NCBI GenBank assembly: GCA_934316925.1
Contig: CAKREC010000007.1
Span: 1-64,000, forward strand
Length of the DNA: 64,000 bases
Source of the DNA: an uncultured Eubacterium sp.
GTDB lineage: Bacteria; Bacillota; Clostridia; Lachnospirales; Lachnospiraceae
Direction of reading: 5' to 3'
A program made the position numbers and the translations under genes. Shown here piece by piece: positions 1 to 64,000 of the stretch; the first letter of the stretch is position 1, and every line of letters starts with the position of its first letter. The notes beneath the pieces were generated by a model. The model saw only the letters and a list, made by a program, of their open reading frames with translations. It ran no database searches and was not told the DNA's origin.

Positions 1-159
1 TTGTTGTTCCGCTCGGAAGGAATTTCCGGCGAACGATTTGCAGATACGATCGATCGCATTGGATTTGAGCGGGCAGAGGAACTTCTGCTCGGCGATGAGT
101 TGTTGGAAAAGAAAGATGAAATTTTAGGATTACAGGTGGTCGGAGGAGCGTCCTGTTAA
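1..159 (+). CDS. C-terminal end of a nitrite/sulfite reductase-like protein (partial)
   Basis: The window opens inside an open frame that reads to TAA at 157-159, giving 52 residues with no start in view. The stretch GERFADTIDRIGFERAEEL resembles the C-terminal tail of siroheme/4Fe-4S nitrite and sulfite reductase-like proteins of Clostridia (G-E-R-F/L-x-x-T-I-x-R-I-G), where the family ends in an acidic helix. That assignment rests on memory of the family tail only; the cofactor-binding cysteines would lie upstream of the window. The codon pattern matches the neighbouring genes. It is followed after 10 bases by the azlC relic. Confidence 0.5.
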   Translation: MLFRSEGISGERFADTIDRIGFERAEELLLGDELLEKKDEILGLQVVGGASC

Positions 160-169
160 GGAGAAACGG

Positions 170-380
170 ATGAAAAAGGCTTTTGTAAAATCAATTCCCA
201 TCTTATGCAGTTATTTTTTTGATCTTTCGTGGCAAAAGAAAAATGCCGGAATTTCTGATCCGGTTGAATGAGGTTTTGCCGGCAGGGATCATGGCGGTCA
301 CTTATAAATGGAAACATAATACATTGTTTAGTATTGTAGCAGGAACGGCGCTTTACATGGGTCTGTTGCAGGTGCTGTGA
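170..380 (+). pseudogene. Decayed azlC/azlD branched-chain amino acid exporter remnant
   Basis: An ATG at 170 opens a 33-codon frame whose first residues (MKKAFVKSIPILCSYFF) look like the N-terminus of AzlC, then hits a stop at 269-271. From about 213 a different frame reads FRGKRKMPEFLIRLNEVLPA, then WKHNTLFSIVAGTALYMGLL, to the stop at 378-380. These are the middle and the C-terminus of AzlD, which normally read like 'FPxGKxxPxxxxYLGKVLPxA' and 'WKRNMLLSIAGGTxxYM'. Nearly all of AzlC and the first half and a central segment of AzlD (about 35 residues) are missing. The sequence therefore shows a two-gene operon collapsed by deletions. The family match is by eye. The fragment lies directly before ansA and supplies the GGAGGA used by it. 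Confidence 0.65.
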
Positions 381-396
381 GGAGGATTTGAAAAAT

Positions 397-1413
397 ATGA
401 AGATCGGTGCTGTTTTTACCGGGGGAACGATTGGCAGCCAGATGGATGCAAAAGGGAAAATATCCACGGATGATAGAGCTTCTTTTCAACTGATAAAGAT
501 GTATCAGGAACTGCCGCGCGCAAGAGAAGTGGGATTTGTGATACAAGAACCGTATCAGATCCTAAGTGAAAACTTGCAGGGAAAACACATCACTACGCTT
601 GTAGAATGCGTCGAACAGATGCAAAAAACAACGGATATAGATGGAATCTTGATCATGCATGGCACCGATACCTTGCAGTATACGGCTGCCATGCTCCGGT
701 ATGTTTTCTGCCACAGCCCGATTCCGATCGTTCTTGTATCGAGTAACTATGTGTTGTCAGACCCGCGCGCAAACGGACTGCAAAATTTTGCCGGAGCGCT
801 GGATTTTATTGCACTGCAGCCGGCGGGCGGTGTTTATGTGAGTTATGCGAACACAGGGGAAGAATGTGTCATTTACAATGGTGCCACGCTATCCGGCCCG
901 GTTCCTTATTCGGATGTCCTGTCAGGCGTGAAACAGGCGTACTGGGGAAAGTTTCGCCGAGAGGATGGTTTTCTGTACTTTGAAAAAGGATTACAGCAAG
1001 AGGCAGAACCGCAGGCATTTGATCTGCGAAGAGGCGTTGAATGCCTGTCGGAAACACAAGGGCAGATCTTATGGATCCGGCCATATCCGGGCATGAAGTA
1101 TCCGGAAATTTCGCCACAGATCAAAGCGGTATTGCATGAAAGTTATCATTCCGGAACGATTGCGGTTGGATCCGGCATGATAGATTTTATGAAAGAAGCA
1201 AATGAGAAAAATGTGCCAGTCTTTCTTGTTGGTCTTGACAACCGGAAAGAAGAGTACGATACTGTAGAGGTATATCGACAACAGGGAATGAAAATTCTTC
1301 CGGTGAGCGCGTCGATTGCCCAGTATTGCAAGTTGTGGCTGGGGATCAGTGCCGATGTGGATCTGGAGAGATTTATGGCATGCTCCATTGCGGGAGAATT
1401 ATTAGAATCATAA
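397..1413 (+). CDS. ansA: L-asparaginase, cytoplasmic type
   Basis: Hydrolyses asparagine to aspartate and ammonia in the cytosol. The N-terminal TGGTI (residues 8-12) carries the nucleophilic threonine, and HGTDT (88-92) carries the second threonine with the Asp/Lys-type relay, the two signatures of the bacterial asparaginase/glutaminase family. Its 338 residues match the family, and there is no signal peptide, pointing to the type I-like intracellular enzyme. I start at ATG 397, 11 bases after GGAGG (381-385); an in-frame TTG at 388 is almost on top of that site and less likely. It stands alone, flanked on both sides by gene relics (azlCD before, an aldo/keto reductase tail after), so its original operon context appears lost. 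Confidence 0.9.
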   Translation: MKIGAVFTGGTIGSQMDAKGKISTDDRASFQLIKMYQELPRAREVGFVIQEPYQILSENLQGKHITTLVECVEQMQKTTDIDGILIMHGTDTLQYTAAMLRYVFCHSPIPIVLVSSNYVLSDPRANGLQNFAGALDFIALQPAGGVYVSYANTGEECVIYNGATLSGPVPYSDVLSGVKQAYWGKFRREDGFLYFEKGLQQEAEPQAFDLRRGVECLSETQGQILWIRPYPGMKYPEISPQIKAVLHESYHSGTIAVGSGMIDFMKEANEKNVPVFLVGLDNRKEEYDTVEVYRQQGMKILPVSASIAQYCKLWLGISADVDLERFMACSIAGELLES

Positions 1414-1417
1414 GATA

Positions 1418-1576
1418 TTTCGAAAAGATATCATCAGCAGTGTGATCGCGGGAGCCAGCAAGCCTTCCCAGCTGGAAAATAATCTGGCAGCAAGTGGACT
1501 TGAGATTCCGGCAGATGCGCTGGAGGATATTGAAAAAATCCTTGATTTTCATGTATTTGAACGACATATTGGGTAA
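1418..1576 (+). pseudogene. Aldo/keto reductase C-terminal remnant
   Basis: A frame without a start codon runs from about 1418 to TAA at 1574-1576. It reads VIAGASKPSQLENNLAASGL then EIPADALEDIEKILD, which is the typical C-terminal end of aldo/keto reductases (IIGASxPEQLxENxxAxxxxLxxExxxxLD). About 52 of the roughly 300 residues of that family remain, with no upstream part because ansA ends immediately before. I read it as a deletion scar. It is probably not translated: no ATG/GTG/TTG with a ribosome binding site opens it. Confidence 0.65.
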
Positions 1577-1597
1577 AGAAAGACTGGAGGGACTGTT

Positions 1598-2956
1598 TTG
1601 AAGATCATTATTGCAGGAGTAGACAATGTGGGGAGTACATTGGCAGCTCAATTATGCAAGGAGGGATACGATCTCACATTGATCGATACCAGCAAGGAAC
1701 TGCTGGAACAAAATATAGAAGATCTGGATGTTATGGCAGTGCAGGGCAACTGTGCGTCGATGTCGGTTCTGGAACAGGCGGGGATTCAGGATGCGGATCT
1801 TCTGATCGCGGCAACAGGAGCTGACGAGATCAATTTGTTATGCTGCATGACTGCACAGGGACTGAAGACGGATATTCAGGCAATTGCCCGGATCCGTAAC
1901 CCGGAGTATGCCAAGCAGACATTTATTATGAGGGATCGCTTTTCTCTTTCTATGATCGTAAATCCGGAACGACAGGCAGCCGTTGAGATTGAACGCCTGA
2001 TCAAATATCCCGGTTTTATGAAGCGGGATACCTTTGCGAAAGGGCGCGTGGAGATTGTAGAATTGCTCGTCGATAAAGATAGCAAACTCCGGGATGTAGC
2101 ACTGGCACAGCTGAATACGATCGTGAAATGCCGTATTTTGGTATGTGCTGTGCAAAGAGAGGGCAAACTGGTGATCCCGGATGGTGAATTTGTCATTCGG
2201 GAAGGTGACCGCATTCTTGTTACGGCATCCTCTGCGAATTTAACGTTATTATTGAAACATCTGGATATCGTGACTCACAAAGCCAAACGGGTCATTCTGT
2301 GTGGCGGTGGAAGAACCAGTTATTATCTGGCAGAACTTTTGTGCCAGGATGGTGTCGATGTGCAGATCATAGAGCACGATGCTGACCGCTGTTTGCAGCT
2401 CGCTGAACTTTTGCCAAAGGCATGTGTTGTTCAGGGAGATGCCAGCAACCAGAACTTGCTGGACAGCGAGAGGATCAAGAGCTGTGATGCGTTAGTGACA
2501 CTTACAACTTCGGATGAACTGAACATGATCGTTTCACTTTATGCCAAGCGTTGTGGTGTGCCACAGGTCATCACGAAAGTGGTACATACCGAGTACAACG
2601 ATATTTTAGGTGGACTGTCATTGGGAAGTGTTGTCTGTCCGAAAGAACTTAGCAGTAATTCCATTGTCCGTTATGTGAGAGCTATGAAAAACCAGACAGG
2701 AGCTGCCGTTACGGTTCACTCCATTGCCGATGCCAAGGCAGAAGCCTTGGAATTTGTGATCACGGAGGAAACTATGCACTGCGGAGAGAAACTTCGTGAT
2801 CTGAAGATCCGGCCGAATGTTCTGATCGCCTGCATCAATCATGAGTGGGAGATACAGATTCCAGATGGAGATTCTCATTTCGAAGTCGGAGACACAGTTA
2901 TTGTCGTCGTAAGTGCAAGAAATGTTGTATACCAGTTTAACGATATCTTTTTGTAA
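1598..2956 (+). CDS. trkA: Trk system potassium uptake protein TrkA (two RCK modules)
   Basis: Peripheral, NAD(H)/nucleotide-binding gating subunit of a Trk/Ktr potassium uptake system. The protein has two tandem RCK units. RCK-N starts at residue 1 (MKIIIAGVDNVGSTLAAQL, a Rossmann GxxxxG turn), with TrkA-C near 135-220. The second RCK-N starts near 229 (VILCGGGRTSYYLAELL), with a second TrkA-C at the end; 452 residues is the usual double-RCK length. The start is TTG 1598, seven bases after GGAGG (1586-1590). No ATG lies nearby in frame, so the rare start is well supported. The channel partner trkH follows after 25 bases, so the two are co-transcribed. Confidence 0.93.
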   Translation: MKIIIAGVDNVGSTLAAQLCKEGYDLTLIDTSKELLEQNIEDLDVMAVQGNCASMSVLEQAGIQDADLLIAATGADEINLLCCMTAQGLKTDIQAIARIRNPEYAKQTFIMRDRFSLSMIVNPERQAAVEIERLIKYPGFMKRDTFAKGRVEIVELLVDKDSKLRDVALAQLNTIVKCRILVCAVQREGKLVIPDGEFVIREGDRILVTASSANLTLLLKHLDIVTHKAKRVILCGGGRTSYYLAELLCQDGVDVQIIEHDADRCLQLAELLPKACVVQGDASNQNLLDSERIKSCDALVTLTTSDELNMIVSLYAKRCGVPQVITKVVHTEYNDILGGLSLGSVVCPKELSSNSIVRYVRAMKNQTGAAVTVHSIADAKAEALEFVITEETMHCGEKLRDLKIRPNVLIACINHEWEIQIPDGDSHFEVGDTVIVVVSARNVVYQFNDIFL

Positions 2957-2981
2957 AGGCTTGGATTGATAGGTAAAAAAA

Positions 2982-4436
2982 ATGAATTTTAAAATGATAG
3001 GAAAATTGTTATCTCAGGTATTGTTAGGAGAGGCGGCATTTATGCTGCCGGCATTGATACTAGAGATCGTGGATCAGGATTTTGAATCATCGATCGCGTT
3101 TGTTGTGGCGATCATACTGATCCTGGCATTTTCGTTTATATTGAAATTTTTATGCCGTGGGGCAGAGCGTGGATTTTATGCCAAAGAAGGACTGGTGACC
3201 GTAAGCGCCAGCTGGATACTGATCAGTGCGCTTGGATGCCTTCCGTTCTGGATTTCGGGAGAGTTTCCAAGTTATATTGACTCTCTGTTTGAAATGGTTT
3301 CCGGCTTTACGACGACAGGAGCATCGGTTGCTACCAATGTAGAGGAGTTATCCCGTGGTGTTTTATACTGGCGTAGTTTCAGCCACTGGCTTGGTGGCAT
3401 GGGAGTTTTGGTACTCCTGCTTGCGATCGCACCGGTCGGAGATGAGGCGAAAGGCTTTACGATGCACTTGCTGCGTGCAGAGAGTCCGGGACCCAATGTT
3501 GGTAAATTAGTACCTCGAATGAGAAAAACAGCATTGATCCTGTATCTGATCTATTTTGCGTTGACGTTATTGGACATCATCTTTTTGCTGCTTGGCAGAA
3601 TGCCGTTTTTTGATGCACTATGTACGGCATTTGGCACAGCGGGAACCGGAGGATTTGGGATCAAGGCAGACAGTATAGCGGGGTATAGCCCATATTTGCA
3701 AAACGTCTGCACGATCTTCATGTTGTTGTTTGGCGTCAATTTCAGCTGCTATTATCTTTTGTTGCTTAAGAATGTAAAATCGGTTTTTAAAGATGAGGAA
3801 CTGCGCTTTTATATTACGATGGTAGTTGCCAGCATTGTGCTGATCGTATGGAACACATGGGGGATCTATGGCAGTCTGGAAGAAACAGTCCGGCACGCGG
3901 CTTTTCAGGTGTCGAGTATTGTCACGACAACAGGATTTGCCACAACGGATTTTGACCTGTGGCCGTCCTTTTCCAAAGCCATTTTGATCTGTCTGATGGT
4001 TGTTGGTGCCTGTGCGGGCAGTACTGGTGGTGGCTTGAAATGCAGCCGTGTTTTGATCTTGCTTAAAGGACTGCGACGGAATATGAAACAGCTGCTGCAT
4101 CCAAGAAAAATTCAGGTTCTGCGTATCAACGGACAGAAAATGGACGAAAAGATCCTGGAAAACACGAATGCGTATCTGGCAGTGTATGTTATGATCGCAT
4201 TTGCCAGCTTTGTCATTATTTCTTTGGATGGATTTTCGGTCACGACGAATTTTACAGCGATGCTTGCCTGCTTCAATAATATAGGACCGGGATTGGAAGC
4301 AGTAGGACCGGCATGCAACTTTGCCGGATATGGAGTTTTATCGAAATTGGTGCTGATCTTAGATATGTTGGCGGGGCGTTTGGAGATCTTCCCGATCATG
4401 GTGTTATTTGCCAGAAGTACGTGGCAGCACAAATAA
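2982..4436 (+). CDS. trkH: Trk-type potassium transporter membrane subunit TrkH
   Basis: Integral membrane channel-like subunit that conducts potassium inward and is gated by the TrkA partner encoded just upstream. The 484 residues contain the repeated M1-P-M2 architecture. Each pore loop shows a filter-like Thr/Gly-rich segment, for example SGFTTTGASV near residue 107, TAFGTAGTGGFG near 210, VTTTGFATTDF near 313 and FNNIGPGLEAVG near 430. A basic loop after the third repeat (KGLRRNMKQLLHP) fits the cytosolic TrkA-facing side. The ATG at 2982 has only a weak ribosome binding site (GATAGG), so translation may depend on coupling to trkA. Confidence 0.92.
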   Translation: MNFKMIGKLLSQVLLGEAAFMLPALILEIVDQDFESSIAFVVAIILILAFSFILKFLCRGAERGFYAKEGLVTVSASWILISALGCLPFWISGEFPSYIDSLFEMVSGFTTTGASVATNVEELSRGVLYWRSFSHWLGGMGVLVLLLAIAPVGDEAKGFTMHLLRAESPGPNVGKLVPRMRKTALILYLIYFALTLLDIIFLLLGRMPFFDALCTAFGTAGTGGFGIKADSIAGYSPYLQNVCTIFMLLFGVNFSCYYLLLLKNVKSVFKDEELRFYITMVVASIVLIVWNTWGIYGSLEETVRHAAFQVSSIVTTTGFATTDFDLWPSFSKAILICLMVVGACAGSTGGGLKCSRVLILLKGLRRNMKQLLHPRKIQVLRINGQKMDEKILENTNAYLAVYVMIAFASFVIISLDGFSVTTNFTAMLACFNNIGPGLEAVGPACNFAGYGVLSKLVLILDMLAGRLEIFPIMVLFARSTWQHK

Positions 4437-4449
4437 TTCAAAGAAATAC

Positions 4450-4498
4450 TTGCGAAAAAATAAAAATGTCTTATAATGTAGTTAGAAAGAACTAACTA
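4450..4498 (+). promoter_or_regulatory. Promoter with overlapping palindromic operator for the ABC pair
   Basis: TTGCGA at 4450-4455 and TATAAT at 4472-4477 are 16 bases apart. Immediately after the -10, TAGTTAG (4479-4485) and CTAACTA (4492-4498) form a perfect 7-bp inverted repeat around AAAGAA. A dyad covering the start point is typical of a repressor operator (TetR/MarR-type size). No regulator gene lies beside it in this window. The -10 and palindrome are seen directly; the repressor is inferred. Confidence 0.7.
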
Positions 4499-4542
4499 AA
4501 ATTAGTGTCCTGTGATCCGAAAGGACAGAAATGAGGAGTAAG

Positions 4543-5241
4543 ATGTTTTTAGAGATCAGCCAGTTGAAAAAAGGATTTGGTGACAAGTCCAATCGCGTTG
4601 AAGTTTTAAAAGGAATAGATTGTGAGATTGAACAAGGTGAGATTTGCGTTTTATTAGGACCTTCTGGGTCGGGCAAGTCCACCTTGTTAAATATTATAGG
4701 GGGAATTGATCAGGCAGACAGTGGCTATGTGGCGATCCGCGGCGAGAAGATGGCGGATATGCGCGAAAAGCAGCTGACCGAGTATCGCAGAAAGCATCTG
4801 GGATATATTTTTCAGATGTATAATCTGATCCCGAATCTCAACATCCGTGAAAATATCGAGGTGGGAGCGTATCTGAGTGACAATCCACTGGAGATTGATG
4901 AGTTGTTGCAGACATTGGGCTTGTATGAACATCGGAATAAGCTGCCGAATCAGTTGTCGGGAGGACAGCAGCAGAGAACGGCGATCGGTCGCGCGATCGT
5001 GAAAAATCCGGATATTCTTTTGTGTGATGAGCCAACAGGAGCACTGGATTATCAGACTTCAAAAGAAATTCTTCATCTGATCGAGCAGGTCAATCAAAAA
5101 TATGGAAATACGATCGTAATGGTTACTCATAATGACGCGATCAAAAATATGGCAGACCGGGTGATCAAACTCCGTGATGGACAGATCCGCCACAATACAG
5201 TAAATCAGACCAAGATTCCTGCCATGAAATTGGATTGGTAG
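4543..5241 (+). CDS. ABC transporter ATP-binding protein (MacB/LolD-like)
   Basis: Cytosolic ATPase that powers the FtsX-type permease encoded 10 bases downstream. Seen in order: Walker A GPSGSGKST near residue 39, Q-loop FQMYNLIP, signature LSGGQQQRTAIGRAI, Walker B ILLCDEPTGALD, and the switch histidine in MVTHN. The TGALD D-loop is typical of the MacB/LolD/BceA group that drives FtsX-like permeases. I start at ATG 4543 because GAGGAG lies at 4533-4538; the earlier in-frame ATG 4531 overlaps that site. The substrate is not evident: in Firmicutes such pairs handle peptides, antimicrobials or lipids. Expression should follow the palindrome-bearing promoter at 4450-4498. Confidence 0.88.
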   Translation: MFLEISQLKKGFGDKSNRVEVLKGIDCEIEQGEICVLLGPSGSGKSTLLNIIGGIDQADSGYVAIRGEKMADMREKQLTEYRRKHLGYIFQMYNLIPNLNIRENIEVGAYLSDNPLEIDELLQTLGLYEHRNKLPNQLSGGQQQRTAIGRAIVKNPDILLCDEPTGALDYQTSKEILHLIEQVNQKYGNTIVMVTHNDAIKNMADRVIKLRDGQIRHNTVNQTKIPAMKLDW

Positions 5242-5251
5242 GAGGTGCAGC

Positions 5252-7609
5252 ATGAGAAACCCATTGCAAAAACGCATAAAGAGGGAACTGCTCAGCGAGT
5301 TTGGAAAATATCTGGCGATCTTTCTGTTTATGACAGCCACGATTGGTTTTGTTTCCGGCTTTTTGGTGGCTTCCCGCAATCTGCAGATTGAATATGACAA
5401 TGCTTTTGAGAAGTATAAGATGGAAGATGGTCATTTTGTCCTGAGCAAAGAGGCGGATCAGAAGCTGATCCAGAAAGTGGAAAAAGAGGGCGTGACGATC
5501 ACAAAAGATTATTATCAGGAATTGGAAGCGGACAATGATAGTGATGGAACGATGGATGCCGATCTCAGGGTATACAAAAAACGTACCCAGTTAAATCTTG
5601 TCTGTCTGCTGGAGGGCACAATGCCACAAAAAGAGGATGAGATCGGACTGGATCGCCTGTATATGACCAACAATGGGCTGTCGATGGGAGACACGGTGAC
5701 CGTGGGAGGCAAAAAACTCCGTATTGCTGCTATGGTTGCACTGCCGGATTACAGCACGATGTACTGGAACAACAATGATCTGATGTTTGATTCTTCTCAG
5801 ACGGGAATTGCCATTGTTACGGATGAATGCTTTGACCGATTTAACGACGATCATTTGAAATACAATTATGAATGGACATATGAAAAAGCACCATCCGATG
5901 ATAAGGATGAAAAAACAAAGTCGGATCATTTGTCAGAAGTGATCTATAAAGAAGCCATGAAACAAGATGCGGATCTGGACGTGTTTTTGCCGCAATATCT
6001 GAACCGGTCGATTCAATTCGCCGGGGAAGATATGGGAGGCGACCGTCCGATGATGACGGTTCTTTTGTATGTGCTGACCGCGATCATGGGCTTTGTCTTT
6101 GCGGTTACGATCCGACATACAGTGGACAAAGAGGCTGCCGTGATCGGTACATTCCGTGCGATGGGTTACAAAAAATGGGAGTTGTTTGTTCATTATATTC
6201 AGACTCCGATGCTGGTTACTTTGCTCGCTGCCATCGTGGGAAATGTACTGGGATATACTGTGTTCGAAGGAGTTGCCGCAGATATGTACCGTGGAAGCTA
6301 CAGCCTGACAACGTACGTCAGCTATTTTAATGCCGAGGCGTTTGTTATGACAACGGTAGTGCCGATGATCCTGATGTTTGTGATCACAAGCCTGGCATTG
6401 TGGAATAAGCTGCAGCATTCCTCATTGGAATTTCTGCGCCGGGATCTCTCTGGCAAGAAAAAGCAGAAAAACATCAGATTACCGAATTTTAAATTTTTTA
6501 CGCGGTTCCGTCTGCGGGTTATCCTGCAAAACATGTCCGGCTATATCACGTTGTTTGCCGGCACCGTATTTTCCTGTCTGATCCTGATGTTTGGATTGCT
6601 CATGGGACCACTGCTCAATGGGTATTCAGCGGATGCGATCCGCTATAAACCGGCAGAATATCAGTACATATTACAGAGCGAAAAATCCGTGCCGGAAGAT
6701 GTGGCGGAGCCATATTGCGTGACGTCACTTAAGATGCAGGATGATTTTTACGATGAAGAAGATATCAATATTTATGGAATTGAAGAAGACAGTAAATATT
6801 ATCCGGATCTGAAAGTCACAGACGACGAAATTTTTGTAACCTCGGATTTTGCAAAAAAATACCGGGTGTCAAAAGGGGATTACATCAATCTTAAAGAAGA
6901 ATATGGAGATCGTACATATGGCTTCCGGATCGACGGTGTTTATGAGTACCCGACCTGTCTCGGAATTTTCATGACAAGAAAGCACTGGAATGATGTGTTC
7001 TCACAGATGATCGAGGATGAACAGGGAATCAGTGCAACGATTGAAAATATGCTTAATTCGATATCCGGTGGAGATGGCGATCTTTATTACAATGGCTACT
7101 TCAGTGATACGGATCTGCGAGGTACATATCTTACGGATAAGCAGATCGCCAGTGTGATCACGGAGGCTGACCTGACCAAATTGTCACGCCAGATGGATAT
7201 TTCGATGGGCGCGATGTTTAATATGGTAAAATATTTTGCAATCATTTTGTTTGCATTGCTGTTGTATCTGTTGACGAAACTGATCATTGAAAAGAACACA
7301 ACTTCGATCTCGATGGTAAAGATCCTGGGATATTATAATAGAGAAATTTCTAATCTGTTTTTAGTATCCAGCATATGGGTTGTGATCCTGTCGGCAGTGC
7401 TGTCATTGGTCATCAACACCGCACTGTTTCATGTGATCCTACGCATTTTTCTGAAAGGATATGGTGGCTGGTTCAACCTTACGATCTCACCATGGCTGTA
7501 TCTGGAAATGATGGTTATGATGGTAGGAACCTATGTTGTGGTAGCGCTATTGCAATTCCGGAAGATCAAGAAGATTCCGATGTCAGAAGCACTGAAAAAT
7601 GTAGAATAA
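5252..7609 (+). CDS. FtsX-like ABC transporter permease
   Basis: Large membrane permease of 785 residues working with the upstream ATPase. Transmembrane segment 1 (about 20-40) is followed by an extracytoplasmic domain of roughly 220 residues (the MacB periplasmic-core position), then an FtsX block of three membrane segments (about 268-390). A cytosolic stretch, a new membrane helix near 430 and a second extracytoplasmic domain follow. The last FtsX block (about 650-780) ends in KKIPMSEALKNVE, the usual FtsX C-terminal motif. The layout is the 10-helix BceB/YknZ-like double FtsX form. The GGAGGTG ribosome binding site sits directly in front of ATG 5252, and the operon is closed by the terminator at 7634. 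Confidence 0.87.
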   Translation: MRNPLQKRIKRELLSEFGKYLAIFLFMTATIGFVSGFLVASRNLQIEYDNAFEKYKMEDGHFVLSKEADQKLIQKVEKEGVTITKDYYQELEADNDSDGTMDADLRVYKKRTQLNLVCLLEGTMPQKEDEIGLDRLYMTNNGLSMGDTVTVGGKKLRIAAMVALPDYSTMYWNNNDLMFDSSQTGIAIVTDECFDRFNDDHLKYNYEWTYEKAPSDDKDEKTKSDHLSEVIYKEAMKQDADLDVFLPQYLNRSIQFAGEDMGGDRPMMTVLLYVLTAIMGFVFAVTIRHTVDKEAAVIGTFRAMGYKKWELFVHYIQTPMLVTLLAAIVGNVLGYTVFEGVAADMYRGSYSLTTYVSYFNAEAFVMTTVVPMILMFVITSLALWNKLQHSSLEFLRRDLSGKKKQKNIRLPNFKFFTRFRLRVILQNMSGYITLFAGTVFSCLILMFGLLMGPLLNGYSADAIRYKPAEYQYILQSEKSVPEDVAEPYCVTSLKMQDDFYDEEDINIYGIEEDSKYYPDLKVTDDEIFVTSDFAKKYRVSKGDYINLKEEYGDRTYGFRIDGVYEYPTCLGIFMTRKHWNDVFSQMIEDEQGISATIENMLNSISGGDGDLYYNGYFSDTDLRGTYLTDKQIASVITEADLTKLSRQMDISMGAMFNMVKYFAIILFALLLYLLTKLIIEKNTTSISMVKILGYYNREISNLFLVSSIWVVILSAVLSLVINTALFHVILRIFLKGYGGWFNLTISPWLYLEMMVMMVGTYVVVALLQFRKIKKIPMSEALKNVE

Positions 7610-7633
7610 GACAGAGAAACGATGGAGAAAAGG

Positions 7634-7664
7634 GCGCAAGCGGTATTTAGGCTTGCGCTTTTTT
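7634..7664 (+). terminator. Rho-independent terminator after the FtsX-type operon
   Basis: GCGCAAGC (7634-7641) and GCTTGCGC (7651-7658) form an 8-bp perfect stem around a 9-base loop, followed by six T. Confidence 0.9.
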
Positions 7665-7754
7665 GCGTCATAGGATAAAATAAAACATTATGTAGAGAAC
7701 GACCGCCACCAGAAAAAACGGGGAGGCGGCACCGATTATACGAGAGGAGTTACT

Positions 7755-8339
7755 ATGAACTTTTTAGAAGAACGTATTGTAAAGGACGGTATTGTAAAAG
7801 AAGGAAATGTACTGAAAGTAGACAGCTTTTTGAATCACCAGATGGATATCAATCTGTTTAAGGAGATCGGAAAAGAATTTAAGAAACGTTTTGCCGACAA
7901 ACCGATCAACAAGATCCTTACGATCGAGGCGTCCGGTATTGGAATCGCATGTGTTGTTGCACAGTACTTTGATGTGCCGGTTGTTTTTGCTAAAAAATCC
8001 AAGAGCATCAATATTGAGGGCGAGATGTATATTGCGGAAGTGGAATCATTTACCCATAAAACGGTAAATAAGGTCATTGTCAGCAAGAAATTTTTATCTC
8101 CGGACGATCATGTTCTGATCATCGACGATTTCCTTGCCAATGGATGTGCCCTGCAGGGATTGATCCGTATTATCAATGAGGCCGGTGGTACGGTAGAGGG
8201 GATTGGCATTGCGATTGAGAAAGGTTTTCAGTCTGGTGGTGCGATGATCCGAAATCTTGGTTATCCATTGGAGTCACTTGCCATTGTAGAGAGTATGGAT
8301 GACAAGACAGGTGAGATTACATTTCGTGAAAATAAATAA
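7755..8339 (+). CDS. xpt: Xanthine phosphoribosyltransferase
   Basis: Salvages xanthine with PRPP to XMP in the cytosol. The 194-residue length and the opening [12 protein letters not shown] are typical of Firmicute Xpt. The PRPP-binding loop [13 protein letters not shown] (about residues 121-133) carries the two acidic residues, and EASGIG (about 57-62) is the other conserved phosphate-site motif. It is followed 17 bases later by a purine permease, so uptake and salvage are coupled. GAGAGGAG precedes ATG 7755. The 90-base leader has a CCGCC/GGCGG hairpin but nothing that matches the guanine riboswitch that often controls this pair. Confidence 0.93.
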
Positions 8340-8356
8340 CGACAGAGGAGATAAAG

Positions 8357-9700
8357 ATGAAAAACACAAATGCAGATGTAAATAACATTTATCAGCTGGA
8401 TGGCAGAGTGCCGGTGGCAAAAGCCATTCCATTTGGATTACAGCATATCCTGGCAATGTTCGTTGCCAATATTGCTCCGATCCTGATCGTAGCAGGTGCG
8501 TGTGGACTTTCCAGTGATCAGATTGCGATGCTGGTACAAAGTGCGATGATCATTGCGGGAATCGGTACCGTGATCCAGTTGTACCCATTGTGGCGGATCG
8601 GATCAAGACTGCCGATCGTTATGGGGATCAGTTTTACGTTCGTTTCGATTTTCTGTTATATCGGGCCTACATATGGATATGGTGCGATCACAGGTGCTGT
8701 TTTAGTCGGAGGTATCATCGAGGGACTTCTTGGTCTGTTTGCCAAATACTGGCGCAAGATTGTTTCTCCGATCGTAGCTGCTTCCGTCGTTACGGCAATC
8801 GGATTCTCACTGCTCAGTGTAGGAGCGACATCATTTGGCGGTGGCTCCGGTGCAGAAAATTTTGGTTCATGGAAGAATTTGTTAGTTGGTACGATCACAC
8901 TTGTTTGCTGTATTGCATTCAATGCACTTGCAAAATCTTATTTCAAGCAGTTGTCTGTGTTATTTGGTCTGGTAGTGGGCTATATCGTGGCAGCCTGCTT
9001 AGGCATGGTCGATTTTTCAGCGATCGCACAGGCAAAGATCATTGCCCTTCCACATCTTATGCCAATGGGAATCACATTCAACTGGAATGCCATTGTTTCG
9101 GTTACTCTGATCTTTTTGGTTTCCGCAACAGAGACGATCGGAGATACATCGGCACTGGCAATGTCAGGACTGGGAAGAGATGTGTCGGACAAAGAGATTT
9201 CTGGATCACTTGCGTGTGACGGATTTATCAGTGCATTATCTTCGGTGTTTGGATGCCTTCCGATCACATCATTCAGCCAGAACGTTGGTCTGGTTGCAAT
9301 GACAAAAGTAGTAAATCGTTTCACGATCCTTATGGGAGCCCTGATCATGATTCTTGCCGGCTTCTTCCCGATTTTTGGAGCATTGCTGGCAACTTTGCCG
9401 GAATGTGTTCTGGGCGGCTGTACGATCATGATGTTTGGCTCGATCGTTGTGAGCGGTCTGCAGATGATCTCACACTGTGGATTTACTCACCGAAATATCA
9501 ATATCGCAGCATTATCGTTGGCGATCGGTATTGGATTTACACAGGTTGGTGATATTTTTAAAAACTTTCCAAAGATTTTGCAGACCGTCTTTGCTGAGAA
9601 CTGCGTAGCGGTTGTGTTCATTATCGCAATTGTTATGAATCTGGTTTTGCCAAAGGATAAAGAGCCGGGGAAAGATACGAAGGAGACAGAAGTAGAATAA
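8357..9700 (+). CDS. pbuX: NCS2 xanthine/uracil family permease (likely xanthine)
   Basis: Proton-coupled nucleobase importer with the 14-helix NCS2 fold. The N-terminus shows FGLQHILAMFVANIAPIL, the conserved QH pair of the family. The central SATETIGDTSALA motif near residue 255 holds the conserved glutamate, and FSQNVGLVAMTKVVNR is the second substrate-site signature with the N-G pair. Its 447 residues match the family. The pairing with xpt suggests xanthine as substrate, but uracil or uric acid cannot be excluded from sequence alone. Ribosome binding site GAGGAG precedes ATG 8357. Confidence 0.87.
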   Translation: MKNTNADVNNIYQLDGRVPVAKAIPFGLQHILAMFVANIAPILIVAGACGLSSDQIAMLVQSAMIIAGIGTVIQLYPLWRIGSRLPIVMGISFTFVSIFCYIGPTYGYGAITGAVLVGGIIEGLLGLFAKYWRKIVSPIVAASVVTAIGFSLLSVGATSFGGGSGAENFGSWKNLLVGTITLVCCIAFNALAKSYFKQLSVLFGLVVGYIVAACLGMVDFSAIAQAKIIALPHLMPMGITFNWNAIVSVTLIFLVSATETIGDTSALAMSGLGRDVSDKEISGSLACDGFISALSSVFGCLPITSFSQNVGLVAMTKVVNRFTILMGALIMILAGFFPIFGALLATLPECVLGGCTIMMFGSIVVSGLQMISHCGFTHRNINIAALSLAIGIGFTQVGDIFKNFPKILQTVFAENCVAVVFIIAIVMNLVLPKDKEPGKDTKETEVE

Positions 9701-9730
9701 AGGTTTTAAAGCATAAAAAGGAGATATAGG

Positions 9731-10966
9731 ATGAAAAAACTAGTAAAGGGACTGACTGCCGCCTTGTTGTGTGGCAGCGTATTCATGACCCAGACCATAT
9801 ACAGTCTGGGAGCAGCAGCACCACAGGGAGATTACACGACCGTACAGGATGCCGGTGGGGCGGTCACGGCTTATCAGGCAGCCGAGGGAAGCACGGAGTT
9901 CTACACGGATGATGAAGGTGTTTTGTTCAATAAGGATCAGTCGACGTTGTATGCGTATCCGGTTGGCAAGCATCAGCCGTCAGGTTCTTATACGATCCCA
10001 TCGACGGTTACAATGCTGTATCCACATGCTTTCGAGGGTTACAGTACACCGGGGATCGTGATCCCGTCGAGTGTAAAGACCATTGGGGAATATGCCTTTG
10101 CCAATACCGGGAATTTCAATGGTGTGACGACCTGGGAAGAGGGAACCGAATGGATCGGTTCGTATGCTTTTTATGGCTGCACCAATTTCAAAGGTACCCT
10201 GCCATCGAGTGTAAAGACGATCGGCGCGTACGCATTTGCCAATTGTAAAAACATTCAGATTGATATTTCCAAATGTCAGCTGACACAGATCAGTGATTAT
10301 CTGTTTTACCAGTGTGACAATCTGCATCAGTTGACCTTGCCGGCTACGGTTACCCGTGTAGGTGCGTATGCCTTTTCAGAATGTAACAATCTCAATGAAG
10401 TTGTGTTGTCAGATCAGGTTACCAGCATTGGGGAAGGTGCTTTCAAAAATTGCAGCAACCTGCATGTAGCAAAGATTCCGGAAGGAGTTAATGCGATCGA
10501 AAATGACACATTTTCCGGCTGTCAGAATCTGAATACGGTTCAATTGCCGTCAACGCTGGAGAAGATCGGAGACAATGCGTTTTCGGGTTGTCAGAATATT
10601 CATCAGATCAATATTCCGGACAACGTGAAGTATATTTCCAATACAAGCTTTTCCGGAGTTGATCTTGCCAAAGTGACATTAAAAGTTACGGTGAAAAAGA
10701 CAAAGCTGAAAAAGGTGTCGAAAAAGGGTAAAAAGAACAAACTTACCTGGAAAAAAGTTAAGAATGCGACCGGTTATGCGATCTATCGCTCAAACAAAAA
10801 GAGCAAAGGTTACAAAAAGATCAAAACGGTGAAAAAAACAACCTATACGGATGGAAAGAAGATAAAGAAGAAAAAGACTTATTATTATAAGATCAAGACG
10901 ATCCGAAAGGTTTCCGGAAAGAATTATTATAGTAAATTCAGCAATGTAAAAAAGATAAAACGTTAG
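9731..10966 (+). CDS. Secreted BspA-type leucine-rich repeat protein with lysine-rich C-terminal Fn3-like domain
   Basis: An Ala/Leu-rich signal peptide (about residues 1-29) precedes a region with at least eight LRR_5 (BspA/TpLRR) units of about 23 residues. They carry repeats such as IPSSVKTIGEYAFANT and LPSSVKTIGAYAFANC (about residues 85-320). The last 95 residues are extremely lysine-rich and contain ATGYAIYRSNKKSKGYKKIK, the fibronectin III-like module often found on the surface of Lachnospiraceae. No LPXTG motif or membrane anchor is seen; the basic tail may hold the protein to the anionic wall. BspA-type proteins bind host or microbial surfaces, but the ligand here is unknown. AAGGAG precedes ATG 9731. 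The terminator at 10977 ends the unit. Confidence 0.83.
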   Translation: MKKLVKGLTAALLCGSVFMTQTIYSLGAAAPQGDYTTVQDAGGAVTAYQAAEGSTEFYTDDEGVLFNKDQSTLYAYPVGKHQPSGSYTIPSTVTMLYPHAFEGYSTPGIVIPSSVKTIGEYAFANTGNFNGVTTWEEGTEWIGSYAFYGCTNFKGTLPSSVKTIGAYAFANCKNIQIDISKCQLTQISDYLFYQCDNLHQLTLPATVTRVGAYAFSECNNLNEVVLSDQVTSIGEGAFKNCSNLHVAKIPEGVNAIENDTFSGCQNLNTVQLPSTLEKIGDNAFSGCQNIHQINIPDNVKYISNTSFSGVDLAKVTLKVTVKKTKLKKVSKKGKKNKLTWKKVKNATGYAIYRSNKKSKGYKKIKTVKKTTYTDGKKIKKKKTYYYKIKTIRKVSGKNYYSKFSNVKKIKR

Positions 10967-10976
10967 TGGAAAGCAG

Positions 10977-11004
10977 GGCAGGAGAGCGTATCTCCTGCCT
11001 TTTT
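10977..11004 (+). terminator. Rho-independent terminator after the LRR gene
   Basis: GGCAGGAGA (10977-10985) pairs with TCTCCTGCC (10991-10999) around GCGTA, then TTTTT. The ribosome binding site of the next gene (AAGGAG 11005-11010) starts right after the T-run, so esterase mRNA from upstream must come through this terminator. Confidence 0.92.
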
Positions 11005-11016
11005 AAGGAGAGACAT

Positions 11017-11907
11017 ATGAACTATACAGAACAGATCAATGCGGCGATCCGGGCAACAGCAAGCCGCTTTCATGATGATGGAATCAAAACGGCGAAGGAC
11101 ATGATCCCGGCAATGGATCCGGCGGCAGTGACAGGAACCGTGAAACGGGATGTCTGCTATGGCACACATCCGCAGGAGAAAATGGATCTATACTATCCGG
11201 ATCAGAAGAAAGAAAAATACCCGGTATTTGCTGAGGTACATGGCGGGGCGTGGTATTTTGGGCAAAAGAGTTCGATTGAGTTTGAACCGTTTTTACTGGG
11301 ACAAAAAAAGGGATATGTACTAGTTTCAATCGAATATCCGCTGGCGCCGGAGGCTCATTATCCGGCACCAGTGATCGCGCTAAAAAAAGCAATCCAATAT
11401 TTAAAGACGCATTGTGAGGAACTTGCGCTTGACCCGGATGAGATTACATTATGGGGTGGGTCTGCGGGAGCACATTTATGCGCGCTCAGTGTTTTTAGTG
11501 AAGGAACCGGATATTTGAAACAACCGGGAAATGTAGATGCGACAGTGAAAAATCTGATCCTTGCCTATGGCTGTCATAATTATTATCTGGGAACACCGCT
11601 GGACTCCTGGGTGTATGAGAACTTTTTTGGCACCGAGGATCTTAGCCGGATCCCGGAAACACTTATACTGTCCAATCCAGGCGCTCATGTGACAAAACAG
11701 GTGCCGAGAGTTCTGTTGCAGCATGGGAAAAAAGATGGTCTGGTGTCATTTTCTCAGTCAGTATATCTGGCGGATGTGATCCGGCGGATCGCGGGGGAAG
11801 ACAGGGTGAGGCTGGAATTGTTTGACGATTGCGATCATGCCGACGTCAAGCTGTTTTCCAAGGAAAATATAGAGCACATTTTTTCCTGGATCCAGGGGGA
11901 AGTATAG
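11017..11907 (+). CDS. Alpha/beta-hydrolase (esterase/lipase, HSL-like)
   Basis: Probable carboxylester hydrolase in the cytosol. The oxyanion-hole motif EVHGGAWYFG lies near residue 74, the nucleophile elbow GGSAGAH near 150, the acid in HGKKDGLVSF near 235 and the base in DDCDHAD near 275. The order and spacing are those of the hormone-sensitive-lipase (BD-FAE/Abhydrolase_3) family. Length is 296 residues, with no signal peptide. I start at ATG 11017 with AAGGAG at 11005-11010. The physiological ester is unknown. No separate promoter fits between the terminator and the start, so expression may rely on readthrough or on a promoter inside the LRR gene. Confidence 0.82.
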   Translation: MNYTEQINAAIRATASRFHDDGIKTAKDMIPAMDPAAVTGTVKRDVCYGTHPQEKMDLYYPDQKKEKYPVFAEVHGGAWYFGQKSSIEFEPFLLGQKKGYVLVSIEYPLAPEAHYPAPVIALKKAIQYLKTHCEELALDPDEITLWGGSAGAHLCALSVFSEGTGYLKQPGNVDATVKNLILAYGCHNYYLGTPLDSWVYENFFGTEDLSRIPETLILSNPGAHVTKQVPRVLLQHGKKDGLVSFSQSVYLADVIRRIAGEDRVRLELFDDCDHADVKLFSKENIEHIFSWIQGEV

Positions 11908-11919
11908 CGATAGGAAAAG

Positions 11920-11948
11920 TTGACTTTTGGCTGAAATCGTGTTAGTTT
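11920..11948 (+). promoter_or_regulatory. Possible sigma-A promoter for the ECF-lar cluster
   Basis: TTGACT (11920-11925) and TAGTTT (11943-11948) are 17 bases apart, upstream of the S-component gene. The -35 is good and the -10 is weak. Confidence 0.45.
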
Positions 11949-11977
11949 TTTAAGGTATATAAATGGAGGTAATACAA

Positions 11978-12514
11978 ATGAGTGAAAAAAGAGAAATTGT
12001 TGCTGAAAAGGCAACCGGTTTAAGAAGTATTAACAATCTGATCTTAGTAGGAATCATGATGGCAGTCGGTGTCGTATTGCGTTTGTGCGCAAGCTTTCTG
12101 GTGCTTGGCAACATGCATCCGAACTTTTTGATCGCCACCTATTGTCTGTCAATCCTGATCGTTCGCCCGAATATAAAAGAAGCGGCTGTGATCGGTTTTA
12201 TTTCCGGATGTATCAGCCAGATCGGAACCAGCATGGCATGGATCGGACTGGGAAGTGAAACGCTGGGCGGAATTGCCATGGCTTTGTTGATCATGCTTCC
12301 GATCGCAAAAGTAGTAAAACCATTGGTAACAACATTTTTGACAACATTGATCTCCGGATTTGCGTTTGTCGGACTGGCAGCGCTTACTTATGCCAACCCA
12401 ATGCCGTTTGCACAGTTTGCCAATATGGCAATTGTTACTCTGGTGACAGCAGTGCTCAACTGTGTGATCGTAGCGATCCTCAGTGTGCCTGTGGATAAGA
12501 TCATCAATAAATAG
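11978..12514 (+). CDS. ECF transporter substrate-binding S component (TrpP-like)
   Basis: Small, very hydrophobic protein of 178 residues with about five to six membrane helices, standing in front of the complete energizing module (two ATPases and EcfT). It therefore most likely captures the substrate for this energy-coupling-factor importer. The first helices and the M-H-P-N turn (GNMHPNFLIATYCLSILIV) resemble TrpP-type S components, which have M-K-P-D at this place. That similarity is seen by eye and is weak, so the substrate is not assigned. It does not resemble the CbiM/NikM nickel-cobalt S components. Start ATG 11978 with GGAGG at 11965-11969. Confidence 0.72.
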   Translation: MSEKREIVAEKATGLRSINNLILVGIMMAVGVVLRLCASFLVLGNMHPNFLIATYCLSILIVRPNIKEAAVIGFISGCISQIGTSMAWIGLGSETLGGIAMALLIMLPIAKVVKPLVTTFLTTLISGFAFVGLAALTYANPMPFAQFANMAIVTLVTAVLNCVIVAILSVPVDKIINK

Positions 12515-12530
12515 AACCGAGGACAAAAAA

Positions 12531-13382
12531 GTGGAAAACATTATCGAATTGCAGGACTTTAGTTTTCAGTATAAAGACTCTGACCGATTTGCGCTTCATC
12601 ATGTGGATCTGTCGATCGCAAAAGGCGAATTTGTTGGCATCACTGGAAATTCCGGTGCTGGAAAATCAACATTTACGTATGCACTGAGTGGAATCGTGCC
12701 ACATCATTTTCCGGGAGACTTTTATGGCTCTGTGAAGATCCATGGCATGGATACGGTAGAGGTAAAGACCGAGGAACTGGCTCGTTTTGTAGGAGAAGTA
12801 TTTCAGGACATTGACAGCCAGATGGTATCCAGCGTGGTTGAGGATGAGATTCTGTTTGGATTGGAAAATTTTGGGTATTCCCATGAAGAAATTGGGGAAA
12901 GACTCAAAGCCTCTCTGGAACGCCTTGGGATTTCGGATCTTTTGCATCGGCAGATCAGCTCGCTTTCCGGTGGACAGAAACAAAAGGTTGCCATCGCCTC
13001 AATTCTGGCGCTGCAGCCACAGATCATCGTTTTGGATGAGCCTACCGGAGAACTGGATCCGGAAAGCACGATCATGATCTTTGAAATTTTAAAACAGCTG
13101 AATGAAGATTTTGGCAAGACGATCATCATTGTGGAACAAAAGATCATGATGTTGTGCAAATATGCCAAGCGCTTGATCCTTCTCGACCAGGGCAAGGTGG
13201 TGTTTGATGGTAAGAGCATGGAGATCGTGCAGCAATTATCGCTGTTTGATGAACTTGGAATCAGTGCGCCCCCGGTGCTTCGATTGGGTAAAAAGCTGGA
13301 AGAAGCTGGACTCTACAACGGTAGTATACCACTGGATGTAGATCAGGCAGAGAAAATGGTGAAAGAGGTGCTGTCATGTTAA
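12531..13382 (+). CDS. ECF transporter ATPase A1
   Basis: First ATPase of the ECF importer. Walker A is GNSGAGKST near residue 40, Q-loop FQDIDSQ, signature SLSGGQKQKVAIAS, Walker B IIVLDEPTGELDP. The C-terminal tail of about 50 residues after the NBD is normal for CbiO/EcfA proteins. GTG 12531 is the start I prefer, with GAGGA at 12519-12523 and translation matching the ENIIELQDFSFQY opening of EcfA proteins. The stop overlaps the next gene by seven bases, which implies translational coupling and a fixed stoichiometry with A2. Confidence 0.9.
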   Translation: MENIIELQDFSFQYKDSDRFALHHVDLSIAKGEFVGITGNSGAGKSTFTYALSGIVPHHFPGDFYGSVKIHGMDTVEVKTEELARFVGEVFQDIDSQMVSSVVEDEILFGLENFGYSHEEIGERLKASLERLGISDLLHRQISSLSGGQKQKVAIASILALQPQIIVLDEPTGELDPESTIMIFEILKQLNEDFGKTIIIVEQKIMMLCKYAKRLILLDQGKVVFDGKSMEIVQQLSLFDELGISAPPVLRLGKKLEEAGLYNGSIPLDVDQAEKMVKEVLSC

Positions 13383-14206
13383 AATTTGATCATGTAGGAT
13401 TTTCTTATCCGGGCGCTGAAAAAGACACCATTCACGAATTGTCATTTCATATTCCGAAAGGCGAGTTCGCGGCACTGATCGGTTCCAATGGCGCAGGAAA
13501 GTCGACGATCAGCCGTCTGTCCAATGGACTGTTGCAGCCGGGCAGAGGTCATGTGACCGTGGCAGGGATGGACACGTTGAACACACGGACCAGCCAGATC
13601 GCGAAAAAAGTAGGATTTTTGTTTCAGAATCCGGATCGGCAGATCTGTCAGAATACAGTAGAAGAAGAGGTTGCGTTTGGACTGCGAGTGCAGGGTGTAC
13701 CGGAAGAAGAGGTAAAACAGCGGGTGCAGGATGCCCTGGAGCGCTTTTCTCTGAAGGGAGAATGGTTCCCGTTCACACGTTCACGCGGCGAACGACAGCG
13801 GATCGCACTTGCGAGTGTGTTGGTGTGCCAGCCGGAACTTGTGATCTTAGATGAGCCGACAACCGGTCTGGATTATAAAGAGTGTATCAGTATCATGGAT
13901 TATGTGAAAGGGCTGAACCGGGAAAAGAATCTTACCGTTTTGATGGTAAGCCATGATATGGAACTGGTTCAGGATTATGCCGAGCAGGTACTGGTGCTGA
14001 CAGGCGGCAATCTGGTTGGAGAAGGCCCTGTCAATGCTGTGATGAAAGACATGGATACGTTGCAGAAGGCCAATGTTTTGCCGGCGCAGATCCCGATGCT
14101 GTCACTTCGGCTGGGTACCGGTTTTGAGGATGTTTATACCGCCGATCAGATGGTACAGCGTATCCGGGAGATCAAGAACGGGAAGAAGGAGGAGCAAAAA
14201 GCATGA
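13376..14206 (+). CDS. ECF transporter ATPase A2 with atypical ABC signature
   Basis: Second ATPase of the heterodimeric ECF engine (276 residues). Walker A GSNGAGKST, Q-loop FQNPDRQ, Walker B LVILDEPTTGLD and the MVSHD switch are intact. The ABC signature, normally LSGGQ-x-QR, reads TRSRGERQRIALAS near residue 138, so the LSGG part is replaced by SRGE. In a heterodimer this would weaken one of the two composite ATP sites. The gene overlaps A1 and its own stop overlaps the EcfT start (ATGA), so all three are translated as one unit. Confidence 0.89.
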   Translation: MLKFDHVGFSYPGAEKDTIHELSFHIPKGEFAALIGSNGAGKSTISRLSNGLLQPGRGHVTVAGMDTLNTRTSQIAKKVGFLFQNPDRQICQNTVEEEVAFGLRVQGVPEEEVKQRVQDALERFSLKGEWFPFTRSRGERQRIALASVLVCQPELVILDEPTTGLDYKECISIMDYVKGLNREKNLTVLMVSHDMELVQDYAEQVLVLTGGNLVGEGPVNAVMKDMDTLQKANVLPAQIPMLSLRLGTGFEDVYTADQMVQRIREIKNGKKEEQKA

Positions 14207-14961
14207 ATTTGTTGCAGTATGTACCGGGAGACTCCTTTTTGCACCGTTTAAATCCGGTAACAAAATTATTTGCTGCGTTTATTTACGGAATTGCCTGCGT
14301 GATCAGTAATAATACGTGGCTGGAAGTTGGATATATTGTTCTCATGATCATAATTTCAGCATTTGCCGGTCTTCATAAAAGAGCGTTGCATCTGACGAAA
14401 AATTTGCTGATCTTAGGACTGATCATGTTTTTACTGCAGTTGTTTTTTGTCCGTAGTGGAGATCCTCTGTGGGTAGTCGGCGGTGTGTGTCTGGTCACTT
14501 ATGGCGGCTTGAACAGCGCGTTGTTGTTGAGTTTTCGCATTGTAGCGACAATGCTGCCACTGATGCTTTTGTTTGCGATCACATCGATGAATGACCTGTG
14601 TGGGGCATTGGTAAAACGACTGCATGTACCATATCGATATGCGTTCATTGTAACAACTGCATTTCGGTTTGTACCATTATTTACGACCGAATTTCATGAC
14701 ATCGAGGATGCGCAGCGTGCCAGAGGAGTAGAGTATGATACAAAGAATATTTTTAAAAAGCTCAAATTGATCGCCCCTCTGTTTGTGCCACTTTTGATCT
14801 CCAGTTTAAAAAAGGTAGATTCCGGAGCGGTAAGCGCAGAATTACGAGGTTTCAATCTGCGTACGGTAAAGAGTGGGTATCATGCGTATCCATTCCACAT
14901 CGGGGATGCAGTGTGCGTGTTCGTGGTAGTTGCTCTTGTGGCAGTATCGGTACTTGTGTAA
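14203..14961 (+). CDS. ECF transporter transmembrane protein EcfT
   Basis: Membrane scaffold that joins the S component to the ATPase pair. Its 252 residues hold about five helices and the EcfT coupling motifs. The first is the A-R-G-type signature in EDAQRARGVEYDTKN near residue 170; the second is SAELRGFNLRTVKSG near residue 213, close to the C-terminus. The N-terminus (YVPGDSFLHRLNPVTKLFAA) is the conserved opening with R-L-x-P-x-x-K. ATGA overlap with the A2 gene and a 14-base gap to the racemase gene put both in the same transcript. Confidence 0.9.
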   Translation: MNLLQYVPGDSFLHRLNPVTKLFAAFIYGIACVISNNTWLEVGYIVLMIIISAFAGLHKRALHLTKNLLILGLIMFLLQLFFVRSGDPLWVVGGVCLVTYGGLNSALLLSFRIVATMLPLMLLFAITSMNDLCGALVKRLHVPYRYAFIVTTAFRFVPLFTTEFHDIEDAQRARGVEYDTKNIFKKLKLIAPLFVPLLISSLKKVDSGAVSAELRGFNLRTVKSGYHAYPFHIGDAVCVFVVVALVAVSVLV

Positions 14962-14975
14962 GGCGGTGAAAAAAG

Positions 14976-16250
14976 ATGGATACAGTAGTATCATTAGGAT
15001 ATGGAGAAGACCAGGTAGAAATTGAAATAAAAAATGCGGCGTCGGTGGAGACAATCCTGCCACGTCCTATGGAAGTGATCGATGATCTCAAAAAGACATT
15101 TCTTCATGGGGTAACGGATGGGACGATCGGCTGCGGACCATTAAAAGAAATCGTAGCCAAAGAAGATGATGTTACGATCGTGGTGAGTGATATTACCCGG
15201 AGCTGGATGCACCAGGACAAGATCATGCCGTTGCTGGTATCGTATCTGCATGATGAGATCGGTGTCGATTTTGACCGGATCACGGTAGTGATCGCACTGG
15301 GAACACATCGCAGATCCACACCGGAGGAACTGGTAAAGATCTGTTCCTCTTATGTCTGTGAACATGTCACAGTCGTCGATCATGATTGTGACAGCGAAGA
15401 TCTTGTATATGTAGGAACAACATCCCGCGGTACAAGAGTGGAAGTAAATCCGCTTGTTGTAGGACGAAAAGTGATCGTGGTCGGTGGAACCGTTCATCAT
15501 ATGATGGCGGGATTCGGTGGCGGCAGAAAAAACCTTTTGCCGGGAGTTGCCGGACGGGAGACGATCCGCCAAAATCACAGCCGCGCACTTGATCCGGAAA
15601 AAGCGATGACAGATGCCAGAGTTGGTTGCTGTCTTCTCACGGACAATCCGATCCATGAAGATATGATGGAAGCAGCTCATCTGGTACATGCGGACTTCAG
15701 TATTAATATTGTGGTAGCATCGACCGGTGAACACAGCGGGATTTTTTGTGGCGATCTGGATGCGGCATGGGAGGCAAGTTGTCAGTATCAGAGAGATTGC
15801 TATGAGATTCAGATTCCGGAACCGGCAGACATTGTTCTTTGTTCCAGCGGTGGTTATCCAAAAGATATGAATTTGTATCAGGGATGCAAAGGTATGTTGA
15901 ATGCGATGCGTGCGTTGAAGCCGGGCGGTGAGATGCTTTGGGCATGCAAGTGTCCGGAAGGCGGTGGTGCCCCGGATTATTTCAGTTGGCTGCAGCCTTT
16001 ACTGGAAGGACATTTAGAACCGTCACTGCGTGCAGATTTTACAATTGGAGGATATATTTTCTTTCTCACGGTGGAACAGTTAAATAAAGCTTCTCATGTG
16101 TATACCTATACGGAGTTAGATCCGTCACTGGTAGACCCGATGGGAATGACAGCGGGAAATGACTTGAAACAGCTGGTGAAACAGATTGATTTTACTGGAA
16201 AAAAGGTATATGTTCTGCCATATGCCGGCAGTGTAGTGCCAATTTCATAG
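14976..16250 (+). CDS. larA: LarA-family nickel-dependent hydroxyacid racemase/epimerase homologue
   Basis: Member of the lactate racemase family that uses the nickel-pincer nucleotide cofactor. Conserved active-site positions are visible: ALGTHR with H111, HHMMAGFGGGRKNLLPG with H175 and the cofactor-binding K185, and QNH with H201. These fall within a few residues of H108, H174, K184 and H200 of lactate racemase, so it is probably catalytic. Its 424 residues match the family. The family includes enzymes for lactate, phenyllactate, malate and other 2-hydroxyacids, so lactate itself is not proven. It is the last gene of the ECF operon, suggesting that the importer feeds this enzyme. larB, larC and larE for cofactor synthesis are not in the window. 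A terminator follows. Confidence 0.83.
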   Translation: MDTVVSLGYGEDQVEIEIKNAASVETILPRPMEVIDDLKKTFLHGVTDGTIGCGPLKEIVAKEDDVTIVVSDITRSWMHQDKIMPLLVSYLHDEIGVDFDRITVVIALGTHRRSTPEELVKICSSYVCEHVTVVDHDCDSEDLVYVGTTSRGTRVEVNPLVVGRKVIVVGGTVHHMMAGFGGGRKNLLPGVAGRETIRQNHSRALDPEKAMTDARVGCCLLTDNPIHEDMMEAAHLVHADFSINIVVASTGEHSGIFCGDLDAAWEASCQYQRDCYEIQIPEPADIVLCSSGGYPKDMNLYQGCKGMLNAMRALKPGGEMLWACKCPEGGGAPDYFSWLQPLLEGHLEPSLRADFTIGGYIFFLTVEQLNKASHVYTYTELDPSLVDPMGMTAGNDLKQLVKQIDFTGKKVYVLPYAGSVVPIS

Positions 16251-16255
16251 AGTAT

Positions 16256-16299
16256 AAAAAGATAACAGAAGGGAAAACTCTCTTTTGTTATCTTTTTTA
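16256..16299 (+). terminator. Strong terminator after the ECF-lar operon
   Basis: AAAAAGATAACAGAAG (16256-16271) pairs with CTTTTGTTATCTTTTT (16282-16297): a 16-bp stem with one G-U pair, followed by T. Confidence 0.88.
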
Positions 16300-16302
16300 A
16301 AT

Positions 16303-16342
16303 TTTACATAGACTTTACATAAGCCACATAACGGTTTTACAT
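16303..16342 (+). promoter_or_regulatory. Pho-box-like direct repeats TTTACAT
   Basis: TTTACAT occurs at 16303-16309, 16314-16320 and 16336-16342, that is with 11-base and 22-base spacing on one helix face. A degraded fourth half (CCACAT, 16324-16329) lies between. This is the pattern of PhoB/PhoP boxes (TTTACA direct repeats every 11 bases). A -10-like TATGCT follows at 16346. The regulated gene is a Na/Pi cotransporter followed by a PhoB/PhoR-like pair, so phosphate-starvation control is likely. Confidence 0.75.
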
Positions 16343-16396
16343 AGGTATGCTATCGTAAATTCCATGAAAACTATGTGTTAAAAAATGGAGGGTTCT

Positions 16397-18181
16397 ATGA
16401 ATATCTTTTCAGTATTGTCCATGATCGGTGGACTGGCATTATTTTTGTATGGAATGAATGTATTAGGAGATGGCCTTGCCAAACTTGCAGGAGGCCGTTT
16501 GGAACGTGTGCTGGAAAAGCTCACCAAGAAGCGGTATATGGCAGTTCTTCTGGGCGCAGGAGTGACGGCAGTGATCCAGTCTTCCTCAGCGACTACGGTT
16601 ATGGTCGTTGGTTTTGTAAACTCAGGTATCATGAAGCTGGGACAGGTTGTCGGCATTATCATGGGAGCAAACATCGGAACAACCGTTACCTCATGGATCT
16701 TGTCTCTTAGCGGGATCAGCAGTGGTAATGTATTTGTCCAGTTGTTGAAACCGTCTTCGTTTTCACCGGTTCTGGCGGCGATCGGTATTATTCTGATCAT
16801 GATAGGAAAGACCGAAAAAAGAAAAGACATTGGAAATATCCTGGTTGGGTTTGCCATCTTAATGACCGGCATGGATACGATGAGTGCAGCGGTAGAACCA
16901 TTGGCTGAGAATCCTCAGTTTGCAAGTATTCTGACGATGTTCTCAAACCCAATTCTTGGACTGCTCGCCGGAACTGTATTGACCGCAGCGATCCAGAGTT
17001 CGTCGGCGTCTGTTGGTATTTTGCAGGCACTTTGTGCGACAGGAAGTATCCAGTTTTCGACAGCACTTCCGATCATCATGGGACAGAATATCGGTACCTG
17101 TGTGACGGCATTGATGTCTTCGGTGGGTGCCAATAAAAATGCAAAGAGAGCATCTATGATCCACTTGTATTTTAACCTGATCGGAACCATTCTGTTTATG
17201 ATCCTGTTTTATGGCCTGAACAGTGTGATCCATTTTTCGTTCTTTCACACATCGGCAAATGCAGCGGGAATTGCCGTGATACACAGTTTGTTTAATATTT
17301 TTGCTGTAATCGTGTTGTACCCGGCATCCAATCTGCTGGTGAAACTGGCTACCTGGACGATCCCGGATGGAAAAGAAGAGAACGCAGTAAAAGAAGAGAA
17401 TGCAGTAAAAGAAGAAATCGGACTGGACGAGCGTTTCCTTACCCGCCCTGCTTTCGCACTGGAATTATGTAGAAATACAACCGTAAAAATGTTAAGAAAA
17501 ACCCAGGAACAGCTGCACACCGCATTTGGACTGCTGGAACATTATGATGATAACGTGCTTGCCAAGGTCGGAGAAATGGAGACCGAGGTGGATTCGTATG
17601 AAGATGCGCTGGGAACTTATATGGTGCAGCTGGGAAGCAAAAATCTGTCGGAGGATGACAGTAAGACTCTGACAATCCTTTTACACTGTATCAGTGACTT
17701 TGAGCGGATGTCCGATCATGCGTTGAATATTGCCCAGTCGTTTGAAGAGGCTCACCGGAAGAAATTGCAGTTTTCTCCAGATGCCATGGAAGAATTGCGG
17801 GTTTATATGGATGCGGTTGAGAAAATTGTGGATGATGTAGCAGTCTGCTTTCAGAATAATGATCTGCAGCTGGCAAGAGAAGTGGAACCGCTGGAGCAGG
17901 TTATTAACAAATTGAATAAAAAGATCAAAGAACGTCATGTAAAACGTTTGCGTAAGGGAAAATGTACCATTGAAATGGGATTTATCCTGCAGGACATCAG
18001 TACAAATCTGGAACGAATGGCGGATCATTGTTCCAATATTGCAATTTGTCTGATTGAGGTTGACGGAAATGAATTTGACCCTCATACTTATGTAGAGGAG
18101 ATCCGACGGGACATTCCGGACTGGTTTGAAAAAGAATATAAAGAACTAAAACATCAGTATGCCCTGCCGGCAAAGAAATAA
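16397..18181 (+). CDS. Na+/phosphate cotransporter with C-terminal PhoU-like domain
   Basis: Imports inorganic phosphate with sodium (PF02690-type NptA/YjbB family). Two inverted repeats in the membrane half carry the QSSSA signatures: TAVIQSSSATTVMV near residue 57 and TAAIQSSSASVGIL near 200. About eight helices span residues 1-320. A hydrophilic linker follows, then a PhoU-like helical bundle (about 360-590, with the repeated E-R-M-x-D-H motif: FERMSDHALNIAQS and LERMADHCSNIAIC). The start is ATG 16397 after GGAGGG. The linker holds an exact-length 18-bp tandem duplication (17375-17410). The TTTACAT repeats upstream and the two-component system downstream give a coherent phosphate regulon. 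Confidence 0.92.
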   Translation: MNIFSVLSMIGGLALFLYGMNVLGDGLAKLAGGRLERVLEKLTKKRYMAVLLGAGVTAVIQSSSATTVMVVGFVNSGIMKLGQVVGIIMGANIGTTVTSWILSLSGISSGNVFVQLLKPSSFSPVLAAIGIILIMIGKTEKRKDIGNILVGFAILMTGMDTMSAAVEPLAENPQFASILTMFSNPILGLLAGTVLTAAIQSSSASVGILQALCATGSIQFSTALPIIMGQNIGTCVTALMSSVGANKNAKRASMIHLYFNLIGTILFMILFYGLNSVIHFSFFHTSANAAGIAVIHSLFNIFAVIVLYPASNLLVKLATWTIPDGKEENAVKEENAVKEEIGLDERFLTRPAFALELCRNTTVKMLRKTQEQLHTAFGLLEHYDDNVLAKVGEMETEVDSYEDALGTYMVQLGSKNLSEDDSKTLTILLHCISDFERMSDHALNIAQSFEEAHRKKLQFSPDAMEELRVYMDAVEKIVDDVAVCFQNNDLQLAREVEPLEQVINKLNKKIKERHVKRLRKGKCTIEMGFILQDISTNLERMADHCSNIAICLIEVDGNEFDPHTYVEEIRRDIPDWFEKEYKELKHQYALPAKK

Positions 18182-18199
18182 GGATAGGAGTGACGTGAT

Positions 18200-18868
18200 A
18201 TGGCTTTGGTATATATTGTAGAAGACGACAGTGATATTCGGGAGATTGAGACGATCGCATTGAAGAACAGCAACTATATGACCGTGGGTTTTGAAAATGC
18301 AAGAGATTTTTTCAAGAAAATGGACGAAGTGCTGCCGGATCTGGTATTATTGGATATCATGCTGCCGGATCAAAATGGATATGAAATTTTGAAAAAGATA
18401 CGAAATACACACAATACGAGAAAAATTCCGGTGATCATGGTCACAGCCAAGACAACGGAGATCGATATGATCAAAGGACTGGATGAAGGGGCGGATGATT
18501 ACATACGTAAACCGTTCTCGATCATGGAATTGATCACCAGAGTGAAAGCGGTATTGCGAAGAACGGAACCGGAGATTGTTAAAAAGATCAAGATGGATAA
18601 CATTGTACTGGATGATGAGCGTCACGAAGTGACCGTGAACCGCAATGTGATCGATCTGACATTTAAAGAATATGAATTGCTCAAACTGTTGATGCAGAAT
18701 GCAGGGATCGTGATGTCAAGAGATGTCATCATGGAACGTGTGTGGGACACCGGGTTTGAAGGTGAAACCCGTACCGTTGATATGCACATCAAGACGTTGA
18801 GAAAAAAATTAGGCGAGTCGGGCAATTTGATCAAAACAGTAAGAAATGTTGGATATGTAATGGAGTGA
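18200..18868 (+). CDS. OmpR/PhoB-family response regulator
   Basis: DNA-binding response regulator of 222 residues. The receiver domain (1-115) has the acidic pair in YIVEDDSDI, phospho-acceptor Asp in LVLLDIMLPDQNG near residue 53, the conserved T in MVTAKT and K in YIRKPFS. A winged-helix Trans_reg_C domain (about 130-222) ends in KTVRNVGYVME, typical of the R-G-x-G-Y wing. It follows the phosphate cotransporter by 18 bases and precedes its kinase by 4, so it is most likely the local PhoB/PhoP. It is the natural candidate to bind the TTTACAT repeats at 16303. Confidence 0.92.
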   Translation: MALVYIVEDDSDIREIETIALKNSNYMTVGFENARDFFKKMDEVLPDLVLLDIMLPDQNGYEILKKIRNTHNTRKIPVIMVTAKTTEIDMIKGLDEGADDYIRKPFSIMELITRVKAVLRRTEPEIVKKIKMDNIVLDDERHEVTVNRNVIDLTFKEYELLKLLMQNAGIVMSRDVIMERVWDTGFEGETRTVDMHIKTLRKKLGESGNLIKTVRNVGYVME

Positions 18869-18872
18869 CAGG

Positions 18873-20186
18873 ATGAAACGGAAGATTAATGCACAGGTGA
18901 TCGGCATCACATTTATTGCGATCATAGTTACGATGGCATTTATGCTGGCGGTTTTTTACAGCGTGTTTCGGAAGCAGGTCATGGAGGATCTGCGTCTGGA
19001 GGCAGAAGTGCTGAAGAATTCGGATATTTTTTCGGATGACAAAGAGATGAAAGCGGACTTTAAGGTTGCGGATCTTCGTATTACATGGATCGATGTAAAT
19101 GGAGAGGTGTTGTTTGACAATGATGCGAACATCGGGGCGATGAACAATCATGCGAGCCGGCCGGAGGTGGAAGAAGCACTGAAAACCGGGCATGGCAAGG
19201 CAATCCGGCGTTCAGCTACGATGGATGCGAATACCTATTATTATGCGATCCGGCTGGACGATGGTTCCGTGCTCCGGGTCTGTCAGGAGGCTGGAAATCT
19301 GAGCAGCCTGATGCAGTCTGCGATTCCGGTGGTTTTACTGGTGATCGTTGTGATGATCCTCTTTAGTGTGATCGTAACACATTTTATGACGAAAAAAATC
19401 ATTGCACCGATCGAATCTATGGCAAACCAGCTGGACGATTACAGTATCAAACCAGTGTATAAAGAGCTGGTTCCATTTGTGGATACGATCCGTAAACAGC
19501 ATGAAAATATTTTACAGGCGGCCATGATCCGGCAGGATTTTACAACGAATATATCTCATGAGTTAAAAACTCCACTGACAGCGATCATTGGATATTCGGA
19601 GCTGATTGAGAATAAGATGGTAGACGAAGAGAAAACAATCCGCTTTGCCACAGACATCCGGCAGAATTCAGAACGACTGCTGTCCCTGATCAACGATGTC
19701 ATCAACTTGTCGGAACTGGACCATATGGAAAAAGAAAAGTCACTGGATCTGCTGGATCTGGATGAGATCGCCCGTGGCTGTACCAATACCCTTGCGATGA
19801 ATGCCAAAAGGCAGGGTCTGGAATTCTCTTATGAAGGGCAGCCTTGCGAAATTCGTGGCAATAAGGAACTTCTGATCGAACTCATTATGAATCTGGGTGA
19901 GAATGCAATTCGGTATAATAAGGAAAACGGAAGTGTAACGGTGCGGGTAGGCATGAAAGATGGAAAGAAATTTTTAGAAGTAAAAGATACCGGGATCGGT
20001 ATTCCAAATGATTGTCAGGAACGTGTTTTTGAACGCTTTTTCCGGGTCGATAAAAGCCGCTCTAAACAGACCGGAGGTACCGGACTTGGACTTGCGATCG
20101 TCAAACACATTGTGGCGATCCATGATGCAACACTTTCCATGGAAAGTGAAGTTGGCAGAGGTACCTGTATCCGCGTTGATTTTTAA
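18873..20186 (+). CDS. PhoR-like sensor histidine kinase
   Basis: Membrane sensor of 437 residues. Helix 1 (about 10-32), an extracytoplasmic PAS/Cache-like domain of about 110 residues, helix 2 (about 148-172), then a linker and the kinase core. The H-box is TTNISHELKTPLTAIIGYSE near residue 227. The N-box is LGENAIRYNKENG, G1 is DTGIGIP, and G2 is GGTGLGLAIVKHI. The architecture equals PhoR of low-GC Gram-positives. The signal is probably phosphate status, inferred from the gene order with the cotransporter and response regulator. Confidence 0.9.
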   Translation: MKRKINAQVIGITFIAIIVTMAFMLAVFYSVFRKQVMEDLRLEAEVLKNSDIFSDDKEMKADFKVADLRITWIDVNGEVLFDNDANIGAMNNHASRPEVEEALKTGHGKAIRRSATMDANTYYYAIRLDDGSVLRVCQEAGNLSSLMQSAIPVVLLVIVVMILFSVIVTHFMTKKIIAPIESMANQLDDYSIKPVYKELVPFVDTIRKQHENILQAAMIRQDFTTNISHELKTPLTAIIGYSELIENKMVDEEKTIRFATDIRQNSERLLSLINDVINLSELDHMEKEKSLDLLDLDEIARGCTNTLAMNAKRQGLEFSYEGQPCEIRGNKELLIELIMNLGENAIRYNKENGSVTVRVGMKDGKKFLEVKDTGIGIPNDCQERVFERFFRVDKSRSKQTGGTGLGLAIVKHIVAIHDATLSMESEVGRGTCIRVDF

Positions 20187-20203
20187 ATATTAATGAAATA
20201 AAA

Positions 20204-20257
20204 GGATAGACCAGGAGCTGGCAGGGGTGACTGTATCAGGCTGGTTTATTCTTTTTT
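20204..20257 (+). terminator. Terminator after the phosphate module
   Basis: GGATAGACCAG (20204-20214) pairs with CTGGTTTATTC (20241-20251) with two G-U pairs; TTTTTT follows at 20252-20257. The loop is long (26 bases). Confidence 0.78.
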
Positions 20258-20316
20258 GTGTTTTTCTCGACGGAAAGTATCGGTGAATTGTATATATAGT
20301 GAAAGGGGGAACAAGA

Positions 20317-20799
20317 GTGAATACGGATTTCCAAGGAAATGACAAAGAAACCTGGTTTCGAAAAATGTATGACGAGTATGTGATGGATGTGTACCGGCTT
20401 TGTTTTTCGTACATGAAAAACAAAATGGACACAGAGGACGCTGTGCAGGAAACATATTGCCGGCTTTATCAGGTGATGGATGTGATGGAAGAAGAAGGGC
20501 ATATCAAAGGATGGCTCTTAGTAACGGCGGGAAACATCTGCAAAAATATGTTGAAGCACTGGTCAAGAAAAAGTCAGAAACTGGAAGAAAGCATATGCGA
20601 GGTGGGAAAGGAAGATGAATATAAGATCGAGATGCTGGAACTGGTTATGAATCTGCCGCAAAAATACAAAACAGTGGTGTACCTTTATTATTATGAAGAG
20701 TATAACAGTGTGCAGATTTCACAGATCATGAAGATGCCGGAGTCAACGGTAAGGACACATTTACAAAAAGCAAGAAAGTTGTTGAAACAGGAGTTATGA
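20317..20799 (+). CDS. ECF-type RNA polymerase sigma factor
   Basis: Alternative sigma factor of 160 residues. Region 2 is seen in MYDEYVMDVYRLCFSYMKN followed by TEDAVQETYCRLYQ. Region 4 with its helix-turn-helix is LPQKYKTVVYLYYYEEYNSV then MKMPESTVRTHLQKARKLLK at the C-terminus. There is no region 1.1 or 3, as usual for ECF sigmas. I prefer GTG 20317, eight bases after AGGGGG (20304-20309). The partner gene downstream encodes a single-pass membrane protein likely to act as its anti-sigma factor. The inducing stress is not evident. Confidence 0.87.
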   Translation: MNTDFQGNDKETWFRKMYDEYVMDVYRLCFSYMKNKMDTEDAVQETYCRLYQVMDVMEEEGHIKGWLLVTAGNICKNMLKHWSRKSQKLEESICEVGKEDEYKIEMLELVMNLPQKYKTVVYLYYYEEYNSVQISQIMKMPESTVRTHLQKARKLLKQEL

Positions 20800-20871
20800 G
20801 TGGATGTTTTAACAATCTGACGCCTGGAGAACATGATGGGCGCAACGTATTATATAAGGGGGAATTTTTAA

Positions 20872-21942
20872 ATGGAGATAAAAGAAGTTTATCAGAATAT
20901 TACCTGTTCGGAAGAAGAAAAAGAAAAAATGTATGAGCAGATCCTACAGAAGCGGGATCACAAAGTGAAAAAGATCAGCATGAAAAAACCGCTGGTTAAG
21001 GCTGCGGTCGTTTTTGCCTCTCTTTTGGTGGCAGGGACATCGGTGTATGCAGCGATCCGGATTCATACCGCGCAGGAAGTGGCGCAGCAGATGGGACATG
21101 AAAAACTGGCAGGTCAGTTCGCTACCTTGTCCGATAATGTAGTGACGCTGACGAGTGGAGATTATCAGATTTCGTACCTGGGAAAAGTGACGGGAAAAGA
21201 TCTTTTGGAAGAAAAGATCGACGACTCCGTTTCAAAAGAAAAATCCTATTATGTTGTTGCTGCACAGAGCAACAAGGAAACGGCAGAAGAAGACAGCTAT
21301 GAACTTGTGGCAACGCCTTTGATCAAGGGAGAAGCACCGTGGCAGTGCAACCTGTACACGATGGGAGGCGGTTCCGAAAGCCAGTGGATCGATGGTGTGC
21401 GCTATTATATCTACGAGTGTGACAATCTGGATCTGTTTGCGGATCGCGGTGTGTATCTGGGTGTCAGTGATAGTGTGCCAAGCGCAGATAATTTTACTTA
21501 TGATGAAAAGACTGGTGAGATTGCAAGCAATCAGCAGTATGAGGGAGTCAGTGTTGTATTTGAAATGAAACTGGATCACTCCAAAGCGGATGAAAAAAAG
21601 GTAGAAGAATATCTGAAAAAGATGCAGCAGGAAAACACTGCCGATGTAACCGATGAGGAAGAGGATGATGCAGACGATGAAATTTCCAAGCTTGTCAAAC
21701 AATGGCGAAATGTGCCGGAAGAAAAGAAACTGGAAATACTGCACGAAAAAGGAAAATTGATCAAAGAAGAAACGGTTACGGAAGAATATCTTGACAAAAA
21801 TGATGGAAAAGAGTTCATCAATGCTACTTCATGGGATGACAGAAACCTGACAGGGCATGTTTTGACGTGGATCAAAGGCAAACAGTTTCAGAAGCAGTAT
21901 TATCGGATTTCCATTGACGAAGTTCGTAAACTCATCTATTGA
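20872..21942 (+). CDS. Putative membrane anti-sigma factor / sigma-linked regulatory protein
   Basis: Its 356 residues contain a short cytosolic N-terminus rich in charge (MEIKEVYQNITCSEEEKEKM), a basic stretch, and one membrane helix at about residues 43-62 (VKAAVVFASLLVAGTSVYAA). A large extracytoplasmic domain with a very acidic segment near 255-275 (DVTDEEEDDADDEISK) follows. A small cytosolic head plus one helix next to an ECF sigma gene is the layout of anti-sigma factors (DUF4179/RsiV-like genes in Clostridia). The family is inferred from layout and position, with no firm domain match. The gap of 72 bases after the sigma gene holds no terminator, so the two are probably co-transcribed. 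A promoter for the next gene overlaps its last codons. Confidence 0.65.
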   Translation: MEIKEVYQNITCSEEEKEKMYEQILQKRDHKVKKISMKKPLVKAAVVFASLLVAGTSVYAAIRIHTAQEVAQQMGHEKLAGQFATLSDNVVTLTSGDYQISYLGKVTGKDLLEEKIDDSVSKEKSYYVVAAQSNKETAEEDSYELVATPLIKGEAPWQCNLYTMGGGSESQWIDGVRYYIYECDNLDLFADRGVYLGVSDSVPSADNFTYDEKTGEIASNQQYEGVSVVFEMKLDHSKADEKKVEEYLKKMQQENTADVTDEEEDDADDEISKLVKQWRNVPEEKKLEILHEKGKLIKEETVTEEYLDKNDGKEFINATSWDDRNLTGHVLTWIKGKQFQKQYYRISIDEVRKLIY

Positions 21943-21967
21943 ATTGCCGGGCTTTAAATGGTATAAT
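21939..21967 (+). promoter_or_regulatory. Sigma-A promoter of the nitroreductase gene
   Basis: TTGAAT (21939-21944) and perfect TATAAT (21962-21967) are 17 bases apart. The -35 overlaps the stop codon of the preceding gene. Confidence 0.82.
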
Positions 21968-22001
21968 ACCTTCAAATATTTGTTTATGGAGGTTTTACCA
22001 A

Positions 22002-22544
22002 ATGGAAGCAAAAGAATGTATTTTGACCCGTCGCAGTGTTCGCAAATATGCGGATAAACCAGTAGCAAAAGAGACCATTGAAGAACTTGTCAGCATGGCT
22101 TCTTTCGCTCCTACTTGGAAGAATGTTCAGGCAAACCGTTATATCGCAGTTACGGATGAGAACATAAAGAATAAAGTGGCAGACGAGTGTGTCATGGATT
22201 TTGCCGGCAACCAGCGTATCATCAAGAGTGCTCCTGTACTGGTGGTAATGACGATCGTGGATTCCCGTTCAGGATATGAGAGAGATGGCTCTTTTAGTAC
22301 ATCAAAAGGAAAGCACTGGGAGTCATTTGATTCCGGTATTGCAGCGCAGACATTCAGCCTGGCTGCTCATGAACTGGGACTTGGCACGGTTATCATGGGA
22401 ATCTTTGATGAGGCTAAAGTGGCAGAAGCGGTTGGTGTTCCGGAAGGCGAAAGCGTTTCCGCATTGGTTGCACTTGGATATCCGGATGAAGAGCCGGCAG
22501 CACCAAAGAGAAAAGAATTAGAAAAGATTTTATCCTTCCGATAA
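22002..22544 (+). CDS. Nitroreductase family protein
   Basis: FMN-dependent NAD(P)H oxidoreductase of the nitroreductase fold (180 residues). The opening TRRSVRKYADKPVAKETIEE is the conserved FMN-binding start of the family (R-R-S-x-R-x-Y). Further FMN contacts are in SFAPTWKNVQ, where many members have P-S-x-x-N-x-Q, and GTVIMGIFDEAKVAEAVGVP. Length is on the short side, as in the dehydropteridine/NADH reductase-like subgroup. I start at ATG 22002, ten bases after GGAGG; an upstream in-frame extension lies inside the promoter. The physiological substrate is not known. It is monocistronic between its own promoter and the terminator at 22564. Confidence 0.87.
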   Translation: MEAKECILTRRSVRKYADKPVAKETIEELVSMASFAPTWKNVQANRYIAVTDENIKNKVADECVMDFAGNQRIIKSAPVLVVMTIVDSRSGYERDGSFSTSKGKHWESFDSGIAAQTFSLAAHELGLGTVIMGIFDEAKVAEAVGVPEGESVSALVALGYPDEEPAAPKRKELEKILSFR

Positions 22545-22563
22545 GATGAATGGTTAAGGCAGG

Positions 22564-22604
22564 ATCAAACGGCAATTCCGGTTGGGGTTGTCGTTTGATT
22601 TTTT
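22564..22604 (+). terminator. Terminator between the nitroreductase and MATE genes
   Basis: ATCAAACGGCAA (22564-22575) pairs with TTGTCGTTTGAT (22588-22599), 12 bp with one G-U, then TTTTT. The GGAGGG of the next gene follows directly at 22607. Confidence 0.9.
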
Positions 22605-22620
22605 ATGGAGGGATGATGGA

Positions 22621-23982
22621 GTGACAACAGATTTTTCAAAAGGTAAAGTATGGAAAAATATTGTTGGACAAGCGGTTCCGTTGACGTTGGCGCAGCTGGT
22701 CCAGCTTTTATATAATGTGGTGGACCGGATCTATATCGGACATCTGCCGGGAGAAGGCAACATGGCGCTTACCGGAGTCGGACTGACTTTTCCGGTGATC
22801 ACGCTGATCGCAGCGTTTACGGCATTGTTTGGAAGTGGCGGAACCCCGTTGTTTTCGATGGCAAGAGGTGAGAAGAACCGGGAAAAAGCAGAGAAGATCC
22901 TGGGGACAAGTTTCTTTTTGCTTCTGGTATCGTCAGTGATCCTTATGGCACTTTTATATCTTACGATGAAGCCGGTTTTGTTTTTGTTTGGTGCCAGTGA
23001 GACTTCGTATTATTATGGTGCACTGTATTTGAGGATCTATCTGATCGGCACGGTATTTTCCATGGTTTCTACCGGCTTGAACGGGTACATCAATGCACAG
23101 GGATTTCCGGGAACCGGCATGCTGACAACCGTGATCGGAGCCGTCTTGAATCTGGCACTGGATCCATTATTTATCTTTGCATTACATATGGGAGTTGCCG
23201 GGGCGGCTGTGGCTACTGTGATCAGTCAGGGGGTATCGATGGTATGGGTACTTATGTTTTTTCGCAGTGAAAAAGCTCTGGAGCGCATCAAACGGGAATA
23301 CGTGGTATTTCGCAGAGAGATCGCATCGAAGATCGTTGGACTGGGAGCAGCCGGGTTTATCATGCAGGGAACCAATGCAGCGGTGCAGATTGTGTGCAAT
23401 GCGACATTGCAGCAGTACGGAGGCGATCTGTATGTAGGGATCATGACGATTCTCAATTCGGTGCGCGAGGTACTGTCTCTTACGGTCAGTGGGATTGCAA
23501 GTGGAGCACAGCCGGTACTTGGATTTAATTATGGAGCAAGAAAGTATCACCGGGTCAAGCAGGGAATCCGGTTTTCGGTATTGCTGGGATTTACTTATAC
23601 GATTCTGGCATGGGGCGTTGTCATGCTGATCCCGCGGCCGATCCTCTCGGTGTTTACGTGGGATCCACAGATTTTACACCATGGACAGGATGCTTTGAAG
23701 ATCTACTTTTTTGGCTTTTGTTTTATGGCGTTCCAGTTTGGGGGACAGTCGGTGTTTCAGGCATTGGGATATGCCAAACATGCAATCTTTTTCTCACTGT
23801 TGCGAAAAGTCATTATTGTAGTTCCGCTTACGATTCTGTTGCCGGCGATCGGTTTTGGCGTAAATGGAGTCTTTCTGGCAGAACCAATCTCCAATGTGAT
23901 CGGTGGTCTTGCCAGTTTTATTACCATGTGGTATACCATATATCGAAAACTTGATACGAAGAAAGGGTTAGAAAATGAGTGA
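22621..23982 (+). CDS. MATE family efflux transporter
   Basis: Multidrug/toxin extrusion-type antiporter of 453 residues with 12 predicted helices in two repeats. The first helix begins NIVGQAVPLTLAQLVQLLYN, followed by VDRIYIGHL and the GVGLTFPVITLI stretch, characteristic of the NorM/DinF-type bacterial MATE group. The second half repeats the pattern around SGIASGAQPVLGFNYGARKY. GTG 22621 is preferred, eight bases after GGAGGG (22607-22612). An upstream in-frame ATG would start inside the terminator stem. The substrate is unknown. The last bases overlap the next gene by eight. Confidence 0.88.
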   Translation: MTTDFSKGKVWKNIVGQAVPLTLAQLVQLLYNVVDRIYIGHLPGEGNMALTGVGLTFPVITLIAAFTALFGSGGTPLFSMARGEKNREKAEKILGTSFFLLLVSSVILMALLYLTMKPVLFLFGASETSYYYGALYLRIYLIGTVFSMVSTGLNGYINAQGFPGTGMLTTVIGAVLNLALDPLFIFALHMGVAGAAVATVISQGVSMVWVLMFFRSEKALERIKREYVVFRREIASKIVGLGAAGFIMQGTNAAVQIVCNATLQQYGGDLYVGIMTILNSVREVLSLTVSGIASGAQPVLGFNYGARKYHRVKQGIRFSVLLGFTYTILAWGVVMLIPRPILSVFTWDPQILHHGQDALKIYFFGFCFMAFQFGGQSVFQALGYAKHAIFFSLLRKVIIVVPLTILLPAIGFGVNGVFLAEPISNVIGGLASFITMWYTIYRKLDTKKGLENE

Positions 23983-24715
23983 TAAAAAATATTTGGATAT
24001 GTTGTTTGAAATACCGGAATATGTAGGGCATCTGGAGGATTTTGCAGAAAAACTGATGCAGGTGCGTAAGCATAAGCGAAAGGTAGAGGATCTGGAAAAA
24101 GAAGTTCTTTGGTATATCGGCAAAGAGGAAGAAGGCTATATGCCGGACTACGGTGGATTTACCGGGAGAATTTATGATGAATACCTGAAAAATACTGACG
24201 TGGAAGAAGTGATGGATTCCTATCACCGCGTACAGGAGGATCCTTATGAAGACCTTCATGAATTCTGGTATTGCCTGATCCTGTTTAGCAAAAAACTGAA
24301 CGAGCAGCGTGAATATCTGTTGCAGCCGGTATCTACAGAAGAAAAAACCGATGAACAGGAGAGGGAAGAACTGCTGGAATATACAAAATTATTAAACTCC
24401 GTAAAATTGCTTCATAATCTGCTTGAAAATATGGAACCGCTTTTGGAAGGCTATGTAAAAGAACTTCCGCCGGTGGAGGAAAAAGTCAGTTTTCAGACTC
24501 TTTATGCTTCCTTGCTTGGTTTGTACCAACAGGGCAAAAAAGATGAATTCTATCAGGGGATCAATGATAATCTGGATGCACTGATCCAGTTCGCAGAAGA
24601 TGGTGAGATCCAGGCAATGGAGTTTATGAACCAGGCATATGTGGAGCAACGGATGAGTGGCATTTACAATGAAAAACTGGCAGCAGCCGTGCGGGAATAC
24701 CGACAGAAGCATTAA
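23975..24715 (+). CDS. Conserved hypothetical acidic helical protein
   Basis: A 246-residue soluble protein, not recognised. It is rich in Glu, Lys, Leu and Tyr. It appears almost entirely helical, with charged heptad-like stretches near 17-45 (EDFAEKLMQVRKHKRKVEDL) and 115-160. No signal peptide, membrane helix or cysteine motif is visible. The start ATG 23975 lies inside the end of the MATE gene (8-base overlap, AAAGGG nearby), so it is translationally coupled to the exporter. That coupling is the only functional hint. Codon use is like its neighbours. Confidence 0.75.
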   Translation: MSDKKYLDMLFEIPEYVGHLEDFAEKLMQVRKHKRKVEDLEKEVLWYIGKEEEGYMPDYGGFTGRIYDEYLKNTDVEEVMDSYHRVQEDPYEDLHEFWYCLILFSKKLNEQREYLLQPVSTEEKTDEQEREELLEYTKLLNSVKLLHNLLENMEPLLEGYVKELPPVEEKVSFQTLYASLLGLYQQGKKDEFYQGINDNLDALIQFAEDGEIQAMEFMNQAYVEQRMSGIYNEKLAAAVREYRQKH

Positions 24716-24791
24716 AAAGTTCCGTGGCACATTTTGAATATATTGTCATAAGTTGTAATAAGCAAACACATGTGAGGAGCAGCGAATAATT

Positions 24792-25646
24792 ATGGCAGTT
24801 TTTCAAAATCAGGCCACCTTGTCTTACAAGAACAACGTTACCAGTTCCAATATCGTCACAGGTGAACTGGTCGAAGTATTATCCGCAACCAAAACACCTG
24901 TAGGAAATACCTATACGGTAGGTGGAGAAGTGACCTATGTGGTTAGTATCATAAACTCAGGTACAACACCGATCAGTGGGGTTACGGTGACGGATAATCT
25001 TGGAGAATATTCATTTGGAGCAGGAACCGTGGTGCCTTTGACGTATTTGGAAAATACGTTATTGCATTATCAGAATGGCGTGCTGCAGGCAACTCCGGTT
25101 ATTGAGCAGGGAGATGATCTGAAAGTATCCGGCATCGTCATTCCGGCTGGCGGAGAATCGATTCTTGTGTATAAAACAAGAGTGAATGTATTTGCCAATC
25201 CAAATGAAGGCGGACAGATCACCAATCAGGTCGTAGTCGGTGGAGATGGCATATCGACAACGGTGCTGGCGGATGCTACGATCACACCGGAAAATGAAGC
25301 GGTATTGTCGATCCAGAAGGGCATTTCTCCATCGGAAGTGGCAGAAAACGGCAGACTGACGTATACCTTTACCATTACGAACACCGGAATTGCAGCAGCA
25401 ACCGAAGAAGATCAGATTGTGATCTCGGATCTGTTCCAGCCGGTACTCAGCAATATCCAGGTATTGTATAATGGTGCGGTAATGACCGTTACAACCGATT
25501 ACACGTATGACGAAACGACGGGACAGTTTGATACAGTTGCCGGCGTGATCACCGTTCCGGCAGCCACCTATACGCAGGATGAAACAACAGGCGCATGGAA
25601 TATAACGCCGGGTGTAACGACAGTCGTAGTGACTGGTACGGTATAA
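24792..25646 (+). CDS. DUF11-type beta-repeat protein without signal peptide
   Basis: 284 residues made of two Ig-like DUF11 modules. The first (about 28-160) contains TYVVSIINSGTTPISGVTVT, and the second (about 172-284) contains LTYTFTITNTGIAAATEEDQ; 'VxNxGxxxxxxVxVxDxL' is the DUF11 hallmark. The protein is Thr/Val rich, nearly lacks Cys, and has very low lysine. It starts directly with MAVFQNQATLSYKN and has no signal peptide, LPXTG or membrane helix, which is odd for a module normally found outside the cell. RBS GAGGAG (24775) precedes ATG 24792. It ends 9 bases before the long hairpin at 25656. Function unknown; a structural or spore/surface role is a guess. Confidence 0.72.
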   Translation: MAVFQNQATLSYKNNVTSSNIVTGELVEVLSATKTPVGNTYTVGGEVTYVVSIINSGTTPISGVTVTDNLGEYSFGAGTVVPLTYLENTLLHYQNGVLQATPVIEQGDDLKVSGIVIPAGGESILVYKTRVNVFANPNEGGQITNQVVVGGDGISTTVLADATITPENEAVLSIQKGISPSEVAENGRLTYTFTITNTGIAAATEEDQIVISDLFQPVLSNIQVLYNGAVMTVTTDYTYDETTGQFDTVAGVITVPAATYTQDETTGAWNITPGVTTVVVTGTV

Positions 25647-25655
25647 AGGAAGGAC

Positions 25656-25749
25656 AGAAAAAAGTTCTTTCGTGAAAAGACGGGTGAGGCGCCCCAAAAG
25701 GCAGACTTTTGGGACGCCTCAAAGTCTCTCACGAGATGAACTTTTTTCT
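25656..25749 (+). terminator. 94-nt near-perfect hairpin, probably a bidirectional terminator
   Basis: The outer arms AGAAAAAAGTTC (25656-25667) and GAACTTTTTTCT (25738-25749) are perfect complements. Inside them pair TTTCGTGA/TCACGAGA, AGAC/GTCT, TGAGGCG/CGCCTCA and CCCAAAAG/CTTTTGGG around a GCAGA loop, giving about 39 base pairs with small interruptions. T-runs (TTTTTTCTTTTT) follow on the plus strand and A-runs precede. It is far longer than the other terminators here. Confidence 0.7.
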
Positions 25750-25789
25750 TTTTCAAGTGATAGAGGGGGAACCTTCGCTTTGCGCCCTC

Positions 25790-25818
25790 TTGCAAATTCC
25801 CCGATTATAGTATAAAAT
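25790..25818 (+). promoter_or_regulatory. Probable promoter of asd
   Basis: TTGCAA (25790-25795) and TAAAAT (25813-25818) with a 17-base spacer, in the AT-rich stretch just before the asd ribosome binding site. Just upstream, GGGGAA (25766) and TTCCCC (25797) could form a second small hairpin. Confidence 0.55.
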
Positions 25819-25853
25819 AAAATAGACTATGAAAAATTATATGGAGGGAAATC

Positions 25854-26939
25854 ATGAGCGACAAGTTGAGAGTTGGTATCCTTGGTGGTACCGGTATGGT
25901 GGGACAGAGATTCATTTCATTGTTGGAGGATCATCCTTGGTTTGAGGTTGTTACGATCGCAGCCAGCCCAAGAAGCGCTGGTAAGACTTACGAAGAGGCT
26001 GTTGGCGGACGCTGGAAGATGCAGACACCGATGCCAGAGGCAGTAAAGAAGATCGTTGTTAAAAATGTAAATGATGTAGAAGCTGTCAGCAGTGAAGTAG
26101 ATTTTGTTTTCAGTGCTGTTGATATGACAAAAGAAGAGATCAAAAAGATCGAAGAGGATTATGCAAAAGCTGAGACTCCTGTAGTTTCCAACAACAGTGC
26201 TCATCGTTGGACGCCTGATGTACCTATGATCGTACCTGAGGTGAATCCGGAGCACCTTGAGGTGATAGAGAGCCAGAAGAAACGTCTGGGAACCAAGCGC
26301 GGATTTATCTGTGTAAAACCAAACTGCTCGATCCAGAGTTACGCACCAGCGTTGACTGCATGGAGAAAATTTGAGCCGACACAGGTACTTGCTACTACCT
26401 ACCAGGCAATTTCCGGAGCTGGAAAGACATTTAAAGACTGGCCGGAGATGGAACACAACATCATTCCATACATCGGTGGTGAGGAAGAAAAGAGTGAGCA
26501 GGAGCCACTTCGTATCTGGGGTACCGTTGAGAATGGGGAGATCGTGAAAGCACAGACTCCATTGATCACAAGCCAGTGTATCCGTGTTCCGGTACTGGAT
26601 GGACATACCGCAGCTGTATTTGTTAAGTTCGCACAGAAAGTTACAAAAGAAGAACTGATCCAGGCATTGGTAGAATTTGAGGGTGAGCCTCAGAGACTGC
26701 AGCTGCCAAATGCACCAAAACAGTTTATTCAGTATTTGGAAGAGGACAACCGTCCACAGGTTGCTTTGGATGTGAACTATGAGAATGGTTTTGGTATCAG
26801 CATCGGACGTTTGAGAGAAGATACGATCTTTGACTGGAAGTTTGTCGGATTGTCTCACAATACCGTTCGTGGTGCTGCCGGTGGAGCACTTTTGATGGCA
26901 GAGCTGCTGAAAGCAAAAGGATATATTACTGCTAAATAA
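25854..26939 (+). CDS. asd: Aspartate-semialdehyde dehydrogenase
   Basis: Reduces aspartyl phosphate to aspartate semialdehyde with NADPH, the branch point to lysine/diaminopimelate, threonine and methionine. The N-terminal Rossmann motif is VGILGGTGMVGQRFISLLED. The catalytic cysteine is in KPNCSIQSYAPAL near residue 162, and the catalytic histidine in IRVPVLDGHTAAVFV near 248. 361 residues is the length of the archaeal/fungal-like Asd subtype often found in Clostridia (with the KPNCSIQ rather than NCST motif). GGAGG precedes ATG 25854. It precedes the Nudix and pyrimidine genes by 25 bases, so it may head that transcript, although no metabolic link is obvious. Confidence 0.94.
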   Translation: MSDKLRVGILGGTGMVGQRFISLLEDHPWFEVVTIAASPRSAGKTYEEAVGGRWKMQTPMPEAVKKIVVKNVNDVEAVSSEVDFVFSAVDMTKEEIKKIEEDYAKAETPVVSNNSAHRWTPDVPMIVPEVNPEHLEVIESQKKRLGTKRGFICVKPNCSIQSYAPALTAWRKFEPTQVLATTYQAISGAGKTFKDWPEMEHNIIPYIGGEEEKSEQEPLRIWGTVENGEIVKAQTPLITSQCIRVPVLDGHTAAVFVKFAQKVTKEELIQALVEFEGEPQRLQLPNAPKQFIQYLEEDNRPQVALDVNYENGFGISIGRLREDTIFDWKFVGLSHNTVRGAAGGALLMAELLKAKGYITAK

Positions 26940-26964
26940 TTTACTCCAAAAGGAGGGTGATCGC

Positions 26965-27423
26965 ATGGGAAAATTTCGTATTTTAGTAAAAGGCATTGTA
27001 GAATACAATGATAAGGTGCTGGCAGTAGAACGCTGGTATGATGACCGCATTTTTGAACCATATCAATGGGAATTTATTGATGGCGAGATGGAATTTGGGG
27101 AAAATCCACAGAAAGCGGTAGAGCGTCTCGTGACAGAGAAGATCGGTGTTCCTGTTCAGGCTGAAAAACCATTGTATACCTGGGGATTCACGGCAGGAGA
27201 GATCTGCACAGCGGGAATTGCATTCTTGTGTGATGCACAGAGTCAGGAGATTGTCTTGTCAGAGGATCTGCATGATTACAAGTGGATTGAAAAAGATGAG
27301 ATTTCACATGTGATCACCAATCAGGCAGTTGTAAAAGATATAGAAAGAACCGGCTATGCCAGTCGGTTCGATCTGGAGGATTTTGGAAAGGTGGACTTCT
27401 TTGATGATGAATCTTTGGATTAA
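26965..27423 (+). CDS. Nudix-fold protein with degenerate Nudix box
   Basis: 152-residue protein with the Nudix fold layout: FRILVKGIVEYNDKVLAVER as the first strands, then a Nudix-box region GEMEFGENPQKAVERLVTEK (about 39-58). The canonical box is G-x5-E-x7-R-E-U-x-E-E-x-G-U. Here the RE pair reads RL and the EE pair reads TEK, so the metal-binding glutamates are lost. The protein is probably not a standard NDP-X hydrolase; a binding or regulatory role is possible. AGGAGG sits before ATG 26965. Its end overlaps pyrC by 20 bases, and it lies between asd and the pyrimidine genes, which would fit a nucleotide-sensing role, but that is inference. Confidence 0.72.
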   Translation: MGKFRILVKGIVEYNDKVLAVERWYDDRIFEPYQWEFIDGEMEFGENPQKAVERLVTEKIGVPVQAEKPLYTWGFTAGEICTAGIAFLCDAQSQEIVLSEDLHDYKWIEKDEISHVITNQAVVKDIERTGYASRFDLEDFGKVDFFDDESLD

Positions 27424-28714
27424 AAATGGTCACCTTTTGGATCCGGCAAATCATCGTGATGAAATATGTGATTTATATGTGATAGATGGAAAGGTTGCCG
27501 GTGTTGGCAGCCTTTCGTCGGATACGGATACAAAAGCGTGGAAAGAAAATTGTAGGATTATTGATGCAAAAGGCAAGTATGTTATGCCGGGATTTCTGGA
27601 TCTGCATGTGCATTTGAGAGAACCGGGGTTTGAGTATAAGGAGACGATCGCAACGGGTACGAAAGCTGCTGCGAAAGGTGGATTTACCGCTGTCTGCCCG
27701 ATGCCAAACACCAAGCCGTCCACAGATTCACCGGAGATGATCGAAAAGATTTTGGCGATCGCCAAAAAAGACAGCCCGATCCATGTATATCCGGTAGGGG
27801 CAGTTACGAAAGGACAGATGGGCGAAGAGGTGACAGACATTGCCGGCATGGTGGCAGCAGGAGCCAAGGCGATCAGCGAGGATGGCAAATCTGTCATGAA
27901 TGCGGAGATTTACCGTGAGGCGATGAAAGAAGCTGCCAAAGCCGGAATTCCGGTTCTTGCTCATTGCGAGGACAAGAATATGGTAGGAAAAGGTGCCATG
28001 AACGCGGGAAAAAAGGCAGAAGAACTTGGTATTCCGGGAATTACCAATGCGGTTGAGGATGTGATCGTAGCAAGAGATATCTTACTGGCGAAAGAGACAG
28101 GAGCAAGACTGCATCTGTGTCACTGCTCGACGAAAGACAGCGTGGATATGATCGCATTTGCAAAGGAAAATGGAGTCGATGTTTCCGGAGAAGTATGTCC
28201 GCATCATTTTGCCATGACAGAGGATGAGATCCAAAAAGACGATGCCAATTACAAGATGAACCCTCCGCTGCGCAGCAGAGAAGATGTAGAGCGTTTGTGC
28301 AAAGGTTTGTCCGATGGCACCATGGAGGCAATTTCTACCGATCATGCGCCACATGCAGAGGAAGAGAAAAAACAGTCCATCGCGACAGCACCATTTGGTA
28401 TTGTCGGATCGGAGACAGCGTATTGTCTCGCAGTGACGCATCTGGTAAAAAAAGGTTATCTTACTCCGATGCAGCTGGTAGAACGCATGAGTACGAATCC
28501 GTGTCGTATCCTGGGAGTTCCGGGAGGCGATCTGTCCGTAGGTATGCCGGCGGATATTACCATTGCGGACATGGATTCCGAATATAAGATTGACAAGAAT
28601 ACATTCGTTTCAAAAGGAAAGAACACGCCGTTCCACGGTGCCGTTGTAAATGGAAAAGTGTATTACACGATCGTTGGGGGAAGTATTGTCTATGAGGACG
28701 AACCAATGATATGA
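27404..28714 (+). CDS. pyrC: Dihydroorotase, class I
   Basis: Cyclises carbamoyl aspartate to dihydroorotate in de novo pyrimidine synthesis. The metal-binding HxH is in MPGFLDLHVHLREPGFEYKE near residue 60. Further ligands are HCED near 186 and HLCHCS near 240, and the catalytic Asp is in STDHAPHA near 315. 436 residues match the class I (PyrC type I) enzyme. I start at ATG 27404, nine bases after AAGGTGG; the next ATG, 27407, is equally possible. The gene overlaps the end of the Nudix gene. Its stop codon lies inside a perfect palindrome (28709-28725) also found at the end of hemB. Confidence 0.93.
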   Translation: MMNLWIKNGHLLDPANHRDEICDLYVIDGKVAGVGSLSSDTDTKAWKENCRIIDAKGKYVMPGFLDLHVHLREPGFEYKETIATGTKAAAKGGFTAVCPMPNTKPSTDSPEMIEKILAIAKKDSPIHVYPVGAVTKGQMGEEVTDIAGMVAAGAKAISEDGKSVMNAEIYREAMKEAAKAGIPVLAHCEDKNMVGKGAMNAGKKAEELGIPGITNAVEDVIVARDILLAKETGARLHLCHCSTKDSVDMIAFAKENGVDVSGEVCPHHFAMTEDEIQKDDANYKMNPPLRSREDVERLCKGLSDGTMEAISTDHAPHAEEEKKQSIATAPFGIVGSETAYCLAVTHLVKKGYLTPMQLVERMSTNPCRILGVPGGDLSVGMPADITIADMDSEYKIDKNTFVSKGKNTPFHGAVVNGKVYYTIVGGSIVYEDEPMI

Positions 28715-28729
28715 CGAAGTCATATTTTT
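28709..28729 (+). repeat. Palindrome ATATGAC-GAA-GTCATAT with T-run at the pyrC stop
   Basis: ATATGAC (28709-28715) and GTCATAT (28719-28725) are perfect inverted arms around GAA, followed by TTTTT. The pyrC TGA (28712-28714) is inside the left arm. The same 18-mer (ATATGACGAAGTCATATT) recurs at 46648-46665. It may act as a weak terminator between pyrC and pyrF. Confidence 0.7.
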
Positions 28730-28749
28730 AAAAAGCAGGAGGAATTGGA

Positions 28750-29667
28750 ATGATAAATCAATTAATTAAAAATATTCAGAAAACAAATGCACCGATCGTT
28801 GTGGGTCTTGACCCTATGATCGACTATGTACCAAAACATATTTTTGATAAAGCAGTAAAAGAGCAGGGCGAGACACTGGAAGCTGCCGGCGCAGCGATCT
28901 GGGAATACAACAAGGGCATTATTGATGCTACATATGATCTGATCCCTGCTGTTAAACCGCAGATTGCGATGTATGAGCAGTTTGGTATTCCGGGCTTAGA
29001 GGCATTCAAAAAGACCGTTGACTATTGCAAGGAAAAAGGTCTTGTTGTGATCGGAGATATTAAGCGCGGTGATATCGGATCTACTTCCACGGCATATGCC
29101 AATGGTCATCTGGGCGGTGTTCAGATTGGTGGTACAAAATGCTACGGCTTTCAGGAAGATTTTGTTACGGTAAATCCTTATCTGGGAACCGATGGTGTGA
29201 AGCCATTTGTTGATGTTTGCAAAGAAGAGAAAAAAGGAATTTTCGTACTGGTTAAAACATCCAATCCTTCTTCCGGAGAATTTCAGGATCAGAAAGTGGA
29301 TGGAAAACCTCTTTATGAGATCGTTGGCGAGCATGTTGCCAAATGGGGCGAAGAGTGCATGGGCGATTCTTACAGCTATGTAGGTGCTGTTGTCGGTGCT
29401 ACTTATCCGGAGATGGGAAAAGTTCTGCGTGAGATCATGCCAAAGACTTATATTCTGGTGCCGGGTTATGGCGCACAGGGCGGCACTGCCAAAGATTTAA
29501 AACCATATTTCAATGAGGATGGCCTGGGTGCGATCGTAAATTCTTCCCGTGGCATTATCTGCGCTTACAAGCAGGAGAAGTACGCACAGTATGGTCCGGA
29601 AAACTTTGGAGATGCTTCTCGTCAGGCAGTGATCGATATGAAAGAAGATATTAACAGCATATTTTAA
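28750..29667 (+). CDS. pyrF: Orotidine 5'-phosphate decarboxylase, type 2
   Basis: Decarboxylates OMP to UMP, the last step of de novo UMP synthesis. VVGLDPMIDYVPKHIF is the N-terminal substrate strand. The catalytic Asp-Lys-Asp cluster is VVIGDIKRGDIGSTSTAYAN near residue 98, in the D-x-K-R-G-D-I-G-S-T form of the longer class II enzymes. The phosphate-binding end is PGYGAQGG near 240. 305 residues agrees with class II (the short class I is about 240). AGGAGG lies nine bases before ATG 28750. It sits between pyrC and pyrK. Confidence 0.93.
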   Translation: MINQLIKNIQKTNAPIVVGLDPMIDYVPKHIFDKAVKEQGETLEAAGAAIWEYNKGIIDATYDLIPAVKPQIAMYEQFGIPGLEAFKKTVDYCKEKGLVVIGDIKRGDIGSTSTAYANGHLGGVQIGGTKCYGFQEDFVTVNPYLGTDGVKPFVDVCKEEKKGIFVLVKTSNPSSGEFQDQKVDGKPLYEIVGEHVAKWGEECMGDSYSYVGAVVGATYPEMGKVLREIMPKTYILVPGYGAQGGTAKDLKPYFNEDGLGAIVNSSRGIICAYKQEKYAQYGPENFGDASRQAVIDMKEDINSIF

Positions 29668-29699
29668 ACTGCCTCGTATGAGTGAAAGGATGAATCAAT

Positions 29700-30482
29700 A
29701 TGTCAAAAGTACAATGTATGGCAAACGTAGTTGAGTCAAAAGAATTGCAGCCGGGGATTTATTCGCTCTGGCTGTCAGTACCGGAAATTGCCTCTCAGGC
29801 GGTGCCGGGACAGTTTATCTCTCTGTATTGCCAGAATGAAGATACGCTTCTGCCAAGACCGATCAGCTTGTGCGAGATCGATCGGGAAAAAGGTATGCTG
29901 CGTTTAGTGTATCGGGTTGTTGGCGCGGGAACGACGGAGTTTTCCAAGCTGCAGCCGGGTGAACAGATAAAAGTTCTCGGACCATTGGGAAACGGATTCC
30001 CACTTTCAGAGAGTGCCAAAGATAAGCGCGCCGTTGTGATCGGCGGAGGAATTGGGATTCCGCCATTGTTACAGCTGGCAAGAGAATTAGAGGGAAATGT
30101 TACCGTTGTAGTTGGTTACCGTGATGCCAATACGTTTTTGCTGGAAGAGTTGCAGCAGGCAGCAGACCTGGTTATTGTCGCTACCGAGGATGGCAGCCTG
30201 GGAACCAAAGGCAATGTGATCGACGCTATAGTAGAAAATGAGGTTACTGCGGATGTGTTGTATTCCTGCGGTCCGACACCAATGCTTCGTGGTGTCAAGG
30301 TATTCGCAGAGAAAGCCGGTATTCCTGCATATATTTCCATGGAAGAAAAGATGGCTTGCGGAATTGGTGCCTGTTTAGCCTGTGTATGCAAGTCCAAAGA
30401 AGTCGATCATCATTCACAGGTTCACAATAAACGGATCTGTAAAGACGGACCTGTATTTTTAGCTACGGATATTGAATTATAA
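29700..30482 (+). CDS. pyrK: Dihydroorotate dehydrogenase B, electron transfer subunit
   Basis: Iron-sulfur flavoprotein subunit that passes electrons from dihydroorotate, via the PyrD FMN, to NAD. The FAD-binding motif LLPRPISLCEID (R-P-x-S/T) is near residue 51. NAD-site residues are in AVVIGGGIGIPPLLQLAREL near 112. The C-terminal 2Fe-2S cysteines are in MACGIGACLACVCKSK followed by RICKDGPVF. The family length is about 260, as here. It lies 12 bases before pyrD, and its presence shows that the type 1B (NAD-linked heterotetrameric) enzyme is used. Confidence 0.93.
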   Translation: MSKVQCMANVVESKELQPGIYSLWLSVPEIASQAVPGQFISLYCQNEDTLLPRPISLCEIDREKGMLRLVYRVVGAGTTEFSKLQPGEQIKVLGPLGNGFPLSESAKDKRAVVIGGGIGIPPLLQLARELEGNVTVVVGYRDANTFLLEELQQAADLVIVATEDGSLGTKGNVIDAIVENEVTADVLYSCGPTPMLRGVKVFAEKAGIPAYISMEEKMACGIGACLACVCKSKEVDHHSQVHNKRICKDGPVFLATDIEL

Positions 30483-30494
30483 AGGAGGCTGTTT

Positions 30495-31403
30495 ATGAGT
30501 AAAGAATTATTAACATCTTTTGCGGGACTTACCTTTGAAAACCCGGTCACGACAGCTTCTGGAACATTTGGATCCGGGCTGGAATACGGTGAATTCGTAA
30601 ATTTGCAAAAATTGGGAGCGGTGACGACAAAAGGCGTTGCGAATGTGCCATGGCCGGGCAATCCTACTCCACGTATTGCCGAGACGCATGGGGGCATGTT
30701 AAATGCGATCGGATTACAGAATCCGGGCATTGATACGCTGATCGCACGCGATCTGCCATATTTAAAAGAGCAGGGGGCAAGAATTATTGTAAATGTCTGC
30801 GGTCGGTCGAAACAGGATTATGTAGAAGTCGTAGAACGTCTGGCTGAGGAAGATGTAGACATGTTGGAGATCAACATTTCCTGCCCGAATGTAAAAGCGG
30901 GAGGAATTGCTTTTGGACAGAAGCCGGAGATGGCAGAAGAAATCACAAAGGCAGTAAAAAAAGTGGCAAAACAGCCGGTGATCATGAAATTGAGCCCGAA
31001 TGTGACAGACATCACGGAGATGGCAAAAGCAGTAGAGGCCGGTGGCGCAGATGGTGTGTCACTGATCAATACGTTGACGGGCATGAAGATTGATGTTAGC
31101 AGAAAGACATTTGCGATCGCAAACCAGACCGGCGGCATGTCAGGACCATGTGTAAAACCAATCGCGGTGCGTATGGTGTATCAGGTAGCCAATGCCGTGT
31201 CGATTCCGATCCTTGGTATGGGAGGTATCCAGAATACCGAAGATGCTCTTGAGTTTTTGATGGCCGGAGCAACGATGGTAGCCGTTGGTACTGCCAACTT
31301 CTTCAATCCTTATGCTACTTCGGAGATCATTGATGGATTGCAGAGTTATGTGGAGCGAGAAGGCTTAGCCAATATCCGGGAGATTATCGGATGTGTCCAT
31401 TAA
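30495..31403 (+). CDS. pyrD: Dihydroorotate dehydrogenase B, catalytic subunit
   Basis: FMN-dependent oxidation of dihydroorotate to orotate. The opening LTSFAGLTFENPVTTASGTF is the FMN loop. NISCPNVKAGG near residue 128 is the conserved N-x-S-C-P-N with the catalytic cysteine. PVIMKLSPNVTDI holds the FMN lysine, and GMGGIQNTEDALEFLMAGAT is the phosphate-binding end. 302 residues is the class 1B length. AAAGGAGG precedes ATG 30495. The gene's end overlaps the stop of the convergent glucosaminidase gene by four bases, and no terminator lies between them. Confidence 0.94.
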   Translation: MSKELLTSFAGLTFENPVTTASGTFGSGLEYGEFVNLQKLGAVTTKGVANVPWPGNPTPRIAETHGGMLNAIGLQNPGIDTLIARDLPYLKEQGARIIVNVCGRSKQDYVEVVERLAEEDVDMLEINISCPNVKAGGIAFGQKPEMAEEITKAVKKVAKQPVIMKLSPNVTDITEMAKAVEAGGADGVSLINTLTGMKIDVSRKTFAIANQTGGMSGPCVKPIAVRMVYQVANAVSIPILGMGGIQNTEDALEFLMAGATMVAVGTANFFNPYATSEIIDGLQSYVEREGLANIREIIGCVH

Positions 31404-31978
31404 TTGACATGGATCTGGCTGCTCAGCGTCTGTTTGGTTTTTGCAAAAGATTGCTTTTTCGCCTTTAATTCCTGAAACATTTTTTTGTCGTACTTTTGGA
31501 AATTGTATTTTTTTACAATTCTGGTTGTTTTTTTATAATATGAACCGGCGGGATTACAATAACCGCCATTCACGATCTTGCGGAGCTGCTTTTTATAATT
31601 GGTTTGAAAAGGAGCTCCTTTATAATAGCCATTGTTGATTACTTTTAAATAGGCGATAATTCCTTTTTCTCTGGAAGAATATCGCGATCTGCCAGAGCGG
31701 ATACCCCAGTAGTTGTAGCCGGAGCAATGCTCGCCCATGGTGCTTTCCGCCATGGCCTGTGCCATACATACACTGGGAAGAACACCATATTTATCCCAAT
31801 TGTTTTTGCATACTTTATAGATGCTGTCGATCCGCTTTTGCTGTGCTTTTGAAAATGCTTTGCTTTTGGTAGAATTTCCTAAAATAATACCGAGAAAAAG
31901 GACTAAAAATACTGCGATTTTCAGGTTTCTTGTTAGTCGATTCATAAGTTGATATGTTTTGTTTTTTGGACAAAACAT
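31400..31978 (-). CDS. N-acetylglucosaminidase-domain protein (cell-wall hydrolase)
   Basis: Probably cleaves beta-1,4-GlcNAc bonds in peptidoglycan outside the cell. An N-terminal helix (about 19-38, IAVFLVLFLGIILGNSTKSK) acts as signal or anchor. The remainder is a PF01832-type Glucosaminidase domain: PSVCMAQAMAESTMGEHCSG near residue 68 with the catalytic glutamate in A-E-S-T, then NYWGIR, RSRYSSREKGIIAYLKVINN and YCNPAGSYYKK. 192 residues is just the single domain. The first ATG sits directly after AGAGAGG, almost too close; an internal ATG at 31945 would give MNRLTRNLKIAVF and also keeps the helix. Transcribed convergently towards pyrD. Confidence 0.85.
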   Translation of the reverse strand: MFCPKNKTYQLMNRLTRNLKIAVFLVLFLGIILGNSTKSKAFSKAQQKRIDSIYKVCKNNWDKYGVLPSVCMAQAMAESTMGEHCSGYNYWGIRSGRSRYSSREKGIIAYLKVINNGYYKGAPFQTNYKKQLRKIVNGGYCNPAGSYYKKTTRIVKKYNFQKYDKKMFQELKAKKQSFAKTKQTLSSQIHVN

Positions 31979-32090
31979 CCTCTCTTTCTATTTGATGTAT
32001 ATTAATATATTATGCAAATGTGTCATAATTATTACAATTTGTTACAAAAATGTTACAAAAAGAAGATAATTTGTGATAGGAGTTGAAAAA

Positions 32091-32753
32091 ATGAAAGCAA
32101 AACAAACATCAGAGTCCATTGAATTAGGCGTGATCTTAGCAATGTCAGGCGGCATGATGGATGCTTATTCCTATATTGCCAGAGGAGAAGTTTTTGCAAA
32201 TGCACAGACCGGCAATATGCTTTTGTTCGGTGTAAGGCTTTCGGAGGGGAACTTTCATATGGCATTGCAATATCTATGTCCGATTCTTGCGTTTACATTG
32301 GGCATCATGGTTTCAGATATTGTGAGGAGCACCGTGGCAAAAAAACTGCACTGGCGTCAGGTTGCGGTTCTGATCGAAGCAGTCATGCTTCTCTGCGTTG
32401 CGGTGATACCGGGCACGATGAATCTTCTTGCTAATAGTTTAACCTCTTTTGCCTGTGGTATTCAGGTAGAAGCTTTCCGGAAGATTCATGGAAGAGGAAT
32501 TGCTACCACGATGTGCATTGGCAATCTGAGAAGTGCCACCCAGAATATCTGTAATTATTTTATAGAAGGAAATAAAGAAAATCTCTTAAATGGCATTTTG
32601 TATCTGGGAATTATTACAAGTTTTATCCTGGGAGCGGTCATAGGGAATTTCTGTATAAAAATACTAGAATTACATGCGATAATTATTAGTGCAATTTTAT
32701 TGATTATTTCTTTTTTCGTTATGTTTACAGACAGAGAAAAAGAAATTCATTAA
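32091..32753 (+). CDS. DUF1275 (YoaK-like) membrane protein
   Basis: 220-residue integral membrane protein with six or seven helices. The N-terminal LAMSGGMMDAYSYIARGEVF and FANAQTGNMLLFG motifs are the DUF1275/YoaK signature (G-x-x-D-A, QTGN). The family occurs widely in bacteria, with a suspected transporter fold, and its function is not established. Start ATG 32091 with AGGAG at 32078-32082. The 5' region is AT-rich with two ATGTTACAAAAA-like repeats (32036-32060), which lie between this gene and the divergent glucosaminidase. Confidence 0.83.
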   Translation: MKAKQTSESIELGVILAMSGGMMDAYSYIARGEVFANAQTGNMLLFGVRLSEGNFHMALQYLCPILAFTLGIMVSDIVRSTVAKKLHWRQVAVLIEAVMLLCVAVIPGTMNLLANSLTSFACGIQVEAFRKIHGRGIATTMCIGNLRSATQNICNYFIEGNKENLLNGILYLGIITSFILGAVIGNFCIKILELHAIIISAILLIISFFVMFTDREKEIH

Positions 32754-32777
32754 TTCAAAAAAATATGAAATACACAC

Positions 32778-32807
32778 TTGAATCCGAGAGAAATTCAGGC
32801 GTATAAT
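32778..32807 (+). promoter_or_regulatory. Promoter of the small protein / metal ATPase pair
   Basis: TTGAAT (32778-32783) and TATAAT (32802-32807), 18 bases apart, 30 bases before the ribosome binding site of the next gene. Confidence 0.75.
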
Positions 32808-32838
32808 GTAAAAAAATAAAACATAGGAGGAAAAAAAG

Positions 32839-33102
32839 ATGGTAGATTGGAAGAAAATTGCATTGTTTGCAGGTGGTACTTTATTTGGAACAGCAGGTGT
32901 AAAGATCCTTGGAAGTAAGGATGCAAAGAAAGTGTATACACAGTGTACAGCAGCAGCTTTGCGAGCAAAGGATTGTGTGATGCAGACAGTCAGCAAAGTA
33001 CAGGAAAATGCAGAAGATGTTTATGAAGAAGCAAAGAATATCAATGCAGCACGTCAGACTGAAAAAGCAGCTGCAGAATTTGAAGATGAGATCAGCAAAT
33101 AG
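32839..33102 (+). CDS. DUF6110-like small protein
   Basis: 87 residues. A short hydrophobic N-terminal segment (WKKIALFAGGTLFGTAGVKI) with glycines resembles a membrane-inserting helix. A helical, charged remainder with KKVYTQCTAAALRAKDCVMQ follows, with two cysteines. I recognise this as the DUF6110-type companion commonly found in front of P1B-type ATPases in Clostridia; its role is not established. It precedes the ATPase by 17 bases with its own strong AGGAGG, so both are one operon. It may assist metal delivery or assembly (inference). Confidence 0.75.
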   Translation: MVDWKKIALFAGGTLFGTAGVKILGSKDAKKVYTQCTAAALRAKDCVMQTVSKVQENAEDVYEEAKNINAARQTEKAAAEFEDEISK

Positions 33103-33119
33103 GAGAAGGTGTATTTGCG

Positions 33120-35204
33120 GTGAAATTTCGTATTGAACATGAAATACAAGGCCGTATGAGAATTCATATGGCACAAGATCATATGAGTTACGCGCAGGCA
33201 GACATACTGGCATATTATTTGCAGACTCAGGACATGGTACTTCAAGTCAAAGTGTATGACCGCACGGCAGATGTTTCGATTTCGTATCAGGGAAATCGGG
33301 AAGAACTGTTAAAAAGCATTCAGAGATTTCATTATGAAGAGGTAGAAGTTCCGGAAGGCGTTCTGGAAACTTCCGGACGGGAGATGAACAGCCGGTATCA
33401 GGAAAAGCTGATCGGACAAGTCATTTCGCATTACGCGAAAAAATGGTTCTTGCCGGCACCGTTGCAGTATTGTTATCTCGGATACCGGGCAGTGAAGTAT
33501 ATCTGGCATGGCTTGAAAGTCCTTGCCAAAGGCAAGATCGAGGTCCCTGTTTTAGATGCGACAGCTATCGGCGTTTCTCTGATCCGTGGTGATTTCAAGA
33601 CGATCAGTTCGATCACGTTTTTGCTTGGCATTGGAGAATTGCTTGAGGAATGGACTCGCAAAAAATCGGTCGATGATCTGGCAAGAACGATGTCTCTGAA
33701 TGTCAATAAAGTCTGGTTGGTAGATGAACAGGGTCAGCAGATCCTGGTATCCGCAGACAAGATCTGCGCCGGTGACAACGTGGTTGTTCATATGGGAAGT
33801 GTGATCCCATTTGACGGTGTTGTGTCGGATGGTCAGGGAATGGTCAATCAGGCGTCACTGACCGGAGAGTCGGTTCCGATCCGCAAGACATGGGAAAATG
33901 AGAGTGTTGTTTATGCCGGTACGGTAGTAGAAGAAGGCGAATTGACGATCAAAGTTACTCAGGTTGGCGGATCCAGCCGCTTTGAGAAGATCGTGACGAT
34001 GATCGAAGAGTCGGAAAAACTGAAGTCCGATGTAGAGGGACGTGCGGCGCATCTTGCAGACCGCCTCGTTCCTTATAGTCTGGGTGGAACGATCATCACA
34101 TATCTTTTGACACGAAATGTGACCAAGGCATTATCAATTCTCATGGTAGATTTTAGCTGTGCCTTGAAGCTTGCGATGCCAATTTCTGTACTGTCGGCGA
34201 TCCGGGAAGCAGGACAACATCACATTACTGTGAAAGGCGGAAAATATCTGGAAGCAGTTGCAGAAGCTGATACGATTGTTTTTGACAAGACAGGAACATT
34301 GACAAAAGCACAGCCATCCGTTGCAAAAGTGATCCCATTTGAGGATCGGACAGAAGATGATCTGTTACGACTTGCAGCATGTCTGGAGGAACATTTTCCA
34401 CATTCTATGGCGAATGCTGTGGTACAGGCAGCCAAAGAAAAAGGTCTGGAACATGAGGAAATGCACAGCAAAGTGGATTACATTGTAGCACATGGTATTG
34501 CTTCTTCAATCAATGGCAAGCGTGTGATTATTGGCAGTTCCCATTTTGTATTTGAAGATGAAGGGTGCCGGATACCGGAAGGAAAACAGACATTGTTTGA
34601 TGAACTTCCACAGGAGTATTCGCATCTGTATTTAGCGATTGATGACGTTTTGTCCTGTGTCATTTGCATTGAGGATCCGTTGCGGAAGGAAGCCAAAATG
34701 GTGATCCATGAGTTGAAACAGCAGGGATTCAAAAATATTGTTATGATGACCGGTGACAGTGAGAGGACAGCGGCGGCGATTGCCAGAGAAGTCGGTGTAG
34801 ATCAGTATTACGCAGAGGTATTGCCGGAAGACAAAGCTCGTTTTGTATCGGAAGAGCAGGCAAAGGGACATAAAGTGATCATGATCGGCGATGGCGTCAA
34901 TGATACACTGGCACTGTCTACCGCAGATGTTGGCATTGCGATCAGTGAAGGTGCCGGAATTGCCAGAGAGATTGCGGATATTACGATAAGTTGTGATGAT
35001 CTGTACCAGCTTGTTGTGTTACGGATGCTCAGCAAACGTCTGATGAAGCGGATCCGAAAGAATTTCCGGACGATTGTTGGATTTAATGGTCTGTTGATCG
35101 GATTGGGGGTAGGTGGCGTATTGCAGCCTACAACATCAGCCCTGTTACACAACGGTTCTACTCTTGCAATTGGCATGAGTTGTATGACCAATTTATTGGA
35201 TTGA
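33120..35204 (+). CDS. P1B-type heavy-metal translocating ATPase with SCAL membrane motif
   Basis: ATP-driven metal exporter of 694 residues. After a metallochaperone-like N-terminus lacking CxxC come fewer N-terminal helices than in classical P1B pumps. The actuator motif is LTGESVPI, the transmembrane metal motif region reads DFSCALKLAMPISVLSA near residue 346, and the phosphorylation site is FDKTGTLT near 390. The H-P of the P1B ATP site is in EEHFPHSMANAVV, and the hinge is MIGDGVNDTLALSTADVGIA. The usual CPC/SPC metal-site triplet is replaced by S-C-A, as in a distinct Firmicute subgroup (CtpC-like). The metal cannot be predicted. Start GTG 33120 with AGAAGGTG upstream. Confidence 0.9.
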   Translation: MKFRIEHEIQGRMRIHMAQDHMSYAQADILAYYLQTQDMVLQVKVYDRTADVSISYQGNREELLKSIQRFHYEEVEVPEGVLETSGREMNSRYQEKLIGQVISHYAKKWFLPAPLQYCYLGYRAVKYIWHGLKVLAKGKIEVPVLDATAIGVSLIRGDFKTISSITFLLGIGELLEEWTRKKSVDDLARTMSLNVNKVWLVDEQGQQILVSADKICAGDNVVVHMGSVIPFDGVVSDGQGMVNQASLTGESVPIRKTWENESVVYAGTVVEEGELTIKVTQVGGSSRFEKIVTMIEESEKLKSDVEGRAAHLADRLVPYSLGGTIITYLLTRNVTKALSILMVDFSCALKLAMPISVLSAIREAGQHHITVKGGKYLEAVAEADTIVFDKTGTLTKAQPSVAKVIPFEDRTEDDLLRLAACLEEHFPHSMANAVVQAAKEKGLEHEEMHSKVDYIVAHGIASSINGKRVIIGSSHFVFEDEGCRIPEGKQTLFDELPQEYSHLYLAIDDVLSCVICIEDPLRKEAKMVIHELKQQGFKNIVMMTGDSERTAAAIAREVGVDQYYAEVLPEDKARFVSEEQAKGHKVIMIGDGVNDTLALSTADVGIAISEGAGIAREIADITISCDDLYQLVVLRMLSKRLMKRIRKNFRTIVGFNGLLIGLGVGGVLQPTTSALLHNGSTLAIGMSCMTNLLD

Positions 35205-35227
35205 TGAAAAAGAAGAGATATTGAATG

Positions 35228-35263
35228 AAACCCGGAAGGGAGTAGTTGCCTTTTCGGGTTTTG
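35228..35263 (+). terminator. Terminator after the metal ATPase gene
   Basis: AAACCCGGAAGG (35228-35239) pairs with CCTTTTCGGGTTT (35249-35261); only a short T-run follows. Confidence 0.72.
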
Positions 35264-35286
35264 TGGTATTTTAGAAAGGTGTTTAG

Positions 35287-36948
35287 ATGAAATCCATTCG
35301 TAGTAAAATTGCAGTGCTGCTATTTTGCAGTATTGTGATTACGGCAACAGTCAGTTTTGTGATCAGTTATATTAATATTGATCGTAGTATCCGGGAGGAT
35401 TCGGAGAGTATTATGACGCACGCCAGCAATGAAGAGGCACTGCGGATCGATTCTCTGCTCGATTCTTTTGAAGAGTCGGTTCGCTCGGTGTATCAGTATC
35501 TGGAGACCAATGAAGATGACGTGAACAGCATTTTTAACCAGAAAAATCTGAACACACAGGAAAATGAAAATATTCAAAAATTAATATTAGCCAGTACCAG
35601 ACACACAACGGGAGCAGTGGCATCGTATATTGGCTATAATCCAAAACTGATATCGGAAACAGCTGGCATTTATCTGCGGAAACGCAATGGGCAGAATGAT
35701 CTGGAGAGTGCAACTCCAATGAAACTCTCCCAATTTGACAAAGATGATTTTGAACATGTTGGCTGGTACTATGTACCGATAGAAAGTGGAAAAGCAACTT
35801 GGATGCAACCCAGGTACAAGGAAGATATTGACTGTTATGTAATATCTTATGTGATCCCTGTTTTCAAGGATGGTATCCCAATCTGTGTGATCGGCATGGA
35901 TCTGGACATGCAGGTATTGCAGGAAATGATCGACAAGATCTCGCTTTATGAAACCGGAAACGGAGCGTTATATCTGCAGGATGGAAACATGGTATATGAC
36001 GGACAGCTTGGCAGTAAGTGGGATGAAAAGGCGTCTGTGAGCGACGACGAAAGAGAAATTTCCCGTTGTGTTACGAATGAAAAACTGGCAGGGAGCGTCA
36101 CGCGTTATACGATACAGGGAACGAAAAAGAGTCTGATCTACCGGAATCTGGACAATGATATGGCACTGGTTCTGACGGTGACCAATCGTGAGATTGAGGC
36201 CCCGAAGACGCAGCTTTTGATAAAATCGCTGGAATGGATGATCCTGATCTGTGTGGTTCTCATTTTGTTCTCAATCTTATGGGGACGAGGATTGCTAAAG
36301 CCACTGCGGGAGCTGGCAGAGGCGGCAAATCAGGTGGAACGTGGTGACTGGAACGTGCGGATTCCACTGCGGGGAAACGATGAGATCCGTACCCTTGCGA
36401 ATAGTTTCAATCAAATGTTGCTGGTACTCCGGGATCAGATGGAATATATCAATCGCATGGCATATACCGATGCACTCACCAACACGTTGAACCGGGCAGG
36501 CCAAAAAAAAGTCCAGGATACAATGGATCTGGAGATACAGCAGGGAAATGGCAATTTTTCTGTAATTGCAATGGATCTGAATGATCTGAAAAAAGTCAAC
36601 GATAAGTATGGTCATGAAGAAGGAAACCGCTTGATCAAAAATTCGGCATGGATCATGCGAAAGACCTTTGGAGATGCGAATGTCTTCCGAGTGGGAGGCG
36701 ACGAGTTTATGGTTATTTTGCCGGGCGTGAGTGAAAACGAATGCCGGAACTATGTAAAACAATTTCATGAAAATCTTCAAAAGTACAATGAAAAGAGAAT
36801 CCATGATTATCGTGTGATCCGCATCGCAGTAGGTATGGCTGTCTACGAAAAGAATGTGGATGAGAATTTTCAGAGTGTAGAAAATCGAGCTGACAGCAGA
36901 ATGTATGAAGATAAAAAAAGACAAAAAGGGTCTGCGCCTATCCGCTAA
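35287..36948 (+). CDS. Membrane diguanylate cyclase (dCache-HAMP-GGDEF)
   Basis: Makes the second messenger cyclic di-GMP in response to an extracellular cue. Helix 1 (about 8-28), an extracytoplasmic double-Cache domain of about 270 residues (VGWYYVPIESGKATWMQPRY is a typical dCache strand pair), helix 2 (about 310-332). A HAMP linker follows (LLKPLRELAEAANQVERGDW), then the GGDEF domain (385-553). The active-site loop FRVGGDEFMVILPG near 475 is intact, with MDLNDLKKVNDKYGHEEGN as the N-terminal metal/GTP motif. No RxxD product-inhibition site is seen upstream of GGDEF. The 3' end of the gene is inside its own terminator (stop codon in the loop). Confidence 0.91.
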   Translation: MKSIRSKIAVLLFCSIVITATVSFVISYINIDRSIREDSESIMTHASNEEALRIDSLLDSFEESVRSVYQYLETNEDDVNSIFNQKNLNTQENENIQKLILASTRHTTGAVASYIGYNPKLISETAGIYLRKRNGQNDLESATPMKLSQFDKDDFEHVGWYYVPIESGKATWMQPRYKEDIDCYVISYVIPVFKDGIPICVIGMDLDMQVLQEMIDKISLYETGNGALYLQDGNMVYDGQLGSKWDEKASVSDDEREISRCVTNEKLAGSVTRYTIQGTKKSLIYRNLDNDMALVLTVTNREIEAPKTQLLIKSLEWMILICVVLILFSILWGRGLLKPLRELAEAANQVERGDWNVRIPLRGNDEIRTLANSFNQMLLVLRDQMEYINRMAYTDALTNTLNRAGQKKVQDTMDLEIQQGNGNFSVIAMDLNDLKKVNDKYGHEEGNRLIKNSAWIMRKTFGDANVFRVGGDEFMVILPGVSENECRNYVKQFHENLQKYNEKRIHDYRVIRIAVGMAVYEKNVDENFQSVENRADSRMYEDKKRQKGSAPIR

Positions 36949-36969
36949 GATAGGACGCAGACTTTTTTT
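36930..36969 (+). terminator. Terminator overlapping the end of the diguanylate cyclase gene
   Basis: GTCTGCG+CCTATC (36930-36942) pairs with GATAGG+CGCAGAC (36949-36962) with one bulged A; seven T follow. The TAA stop (36946-36948) is in the loop. Confidence 0.9.
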
Positions 36970-36984
36970 GCCTTGGCAATAAAA

Positions 36985-37135
36985 ACAAACCACCAGCTAT
37001 GCAGGTGTGTTCCCAAACAGCTTTAGCTTCAAGTAAAAAACCTCCATGTTATAATGAATATAAGGTTCGCCAACCAAATCATTACAACAAGGAGGTGTCC
37101 AAAGGGACAATAATAGTTTATCACACACAAAATGG
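36985..37135 (+). mobile_element. Left-end relic of an IS200/IS605-family element
   Basis: CACC..GGTG (36991-37007) forms a short subterminal hairpin (CACCAGCTATGCAGGTG) like the transposase-binding hairpins of IS200-type ends. A tnpA-type leader with GGAGGTG (37091-37097) follows. After it, in frame, GACAATAATAGT... reads DNNSLSHTKW, the N-terminus of IS200 TnpA (M-D-N-x-S-L-S-H-T-K-W). The initiator ATG is changed to AGG (37104-37106), and after Trp the sequence departs from TnpA. The rest of the element is missing. It marks the left boundary of the AT-rich island. Confidence 0.75.
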
Positions 37136-37305
37136 ACATGCAGAAGTACAAGTATGGAAACAGACATTTAGAAAATTATTATGAATTATATAATAAAGTA
37201 ACAGAGTATTATATGATGTGGTATGGCGGATGAAGAGAAATGTTTTCATTTAAGCCAGAAGATTATTGTGAGTCACTAAGTCTTGTATATAATCGTGATA
37301 GATGA
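37132..37305 (+). pseudogene. Short interrupted ORF of unknown origin
   Basis: ATG 37132 opens 33 codons (MDMQKYKYGNRHLENYYELY...) up to TGA 37231-37233. The same frame then continues for 23 more codons (REMFSFKPEDYCESLSLVYN...) to TGA 37303-37305. Tyr-rich, AT-rich, without a ribosome binding site. It starts exactly where the IS200 relic breaks off, so it is most likely a fragment of another gene fused to the IS end, with one in-frame stop. I do not recognise the family. 37306-37428 is very AT-rich non-coding DNA where I see no convincing promoter. Confidence 0.4.
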
Positions 37306-37428
37306 TATTGTTGTAATGTAATAAAATAAAAGTGTTTGTGTACTGTGTATATAGTGAGCAAATTAAAGCGTTTACGATTTTAGATGAGATAGTTTTTTAA
37401 TATATGAAACGAAGGGAGATTAGGTGGA

Positions 37429-39018
37429 ATGCAAGATAAATTTACTATTTGTGTTAAAAAAGAATCAAAAAAAATCTGCTTTAATAACATATTTGTGAGT
37501 TTTTTTCCAATCATTATTTTAGGAGTATATTCTCAAATAATTTCAAATCTTGTAAGAGATGTTACCATTTCAAAGTTTGATAATATGGAGGCAAATATTA
37601 AATGGTTGATATTAATTCTAATATTGGGATTTGGTTTGGTATTGCTTTGGGAGTATTATACACAGATTAGAATAGAGAAAGTTAAACAAAATTTGAGACT
37701 AAATTTTTATAAGTGTATGGGAATGCAAAGATTATGTGTACTAAGTCAATTTAAATATGGACAGGAAAAAGAACGCATTAGTGATGATTTTGAAAGAATA
37801 ACAGAATTTCATATGTGGGGAATACCTAATCTAATTGCATCGATTTTTACGGTTGTTTTTTACACTGTTTTGTTAATGAATGGTAATGGCATTGTATGCA
37901 TAACATTAACAGTACTTGCATTTGTTCAGTGCATTGCACCTATAATTATAAATAAATTTCTTAAAGTCAATTATACAAAAATGAGGCAGATAGAAGAAGA
38001 ATTGACAGATTATGTTGTGTTTAGTTATACCGGATATGAAACAATAAAGATCTTCAATCTTAAAAAATGGTATATACAAAATCTTAAAAAAATTCATAAA
38101 CGATATGCTAAGGCTGGAGTTAATTCAGAAGTGGCAGCGACCGCTGAAAACATTATGGATAATTTTTTGGAAAATATGTTGAACTATGGTTGTTATGCTA
38201 TTATTGGGGTATATGCTTTGAAAGGACTAATAGATATTCATTTGGCAACACAGGCAATTGTTCTGTCATCTTCATTGTTTGCTGCATATAAAAAGATTTT
38301 TGATACAATTCCACAATACGGTATATATAAAGTTGCAGAGAAAAGAATTGAAGAGTGGTTTAAGAATTCAGAAATAAAATTGGAAAATCCGAATTGCCAA
38401 GATGATCAATTTCGTATCAATAGTTTATTAGTTAAAGACAAAGAGGGAGCAGCTGTTTTAGAAATAGAAGATATCAAATGGGATATGAGAAAAAAATATA
38501 TCTTATTTGGAGAAAATGGTAGTGGGAAAAGTACATTGTTAAATTTGATGGTCAAGGAAAAAGAATATGAAGAAGGAGTAATTAATTATGGTTCCATTGA
38601 ACTAAAAAATATATCAGACGATTACTTATCGAATAAGGTGTTTTATTTGCCGCAGCAAGACGCAGAATTAAATATAACGCCGGTTGAATTATATCAATAC
38701 ACATCCTGTGAAAATGCATTTCAAATTGCAATAGAGTTTGGGATTACAGAAAAGATGTTGAAAGAGGAGAAAATAAATGATTTATCATTAGGAAATAAAC
38801 GTAAGGTTTATCTGGCATTGGCTTTGTCTCAAAATAATAAATATTTATTTTTAGATGAGCCTACTAATCATTTGGATACATATGGAATTACTATATTTAA
38901 GAAAAAAATCAAGGAGTTTCAAGGAGGGGCTTTTATTGTTTCACATGAAAGAGGGTTATGTGAAGTGATTAATTGTCAATATGAAATAAGGAATGGTATA
39001 ATCAGATGCAAAAACTAA
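37429..39018 (+). CDS. ABC exporter half-transporter with degenerate signature
   Basis: 529 residues: about six N-terminal membrane helices (residues 20-300) fused to a C-terminal NBD. Walker A is GENGSGKST near 363, Walker B YLFLDEPTNHLD near 485 and the switch is IVSHE. The ABC signature reads LSLGNKRKVYLALA instead of LSGGQ, and the Q-loop reads LPQQDAE. It overlaps the next gene by 13 bases, and the two are equal in length, so they most likely form a heterodimeric exporter with one weakened ATP site. Base composition is far more AT-rich than the surrounding genes, and an IS200 relic lies upstream, indicating acquisition. AGGTGG precedes ATG 37429. The substrate is unknown; a peptide is a reasonable guess. 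Confidence 0.84.
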   Translation: MQDKFTICVKKESKKICFNNIFVSFFPIIILGVYSQIISNLVRDVTISKFDNMEANIKWLILILILGFGLVLLWEYYTQIRIEKVKQNLRLNFYKCMGMQRLCVLSQFKYGQEKERISDDFERITEFHMWGIPNLIASIFTVVFYTVLLMNGNGIVCITLTVLAFVQCIAPIIINKFLKVNYTKMRQIEEELTDYVVFSYTGYETIKIFNLKKWYIQNLKKIHKRYAKAGVNSEVAATAENIMDNFLENMLNYGCYAIIGVYALKGLIDIHLATQAIVLSSSLFAAYKKIFDTIPQYGIYKVAEKRIEEWFKNSEIKLENPNCQDDQFRINSLLVKDKEGAAVLEIEDIKWDMRKKYILFGENGSGKSTLLNLMVKEKEYEEGVINYGSIELKNISDDYLSNKVFYLPQQDAELNITPVELYQYTSCENAFQIAIEFGITEKMLKEEKINDLSLGNKRKVYLALALSQNNKYLFLDEPTNHLDTYGITIFKKKIKEFQGGAFIVSHERGLCEVINCQYEIRNGIIRCKN

Positions 39019-40595
39019 AGAAAACAGTATATAATGATTGTGCAAAGTCAATGTGGAAAGCATTAGTGATGAATGTAATAAGTGAATGCTGCGAGATTTT
39101 AGTAGTAGTATTAATAGCAGGATACCTAGGAAAGTATGCGTACACAATCATTAGTGGTGAGGCAATACATGATAATAGTATACTAATAAAAGTAATTTTT
39201 AGTTTATTATTTATGATCTTTGTGGTTCCAATAATAGACTTTATTAAAAACCTGGTGATGCTAAATGGCGCACTCTGTCATGATCGTTGCTTATATAGAC
39301 ATTATTTACAAATGGAATATAGTAAAGTTAGGGAGATTGAGCCAGGAGAGATACAGTATCGTTTGGAAAATGATCCTATAGATTTAAGGTTTTATTGGAT
39401 TGAAATTATAACAAAATATGTAGTTGTTGCTGTTGCAATATGTTTTTTAGGTTTTCAATCGATTAATATTAGTGGGATTTACACAATTATTGTAATTGGC
39501 ATATCTGTTTTTCGTTTTATTGTTCCTACTTTATTACAGAAATATGAAAAAAAGTATGATAAACAAATGAGAGAATATGAATCAACTACAAAAGTGCTGG
39601 AAAACGAATATTTGTCCGAGTTATCATTTATTAAGCGAAACAAATTAGTTAAAGTGTACATGGATTTTTTTGAAAAAAATTTCTTCTCTTATTTTAAAGC
39701 ATCTAAACAAAAACAAATATTTTGTAATGTTTTGAATATTAATATGAACGTATTTATGCAAAGGTTGTCATATGTAATGATTTTGATAATCGGATGCATG
39801 TTTGTTAAAAATAATGTAATTAATATTGGAGAGGTAATTTCAATGCTTGGTTATTCAAGCATATATGATAGAATCTGTTTTGACATTGGATTTATTATTA
39901 GAAAGATACCAATCTTAATTAACAGTTGCGAACGTATTGCCATATTTTATGAAAATGAGGAAATACAAAACGGGCAAGATCTTCTACCGACACAAATTAT
40001 ACGTTTTTGTGATGTGTCGTTTGCGTATGGTGACAATTTGATTTTGGACAAATTTAATGGCAAAATACTGATAAATAAGAAGAATGTGATTGTTGGAGAA
40101 AATGGAAGCGGAAAGACAACACTGTTGAAATTATTATGTGGTCTTGAAAAAGACTATCAAGGAAGAATTTTATGTGATGATAATTCATTATCTAACATCA
40201 ATATTAGTTATTGGAGAGAAAATATTGGTGTGGCATTTCAAAAACCTACAGTTTTTCAGGGCAGTATTAAAGACAATATTTCGTCGTTTTGTGAAGACAT
40301 AAACGATCAAGCAATTGAAGAAATTATTTATTCTCTAGGTCTTGAAAAAATAAAAAATAGAGTTCTTACTAATGATGAAAAAGATATTTCTGGTGGAGAA
40401 TTGCAAAAGATTTCAATTGCAAGAGCATTACTGCGTAAACCATATTTTTTAATTTTAGACGAGCCTAACAATCATCTGGATAATGAAGCTGTACAGTGGT
40501 TGTATAACTTTATAAAAGACTATAAAGGAACATTAATTTATATTGCGCATTCAGAGAATTTTATTGATTTGGCAGATAATATAGTAAAAGTTTGA
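39006..40595 (+). CDS. ABC exporter half-transporter, partner subunit
   Basis: 529 residues with an N-terminal six-helix exporter domain and a C-terminal NBD with canonical motifs. These are Walker A GENGSGKTTLLKLL near 372, Q-loop AFQKPTVFQGSIKDNIS, signature DISGGELQKISIARALLRKP, and Walker B FLILDEPNNHLDN (PNNHLD in place of PTSALD). This is the catalytically competent half; the partner upstream carries the degraded signature. It starts inside the partner gene, so translation is coupled. AT-rich codons (AAA, ATT, TTA) are used throughout, unlike neighbours outside the island. No peptidase C39 domain is present, so a leader peptide, if any, would be cut elsewhere. Confidence 0.85.
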   Translation: MQKLKKTVYNDCAKSMWKALVMNVISECCEILVVVLIAGYLGKYAYTIISGEAIHDNSILIKVIFSLLFMIFVVPIIDFIKNLVMLNGALCHDRCLYRHYLQMEYSKVREIEPGEIQYRLENDPIDLRFYWIEIITKYVVVAVAICFLGFQSINISGIYTIIVIGISVFRFIVPTLLQKYEKKYDKQMREYESTTKVLENEYLSELSFIKRNKLVKVYMDFFEKNFFSYFKASKQKQIFCNVLNINMNVFMQRLSYVMILIIGCMFVKNNVINIGEVISMLGYSSIYDRICFDIGFIIRKIPILINSCERIAIFYENEEIQNGQDLLPTQIIRFCDVSFAYGDNLILDKFNGKILINKKNVIVGENGSGKTTLLKLLCGLEKDYQGRILCDDNSLSNINISYWRENIGVAFQKPTVFQGSIKDNISSFCEDINDQAIEEIIYSLGLEKIKNRVLTNDEKDISGGELQKISIARALLRKPYFLILDEPNNHLDNEAVQWLYNFIKDYKGTLIYIAHSENFIDLADNIVKV

Positions 40596-40631
40596 TTTAT
40601 TGATTTGAAGAGAGAAAAGGAGTGGGGATTC

Positions 40632-40706
40632 GTGTTGAATGTTCCAATTATATATAATAATATGCAGACTTGGGACGGAGGTGTTGACAGATCTGCCAGT
40701 GCATAG
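40632..40706 (+). CDS. Candidate tiny peptide gene after the ABC exporter pair
   Basis: GTG 40632 lies nine bases after AAGGAG (40617-40622) and opens 24 codons ending in ...NNMQTWDGGVDRSASA before TAG. An overlapping ATG at 40639 in another frame would give 35 codons to 40746 but has poor spacing to the same ribosome binding site. Neither resembles a peptide family I know. The argument for it is only the good ribosome binding site and the position between an exporter pair and its terminator. Could be a leftover without function. Confidence 0.25.
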   Translation: MLNVPIIYNNMQTWDGGVDRSASA

Positions 40707-40786
40707 TATTCCTTATGTGCCAATGAAAAAAATAAAAGGATTATAATGATTGGGTAATGCCTTAATCCAAATATCCCATTAGCGGG

Positions 40787-40818
40787 TAGGCAGTCCGAAA
40801 GAGGACTGCCTATTTTTT
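40787..40818 (+). terminator. Terminator closing the ABC island
   Basis: TAGGCAGTCC (40787-40796) pairs perfectly with GGACTGCCTA (40803-40812) around GAAAGA, then six T. Confidence 0.93.
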
Positions 40819-40819
40819 A

Positions 40820-42175
40820 TTACAAGTGGATAATATTTAAGGAATTCAAGATCGAACTGATCAGGATCAACACCAATAAGATCGGCGAGATATATTTTAC
40901 CAATACGGTGTAAAATTTTTCGTTTTTAAAGTGATCCGTAGAAGTCTTGATCTCGTCGATAATGGTCTTTGGCTTGATGATAAAACCAACAAACAGGCAG
41001 GTCAGTAAGGCTACAATTGGCATAAGAATACTGTTGGAAATAAAATCAAACATATCTAAAATGCTCATGCCGTTGAACTTGATCTTGCTCAGAAGACCAA
41101 AGCCCAATGAGGAAGGTAATGCCATCAAGATGGTGTAGACCATGACGCAAAGAGTAACGATCTTGCGCTCTTTATGAAATTTTTCTACAAAGATAGAAAC
41201 AACCGTTTCCATCAGCGAGATAGCAGAAGTCAGGGCAGCAAACAGTACGAGAACGAAAAATGCGGCCCCCAAAACATTTCCACCAACCATGCTGTTGAAA
41301 ACTTTTGGAAGGGTAATGAACATCAGTGTTGGACCGGCAGATAGAGATTCCTGACTGCCACCGGAGAATACAAAGACCGAAGGAACGATCATAAGACCGG
41401 CCAAGACGGCGATCGCAGAATCAAATATTTCAATCTGTCGGACGCTGCTTTCGATATCCGCATCTTTTGGCAGGTAGGATCCAAAGGTGATCATAATACC
41501 CATCGCAAGTGACATCGAGTAAAAGAGCTGTCCCAATGCGGCAAGAAAACCATTGACGCTGAAACGCGAAAAATCAGGGATAAAGTAATATTTCAGTCCC
41601 GCGCCAGAGCCAGGTCGTGTCATGACAAAAACGCTGATCAGGATGGACAGGACGATCAAGAGCGGCATCAGTACTTTGCTGAAATTTTCGATCCCTTTAT
41701 TTACTCCGAGAAGGATAACGATCGTCGTAGCGATCACAAACAGGACAAGCCAGAAGATCGGCGCGGCGGTCTGGCTTGTAAAGCCTGCAAAGTAGTTGTC
41801 CTGTACTGCCTGTGCGCCATTACCGGTAAGATACAGCCATGCAAATTTGATCACCCATCCACCGATCACACAGTAATAAGGCATGATGATGATGGGAACA
41901 ATACTGGTAAGTACGCCAATGAATTTGTATTTTTTGGAAAAAGATTCAAACGCATATAGCGCACTTTTTCCTGTCTTGCGGCCGATGGCGATTTCGGTGG
42001 CAGCCAGAGTAAAACCAAAAGTAACGGCAAGGATCAGGTATACGATCAAAAAGGAGCCGCCTCCGTATTTCGCTGCGAGATAAGGAAATCGCCATAAATT
42101 TCCAAGCCCTACGGCGGAACCGGCAGCAGCAAGAATAAATCCGAGTTTACTGGAAAAACTGTTTCGTTGTTTCAT
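40820..42175 (-). CDS. Sodium-dependent transporter, NSS/SNF family
   Basis: Sodium-coupled amino-acid-type importer with the LeuT fold. The N-terminal signature FILAAAGSAVGLGNLWRFPY (sodium- and substrate-binding unwound helix 1) and KYGGGSFL are unmistakable for the neurotransmitter:sodium symporter family. 451 residues with 11 helices is typical of prokaryotic members. I place the start at ATG 42173-42175, six bases after GGAG; the longer upstream frame runs through a terminator and is unlikely. Bacterial homologues take up tryptophan, tyrosine, leucine or similar; the substrate here is not evident. It lies downstream of the lipoprotein gene but is separated from it by a strong hairpin. 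Confidence 0.9.
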   Translation of the reverse strand: MKQRNSFSSKLGFILAAAGSAVGLGNLWRFPYLAAKYGGGSFLIVYLILAVTFGFTLAATEIAIGRKTGKSALYAFESFSKKYKFIGVLTSIVPIIIMPYYCVIGGWVIKFAWLYLTGNGAQAVQDNYFAGFTSQTAAPIFWLVLFVIATTIVILLGVNKGIENFSKVLMPLLIVLSILISVFVMTRPGSGAGLKYYFIPDFSRFSVNGFLAALGQLFYSMSLAMGIMITFGSYLPKDADIESSVRQIEIFDSAIAVLAGLMIVPSVFVFSGGSQESLSAGPTLMFITLPKVFNSMVGGNVLGAAFFVLVLFAALTSAISLMETVVSIFVEKFHKERKIVTLCVMVYTILMALPSSLGFGLLSKIKFNGMSILDMFDFISNSILMPIVALLTCLFVGFIIKPKTIIDEIKTSTDHFKNEKFYTVLVKYISPILLVLILISSILNSLNIIHL

Positions 42176-42208
42176 GTCTTTCTCCATTCTATTATTTTTC
42201 TGAAAATA

Positions 42209-42238
42209 AGAAGAGCCATCTCCTACGAGATGGCTCTT
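42209..42238 (-). terminator. Terminator after the lipoprotein peptidase-like gene (minus strand)
   Basis: On the plus strand, AAGAGCCATCTC and GAGATGGCTCTT form a 12-bp perfect dyad around CTAC. On the minus strand it is followed by CTTATTTTC, a modest T-rich tail. Confidence 0.82.
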
Positions 42239-42258
42239 TGTGTCAACTTGTTTGATGA

Positions 42259-42807
42259 TCAACCGTTGATATCCATCCAGTTGGCTGCTCCTTGGCTCTT
42301 GTAAGCAGTAACCACTCCCTCGATCTGAGATCTGGAGACGGCAATGGCTGTTTTATCTGCACCGGCATTACGGCTGTCCTTACTGGCAGCTCTGGCGTCG
42401 CCCAGTACAAAATATTCATTCTCTTTCAAAGTAAATGTCAAGTTGCTGCTTTTATCCATCTCGCCATTGGCATATGGATCTTCAATCGTCTTTCCGTTGA
42501 TCGAAATCGTACCATCTAAAATCTTGATCGTCTCACCTGGAAGTCCGTATACGCGGTGAACATAATTGTAATCATCAGAGGAACTGCGTTTGTATGCAAT
42601 GACATCAAAACGCTTGATATCCTGGAAATTCTTATTGATCTGTAAGGTGTCATTTGCCTTGAACTGAGGTTCCATGGAAATCCCTTTCATAGCAATTTCT
42701 TCATAGACAGGTGTTGTGTCCACGACTTCTTCCTGTTTCTTACCACAGGCGGTTAAGGATAAGCACATGCATAATGTAAGCAGTCCTGCTATAACTTTCT
42801 TTTTCAT
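42259..42807 (-). CDS. Lipoprotein-anchored signal peptidase I-like protein (S26) with Lys-to-His change
   Basis: A lipoprotein signal with lipobox LTAC (Cys21) replaces the N-terminal membrane helix of normal type I signal peptidases. The rest is the S26 catalytic domain. Box B GISMEPQF carries the nucleophile Ser44, and box C is KRFDVIAYK. Box D is YNYVHRVYGLPGETIKI, where family members have YVKRVIGLPGD, so the general-base lysine is His84. Box E GDARAASKDSR follows. Total 182 residues. The domain order and GISMEP motif make the family clear. Whether it cleaves proteins with a Ser-His dyad (as in eukaryotic-type signal peptidases) or is inactive is open. GGAG lies about 12 bases before ATG 42807. 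Confidence 0.85.
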   Translation of the reverse strand: MKKKVIAGLLTLCMCLSLTACGKKQEEVVDTTPVYEEIAMKGISMEPQFKANDTLQINKNFQDIKRFDVIAYKRSSSDDYNYVHRVYGLPGETIKILDGTISINGKTIEDPYANGEMDKSSNLTFTLKENEYFVLGDARAASKDSRNAGADKTAIAVSRSQIEGVVTAYKSQGAANWMDING

Positions 42808-42837
42808 GATGGAATCACGCTCCTTAGTTTCCGTAGT

Positions 42838-42859
42838 CAGGATTCACTACAGAATCCTG
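42838..42859. promoter_or_regulatory. Palindrome upstream of the lipoprotein gene
   Basis: CAGGATTC (42838-42845) and GAATCCTG (42852-42859) form an 8-bp perfect dyad around six bases, 31 bases before the minus-strand start. It may be an operator or a leader hairpin. The rest of 42860-43068 is AT-rich; GGTAAAAT near 42997 may be a -10 for the next plus-strand gene. Confidence 0.45.
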
Positions 42860-43082
42860 CAAAATGATATTATTATTATATTCGAATTCATCTGTAATTT
42901 CAAGAAAAATTCACATTTATATTTTATAATTATAAACATGACAAAAAGAAGTCATAATTTCAAGAAAATGCTTCTTTTCATAGAAGAAGTTCTGTGGTAA
43001 AATTACAAATAGATTGTTTTAAAAACAGGGCGGAAAAATTGGCTGTTATGCTATGGCACATACCTCGGAAGGAGATGATAAA

Positions 43083-45008
43083 ATGGAAGCATTAGCATTG
43101 ACGGATTATTTGACCGGATTACCAAATCGTAGAGGACTATATGACTTTTATCATCAGTTGCCTGCGGGGGAGACTGTCAGCACGATGTTTCTTGATATTG
43201 ACAATTTTAAGAAAGTCAATGACACATATGGCCATCATGTTGGGGATGAATTGTTAGTGGGTCTGGCAAAGACGATACAGAAAAAAGCCAAAGATCAGTT
43301 TGTGGCACGCATGAGCGGGGATGAGTTTGTCATTATCGTAGATCACAGGATGGAGCGGGATGAGATCGTTTCAATGGCGGAAGACCTTTTGTTGTCAGCT
43401 GAGGATGTGCAGATCTCGGTTGAAGTTCAGTCGATCATTTCTTTGAGCATCGGTGTGATCTGGAATCATCTGACAGAGGAGCCGATGGAAGAGATTTTGT
43501 GTCGTTGCGATGCTGCGATGTATCATGCAAAGCACACGGGCAAAAATACCTATGTGTTTTACGATGAGATTCAGGAAGAGGAAGAGTTCCGCCGGTCGGT
43601 TGAGGTTGAATTTTCGACGGCATTGCGTGAGGGACAGTTTCAGGTGTATTTGCAGCCATTGATCAATATTGTGAATTCACAGGTCATGGGGGCAGAGACT
43701 GTTGTGAGATGGCATCATCCGAAAGATGGCGTGAGGATGCCGGAGCGGTTTCTTTCTGTTCTCGAAGAAAGTGGCTTTATCATTGATATGGATTTTTATG
43801 TTTTTGAACAGGCATGCAAGATCCGAAAGAGCTGGAATGATACGCCACTGACGAATATGAAACTGGAAGTAGCGATGTCTTCTCTTCATATTTATCACAA
43901 AAATTTTGTGGGGAAACTGGTTGAGATTGCTAAGAAGTATGATGTTTCGCCTGCTGCATTTACGATTGAGATCACAGAGAACAACCGTGAAGATAAAAAG
44001 ATATTCGGTCAGGCTTTGCAGGAATTGAAAGATGCCGGATTTACCGTGGCACTCCGACGCTTTGGGTCAGGCATTTCGTCGTTAAGTACGATCCGTGAGT
44101 TTGATTTCGATGCGATCAAGATGGATGAAGAGTTTTTGGTAAGTGATGACCAGAAAGATAAGCGAAATATTATCGTTAAAAATATATTGTCGATGGCGCG
44201 CGGACTGCGTGTTATGATGGTGATACAGGGTATTTCCAACAGAGAACAGGAACAGGCGCTGATATCCTATGGATGTGACGTGGCACAGGGAAATTATTAT
44301 TCCCCACCGATTTCTTTGAAAGATTTTGAAGAATATTATCATGCACATAGTCTGGCAGTGATAAGAGAAGTTGTATACCCATTCAAGGGGGATCTGAAGG
44401 ATCAGAATGGCGAGAACGAAGGTAAGATCATTGGTCGGGTTGGTTATGGCAAAGGAATTGTGGATCGGGTTGGAAGTCTGTACCTGCCGGGTGGAGAGAA
44501 CATGAAAAATGTTGTGCAATTACCGAATAGCGTACTGGGAATTGACAATTTTACGGTTTCCATGTGGATCAAATCCGAGCAGTTGATCAATTGGGGATGT
44601 GTACTGTCGGCAACATCCGACAGAGGATTTCTCAGTCTGATGCCTTATGCGTGGGAAAAGATGCCGATCTTCCGTGTCAAGGATGCCTGGGATGATGAGG
44701 GATGGTATGATGCACTGGGATCCGAGTTTCATCTGGAAGAATGGACGCATCTGTGCATTACGTTCAACGCCAGAACGGCATTGTCACGTATTTACCAGAA
44801 TGGAGTTTACGAGGGAAAGACAGACGATGTGATCACGCTGGGACGTTTGAAATTATTGGTGCTTGGTGGTGATTATTATCAGCATTCTTTCCGGGGGTAT
44901 ATAAGTGATCTGCGTTTTTACAACTATGCGATGTGTCAGGAAGAAGTGGAACAGATGTATCAGTCTTATCTGAACGATCCAAGTTTCGACAAGAACACAG
45001 ATCAGTAG
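43083..45008 (+). CDS. GGDEF + degenerate EAL + LamG/ConA-like protein
   Basis: 641 residues, no signal peptide or membrane helix. GGDEF domain 1-160 has LDIDNFKKVNDTYGHHVGDE and the active-site loop as SGDEF (78-82). The EAL domain (about 170-425) has ETV where EAL is expected (205-207), RRFGSG (325) instead of DDFGTG, and VIQGI in place of VAEGV. Metal-binding acids are thus lost and hydrolysis of c-di-GMP is unlikely. The C-terminal 200 residues form a LamG/concanavalin-A-like jelly roll: IDNFTVSMWIKS, EWTHLCITFNART, IYQNGVYEGKT and GYISDLRFYNYAMC. A lectin-like domain on a cytosolic c-di-GMP protein is unusual. I start at ATG 43083, after AAGGAG at 43069. Confidence 0.85.
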   Translation: MEALALTDYLTGLPNRRGLYDFYHQLPAGETVSTMFLDIDNFKKVNDTYGHHVGDELLVGLAKTIQKKAKDQFVARMSGDEFVIIVDHRMERDEIVSMAEDLLLSAEDVQISVEVQSIISLSIGVIWNHLTEEPMEEILCRCDAAMYHAKHTGKNTYVFYDEIQEEEEFRRSVEVEFSTALREGQFQVYLQPLINIVNSQVMGAETVVRWHHPKDGVRMPERFLSVLEESGFIIDMDFYVFEQACKIRKSWNDTPLTNMKLEVAMSSLHIYHKNFVGKLVEIAKKYDVSPAAFTIEITENNREDKKIFGQALQELKDAGFTVALRRFGSGISSLSTIREFDFDAIKMDEEFLVSDDQKDKRNIIVKNILSMARGLRVMMVIQGISNREQEQALISYGCDVAQGNYYSPPISLKDFEEYYHAHSLAVIREVVYPFKGDLKDQNGENEGKIIGRVGYGKGIVDRVGSLYLPGGENMKNVVQLPNSVLGIDNFTVSMWIKSEQLINWGCVLSATSDRGFLSLMPYAWEKMPIFRVKDAWDDEGWYDALGSEFHLEEWTHLCITFNARTALSRIYQNGVYEGKTDDVITLGRLKLLVLGGDYYQHSFRGYISDLRFYNYAMCQEEVEQMYQSYLNDPSFDKNTDQ

Positions 45009-45026
45009 GTATGATGTATATGAGGG

Positions 45027-45062
45027 GCTTTGCGTCAAGTTTGATTGGCGCAAAGCTTTTTG
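45027..45062 (+). terminator. Terminator after the GGDEF-EAL-LamG gene
   Basis: GCTTTGCG (45027-45034) pairs with CGCAAAGC (45049-45056), with TTTTTT after it. Confidence 0.85.
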
Positions 45063-45111
45063 TGTCTTTGGACAGGTAAAAAAATTCACAAAGGATTAGG
45101 AGGAGATACAG

Positions 45112-45702
45112 ATGGCGTATTTTCCAATGTTTATTCAGATTGAACAAAAGCCGTGTCTTGTCGTGGGCGGCGGCCTTGTGGCGAAGAGAAAGGTTCGGGT
45201 TCTGCAGGATTTTGGCGCGGTGGTAACGGTCGTTGCGCCGGAGGTGGATCCGTGCATCCGGCAGATGGAGCCGATCACGATCTATGAGAAAGATTTTGAG
45301 GATGCGGATCTGAACGGACAGTGTTTGGTTGTGGCCGCAACGGATCAGCCGGAGATAAATCATCGGATCTATGACAAATGCAAGGAAGCGGGGATCCTTA
45401 TCAATGTCGTGGATGACCCGGCATATTGTGATTTTATTTTCCCGGCATATCGAAAAGAAAAAGATATGGTAGCTGCATTTAGCAGCAGCGGCAAGAGTCC
45501 TGTGGTGGCCCAGTATCTGAAAGAAGAAAATCAAAACATTCTGACGCCTTTATTGGGAGACATCAATGAACGCATGGGAGAATTGCGAGATCTGTTGAAA
45601 AAAAGATACCCGGATGAATCGGAGAGAAAACAGGTGATCCGGAACATGTTATATCAAAGTTTAGAAAAAGGAGAATTCAAATGGAACGAGGAAGAAGACT
45701 GA
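45112..45702 (+). CDS. Precorrin-2 dehydrogenase / sirohydrochlorin ferrochelatase-like (CysG N-terminal type)
   Basis: Oxidises precorrin-2 to sirohydrochlorin with NAD and may insert iron to give siroheme. The N-terminal Rossmann motif CLVVGGGLVAKRKVRVLQDF, then VVTVVAPEV, LVVAATDQPEIN and INVVDDPAYCDFIFPA are the Met8p/CysG-N signatures. AAFSSSGKSPVVAQYLKEE near residue 120 is the start of the helical domain. Length 196 is a stand-alone enzyme without the methyltransferase half, which is encoded at the end of this operon. GGAGGAG precedes ATG 45112. The 3' end overlaps hemB by 22 bases. Confidence 0.9.
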   Translation: MAYFPMFIQIEQKPCLVVGGGLVAKRKVRVLQDFGAVVTVVAPEVDPCIRQMEPITIYEKDFEDADLNGQCLVVAATDQPEINHRIYDKCKEAGILINVVDDPAYCDFIFPAYRKEKDMVAAFSSSGKSPVVAQYLKEENQNILTPLLGDINERMGELRDLLKKRYPDESERKQVIRNMLYQSLEKGEFKWNEEED

Positions 45703-46667
45703 GAAGAACAGCTGCACTTAGAGACATGGTAAGAGAACATCATATTCGTGTAGAGGATCTGATCTACCCACTGTTTTTGGTGGAAGGAGAAAATATTTGT
45801 GAACCAGTGCCTTCTATGCCGGGGATTTATCAGTATTCATTAGACCGGGTACAGCAGGAACTGGACCGGATCGTGGATCTGGGGATTCCGGCGGTTCTGT
45901 TATTTGGTGTCCCGGCACACAAAGATGAAGTGGGCAGTGGGGCATATTGTGAAGATGGGATTATTCCAAGAGGGATTACCTATATAAAAGAACGATATGA
46001 AGATCTCATTGTCATTGCCGATGTGTGCCTTTGCGAATACACTTCGCATGGACATTGCGGACTGGTACGTGACGGGGAGATACTCAATGATGAAACATTG
46101 CCATTATTAGCCAAGGCATCCTATGTGTACGCAAAAGCAGGCGCAGACGTGATCGCACCTAGTGACATGATGGATAAGCGGGTTTCCTGTATTCGGGAGA
46201 CGCTCGATCAAAACGGCTTTTCACATATACCGGTTATGTCATATGCAGCTAAATTTGCTTCGGCATATTACGGACCATTTCGGGATGCTGCACATTCCGC
46301 ACCGGGATTTGGAGATCGCAAGACCTATCAGATGGATCCGGCAAATGGAAGAGAGGCATTGAGAGAGGTACAGCAGGACATCGAAGAGGGAGCTGATTTT
46401 ATCATTGCAAAGCCGGCGATCGGGTACATGGATATTATTAAAGATATTTCCAATCACTGCAACATTCCGATCGTAGCTTATAATGTAAGCGGTGAATATG
46501 CTATGGTAAAAGCGGCAGCGCAGAATGGATGGATTGATGAGAAAAAGATCGTCATGGAAAATATGATCGGATTGAAACGCGCCGGTGCCGATATGATCAT
46601 TACTTATCATGCCTTGGATGTAGCTACCTGGATTAGAGGAGAAACCCATATGACGAAGTCATATTGA
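45681..46667 (+). CDS. hemB: Delta-aminolevulinic acid dehydratase (porphobilinogen synthase)
   Basis: Condenses two 5-aminolevulinate into porphobilinogen. The zinc cysteines are in DVCLCEYTSHGHCGLV near residue 116. The Schiff-base lysines are in MSYAAKFASAYYGPFRDAA near 195 and in IAKPAIGYMDII near 247. YNVSGEYAMVKAAAQNGWID is the C-terminal signature. 328 residues. It starts inside the preceding gene with GGAG nine bases upstream. The last codons (HMTKSY) come from an 84-bp insertion. Without it the frame would read HIKEEQK and stop in an ATGA overlap with hemL, so the C-terminus has been remodelled without loss of function motifs. Confidence 0.94.
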   Translation: MERGRRLRRTAALRDMVREHHIRVEDLIYPLFLVEGENICEPVPSMPGIYQYSLDRVQQELDRIVDLGIPAVLLFGVPAHKDEVGSGAYCEDGIIPRGITYIKERYEDLIVIADVCLCEYTSHGHCGLVRDGEILNDETLPLLAKASYVYAKAGADVIAPSDMMDKRVSCIRETLDQNGFSHIPVMSYAAKFASAYYGPFRDAAHSAPGFGDRKTYQMDPANGREALREVQQDIEEGADFIIAKPAIGYMDIIKDISNHCNIPIVAYNVSGEYAMVKAAAQNGWIDEKKIVMENMIGLKRAGADMIITYHALDVATWIRGETHMTKSY

Positions 46668-46735
46668 AAATGGTTTCGACGACCTGCCGCCGAGCGGAGG
46701 CGAGGGGGCAATACATATTGAGGAGAAACCCATAT
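46636..46735. repeat. 84-bp insertion bounded by 16-bp direct repeats at the hemB-hemL junction
   Basis: GAGGAGAAACCCATAT occurs at 46636-46651 and again at 46720-46735. The 68 bases between begin with the palindrome GACGAAGTC (part of ATATGAC-GAA-GTCATAT, 46648-46664) and contain a GC-rich dyad-like core (CCGCCGAGCGGAGGCG). Deleting one repeat copy plus the insert restores an uninterrupted hemB frame that ends in ATGA overlapping the hemL start, like the other junctions of this operon. I read it as a MITE/REP-like insertion with target duplication. Confidence 0.65.
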
Positions 46736-46750
46736 TAAGGAGGAGCAAAA

Positions 46751-48019
46751 ATGATCACGAGATCTGAAACACTATTTGAACAGGCAAAAGAATTGATCCC
46801 CGGCGGGGTAAACAGTCCGGTACGTGCGTATGGTGCGGTTGGCAGGATTCCACGTTTTATCAAGCGTGCAAAAGGAGATCGTATCGTCGATGAAGATGCC
46901 AATGAAATGATCGATTATGTATGTTCCTGGGGGCCGGGAATTCTGGGCTCCGCTCATCCGGCTGTGGTTGAACAGGTGAAAGAGGCCTGTGAGGATGGAC
47001 TTACATATGGTGCGCCGACAGAAAAAGAAGTTCAGCTGGCGCAGATGATATCACGTCATGTACCGTCGATGGAAGTGAGCCGGCTGGTAAGTTCCGGCAC
47101 AGAGGCAGTTATGAGTGCAATCCGTGTTGCCAGAGGATTTACAGGAAGAGATAAGATTATCAAATTTGAGGGGTGCTATCATGGACATTCCGATGGCCTT
47201 TTGGTAAAAGCCGGCTCTGCGGCGCTTACTACAGCTGTAGCAAACAGTGCGGGAGTACCGGCAGACTATACGAAACATACGCTGGTAGCAGATTATAATG
47301 ATGAAGAGTCGGTGAAACAATTGTTTGAAGCGAACCGGGACGAGATCGCTGCCGTGATCGTAGAACCGGTGGCGGCAAATATGGGTGTTGTTTTGCCAAA
47401 GCCCGGCTTTTTGCCTTTCCTTCGTGACATTACAAAGCAGTATGGAGCATTGTTGATCTTTGATGAGGTGATCACAGGATTCCGTCTGGCTTTGGGAGGC
47501 GCGCAGGAATATTATCAGGTAACACCGGATCTTACGACGCTTGGCAAGATCGTAGGAGGTGGGATGCCACTGGGTGCATATGGTGGACGCCGGGATATTA
47601 TGCAAATGGTATCTCCGGTCGGACCGGTATATCAGGCAGGAACATTGTCGGGCAATCCGATCGCAACAACGGCGGGACTGGCGACGTTGAGAATTCTGGA
47701 ACATGATCCGCAGATCTATGCACGGCTGGAACAAAAAGGTGCTTATCTTGCCAAACGGTTACAAGCGGTTTCCGGGGATATCTGTGTGAATCAGGTGGGA
47801 TCTTTGCTGAGTGTATTTTTCACGAAGGGACCGGTTCAGGATTATGATACAGCAGTAGAATCCGATACAAAGGCATATGCAGACTATTTTGGATATGCGT
47901 TGGATCATGGAATCTATCTGGCACCGTCGCAATTTGAGGCGATGTTTATTTCGGATGCACATAGCGAAGAGGATTTGAAAAAAACATGTGATATCTTAGA
48001 GGGATTTTGGAGGAAGTAG
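46751..48019 (+). CDS. hemL: Glutamate-1-semialdehyde 2,1-aminomutase
   Basis: PLP enzyme turning glutamate-1-semialdehyde into 5-aminolevulinate, the partner of HemA. ELIPGGVNSPVRAYGAVG near residue 14 is the family opening. SSGTEAVMSAIRVARG and FEGCYHGHSDGLL lie in the PLP pocket. LIFDEVITGFRLALGGAQEY near 235 binds PLP, and the Schiff-base lysine is in TLGKIVGGGMPLGAYGG near 265. 422 residues. AAGGAGGAG precedes ATG 46751. The original start context overlapped the old hemB stop; today a 68-base insert plus one repeat lies before it. Confidence 0.95.
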   Translation: MITRSETLFEQAKELIPGGVNSPVRAYGAVGRIPRFIKRAKGDRIVDEDANEMIDYVCSWGPGILGSAHPAVVEQVKEACEDGLTYGAPTEKEVQLAQMISRHVPSMEVSRLVSSGTEAVMSAIRVARGFTGRDKIIKFEGCYHGHSDGLLVKAGSAALTTAVANSAGVPADYTKHTLVADYNDEESVKQLFEANRDEIAAVIVEPVAANMGVVLPKPGFLPFLRDITKQYGALLIFDEVITGFRLALGGAQEYYQVTPDLTTLGKIVGGGMPLGAYGGRRDIMQMVSPVGPVYQAGTLSGNPIATTAGLATLRILEHDPQIYARLEQKGAYLAKRLQAVSGDICVNQVGSLLSVFFTKGPVQDYDTAVESDTKAYADYFGYALDHGIYLAPSQFEAMFISDAHSEEDLKKTCDILEGFWRK

Positions 48020-48020
48020 C

Positions 48021-49265
48021 ATGAAATTTGGATATGTGGGCGTCCGCTTCCGCGAAGCTGCCCTGGATCAGCGGGAAAAAGTTTCTTTTACGGATTCTTC
48101 ACGGATCGAATTTATGAATCGTCTGGCAGCACTTGGCATTACCCAGAGTATGGTGCTGTCGACCTGCAATCGAAGTGAAGTGTTCTATGTGTGTGAAGAC
48201 GACAAGGATGGCAAAGTGATCGCAAAGTGCTATCGGGATTTTTTTCCACAGATTGATTGGAATGGAATTTTGAGAGAGGATCAGGGCAATGAGGCGATCG
48301 CATATCTGTTTCGGGTAGCTTGTGGTCTGGAGTCTTTGGTTTTAGGAGAGGATCAGATCCTGGGTCAGGTTGTGGAGGCGATGGATTTTTCGCGTACGAT
48401 GGGACACAGCGGGAAAGAGCTGGACAAGATCGTAAGGGATGCGATCCGTTGTGCCAAACAGATCAAGACGCAGTATCACATTAGCGAGAAACCGATCTCT
48501 GTCAGTTATGTGGGGGTACGGCAGCTGGCAACAACCGTGGATCTTTCCGGAAAAAGTGTTCTTTTGATCGGTAGTGGAAAGACCGCGGAACTGGCACTTA
48601 CCTACCTGATGGAATATGATCTGGCAGATATATTGGTCTGCAGTAGAAACAAAAACCATGCAAGCCTGTTGCAGGAGCGATTTTCTCCAATTCAGGTTGT
48701 ATCATACGAGAAGCGGTATGAGTGTCTTGTGGGATGTGACGTGATCGTTTCAGCAACGGCATCTCCCCACACCGTGATCCGGGAAGAGGATTATCCGAAG
48801 GATCAGAAGGCGAGATGGTTTCTGGATCTGGCAAGCCCCAGAGATATTGATATCAGGCTTACCGGGCGAGAGGAAGTTACCGTGATCAATATGGATTCGA
48901 TCCAGCAGATCGCGGACGAAAATCAAAAAGAACGGGAAAAGCTGGCAGAAGAATGCAAAAAGACGGTACAGGAATGTGTGGACGAAAGTGTGGAATGGCT
49001 GCATGTAAGCCGCATGGATCCTACGATTCAGTCGTTGCAGAAGCGTTGCCAGGATATTGTAGAAGACAGTTTTGGGTATTTAGATCGTAAATTGGATTTA
49101 AACCGCAGGGAAAAGAATATATTGAAAAAAGTGTTGAATGCTTCATTACAGCGGCTTCTCAAGGAGCCGATCCATGAACTGAAGCAATTGGATACGATTG
49201 AGGAACAGCAAAAATATCAAAATATGGTAGAGCATTTGTTTCAGACCGGAAAGGATTTTGAATGA
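48021..49265 (+). CDS. hemA: Glutamyl-tRNA reductase
   Basis: NADPH-dependent reduction of glutamyl-tRNA to glutamate-1-semialdehyde, the committed step of the C5 route. The catalytic cysteine is in VLSTCNRSEVFYVCE near residue 50. LESLVLGEDQILGQV near 110 is the family signature. The NADPH Rossmann segment is SVLLIGSGKTAELALTYL near 180, and a C-terminal helical dimerisation domain spans about 310-414. It begins two bases after hemL. The start ATG 48021 has GGAGG at 48009-48013. Its stop overlaps hemC (ATGA), consistent with coupled translation. Confidence 0.94.
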   Translation: MKFGYVGVRFREAALDQREKVSFTDSSRIEFMNRLAALGITQSMVLSTCNRSEVFYVCEDDKDGKVIAKCYRDFFPQIDWNGILREDQGNEAIAYLFRVACGLESLVLGEDQILGQVVEAMDFSRTMGHSGKELDKIVRDAIRCAKQIKTQYHISEKPISVSYVGVRQLATTVDLSGKSVLLIGSGKTAELALTYLMEYDLADILVCSRNKNHASLLQERFSPIQVVSYEKRYECLVGCDVIVSATASPHTVIREEDYPKDQKARWFLDLASPRDIDIRLTGREEVTVINMDSIQQIADENQKEREKLAEECKKTVQECVDESVEWLHVSRMDPTIQSLQKRCQDIVEDSFGYLDRKLDLNRREKNILKKVLNASLQRLLKEPIHELKQLDTIEEQQKYQNMVEHLFQTGKDFE

Positions 49266-50137
49266 TATATCGAATTGGAACGAGAGGATCGAAGCTTGCG
49301 CTGACACAGACAAAATGGGTTTGCAGGAAGCTGCAGGAACAATATCCACAGCATCAGTTTGAAATCGTGATCGTAAAAACGACAGGAGACCAGATTCAAA
49401 ACAAACCGCTTTCCCAGATTGGCGGAAAAGGGATTTTTGTCAGGGAGATTGAGGAAAAACTTCAGAAATCCGAGGTGGATATAGGGGTACATAGTATGAA
49501 AGATATGCCGGTACTTCCGGCGGAGGCTCTTATATTTACCAAAGCGTGGAAACGGGAAGATCCAAGAGATGTTCTGATCCTGCGTGAGGCAAAGTCGCTG
49601 CAGAAACTCAAAGAACATGCCGTGATCGGAACCGGGAGTGCCAGAAGAGGATCACAGTTACTGGCACTGCGTCCGGACCTGAAAATCGTAGATATCCGGG
49701 GAAATATTGATACCCGCATTCGAAAAATGGAGGAAGAAAAGCTGGATGGCATTGTGCTGGCAGCGGCAGGACTTCATCGTTTGGGAATGAGGGAACAGAT
49801 TACCCAGTATCTGGAATATGAACAGATGATCCCCTCGCCGGCGCAGGGGATTCTTGCTCTTGAGATCCGGAAAGAAGACACAGAATTACAGAAGATGCTG
49901 GATGCGTTGTCGGATGAAGAGAGTGAATTTTCATCGGTGGCAGAACGAGGTGTTTTACAGGCTTTTGGTGGCGACTGCCATACACCGCTGGGGGCTGTCT
50001 GTACCAAAACCGATCATGGTTACTGCCTGCGTGCGGTGCTCGGTGATCCGGAGGGTCAGCATCTTCGCTATGCGATGACAGAGGGATGCGATGCGCAACG
50101 TATGGTAACACAGGTAATGGAACAGTTAGGGGAATGA
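49262..50137 (+). CDS. hemC: Hydroxymethylbilane synthase (porphobilinogen deaminase)
   Basis: Polymerises four porphobilinogen units into hydroxymethylbilane. The N-terminus IGTRGSKLALTQTKWV is the conserved start. GKGIFVREIE near residue 60, VHSMKDMPV with the catalytic aspartate near 80, and GTGSARRGSQL near 127 bind the dipyrromethane. The cofactor-binding cysteine is in FGGDCHTPLGAVC near 240. 291 residues. It overlaps hemA by four bases and is followed within two bases by cobA-hemD. Confidence 0.94.
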   Translation: MIYRIGTRGSKLALTQTKWVCRKLQEQYPQHQFEIVIVKTTGDQIQNKPLSQIGGKGIFVREIEEKLQKSEVDIGVHSMKDMPVLPAEALIFTKAWKREDPRDVLILREAKSLQKLKEHAVIGTGSARRGSQLLALRPDLKIVDIRGNIDTRIRKMEEEKLDGIVLAAAGLHRLGMREQITQYLEYEQMIPSPAQGILALEIRKEDTELQKMLDALSDEESEFSSVAERGVLQAFGGDCHTPLGAVCTKTDHGYCLRAVLGDPEGQHLRYAMTEGCDAQRMVTQVMEQLGE

Positions 50138-50138
50138 T

Positions 50139-51599
50139 ATGGGAAAAGTTTATTTGATCGGTGCAGGACCGGGAGATCCCGGTCTGATCACAGAATTGGG
50201 AAAACAACGGATCATGCAGGCGGATTGTATCGTGTATGACCGGTTGATCCCGATGGAACTATTATATTTACGAAAACCGGAATGTGAATTGATTTATGTT
50301 GGCAAACGAAATCATCATCATACAATGAAACAGGAAGAGATCAATCAGCTCCTGATCCAAAAGGGAAAGGAGTGCTCTTACACGGTAAGGCTGAAAGGGG
50401 GAGATCCTTTTGTTTTTGGCCGTGGTGGTGAAGAAGCGATTGCATTGCTGCAGGAAGGAATTCCGGTAGAAGTGGTGCCGGGGATAACATCGGCGGTTGC
50501 TGCATTGGCATATGCGGGGATTCCGATCACGCACCGGGGAGTATCGGGCGGATTCCGTGTTGTGACAGCACATGATAAGAGAGATTCCCTTGCGGATCTT
50601 GATTTTACATCCATGGCAAAAGGCAGGGAAACGCTTGTCTTCCTGATGGGACTTAGTAAAGTCGATGAAATTGCAGATGGACTTTTGAAGGCCGGCATGG
50701 ACAAAGAAACACCGGCGGCAGTGGTGTCACATGGTACTATGCCGGATCAGAAAAATGTGATCGGCACGTTGTCCACATTGTCGGAAGAACTGAAACATAC
50801 ACCGGTAGAGTCGCCGGCGATCATTGTGGTAGGAAATGTTGTTGCATTAGCGGAAAATCTGTCACAGGTGGCAATCCATAGAAACCGCCGAAAAGGATTA
50901 GTACCTAAGATTGGTTCAGATCCTCATCCATTGGCGCAAAAACTCCGGGAAAATGGTATGGAGATCACGGAGATCACGGTGGGACGTATTGAGTATCTGC
51001 CGTGGAAGCTGCCGACAGAGAAATGCGGGAAGATCCAATACATGCTCTTTACCAGTAAAAACGCGGTCCGGGGATTTTTTCAGGGACTTGCAGAATCCGG
51101 ATGCCGGATCTTTGATTTTTCGCACTGTCAGTTTTGTGCAGTTGGTGAGAATACCGCGCGTGAATTGAAAAAATACGGGATTGTGCCGGATCTGATCGCG
51201 GAAGATCATAGTCAAAAAGGACTGTGGGATAAGTTGAAATCACAGTTAAAACCAGAAGACACCGTGTGCTATGTTCGTGCTGCACAAGTAATGCCGTGGC
51301 TGGGAGAACAGCTCAGGGGCAGCGAGGCGTCGCTGATTGAAATAACTGTATATGAAAATAAAAAAGTGATACAGGATACATTCCCGGCACCGGACGATTA
51401 TGATTTTGCAGTATTTACCTGCGGTTCCAATGCAGTCAGAGTGCTGGAGGATCATCCGGAATGGAAGAAGATTCCGGCGTACAGTATAGGTGCTGCGACA
51501 ACCCGGGCGCTGCGACGATGTGGGGCAGAGAAGATCCGGGAAAGCCGACAGGCGGATTTCATCACATTGGCAGAGGAAGTCATGAAAGAATGGGATTGA
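50139..51599 (+). CDS. cobA-hemD: Fused uroporphyrinogen-III C-methyltransferase and uroporphyrinogen-III synthase
   Basis: Two enzymes on one chain of 486 residues. The N-terminal SUMT (1-250) has VYLIGAGPGDPGLITELGKQ, VRLKGGDPFVFGRGGEEA and VVPGITSAVAALAYAGIPIT, all SAM-binding. The C-terminal HemD (about 255-486) is a two-lobed fold with FTSKNAVRGFFQGL near 305, FCAVGENTARELKKYG and FTCGSNAVRVLE. Together they convert hydroxymethylbilane to precorrin-2, the feed for siroheme and corrins. This fusion plus the CysG-N-like first gene shows that the operon is aimed at siroheme/cobalamin; no hemE/hemH heme branch is in the window. No terminator is seen after it. Confidence 0.93.
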   Translation: MGKVYLIGAGPGDPGLITELGKQRIMQADCIVYDRLIPMELLYLRKPECELIYVGKRNHHHTMKQEEINQLLIQKGKECSYTVRLKGGDPFVFGRGGEEAIALLQEGIPVEVVPGITSAVAALAYAGIPITHRGVSGGFRVVTAHDKRDSLADLDFTSMAKGRETLVFLMGLSKVDEIADGLLKAGMDKETPAAVVSHGTMPDQKNVIGTLSTLSEELKHTPVESPAIIVVGNVVALAENLSQVAIHRNRRKGLVPKIGSDPHPLAQKLRENGMEITEITVGRIEYLPWKLPTEKCGKIQYMLFTSKNAVRGFFQGLAESGCRIFDFSHCQFCAVGENTARELKKYGIVPDLIAEDHSQKGLWDKLKSQLKPEDTVCYVRAAQVMPWLGEQLRGSEASLIEITVYENKKVIQDTFPAPDDYDFAVFTCGSNAVRVLEDHPEWKKIPAYSIGAATTRALRRCGAEKIRESRQADFITLAEEVMKEWD

Positions 51600-51649
51600 C
51601 GGTCTTTATAAGAAGTGTTAACATGATAAATATGTAACATGGTTAACTA
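51596..51649 (+). promoter_or_regulatory. Promoter and imperfect palindrome before the RND permease
   Basis: TTGACG (51596-51601) and TAACAT (51619-51624) are 17 bases apart; the -35 covers the stop of the preceding gene. GTTAACATG (51617-51625) and CATGGTTAAC (51638-51647) form an inverted repeat with one extra base, placed over the -10 and start point. This fits control by a TetR/MarR-type repressor (inference). Confidence 0.55.
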
Positions 51650-51668
51650 AACAGAAAGGATCAAAATT

Positions 51669-54600
51669 ATGCTATCAAAATTTTGCGTGCGAAAACCGTA
51701 CACAGTGTTTGTGGCAGTCGTTATCGTTCTGGTATTAGGCTTTTTGTCGTTCCGGAATATGAGTACCGATATGCTGCCAAGTATGGAAATGCCATATGCG
51801 ATCGTGATGACGACATACGGTGGCGCCAGCCCGGAAGAAGTGGAGCGGGCAGTTACAGAACCTGTGGAGCAGGCGATGTCCAGCATCAATAATGTAAAAG
51901 AAGTGCAGTCCATGTCAATCAGCAATATGTCGGTTGTTATCATGGAATTTAACAGTGGAACTGATATGGGTTCTACAACAGTAGATATGAGAGAAAGCCT
52001 GGATGCGGTGACTGCGTCCTGGGATGACGCGATCGGAAGTCCGACGATCATGAAAATGAATCCGGAGATGATGCCGGTTATGGTTGCCGCTCTGGACTAT
52101 GATGGACTTGAGGATACCGAAGTTACCAAAAAGGTGGAGAGTGACATCATTCCGGAACTGGAAAGTGTAAATGGAATTGCTACCGTATCCGAGTCCGGTG
52201 CGATCGAGAAGAAAGTCGAAGTCATTATCCAGCAGGCAAAACTGGATGCTGTCAACAAGAAGGTTAAAGCAGCCATTGAAGGACAGTTTGAAGATGGCGA
52301 AGATAAGATCTCCGAAAATAAAGACAAAATCGAAAGCGGCAAGAAAAAGTTGGAAAAAGGCAAGAATACTGCCGCTGACAAGATGGCAAAAGGAGAAACA
52401 AAATTACAGGGGGCATCAGAGCAGATCAAAGATGGCCTGAAGACGATCGACGAACAGATCCAAAAGGTAAAAGAACAAAAAAAGACTTTAGAAAAATCAG
52501 AAAAACAGCTGAAAACGGGAAAAGCTACGCTGGCTGCGTCGAAGGCGAAAGTCAATGCAACGATCAAAACATTGAAGACTTCAAAGACACAGTTAGAGAC
52601 CGTTAAAAGTTCCTTAGAACAGCTGGACACCCAGATCGCGGCTTTAGAATCACAGATTGAAAAACTCGGAGATCAGGCAACAGACCAGCAGAAAACCAAT
52701 CTGTCTGCGTTGAAAACCCAGCGGCAGACTCTGGTAGCTACTTTGACGGCACAGGGGATCAAGGAAGAGGAACTGTCTGCCAAACTGGAAGAGGTTGGTA
52801 CCGGTCTTACACAGGCACAAGCTGGCCTTACGGAGATCGAGACACAGGAGAAGACCCTTGCTGCCAATGAGACCAAGATTTCCAAGGCAAAAAAACAGAT
52901 CAGCACAGGTCTTAGTAAATTAAATAAAGCGAGAAAAAAATTAGTCTCCGGCAAAACGACGACAACGGAGGCACTGGAGCAGTTAAACAAACAAAAGATC
53001 CTGTCGGGAATCGAATTAAGTGTTTCACAGGTACAGCTGGACAATGGTTCCAGCGAAATATCGAAAGCGCAGAGTGAATTAAAAACAACAAAGAAAACAG
53101 CGATCGATAATGCGGATCTGAATAATATTATTACAAAATCAATGGTCGAGGGCATTTTAAAGGCGGAAAACTTTGATATGCCATCGGGATATATTACAGA
53201 TGAAAAAGCATCCTATCTGGTACGCGTTGGTGACAAAGTGGAAAAATGGGATGACATCAAAGACATGGTGATCTGCGACATGGGAATTGATGGCCTGGAT
53301 CCGATCACATTGGGAGATGTTGCGGATGTGGCGCAGACCGACAATTCCGATGAGGTATACACAGTGGTAAATGGAAATCCGGCTGTTTTGGTAACGATCC
53401 AAAAACAATCCGGCTTTTCCACCGGTGATGTCTCAGATAATCTGCAGAAAAAATTTGAAACATTGGAAAAACAGAATGAGGGATTGCATATCACCAAACT
53501 AATGGATCAAGGCTTGTATATCGATCTGGTTGTGGATGCCGTTTTAGAAAACCTGGTATTAGGTGGTATTCTTGCGATTCTGATCCTGCTGTTATTCTTG
53601 CGTGACATTCGACCAACGATCATTGTAGCATGTTCGATCCCATTGAGTGTCGTTGCAGCGATCGTCGCGATGTATTTCAGTGGTGTGACCCTGAACATCA
53701 TCTCACTTTCAGGATTGGCGCTGGGCGTTGGTATGCTGGTAGACAATTCGGTTGTTGTGATTGAAAATATATTCCGCTTAAAACAGAAGGGATATTCGAC
53801 AAAGAAAGCAGCAGTAGAAGGAGCCAGACAGGTGGCAGGAGCGATCATTGCTTCTACCCTTACTACGATCTGTGTCTTTGCACCGATCATTTTCACGGAA
53901 GGTATCACAAAACAGTTGTTTGTCGATCTTGCACTGACACTGGCATACACGCTGGGAGCAAGTCTTGTGATCGCGCTTACCCTGGTGCCGGCAATGGCAG
54001 GCGGATTGATGAAGAAATCCACGGGCAAAGAGTTTAAGATTATTACCGCCATGCAGAATGGCTATGGAAAACTTTTAGATAAAGTTCTCAACTTTAAACC
54101 ATTGGTACTCATCGGTGCAGTAGCATTACTGATCCTGTTCTCTGTATTGGCGATCAAAAATGGAACCTCTATGATGCCGGATATGGAGAGTACCCAGATG
54201 ACAGCGACGCTGACGATGGATAAAGAAGCGGATTTTGATCAGTTGAAAAAGGTATCAAATGAAGCGGTTGCCAAGATCAAAGAAGTCAGTGACGTGGAGA
54301 CGGTTGGTGCATATACAGGAACCGGCTCATCCATGTCTATGCTGACTGGCGGCAGCAGTGGCAATACGGTTACCATGTATCTGATCTTAAAAGAAAAACG
54401 GGAATTGTCCAATGAAGAGGTTACCAAGCAGATTGCAGAAAAGACAAAAGATCTGGATTGTGAGATTTCGGTCAATGCATCTGCCATGGATATGAGTTCT
54501 TTGACCGGAGAGGGCGTTTCCATCAAGATCAAAGGGAAAGATCTTGACAAATTGCAGACCGTTTCAGAAGAAGTCATGAAGAAGATCAGCGCTGTGGATG

Positions 54601-55619
54601 GATTGGAAAACATAAGTAATGGTCTGGAAGATGCTGACAAAGAGTATCGAGTCACCATCGATAAAGCAAAAGCGATGAAATATTCGCTGACTGTTGCTAC
54701 GGTATATCAGCAGATCGCGGCAAAAGTAAGTGAGGCTTCTTCTGCGACGACTGTCTCAACAGATACCGAGGATCTTGGCGTTTATGTGAAGAACAGTTCG
54801 GACAGTAAGCTGACAAGAAAAGATATCCGCAATATGAAGATTGAATATACGGATAGCACGACCCAGAAAAAGAAGACTGTAAAATTGAAAAAAATTGCTA
54901 CCTTTGATGTGGCAGATTCGCCAAGTACGATCAATCGTATCCGCCAGACGCGGTACATTACTGTATCGGCAGACATCAAGGACGGATATATTGTCAGCAA
55001 TGTAAGTGATCAGGTCAGAAAGACATTGAACTCATATCAGGCGCCGGACGGATATGAGATTGAGTTTGACGGGGAAGACGAATCAACAAAAGAAGCGATC
55101 GGTCAGGTTATGCTGATGATGGTATTGGGAATTTTGCTGATGTACCTGATCATGGTCGCACAGTTCCAGTCCCTTCTTTCTCCGTTTATTATTCTGTTCA
55201 CGATCCCACTCGCCTTTACCGGTGGTTTCCTGGGACTGTGGATGAGCGGAAGCGATGTGAGCGTGATCGCGTTGATCGGCTTTGTTATGCTGGCCGGCAT
55301 CATCGTAAATAATGGTATTGTTCTGGTTGACTACATCAATCAGGTACGCCGTGAAGGCGTTGAAAAACGGAAGGCGATCGTAGATGGCGGTAAGACCCGT
55401 CTGCGTCCGATCCTTATGACGGCGGTAACGACGATCCTTGGTCTGGTGCCAATGGTCTTTGGAGGAAGCATGGGATCCGATATGACAAGACCAATGGCGA
55501 TCGTTACGATCGGTGGATTAATTTATGGTACCCTTTTGACCCTTTTTGTGGTACCATGTATCTATGATTTGTTGAATCGTAAAAAAGATATCACAGAACG
55601 ATCATTGGATGAAGAGTAA
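51669..55619 (+). CDS. RND-family efflux permease with large coiled-coil insertion
   Basis: 1316-residue proton-driven exporter of the HAE/AcrB superfamily. Helix 1 (about 10-30) and the first porter segment (SYGGASPEEVE-like TTYGGASPEEVERAVTEP) are standard. At about residues 200-479, where the porter domain normally continues, lies a Lys/Glu/Gln-rich coiled coil of about 280 residues. After it the standard fold resumes (TKSMVEGILKAENFDMPSGY). The membrane block has SGLALGVGMLVDNSVVVIEN near 685 with the proton-relay acid, and the second half repeats the fold. Gram-positive RND pumps lack an outer-membrane partner; the coiled coil may replace the adaptor. No MFP gene is adjacent. AGAAAGGA precedes ATG 51669. 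Confidence 0.88.
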   Translation: MLSKFCVRKPYTVFVAVVIVLVLGFLSFRNMSTDMLPSMEMPYAIVMTTYGGASPEEVERAVTEPVEQAMSSINNVKEVQSMSISNMSVVIMEFNSGTDMGSTTVDMRESLDAVTASWDDAIGSPTIMKMNPEMMPVMVAALDYDGLEDTEVTKKVESDIIPELESVNGIATVSESGAIEKKVEVIIQQAKLDAVNKKVKAAIEGQFEDGEDKISENKDKIESGKKKLEKGKNTAADKMAKGETKLQGASEQIKDGLKTIDEQIQKVKEQKKTLEKSEKQLKTGKATLAASKAKVNATIKTLKTSKTQLETVKSSLEQLDTQIAALESQIEKLGDQATDQQKTNLSALKTQRQTLVATLTAQGIKEEELSAKLEEVGTGLTQAQAGLTEIETQEKTLAANETKISKAKKQISTGLSKLNKARKKLVSGKTTTTEALEQLNKQKILSGIELSVSQVQLDNGSSEISKAQSELKTTKKTAIDNADLNNIITKSMVEGILKAENFDMPSGYITDEKASYLVRVGDKVEKWDDIKDMVICDMGIDGLDPITLGDVADVAQTDNSDEVYTVVNGNPAVLVTIQKQSGFSTGDVSDNLQKKFETLEKQNEGLHITKLMDQGLYIDLVVDAVLENLVLGGILAILILLLFLRDIRPTIIVACSIPLSVVAAIVAMYFSGVTLNIISLSGLALGVGMLVDNSVVVIENIFRLKQKGYSTKKAAVEGARQVAGAIIASTLTTICVFAPIIFTEGITKQLFVDLALTLAYTLGASLVIALTLVPAMAGGLMKKSTGKEFKIITAMQNGYGKLLDKVLNFKPLVLIGAVALLILFSVLAIKNGTSMMPDMESTQMTATLTMDKEADFDQLKKVSNEAVAKIKEVSDVETVGAYTGTGSSMSMLTGGSSGNTVTMYLILKEKRELSNEEVTKQIAEKTKDLDCEISVNASAMDMSSLTGEGVSIKIKGKDLDKLQTVSEEVMKKISAVDGLENISNGLEDADKEYRVTIDKAKAMKYSLTVATVYQQIAAKVSEASSATTVSTDTEDLGVYVKNSSDSKLTRKDIRNMKIEYTDSTTQKKKTVKLKKIATFDVADSPSTINRIRQTRYITVSADIKDGYIVSNVSDQVRKTLNSYQAPDGYEIEFDGEDESTKEAIGQVMLMMVLGILLMYLIMVAQFQSLLSPFIILFTIPLAFTGGFLGLWMSGSDVSVIALIGFVMLAGIIVNNGIVLVDYINQVRREGVEKRKAIVDGGKTRLRPILMTAVTTILGLVPMVFGGSMGSDMTRPMAIVTIGGLIYGTLLTLFVVPCIYDLLNRKKDITERSLDEE

Positions 55620-55649
55620 CCGGATCTTTCTGTAGAAAGAGTGTTGAAA

Positions 55650-56447
55650 ATGAGCAGCGTGGATGAACAAAGGACATTGCCGATCGGCTTTATGGACTCC
55701 GGGCTGGGAGGACTTAGCGTCCTTCGGGAAGCAATGCGGATCATGCCGTGGGAAGATTTTGTGTATTATGGAGATTCTCTTCATGCACCATACGGAACTA
55801 AGGAGCAGGAAGAGATCAAGCGGCTGACTTTTTCCGTCGTGGAAAAACTGTTAGACCGGGGGATCAAGGGCTTGGCGGTTGCATGCAACACAGCCACCAG
55901 TGCCGCTGTGCGTTTTTTGCGGGTCGAGTATCCGGATCTTCCTTTGGTCGGGATTGAGCCTGCGATCAAACCGGCGGTTGTGTGCAACCGCGGCGGCGAG
56001 ATCCTGGTGATGGCCACTCCGATGACGATCAAACAGGTAAAGTATCAGGATCTTTTGGATCTGTACAAAGATCAGGCTTCGATCCTTTCCGTTCCGTGTG
56101 AAGGCCTTATGGAATTTGTAGAACAGGGAAAGATTGAAGGACCGGAGCTGAAAGCATATCTGGAGAAACATCTTCAGCCTTACATCCATGAAAATACGGA
56201 GACGATCGTTCTTGGCTGCACACATTATCCTTTTTTAAAACCGTATTTAAAGAAGTTTCTGGGAAACCAGGATATCCATCTGCTGGATGGCAGTCTGGGA
56301 ACATCCCTTGAGCTTCGCAGACGGTTAAAGGAAAAAAATCTGCTGTATACACAGGAACGGGAGAGACAGGTGGAGATCCTGAATTCTTCGAAGGACTCGG
56401 AAATGATACAGCGCAGTTACCGATTGTTATCAATGCCATTTGAATAA
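55650..56447 (+). CDS. murI: Glutamate racemase
   Basis: Makes D-glutamate for peptidoglycan. The opening FMDSGLGGLSVLREAM carries the first substrate-binding D-S-G. The two catalytic cysteines are in LAVACNTATSAAVRFLR near residue 75 and in VLGCTHYPFLKPYL near 188. YYGDSLHAPYGTKEQEEI supplies the other conserved acid and glycine. 265 residues from ATG 55650; GTG 55641 is an alternative. The ribosome binding site is weak (AGAAAGAG). The terminator at 56457 follows. Confidence 0.94.
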   Translation: MSSVDEQRTLPIGFMDSGLGGLSVLREAMRIMPWEDFVYYGDSLHAPYGTKEQEEIKRLTFSVVEKLLDRGIKGLAVACNTATSAAVRFLRVEYPDLPLVGIEPAIKPAVVCNRGGEILVMATPMTIKQVKYQDLLDLYKDQASILSVPCEGLMEFVEQGKIEGPELKAYLEKHLQPYIHENTETIVLGCTHYPFLKPYLKKFLGNQDIHLLDGSLGTSLELRRRLKEKNLLYTQERERQVEILNSSKDSEMIQRSYRLLSMPFE

Positions 56448-56456
56448 TGAGAGTAG

Positions 56457-56491
56457 ATCCCTCTGCATATATTGGATGCAGGGGGATTTTT
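56457..56491 (+). terminator. Terminator after murI whose 3' arm holds the next ribosome binding site
   Basis: ATCCCTCTGCA (56457-56467) pairs with TGCAGGGGGAT (56477-56487) with one G-U, then TTTTT. AGGGGG (56480-56485), the likely ribosome binding site for ATG 56494, lies inside the 3' arm. Confidence 0.85.
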
Positions 56492-56493
56492 GT

Positions 56494-57150
56494 ATGAGAA
56501 GAAAAAAGCAAAAAGTCATCTGGATCCTTGTGATCCTGCTTGTTGGATTCCTTTGGGGAATTCTTGGTTACATAGAGAAAAATATGGATCGCGTAAACGA
56601 ACCGGAGTGCAGCCAGCAATGCCAGGGGTGGAAGCAAAAGGCGGCGCGAAAGATCCTGTGGCACAAAGGAAGGAAGGAAATTCAGGTCTTTCCGGTCAAG
56701 GGTATTTCAATGGAAACAATACCATTTGAAAATTCGTATGGCGGAGAGCGCAATTATGGCGGTAAACGAAGCCATGAGGGAATTGACATCATTCCGTCGA
56801 AGGCAGCAGCCGGCGAATATGCTGTTGTAAGTGCTACGGATGGCATCGTCGAAAAGATGGGATGGTTAAAACTCGGTGGTTACCGGATCGGGATCCGAAG
56901 CCGGTCCGGGTTATATTTTTATTATGCGCATTTAGATCATTATGAAGAGGGTTTGCATGAAAAACAGGCAGTGAAAGCGGGGGATGTGATCGGGTATATG
57001 GGGGACACCGGCTATGGTTCGGAAGGAACCCGGGGAAAGTTCGTCGTCCATCTGCACTTCGGGGTCTATTTTATAGAAAATGGGGAGGAGATCAGCATAA
57101 ATCCGTATTATGTTTTGACAGAAAAATGGAATGCACAGGTTCACAGATAG
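56494..57150 (+). CDS. M23 family metallopeptidase (LytM/lysostaphin-type)
   Basis: 218-residue type II membrane protein: basic N-terminus MRRKKQKV, one helix (about 7-25), then an extracytoplasmic domain. M23 motifs are RSHEGIDIIPS near residue 107 (H-x3-D zinc ligands) and VHLHFGVYF near 185 (H-x-H). YYAHLDHYEEGLHEKQAVKA and GDVIGYMGDTGYGSEGT give the central strand and loop. All zinc/catalytic residues are present, so it probably cuts peptidoglycan cross-bridges. I prefer ATG 56494, eight bases after AGGGGG; a longer in-frame start would place the terminator in the coding region. Confidence 0.86.
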   Translation: MRRKKQKVIWILVILLVGFLWGILGYIEKNMDRVNEPECSQQCQGWKQKAARKILWHKGRKEIQVFPVKGISMETIPFENSYGGERNYGGKRSHEGIDIIPSKAAAGEYAVVSATDGIVEKMGWLKLGGYRIGIRSRSGLYFYYAHLDHYEEGLHEKQAVKAGDVIGYMGDTGYGSEGTRGKFVVHLHFGVYFIENGEEISINPYYVLTEKWNAQVHR

Positions 57151-57206
57151 CGGGAATTGTGGTACACTGAACAATAAAATAAGTATGAAACATATTAGGA
57201 GGACAT

Positions 57207-57764
57207 ATGAAGATCGATAAAGGTCAGTGTGGGTATATCGCCCGGCAAAAGCGAATTGACGGGTTATGGCTGTTAGGTTATGTTGTGATAGCGGTTGCTA
57301 TTTTTGTAATTGGATATTTTTGGACACATACAAGAGCAAATGTTTTTACGGTACTGGCAGTGCTGATGGTATTGCCGGGGGCAAAGCGGATTGTTGCACT
57401 TATTGTTCTTATGCCGCGAAAAGGTGTGAATGCCGAGCGGTATGAAAAGGTGAAAAATGCCGTTGGCGATGCACCGTTTCTGACGGATTATGTATTTACA
57501 TCGACAGAGAAGATCATGCACTTTGATTTTGTAGTGGTTAAAAATGGCACCATTTTAGCGGTGCTGGCAAAATCACCGCAGGACAGAGCGTATGTAAAAA
57601 AATATTTTGTAGATAACATCAGTAAGGCGGCACCGTCTTTTCATACATTTGTTCTGGACAATGACGAAGAATTATTTGCCAGACTGGATAAGATTTCCGC
57701 AGTGCCGACCGATCCTGCCAGAGAGCAGCGGTTGTTGGAATATTTACATTCACTGGCAGTATAG
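57207..57764 (+). CDS. Conserved hypothetical membrane protein
   Basis: 185 residues. Two hydrophobic helices near 22-42 and 47-68 (LLGYVVIAVAIFVIGYFW and VFTVLAVLMVLPGAKRIVAL) are followed by a soluble domain of about 115 residues rich in charged and beta-type stretches (IMHFDFVVVKNGTILAVLAK). No family motif is recognised. AGGAGG precedes ATG 57207. It ends eight bases before the pseudouridine synthase gene, so the two are co-transcribed. Similar small two-helix proteins often accompany this gene in Lachnospiraceae, but I cannot assign a role. Confidence 0.72.
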   Translation: MKIDKGQCGYIARQKRIDGLWLLGYVVIAVAIFVIGYFWTHTRANVFTVLAVLMVLPGAKRIVALIVLMPRKGVNAERYEKVKNAVGDAPFLTDYVFTSTEKIMHFDFVVVKNGTILAVLAKSPQDRAYVKKYFVDNISKAAPSFHTFVLDNDEELFARLDKISAVPTDPAREQRLLEYLHSLAV

Positions 57765-57772
57765 GAGTTCGC

Positions 57773-58714
57773 ATGAAAGAATTAACAATAGGCAAGAATG
57801 AAAAAGGACAACGGCTTGACAAGTTTCTGCAGAAATATTTAAAAGAAGCATCTAAAGGGTTTTTGTATAAGATGCTCCGCAAAAAGAACATTACACTGAA
57901 TGGGAAAAAAGCACAGGGCAATGAGATGCTCGAAGAGGGAGACATGGTCAAACTGTTTCTTTCCGATGAAACCGTAGCCAAATTTCAAGGGGAACGGGAA
58001 GCGGTTCGCTATCCGGTAACCGATCTGGACATTATATATGAAGACGAAGATGTTGTCCTTATCAATAAAAAAGCAGGAATGCTCTCACAGAAAGCTGCTC
58101 CGCAAGATGTCAGTTTAGTGGAATATTTTCTTGGATATTTGCAGGAAAAAGGAGAGTGGGATCCCAATCAGCCGTTTACTCCCGGCATTTGCAATCGCCT
58201 GGACCGGAATACCAGTGGCATGGTAGTTGCCGGTAAAAGCCTGCAGGGACTTCAGAAAATGTCGGCACTCATCAAAGACCGCACGCTGGAAAAATATTAT
58301 CTTACGATCGTACAGGGAAAGATGACTTGTGCGGACACGGTGAAGGGCTACCTTGTAAAAGACGAGAAAAGCAATAAAGTCCGTGTGCTTTCGAAAGAGT
58401 GTGCGGGCAGTGCTTATATTGAAACCCGGTATAAACCACTGGCACAAAATGACAGATACACACTTTTGCAGGTGCAGCTGATCACCGGAAAGACTCATCA
58501 GATCCGAAGCCATCTGGCCAGCATCGGGCATCCGGTGGCAGGAGATGTCAAGTATGGCGGCACCCCATTAAAAGGATGGAAATGGTTTTTGCTTCATGCG
58601 GAAAAAATTGTGTTTCCTCATCTGGAGGGCGAATGGGAGCGCTTTGATGGGAAAACATTTACCGCACCATTGCCAGACCATTTTCGAAAAATGAAAGAAC
58701 AATTATTTTTATAA
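57773..58714 (+). CDS. RluA-family pseudouridine synthase
   Basis: Isomerises uridine to pseudouridine in RNA. An N-terminal S4 RNA-binding domain (about 12-72; QRLDKFLQKYLKEASKGFLY) precedes the RluA catalytic domain. Its active-site aspartate is in GICNRLDRNTSGMVVAGKS near residue 142 (H/N-R-L-D-x-x-T-S-G). LQVQLITGKTHQIRSHLASI near 235 and GHPVAGDVKYGG complete the signature. 313 residues. Which RNA position is modified (RluC/RluD type) is not decidable here. It lies between the hypothetical membrane protein and the DJ-1 gene. Confidence 0.91.
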   Translation: MKELTIGKNEKGQRLDKFLQKYLKEASKGFLYKMLRKKNITLNGKKAQGNEMLEEGDMVKLFLSDETVAKFQGEREAVRYPVTDLDIIYEDEDVVLINKKAGMLSQKAAPQDVSLVEYFLGYLQEKGEWDPNQPFTPGICNRLDRNTSGMVVAGKSLQGLQKMSALIKDRTLEKYYLTIVQGKMTCADTVKGYLVKDEKSNKVRVLSKECAGSAYIETRYKPLAQNDRYTLLQVQLITGKTHQIRSHLASIGHPVAGDVKYGGTPLKGWKWFLLHAEKIVFPHLEGEWERFDGKTFTAPLPDHFRKMKEQLFL

Positions 58715-58738
58715 AGAGATACAGGAGGATGATCGGAA

Positions 58739-59296
58739 ATGAAGAAAGTATTTATGTTATTTGCAGAAGGTTTTGAGACGGTAGAGGCATTGATGGTAGT
58801 GGATCTGCTGCGCCGTGGTGGTGTTGAAGTGACGATGACATCGATCAATGAGGAAGAACAGGTGAAAAGTGCACAAGGTGTTACGGTTCAGATGGATGAA
58901 ACCTTGGGAGAGATCGATCTGCTTTCTTATGACGGCGTGATCCTGCCGGGTGGTATGCCGGGAACTATTCATCTCGCAGAAAGTGAAGCAGTGAAGAAAG
59001 CAATCTTAGCCATGAATGAGGCGGGAAAGATTGTGTCTGCAATCTGTGCAGCTCCAAGTGTTCTTGGTAAATACGGCTTGCTCGAAGGGAAAAAAGCATG
59101 CAGCTATCCGGATCATGAATGCAAATTGACGGGTGCTGTCGTTGAAAGAAATCCGGTATCGGTAGACGGTAATATCATTACGAGCCGGGGACTTGGCACG
59201 GCGATGGAATTTGGCTTTGCTCTTTTGGGAGCGCTGGAAGGCGCGGAGAAAGTTCAGCAGATCAAAGATGCGATCATCTATCAGGAGCTTGCCTGA
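58739..59296 (+). CDS. DJ-1/PfpI family protein (possible glyoxalase III or chaperone)
   Basis: 185 residues with the class I glutamine-amidotransferase-like fold. KKVFMLFAEGFETVEALMVV supplies the conserved acidic E near residue 15, GVILPGGMPGTIHL the oxyanion strand, and the nucleophile elbow is SAICAAPSVLGKYGLL with Cys103. The motif order is DJ-1/YajL/ThiJ-like. Members act on methylglyoxal or repair glycated proteins; the exact activity is uncertain. GGAGGA lies 11 bases before ATG 58739. The stop TGA shares a base with the recU start (TGATG). Confidence 0.88.
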   Translation: MKKVFMLFAEGFETVEALMVVDLLRRGGVEVTMTSINEEEQVKSAQGVTVQMDETLGEIDLLSYDGVILPGGMPGTIHLAESEAVKKAILAMNEAGKIVSAICAAPSVLGKYGLLEGKKACSYPDHECKLTGAVVERNPVSVDGNIITSRGLGTAMEFGFALLGALEGAEKVQQIKDAIIYQELA

Positions 59297-59829
59297 TGGG
59301 TACCTGGAACTCCCGTGGACTGCGTGGATCCTTTCTGGAAGAACTGATCAATATGACAAATGAAAAGTACCGCAACCAAAAACTTGCACTGATCCAGAAA
59401 ATTCCAACCCCGATCAAGCCGATTCAGATCGACAAGGAACACCGGCACATTACACTTGCATACTTCGAACAGAAAAGTACAGTGGATTACATCGGAGTTG
59501 TGCAGGGGATCCCAGTCTGCTTTGATGCCAAAGAATGTGCTACGGACCGGTTTGCACTGGCCAATGTGCATCCGCATCAGGTTGCGTTTATGGAGGCTTT
59601 CGAAGAGCAGGAGGGAATTGCCTTTCTACTTATTTATTTTAAAGCCAGCGAAAAGTATATGTATCTCCCTTTCCGGAAACTGAAAGGATTCTGGCAGAGA
59701 ATGGAAGAGGGAGGACAGAAAAATTTCAAGTTGGAAGAGCTTGATCCAAGGTATGAGATCTCGACGTACTCCGGTACATTTGTTCATTATTTAGAACAGA
59801 TCCAGATGGATATGGATGAAAGAGAATAA
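59296..59829 (+). CDS. recU: Holliday junction resolvase RecU
   Basis: Resolves four-way DNA junctions in recombination and repair. GTWNSRGLRGSFLEELI is the family N-terminus (N-x-R-G-x-x-x-E). The catalytic triad is in STVDYIGVV (Asp, near 57) and CFDAKEC (D/E-x-K, near 75). NVHPHQVAFMEAFEEQEGIA and LLIYFKASEKYMYLPF are further RecU motifs. 177 residues is normal. It overlaps the preceding stop codon by one base, implying coupled translation with the DJ-1 gene. A long perfect dyad terminator follows. Confidence 0.9.
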   Translation: MGTWNSRGLRGSFLEELINMTNEKYRNQKLALIQKIPTPIKPIQIDKEHRHITLAYFEQKSTVDYIGVVQGIPVCFDAKECATDRFALANVHPHQVAFMEAFEEQEGIAFLLIYFKASEKYMYLPFRKLKGFWQRMEEGGQKNFKLEELDPRYEISTYSGTFVHYLEQIQMDMDERE

Positions 59830-59830
59830 A

Positions 59831-59869
59831 AAAGAAAGCTGCACCGGATTTTGTGGTGCAGCTTTCTTT
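59831..59869. terminator. Bidirectional terminator between recU and the SASP gene
   Basis: AAAGAAAGCTGCACC (59831-59845) and GGTGCAGCTTTCTTT (59855-59869) form a 15-bp perfect stem with a 9-base loop. A-runs before it give a T-run on the minus strand, so it serves both convergent genes. Confidence 0.9.
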
Positions 59870-59884
59870 GCTGTTTGTCATTTC

Positions 59885-60082
59885 TTATTTCATAGATTCT
59901 TCCTGTTTACGGATCATCTGACGAACCATCTCGCCACCTACGGAACCGGCTTCACGGGAAGTAAGATCTCCATTGTAACCTTCTTTCAGGTTTACACCGA
60001 TCTCGTTAGCAACTTCCATCTTGAAACGATTCATAGCTTCCTTTGCTTGTGGTACTTCCATTTTAGAATTTCTGTTTGTCAT
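59885..60082 (-). CDS. Alpha/beta-type small acid-soluble spore protein
   Basis: 65-residue DNA-binding protein that coats and protects spore DNA. FKMEVANEIGV (near 20-31) is the GPR protease cleavage region and GYNGDLTSREAGSVGGEMVR the conserved C-terminal DNA-binding block of the family. Its presence indicates a spore-forming host. I start at ATG 60082 (minus), seven bases after GGAGGTG; the in-frame ATG five codons upstream overlaps that site. Expression is expected in the forespore (sigma G). I do not see a convincing sigma-G promoter, only AT-rich DNA with an inverted repeat (60129-60161) upstream. Confidence 0.93.
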   Translation of the reverse strand: MTNRNSKMEVPQAKEAMNRFKMEVANEIGVNLKEGYNGDLTSREAGSVGGEMVRQMIRKQEESMK

Positions 60083-60128
60083 AATGTTCACCTCCAAATT
60101 TTTTCTTTTATCATATTTATTGAAAAGA

Positions 60129-60161
60129 CAAAGGAATGTGTCCGGCAGTCACATCCCTTTG
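60129..60161. repeat. Inverted repeat upstream of the SASP gene
   Basis: CAAAGGAATGTG (60129-60140) and CACATCCCTTTG (60150-60161), 12-bp arms with one mismatch and a 9-base loop. On the minus strand it is followed by TCTTTTC. The interval 60083-60338 holds nothing else I can call, apart from a stretch of AT-rich DNA. Confidence 0.5.
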
Positions 60162-60338
60162 ACGTGTCTGCTTTCTTTCATTCGTTTATCTTGGTATTAT
60201 TGTGTCCGGATTTCTTTTAAATATGATGGAAACATATGGGAAAAATGTGATATTGTGAAAAAAATGACAATATATAAAGGAATGATACTGGTTTTTTGTT
60301 CAGATTGACAAAAAAATTACAATCTTTGAAATTTATCA

Positions 60339-60367
60339 TTGAATTTCTTTTGGTTTGACAGTATAAT
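60339..60367 (+). promoter_or_regulatory. Strong sigma-A promoter of xfp
   Basis: TTGAAT (60339-60344) and perfect TATAAT (60362-60367) with a 17-base spacer; transcription should start near 60374, 36 bases before the ATG. A TTGACA (60355-60360) also lies inside the spacer. Confidence 0.82.
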
Positions 60368-60409
60368 GAAGAAGTATAAATTTGAGAATTATGTCGAAAG
60401 GAGTTCATT

Positions 60410-62815
60410 ATGAGCGAAACTACATGTCTTGAGAAGCAGCCTATTTGCGATGAGATGCTTCAGAAAATGGATGCTTACTGGCGTGCTGCAAACTATTTGT
60501 CAGCTGGACAGTTGTATTTATTGGATAACCCATTGTTGCGTGAGCCATTAACTATGGATCATGTTAAGAAAAAAATCGTAGGTCACTGGGGAACTGTTCC
60601 AGGACAGAACTTTGTCTGGACACATTGTAACCGTGCTATCAAACGTTATGACTTGGATATGATCTACATTTCCGGTCCTGGTCACGGCGGAAACTTCCAG
60701 ATCGCCAATACTTACATCGAGGGAACTTACAGCGAAGTATATCCTAACATTTCCGAGGATTTAGAAGGAATGAAGAAGATGTTCAAACAGTTCTCATTCC
60801 CATGTGGAGTACCTAGTCACTGTGCACCAGAGACTCCAGGTTCCATTAACGAAGGTGGAGAGCTTGGATATTCTGTAGCTCATGCTTTCGGAGCTGTATT
60901 TGATAACCCAGATCTGATCGCTGTTCCAGTTGTAGGTGACGGTGAAGCAGAGACTGGCCCATTAGCTACTTCTTGGCAGTCAAATAAATTCTTGAATCCT
61001 ATCAATGATGGTGCTGTATTGCCTATTCTTCATATGAATGGATACAAGATCAGCAACCCTACTGTATTTGCTCGTATGTCTCATGAAGAAGTTGAGAACT
61101 TCTTTAAGGGATGTGGCTGGGAGCCAATCTTCGTAGAAGCTGCTGACGAAATGAACGAGGGTATCGATCCTGAAGATCATATCGCTATGCACAAAGCTAT
61201 GGCAGAAGCTATGGATACATGTATTGAAAAGATCAAAGAAATCCAGAAGAATGCTCGTGAGAACAACGATGCTTCAAGACCAGCTTGGCCAATGATCGTT
61301 CTTCGTACTCCAAAGGGATGGACAGGTCCTAAAGTAGTAGATGATCTGAAGATCGAAGGATCTTTCCGCGCTCATCAGGTACCAATGTCTATGGAAAAAC
61401 CAGAGCATTTGGATCAGTTGAAAGAGTGGATGTTAAGCTACAAACCAGAAGAGTTATTCAACGAAGATGGTTCTGTAAAAGATGAGATCAAAGAGATGGC
61501 TCCAAAAGGAAATTCCCGTATGGGAGCAAACCCACATGCAAATGGTGGTTTGTTATTGAAAGACCTTCGTCTTCCAGATTTCCGTGAGTATGGTGTTAAA
61601 GATGTTGTTCCTGGAAAGACTCAGGCTCAGGATATGATCGAACTTGGTGCTTATATCCGTGACATCTTCACATTGAATAAAGAAAACAAAAACTTCCGTA
61701 TTTTCGGACCAGATGAGTCTATGTCCAACCGTCTGTATCATGCATTTGAAGTTGAGAATCGTCCTTGGAATGCAAATATGTACAGCGATGATGACAACCT
61801 TGCAACCAATGGCCGCATCATGGATGGTATGCTTTCCGAGCATATGTGCGAGGCTTGGTTAGAGGCTTACTTGTTGACAGGACGTCATGGATTCTTCGCT
61901 AGTTACGAAGCATTTATCCGTGTTGTTGACTCTATGGCAGCTCAGCATGCTAAATGGTTGAAAGTTACAAATCAGCTTTCTTGGAGACAGCCTATCGCTT
62001 CCTTGAACTTCATTTTGACTTCCAACGTATGGCAGCAGGACCACAACGGATTTACACATCAGGATCCAGGTTTCTTGGATCACTTGGCTAACAAAAAAGC
62101 CGATGTTGTTCGTATGTATCTGCCACCAGATGCAAACTGCTTGTTGTCTTGCTTCGATCATTGTATCAAGAGCAAGAACTATGTAAACGCAATCGTTGCT
62201 TCTAAACACCCAAGCAAACAGTGGTTGACGATGGAGCAGGCTGTTAAACATTGTACACAGGGTATCAGTGTTTGGGAATGGGCAAGTAATGACCAGAACG
62301 AAGAGCCAGACTTAGTTATGGCTTGTTGTGGTGACACTCCTACATTGGAGACTTTGGCTGCAACTACAATCCTTCGTGATGCTATGCCACAGCTTAAGAT
62401 TCGTGTTATCAATGTTGTTGACTTGTTCAAACTTGAGTCTGACAGCAAACATCCTCATGGTTTATCTGATCGTGAGTACGATGCATTGTTTACAAAGGAT
62501 ACACCAATCATCTTCGCATTCCATGGTTATCCTACATTGATCCATGAGTTGACTTATGGCCGTCACAACACAAACATTTCCGTTCATGGATATCAGGAAG
62601 AGGGTACAATCACTACTCCATTTGATATGCGTGTTCAGAACGAGATTGACCGTTTCAACCTGGTTAAAGATGCTATTATGCACTTGCCACAGCTTGGAAA
62701 CAAAGGTTCATTCTTGATTCAGGAGATGAATGACAAGTTGGTTGCTCATAAACAGTATATTGCTGAATATGGACAGGATATGCCAGAAGTTCGCGATTGG
62801 GAATGGCATAAATAA
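60410..62815 (+). CDS. xfp: Phosphoketolase (xylulose-5-P / fructose-6-P)
   Basis: Thiamine diphosphate enzyme that splits xylulose-5-P or fructose-6-P with phosphate to acetyl phosphate and a triose/tetrose phosphate. [20 protein letters not shown] near residue 85 and [20 protein letters not shown] near 127 are the phosphoketolase motifs. [20 protein letters not shown] near 175 is the ThDP-binding [23 protein letters not shown] carries the C-terminal catalytic region. 801 residues is full length. Codon use is strikingly different from the neighbours (GCT, CCA, CGT, GTT, AAC preferred), as expected for a very highly expressed gene. AAAGGAG precedes ATG 60410. Confidence 0.96.
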
Positions 62816-62843
62816 GATTCGTCATTAAATGATGATATAAAAG

Positions 62844-62869
62844 AGAGGGCTTTTCGGAGCCCTCTTTTT
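62844..62869 (+). terminator. Terminator of xfp
   Basis: AGAGGGCT (62844-62851) pairs with AGCCCTCT (62858-62865) around TTTCGG, then TTTTT. Confidence 0.92.
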
Positions 62870-62898
62870 AAAATAAAAAAAGCATAGGAGATGGTGGG

Positions 62899-63843
62899 AT
62901 GTCTGATAATATAAATGTATCTGTAATAGTTGATAGCACAGAAGAAAAAATTGAGAATCAGATTCATTATGTACGTGGTCAGCAGGTTATGATAGATAGC
63001 GATTTGGCACTGCTTTATAATGTAGAAACGAAAAGATTGAATGAAAGCGTCAAAAGAAATGCGAAACGATTTCCGGAAAGTTTTTGCTTTCGACTGACCG
63101 AGGATGAATATGCTGATTTGAGGTCGCAAATTGCGACCTCAAATACAGAAAATGTGTCTTCAAAAGGAGGACGCAGGTATTTGCCATATGCTTTTACAGA
63201 GCAAGGAATAGCAATGCTGTCAGCTGTCTTAAGGAGTGACGAAGCTATTCAGGTAAGCGTAAATATTATGAATGCTTTTGTAAAAATGCGACGTTTTCTG
63301 GCTGAAAATGCTATGATGTTTGACAAGCTAAATAGCTTGGAACTAAAACAATTAGAGTATCAAAAGGAGTCGAATAAGAAATTTGAACAGATTTTTGCAT
63401 ATATTTCTGAACATGAAGAAGTGGGGCAGAAGGTATTTTTTGAAGGACAGATATATGATGCGTTCAGTCTTCTGGTAAGTCTTGTAGGAAAAGCGGAAAA
63501 ATCAATAGTCCTAATAGACAACTATGTTGATGTTGGAACTTTGAACATTCTTGCCAAGAAGAAAGATGGTGTAGATGCAACGATTTATACTGTTCGCAGA
63601 ACCCGTCTGGTAAGTAAGGATATTGCAAATTTTAACAGCCAGTATCCAACATTAACTGTGAATTATACGGAAGTTTTTCATGACAGATTTCTTATTATAG
63701 ATGAAGAAACAGCATATCATATTGGTGCATCGGTTAAAGATGCCGGTAAAAAATGTTTTGGAATAAGTCGTATAGAAGATGTAAGAATTATTTCAGATAT
63801 ACTTCAGCGCTTAGAAATTGAAACGGAAGAAGCAAACAATTGA
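62899..63843 (+). CDS. ORF6N domain protein with C-terminal PLD-like domain
   Basis: 314 residues. The N-terminal ORF6N domain (about 20-120) shows VRGQQVMIDSDLALLYNVET, RNAKRFPESFCFRLTEDEY and LPYAFTEQGIAMLSAVLRSD, the KilA-N/ORF6N DNA-binding block found in phage and accessory genes. A helical linker follows. The C-terminal 140 residues resemble a phospholipase D-like fold: KSIVLIDNYVDVGTL and FHDRFLIIDEETAYHIGASV (an H-x-R/K-x4-D motif with D after H). Family members are often near defence or mobile genes; the exact role is unknown. GGAGATGG precedes ATG 62899, and it has its own terminator. Codons are more AT-rich than in the xfp gene. Confidence 0.8.
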   Translation: MSDNINVSVIVDSTEEKIENQIHYVRGQQVMIDSDLALLYNVETKRLNESVKRNAKRFPESFCFRLTEDEYADLRSQIATSNTENVSSKGGRRYLPYAFTEQGIAMLSAVLRSDEAIQVSVNIMNAFVKMRRFLAENAMMFDKLNSLELKQLEYQKESNKKFEQIFAYISEHEEVGQKVFFEGQIYDAFSLLVSLVGKAEKSIVLIDNYVDVGTLNILAKKKDGVDATIYTVRRTRLVSKDIANFNSQYPTLTVNYTEVFHDRFLIIDEETAYHIGASVKDAGKKCFGISRIEDVRIISDILQRLEIETEEANN

Positions 63844-63856
63844 ATTATTATGGAAG

Positions 63857-63899
63857 TAGCCATTATGGAGATTGCAAATCTCTGTAATGGTTATTTTTT
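63857..63899 (+). terminator. Terminator after the ORF6N gene
   Basis: TAGCCATTA (63857-63865) pairs with TAATGGTTA (63885-63893), enclosing GAGATT/AATCTC around GCA; six T follow. Confidence 0.88.
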
Positions 63900-63950
63900 C
63901 GATTTTTAAGGCAATGGATGTAGAAAGAGAACCCTAAAGTCTAAATAAAG

Positions 63951-63983
63951 GGGGTGTTGTGTAATTACGACACCTCAGTTTTT
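63951..63983 (+). terminator. Second hairpin with T-run near the window edge
   Basis: GGTGTTGT (63953-63960) pairs with ACGACACC (63967-63974) with one G-U, followed by TCAGTTTTT. The region 63900-64000 has no gene I can support. Confidence 0.6.
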
Positions 63984-64000
63984 ATAGACATGTTGAAATC

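Follow-up and report, generated by a model that had tools for sequence, protein, structure and literature searches.

GA-cis RNA at a hemB-hemL junction: a probable inserted repeat in Lachnospiraceae

Why does hemB in this DNA end in an exact direct repeat, and what lies between that repeat and hemL? We analysed the whole stretch of 64,000 nt (termed the window), in which the 16-mer GAGGAGAAACCCATAT occurs exactly at 46636-46651 and again at 46720-46735. This confirms the positions and the 84-base spacing given in the original prediction, which read the pair as a target site duplicated by a MITE/REP-type element. No other exact 16-mer direct repeat with a spacing of up to 200 bases is present in the window (16-mers made of one or two bases were skipped in the search), and no such repeat arose when the window was simulated 60 times as a first-order Markov chain.

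A GA-cis RNA in the last codons of hemB

An Rfam search of the window (cmscan) returned a single match above its cut-off. This match, to GA-cis RNA (RF02987), covers the full length of the model (positions 1-88) and scores 91 bits against a gathering cut-off of 34.7 (E value 1.4e-18). Our own model of the family, R1, gives the window unit 89.2 bits, the window sequence being itself a member of R1. Both the two-hairpin layout and the sequence blocks of the unit match RF02987, and this comparison establishes, at the level of sequence, the identity of the window element as GA-cis. Rfam and R1 together find one clear copy in the window. A weak R1 match at 7669-7737 (14.1 bits, E value 0.051), located just 5′ of an ORF start preceded by GAGAGGAG, may be a chance match or a decayed GA-cis copy. 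The features of the locus are as follows.

45681..46667, + strand: hemB as now read, 328 aa, with tail RGETHMTKSY and its stop inside GA-cis (ORF; PF00490 on P0001)
46632..46635, + strand: ATTA left of the insert, a possible short target repeat (read directly)
46634..46719, + strand: GA-cis RNA RF02987, model 1-88 (cmscan, alignment, R1)
46636..46737, + strand: probable whole insert, 102 bp, one complete GA-cis unit followed by a truncated one (the joined flanks give WIKEEQK and a stop, as in relatives)
46636..46651, + strand: first 16-mer copy, the unit 5′ end, with Shine-Dalgarno-like GAGGAG (sequence, RF02987 alignment)
46641..46646, + strand: stem P1 5′ arm, GAAACC (fold, RF02987 alignment, covariation)
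46648..46664, + strand: hairpin 1 palindrome ATATGACGAAGTCATAT, with a GAA triloop, C-G closing pair and ATG at 46650-46652 (sequence, fold)
46665..46667, + strand: hemB stop TGA, just 3′ of hairpin 1
46672..46677, + strand: stem P1 3′ arm, GGTTTC, with alternative pairing to 46725-46730 (predicted fold)
46685..46710, + strand: hairpin 2, GC-rich, with G-A mismatches (fold, RF02987 alignment)
46720..46735, + strand: second 16-mer copy, the putative start of a truncated second unit (sequence; same arrangement in 17 of 68 other arrays)
46725..46730, + strand: GAAACC in the second copy, an alternative P1 partner (forced-pairing fold)
46734..46737, + strand: ATTA at the right end of the insert, a possible short target repeat (read directly)
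46738..46743, + strand: AGGAGG, the presumed native hemL Shine-Dalgarno (SD) sequence, directly right of the insert
46751..48019, + strand: hemL (ORF; identity from annotated hemL matches)

Several elements of the original prediction are borne out by these features. The palindrome at 46648-46664 and the GC-rich hairpin at 46685-46710 are both present, the TGA that now ends hemB is supplied by the element, and the claim that an inserted repeat changed the end of hemB and parted hemB from hemL agrees with our reading. The first 16-mer is the 5′ end of the GA-cis unit, within the RF02987 alignment; stem P1 forms between its GAAACC and a GGTTTC further inside the unit. The second 16-mer is best, and with good support, read as the beginning of another, truncated unit that would directly follow the first. 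We consider it likely that GA-cis was inserted in the last codons of hemB, directly before the hemL SD, as a complete unit followed by 16 bases from the beginning of another.

The hemB-hemL junction with and without the insert

Deletion of the 102 bp from 46636 to 46737 yields a hemB ending in ATWIKEEQK and a stop (323 aa) and an ATGA overlap with hemL. The empty junction predicted for this insertion would lack the 16-mer and read ATTAAGGAGG; a close DNA parallel is the sequence GGATTAAGGAGGAAGAACAGTGA of L008. ATTA stands on either side of the 102-bp insert, the empty site itself being reconstructed from other species. The original prediction had instead removed one 16-mer copy together with a 68-base core. 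As it claimed, this leaves hemB open (ending in WIRGETHIKEEQK and a stop, with tail RGETHIKEEQK) and produces the ATGA overlap, but removing both copies fits the relatives better.

Forty-seven hemB relatives (L001-L047), taken from the best 80 of 386 loci, were compared at this junction. Because the closest hemB relatives among these 80 are only about 78% identical, the empty hemB-hemL site is inferred across species. After W followed by I, L, V or M, the hemB tail starts with K, R, T, Q or H and then E or D in 39 of the 47 relatives, and an RGETHI-like tail occurs in none (0/47; L044 ends before the stop). No GA-cis match at E values up to 1 was found at any of the 47 hemB loci. In 32 of these loci hemL is found no more than 230 bases from hemB, in two it is further off, and in 13 the examined stretch has no hemL match. 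The comparison with relatives that the original prediction had envisaged finds the junction empty in other species (0/47 loci with the element). Judged by the hemB tails of relatives, the 102-bp removal with its tail KEEQK is a better fit than the one-copy removal. The RF02987 alignment and these tails are the reasons why a target duplication is disfavoured, and the 16-mer pair is probably not a duplicated host sequence.

An ATGA overlap had also been claimed for other junctions of this operon. This holds for hemA-hemC, but the other junctions differ: by the ORFs, the dehydrogenase gene and hemB overlap by 22 bases, and a single base lies between hemL and hemA and between hemC and cobA/hemD. 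The names hemA, hemC and cobA/hemD are our own reading of the ORFs.

The same junction carries a different repeat in another genome, G005, in which two units of about 83 bp and a truncated third precede hemL (L005:4955-5170). This tandem repeat occupies the same place as GA-cis but differs in sequence, with no GA-cis match at E values up to 1. Five more matches to it occur in G005, most of them partial; one is the opposite strand of the same place. Among the hemB homologues, P0002 (477 aa) has an internally duplicated N-terminal part.

Spread, structure and landing sites of GA-cis

Further copies, which the original prediction proposed to seek in the genome itself, come here from related genomes, in which the GA-cis family recurs many times. 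Within the genus of G003 (the genome of L003), four of eight genomes carry GA-cis, with 44, 13, 8 and 2 matches. With stricter filters that lose weak matches, the family sample gave GA-cis in 31 of its 397 genomes (29 above the cut-off) and the phylum sample in three of 398, all three being already among the genus or family carriers. From all matches we chose a set of 83 (82 distinct units) that forms 68 arrays in 12 genomes, 32 of the arrays coming from the GA-cis-richest genome, G017. The window was added for the analysis of right ends (n = 69 arrays). Analyses of junctions and placement used 66 arrays, excluding the window and two arrays near contig ends, and alignment A1 holds 42 sequences, window included.

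Units are mostly about 85-92 bp long, and 12 of the 68 arrays consist of two or three tandem units with a period of roughly 80-105. Counting the window, there are 83 distinct units; the first 12 bases contain an SD-like motif in 79 of them (exactly AGGAGG in 63), and an ATG comes shortly afterwards in 73. By raw count, an apex of the form C-GNA-G is seen in hairpin 1 of 62 of 83 units and in hairpin 2 of 31. GNA loops are a stable loop type according to passages of PMC6479982 that cite Yoshizawa (1997), and the C-GNA-G type reportedly forms DNA minihairpins of high stability. In the 42-sequence alignment, seven of ten predicted pairs stay paired despite changes on both sides (six in P1 and one in hairpin 2), and hairpin 1 lies outside the consensus structure.

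A partial copy of the unit's own 5′ end stands at the right end of 18 of 69 arrays, window included; the other 51 have no such own-specific copy. At L084, the partial copy seems to supply the SD, the ATG and the first codons of a downstream gene that we read as proC-like. We also considered a conserved small peptide starting at the unit ATG. The open frames from this ATG vary from two to over 60 codons and ten units have no ATG there; therefore no conserved peptide is seen, and this candidate was rejected.

Two junctions at which G017 carries a unit could be compared with seven sister genomes. In none of the seven is there an element between pyrF and pyrK, where 6-87 bases separate the aligned flanks. 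At the NAD kinase-argR junction, no element match is present in any of the seven; five are resolved close to the junction, with 32-50 bases between flanks, and L286 and L291 align only further out, with 250 and 161 bases between. All four gene names are our reading of the translations. A second line of evidence comes from a 25-bp palindrome, GTTCACATCG...CGATGTGAAC, of which 58 empty copies exist in G017, one in G019 and none in the six other genomes of the genus. Among the chosen loci (palindrome loci of G017: L239, L241-L253), three copies of this palindrome hold a unit at their centre. More generally, six of 66 arrays lie between inverted arms of at least 8 bases, compared with 0.27% of 3306 mismatched pairings. 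That GA-cis units are inserted is shown by the orthologous junctions without the element and by the 58 unfilled palindromes of a single genome.

For 39 of 66 arrays, the ORFs on both sides run in the same direction and the downstream one has a start preceded by an SD, compared with 6.1% in a control of 2157 placements drawn at random within the same loci. A start with an SD before it discriminates less well when taken alone (45 of 66 arrays, against 33% in the control), and by the rule used 27 of the 66 arrays lie elsewhere than at a junction of two operon genes. Within the arrays examined, these placements demonstrate a family-wide preference for operon junctions. GA-cis elements precede different genes, and some reside inside intergenic palindromes. 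Among 48 stops of upstream genes, 18 coincide with the first bases of the element (0-2) and 13 with the ATGA in stem 1 (16-18); the stop of the gene upstream therefore often comes from the element. At L082:1501-1582, a GA-cis match below the threshold (31.5 bits) is antisense and lies inside a continuous purL-like frame, which suggests that a coding gene took up an insertion in frame.

The mechanism that we consider likely is the following. GA-cis is an interspersed repeat in Lachnospiraceae, non-autonomous in appearance and presumably mobile through a helper. At its start the unit carries an SD-like AGGAGG, in many cases with an ATG behind it in hairpin 1, and it often ends the upstream gene near this start. 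Since the unit brings an SD-like start of its own and supplies a stop, it could land beside an operon SD without destroying that SD; the upstream gene would stop within the element and the native SD would still serve the next gene. In the window, hemB would have gained a new tail and stop, and a tight hemB-hemL junction would have become an 83-base spacer with hairpins. The effect on expression is likely to be mild, consisting of looser hemB-hemL translational coupling and a structured junction, and we think that the insertion is near-neutral.

Alternative readings and the question of mobility

Near-equal folds of the window raise the alternative that GA-cis acts here strictly as a cis-regulatory RNA. 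The two 16-mer copies would compete for GGTTTC, and ribosomes crossing hemB would switch the fold and, with it, hemL expression. The two exclusive pairings are predicted at -37.5 kcal/mol with the first copy (the best fold) and -36.6 kcal/mol with the second (forced), P1 covaries, and the partial copy in the 18 arrays could form the alternative stem, which was folded for the window alone. However, both alternative P1 stems leave out the native hemL SD, part of which pairs in each predicted fold with hemB sequence further upstream. Because the folds are nearly equal but the SD is outside both P1 stems, the model leaves a switch possible and not favoured. The 51 arrays without a partial copy also speak against it, as do the variety of downstream genes and the elements that occupy intergenic palindromes; we regard this reading as unlikely.

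Slightly less probable still is growth of arrays in place, by replication slippage at the hairpins and the repeated SD-like sequence, with no transposition and an old dispersal of the units. The tandem arrays with truncated last units agree with slippage, as does the failure to find a mobilising enzyme in the PF01797 search described below. In contrast, the sister genomes lack the element at both junctions tested, one genome holds 58 empty and three filled copies of the same palindrome, and slippage alone cannot carry a unit to new places.

The original explanation, in which a MITE/REP-type insertion duplicated the host sequence GAGGAGAAACCCATAT as a 16-bp target site around a 68-base core, does account for an exact repeat bounding a foreign-looking core and for the frame that stays open with one copy left, but it is improbable given that the first copy belongs to the GA-cis model and has its pairing partner in the core (the second being better read as a truncated unit), that the tail RGETHIKEEQK has no counterpart in the 47 relatives, that unit ends are not inverted repeats (matching at a mean of 4.8 of 14 positions, and 3 of 14 in the window) and that no Y1 transposase match exists in G017 with its 44 GA-cis matches.

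An inserted GA-cis repeat therefore remains the preferred reading, and what could move it was sought with PF01797 (Y1 transposase) in 24 chosen genomes, some of whose assemblies may be incomplete: eight of the genus, seven rich in GA-cis and nine without a match. PF01797 is found in 12 of the 24, comprising four of 11 with GA-cis and eight of 13 without; G282 has 17 matches. None is found in G017, G022, G229, G150, G163, G241 or G189. A related transposase, for which the original prediction proposed a search, was not found in the richest genome as a Y1 (RAYT-type) match, and a Y1/RAYT mobiliser was rejected, since Y1 shows no association with GA-cis carriage in the 24 genomes. REP/REPIN elements bear a GTAG or GGAG tag next to the palindrome, and the motif GGAG is contained in the AGGAGG of units.

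REP/REPIN elements moved by RAYT (Y1) are treated in a background passage of PMC3733652. Like these, GA-cis is short, palindromic, interspersed between genes and sometimes arrayed; unlike them, it has no Y1 in its richest genome found, and many of its arrays precede an SD and are oriented in sense. With MITEs, GA-cis shares its small size, its non-autonomous appearance and a possible 4-bp repeat (ATTA), but it lacks terminal inverted repeats and no parent transposon was seen in the Y1 search. GA-cis looks like an interspersed, sometimes tandem, inserted repeat rather than a demonstrated REP or MITE, whereas the Rfam search labels RF02987 as 'Gene; sRNA'.

The family was reportedly defined in a 2017 paper, which lies outside our literature search; that search, for GA-cis as a dispersed repeat, returned nothing relevant. 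The one paper found to mention GA-cis, that on Rfam 15, carries it as a table entry with name only. Here, a curated RNA family looks like an insertion element whose landing preference is the ribosome-binding site between operon genes. If this is true, GA-cis matches should be annotated as insertions, they form a natural set of insertions for testing operon coupling, and the question arises of what moves them. We tentatively propose, as a speculation that may well prove wrong, that GA-cis spreads itself as a DNA element, homing to Shine-Dalgarno sites and to the loops of hairpins, that a still-unnamed enzyme acting on single-stranded hairpins moves it, and that its own SD, start and stop codons keep operons translatable.

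As to a viral vehicle, 39 stretches of viral contigs contain an exact 17-base match, probably by chance. A plasmid search with hemB-hemL returned 54 records at 60-80% identity; among 20 of these, no more than 39% of the query is covered, and where a feature is annotated it is hemL.
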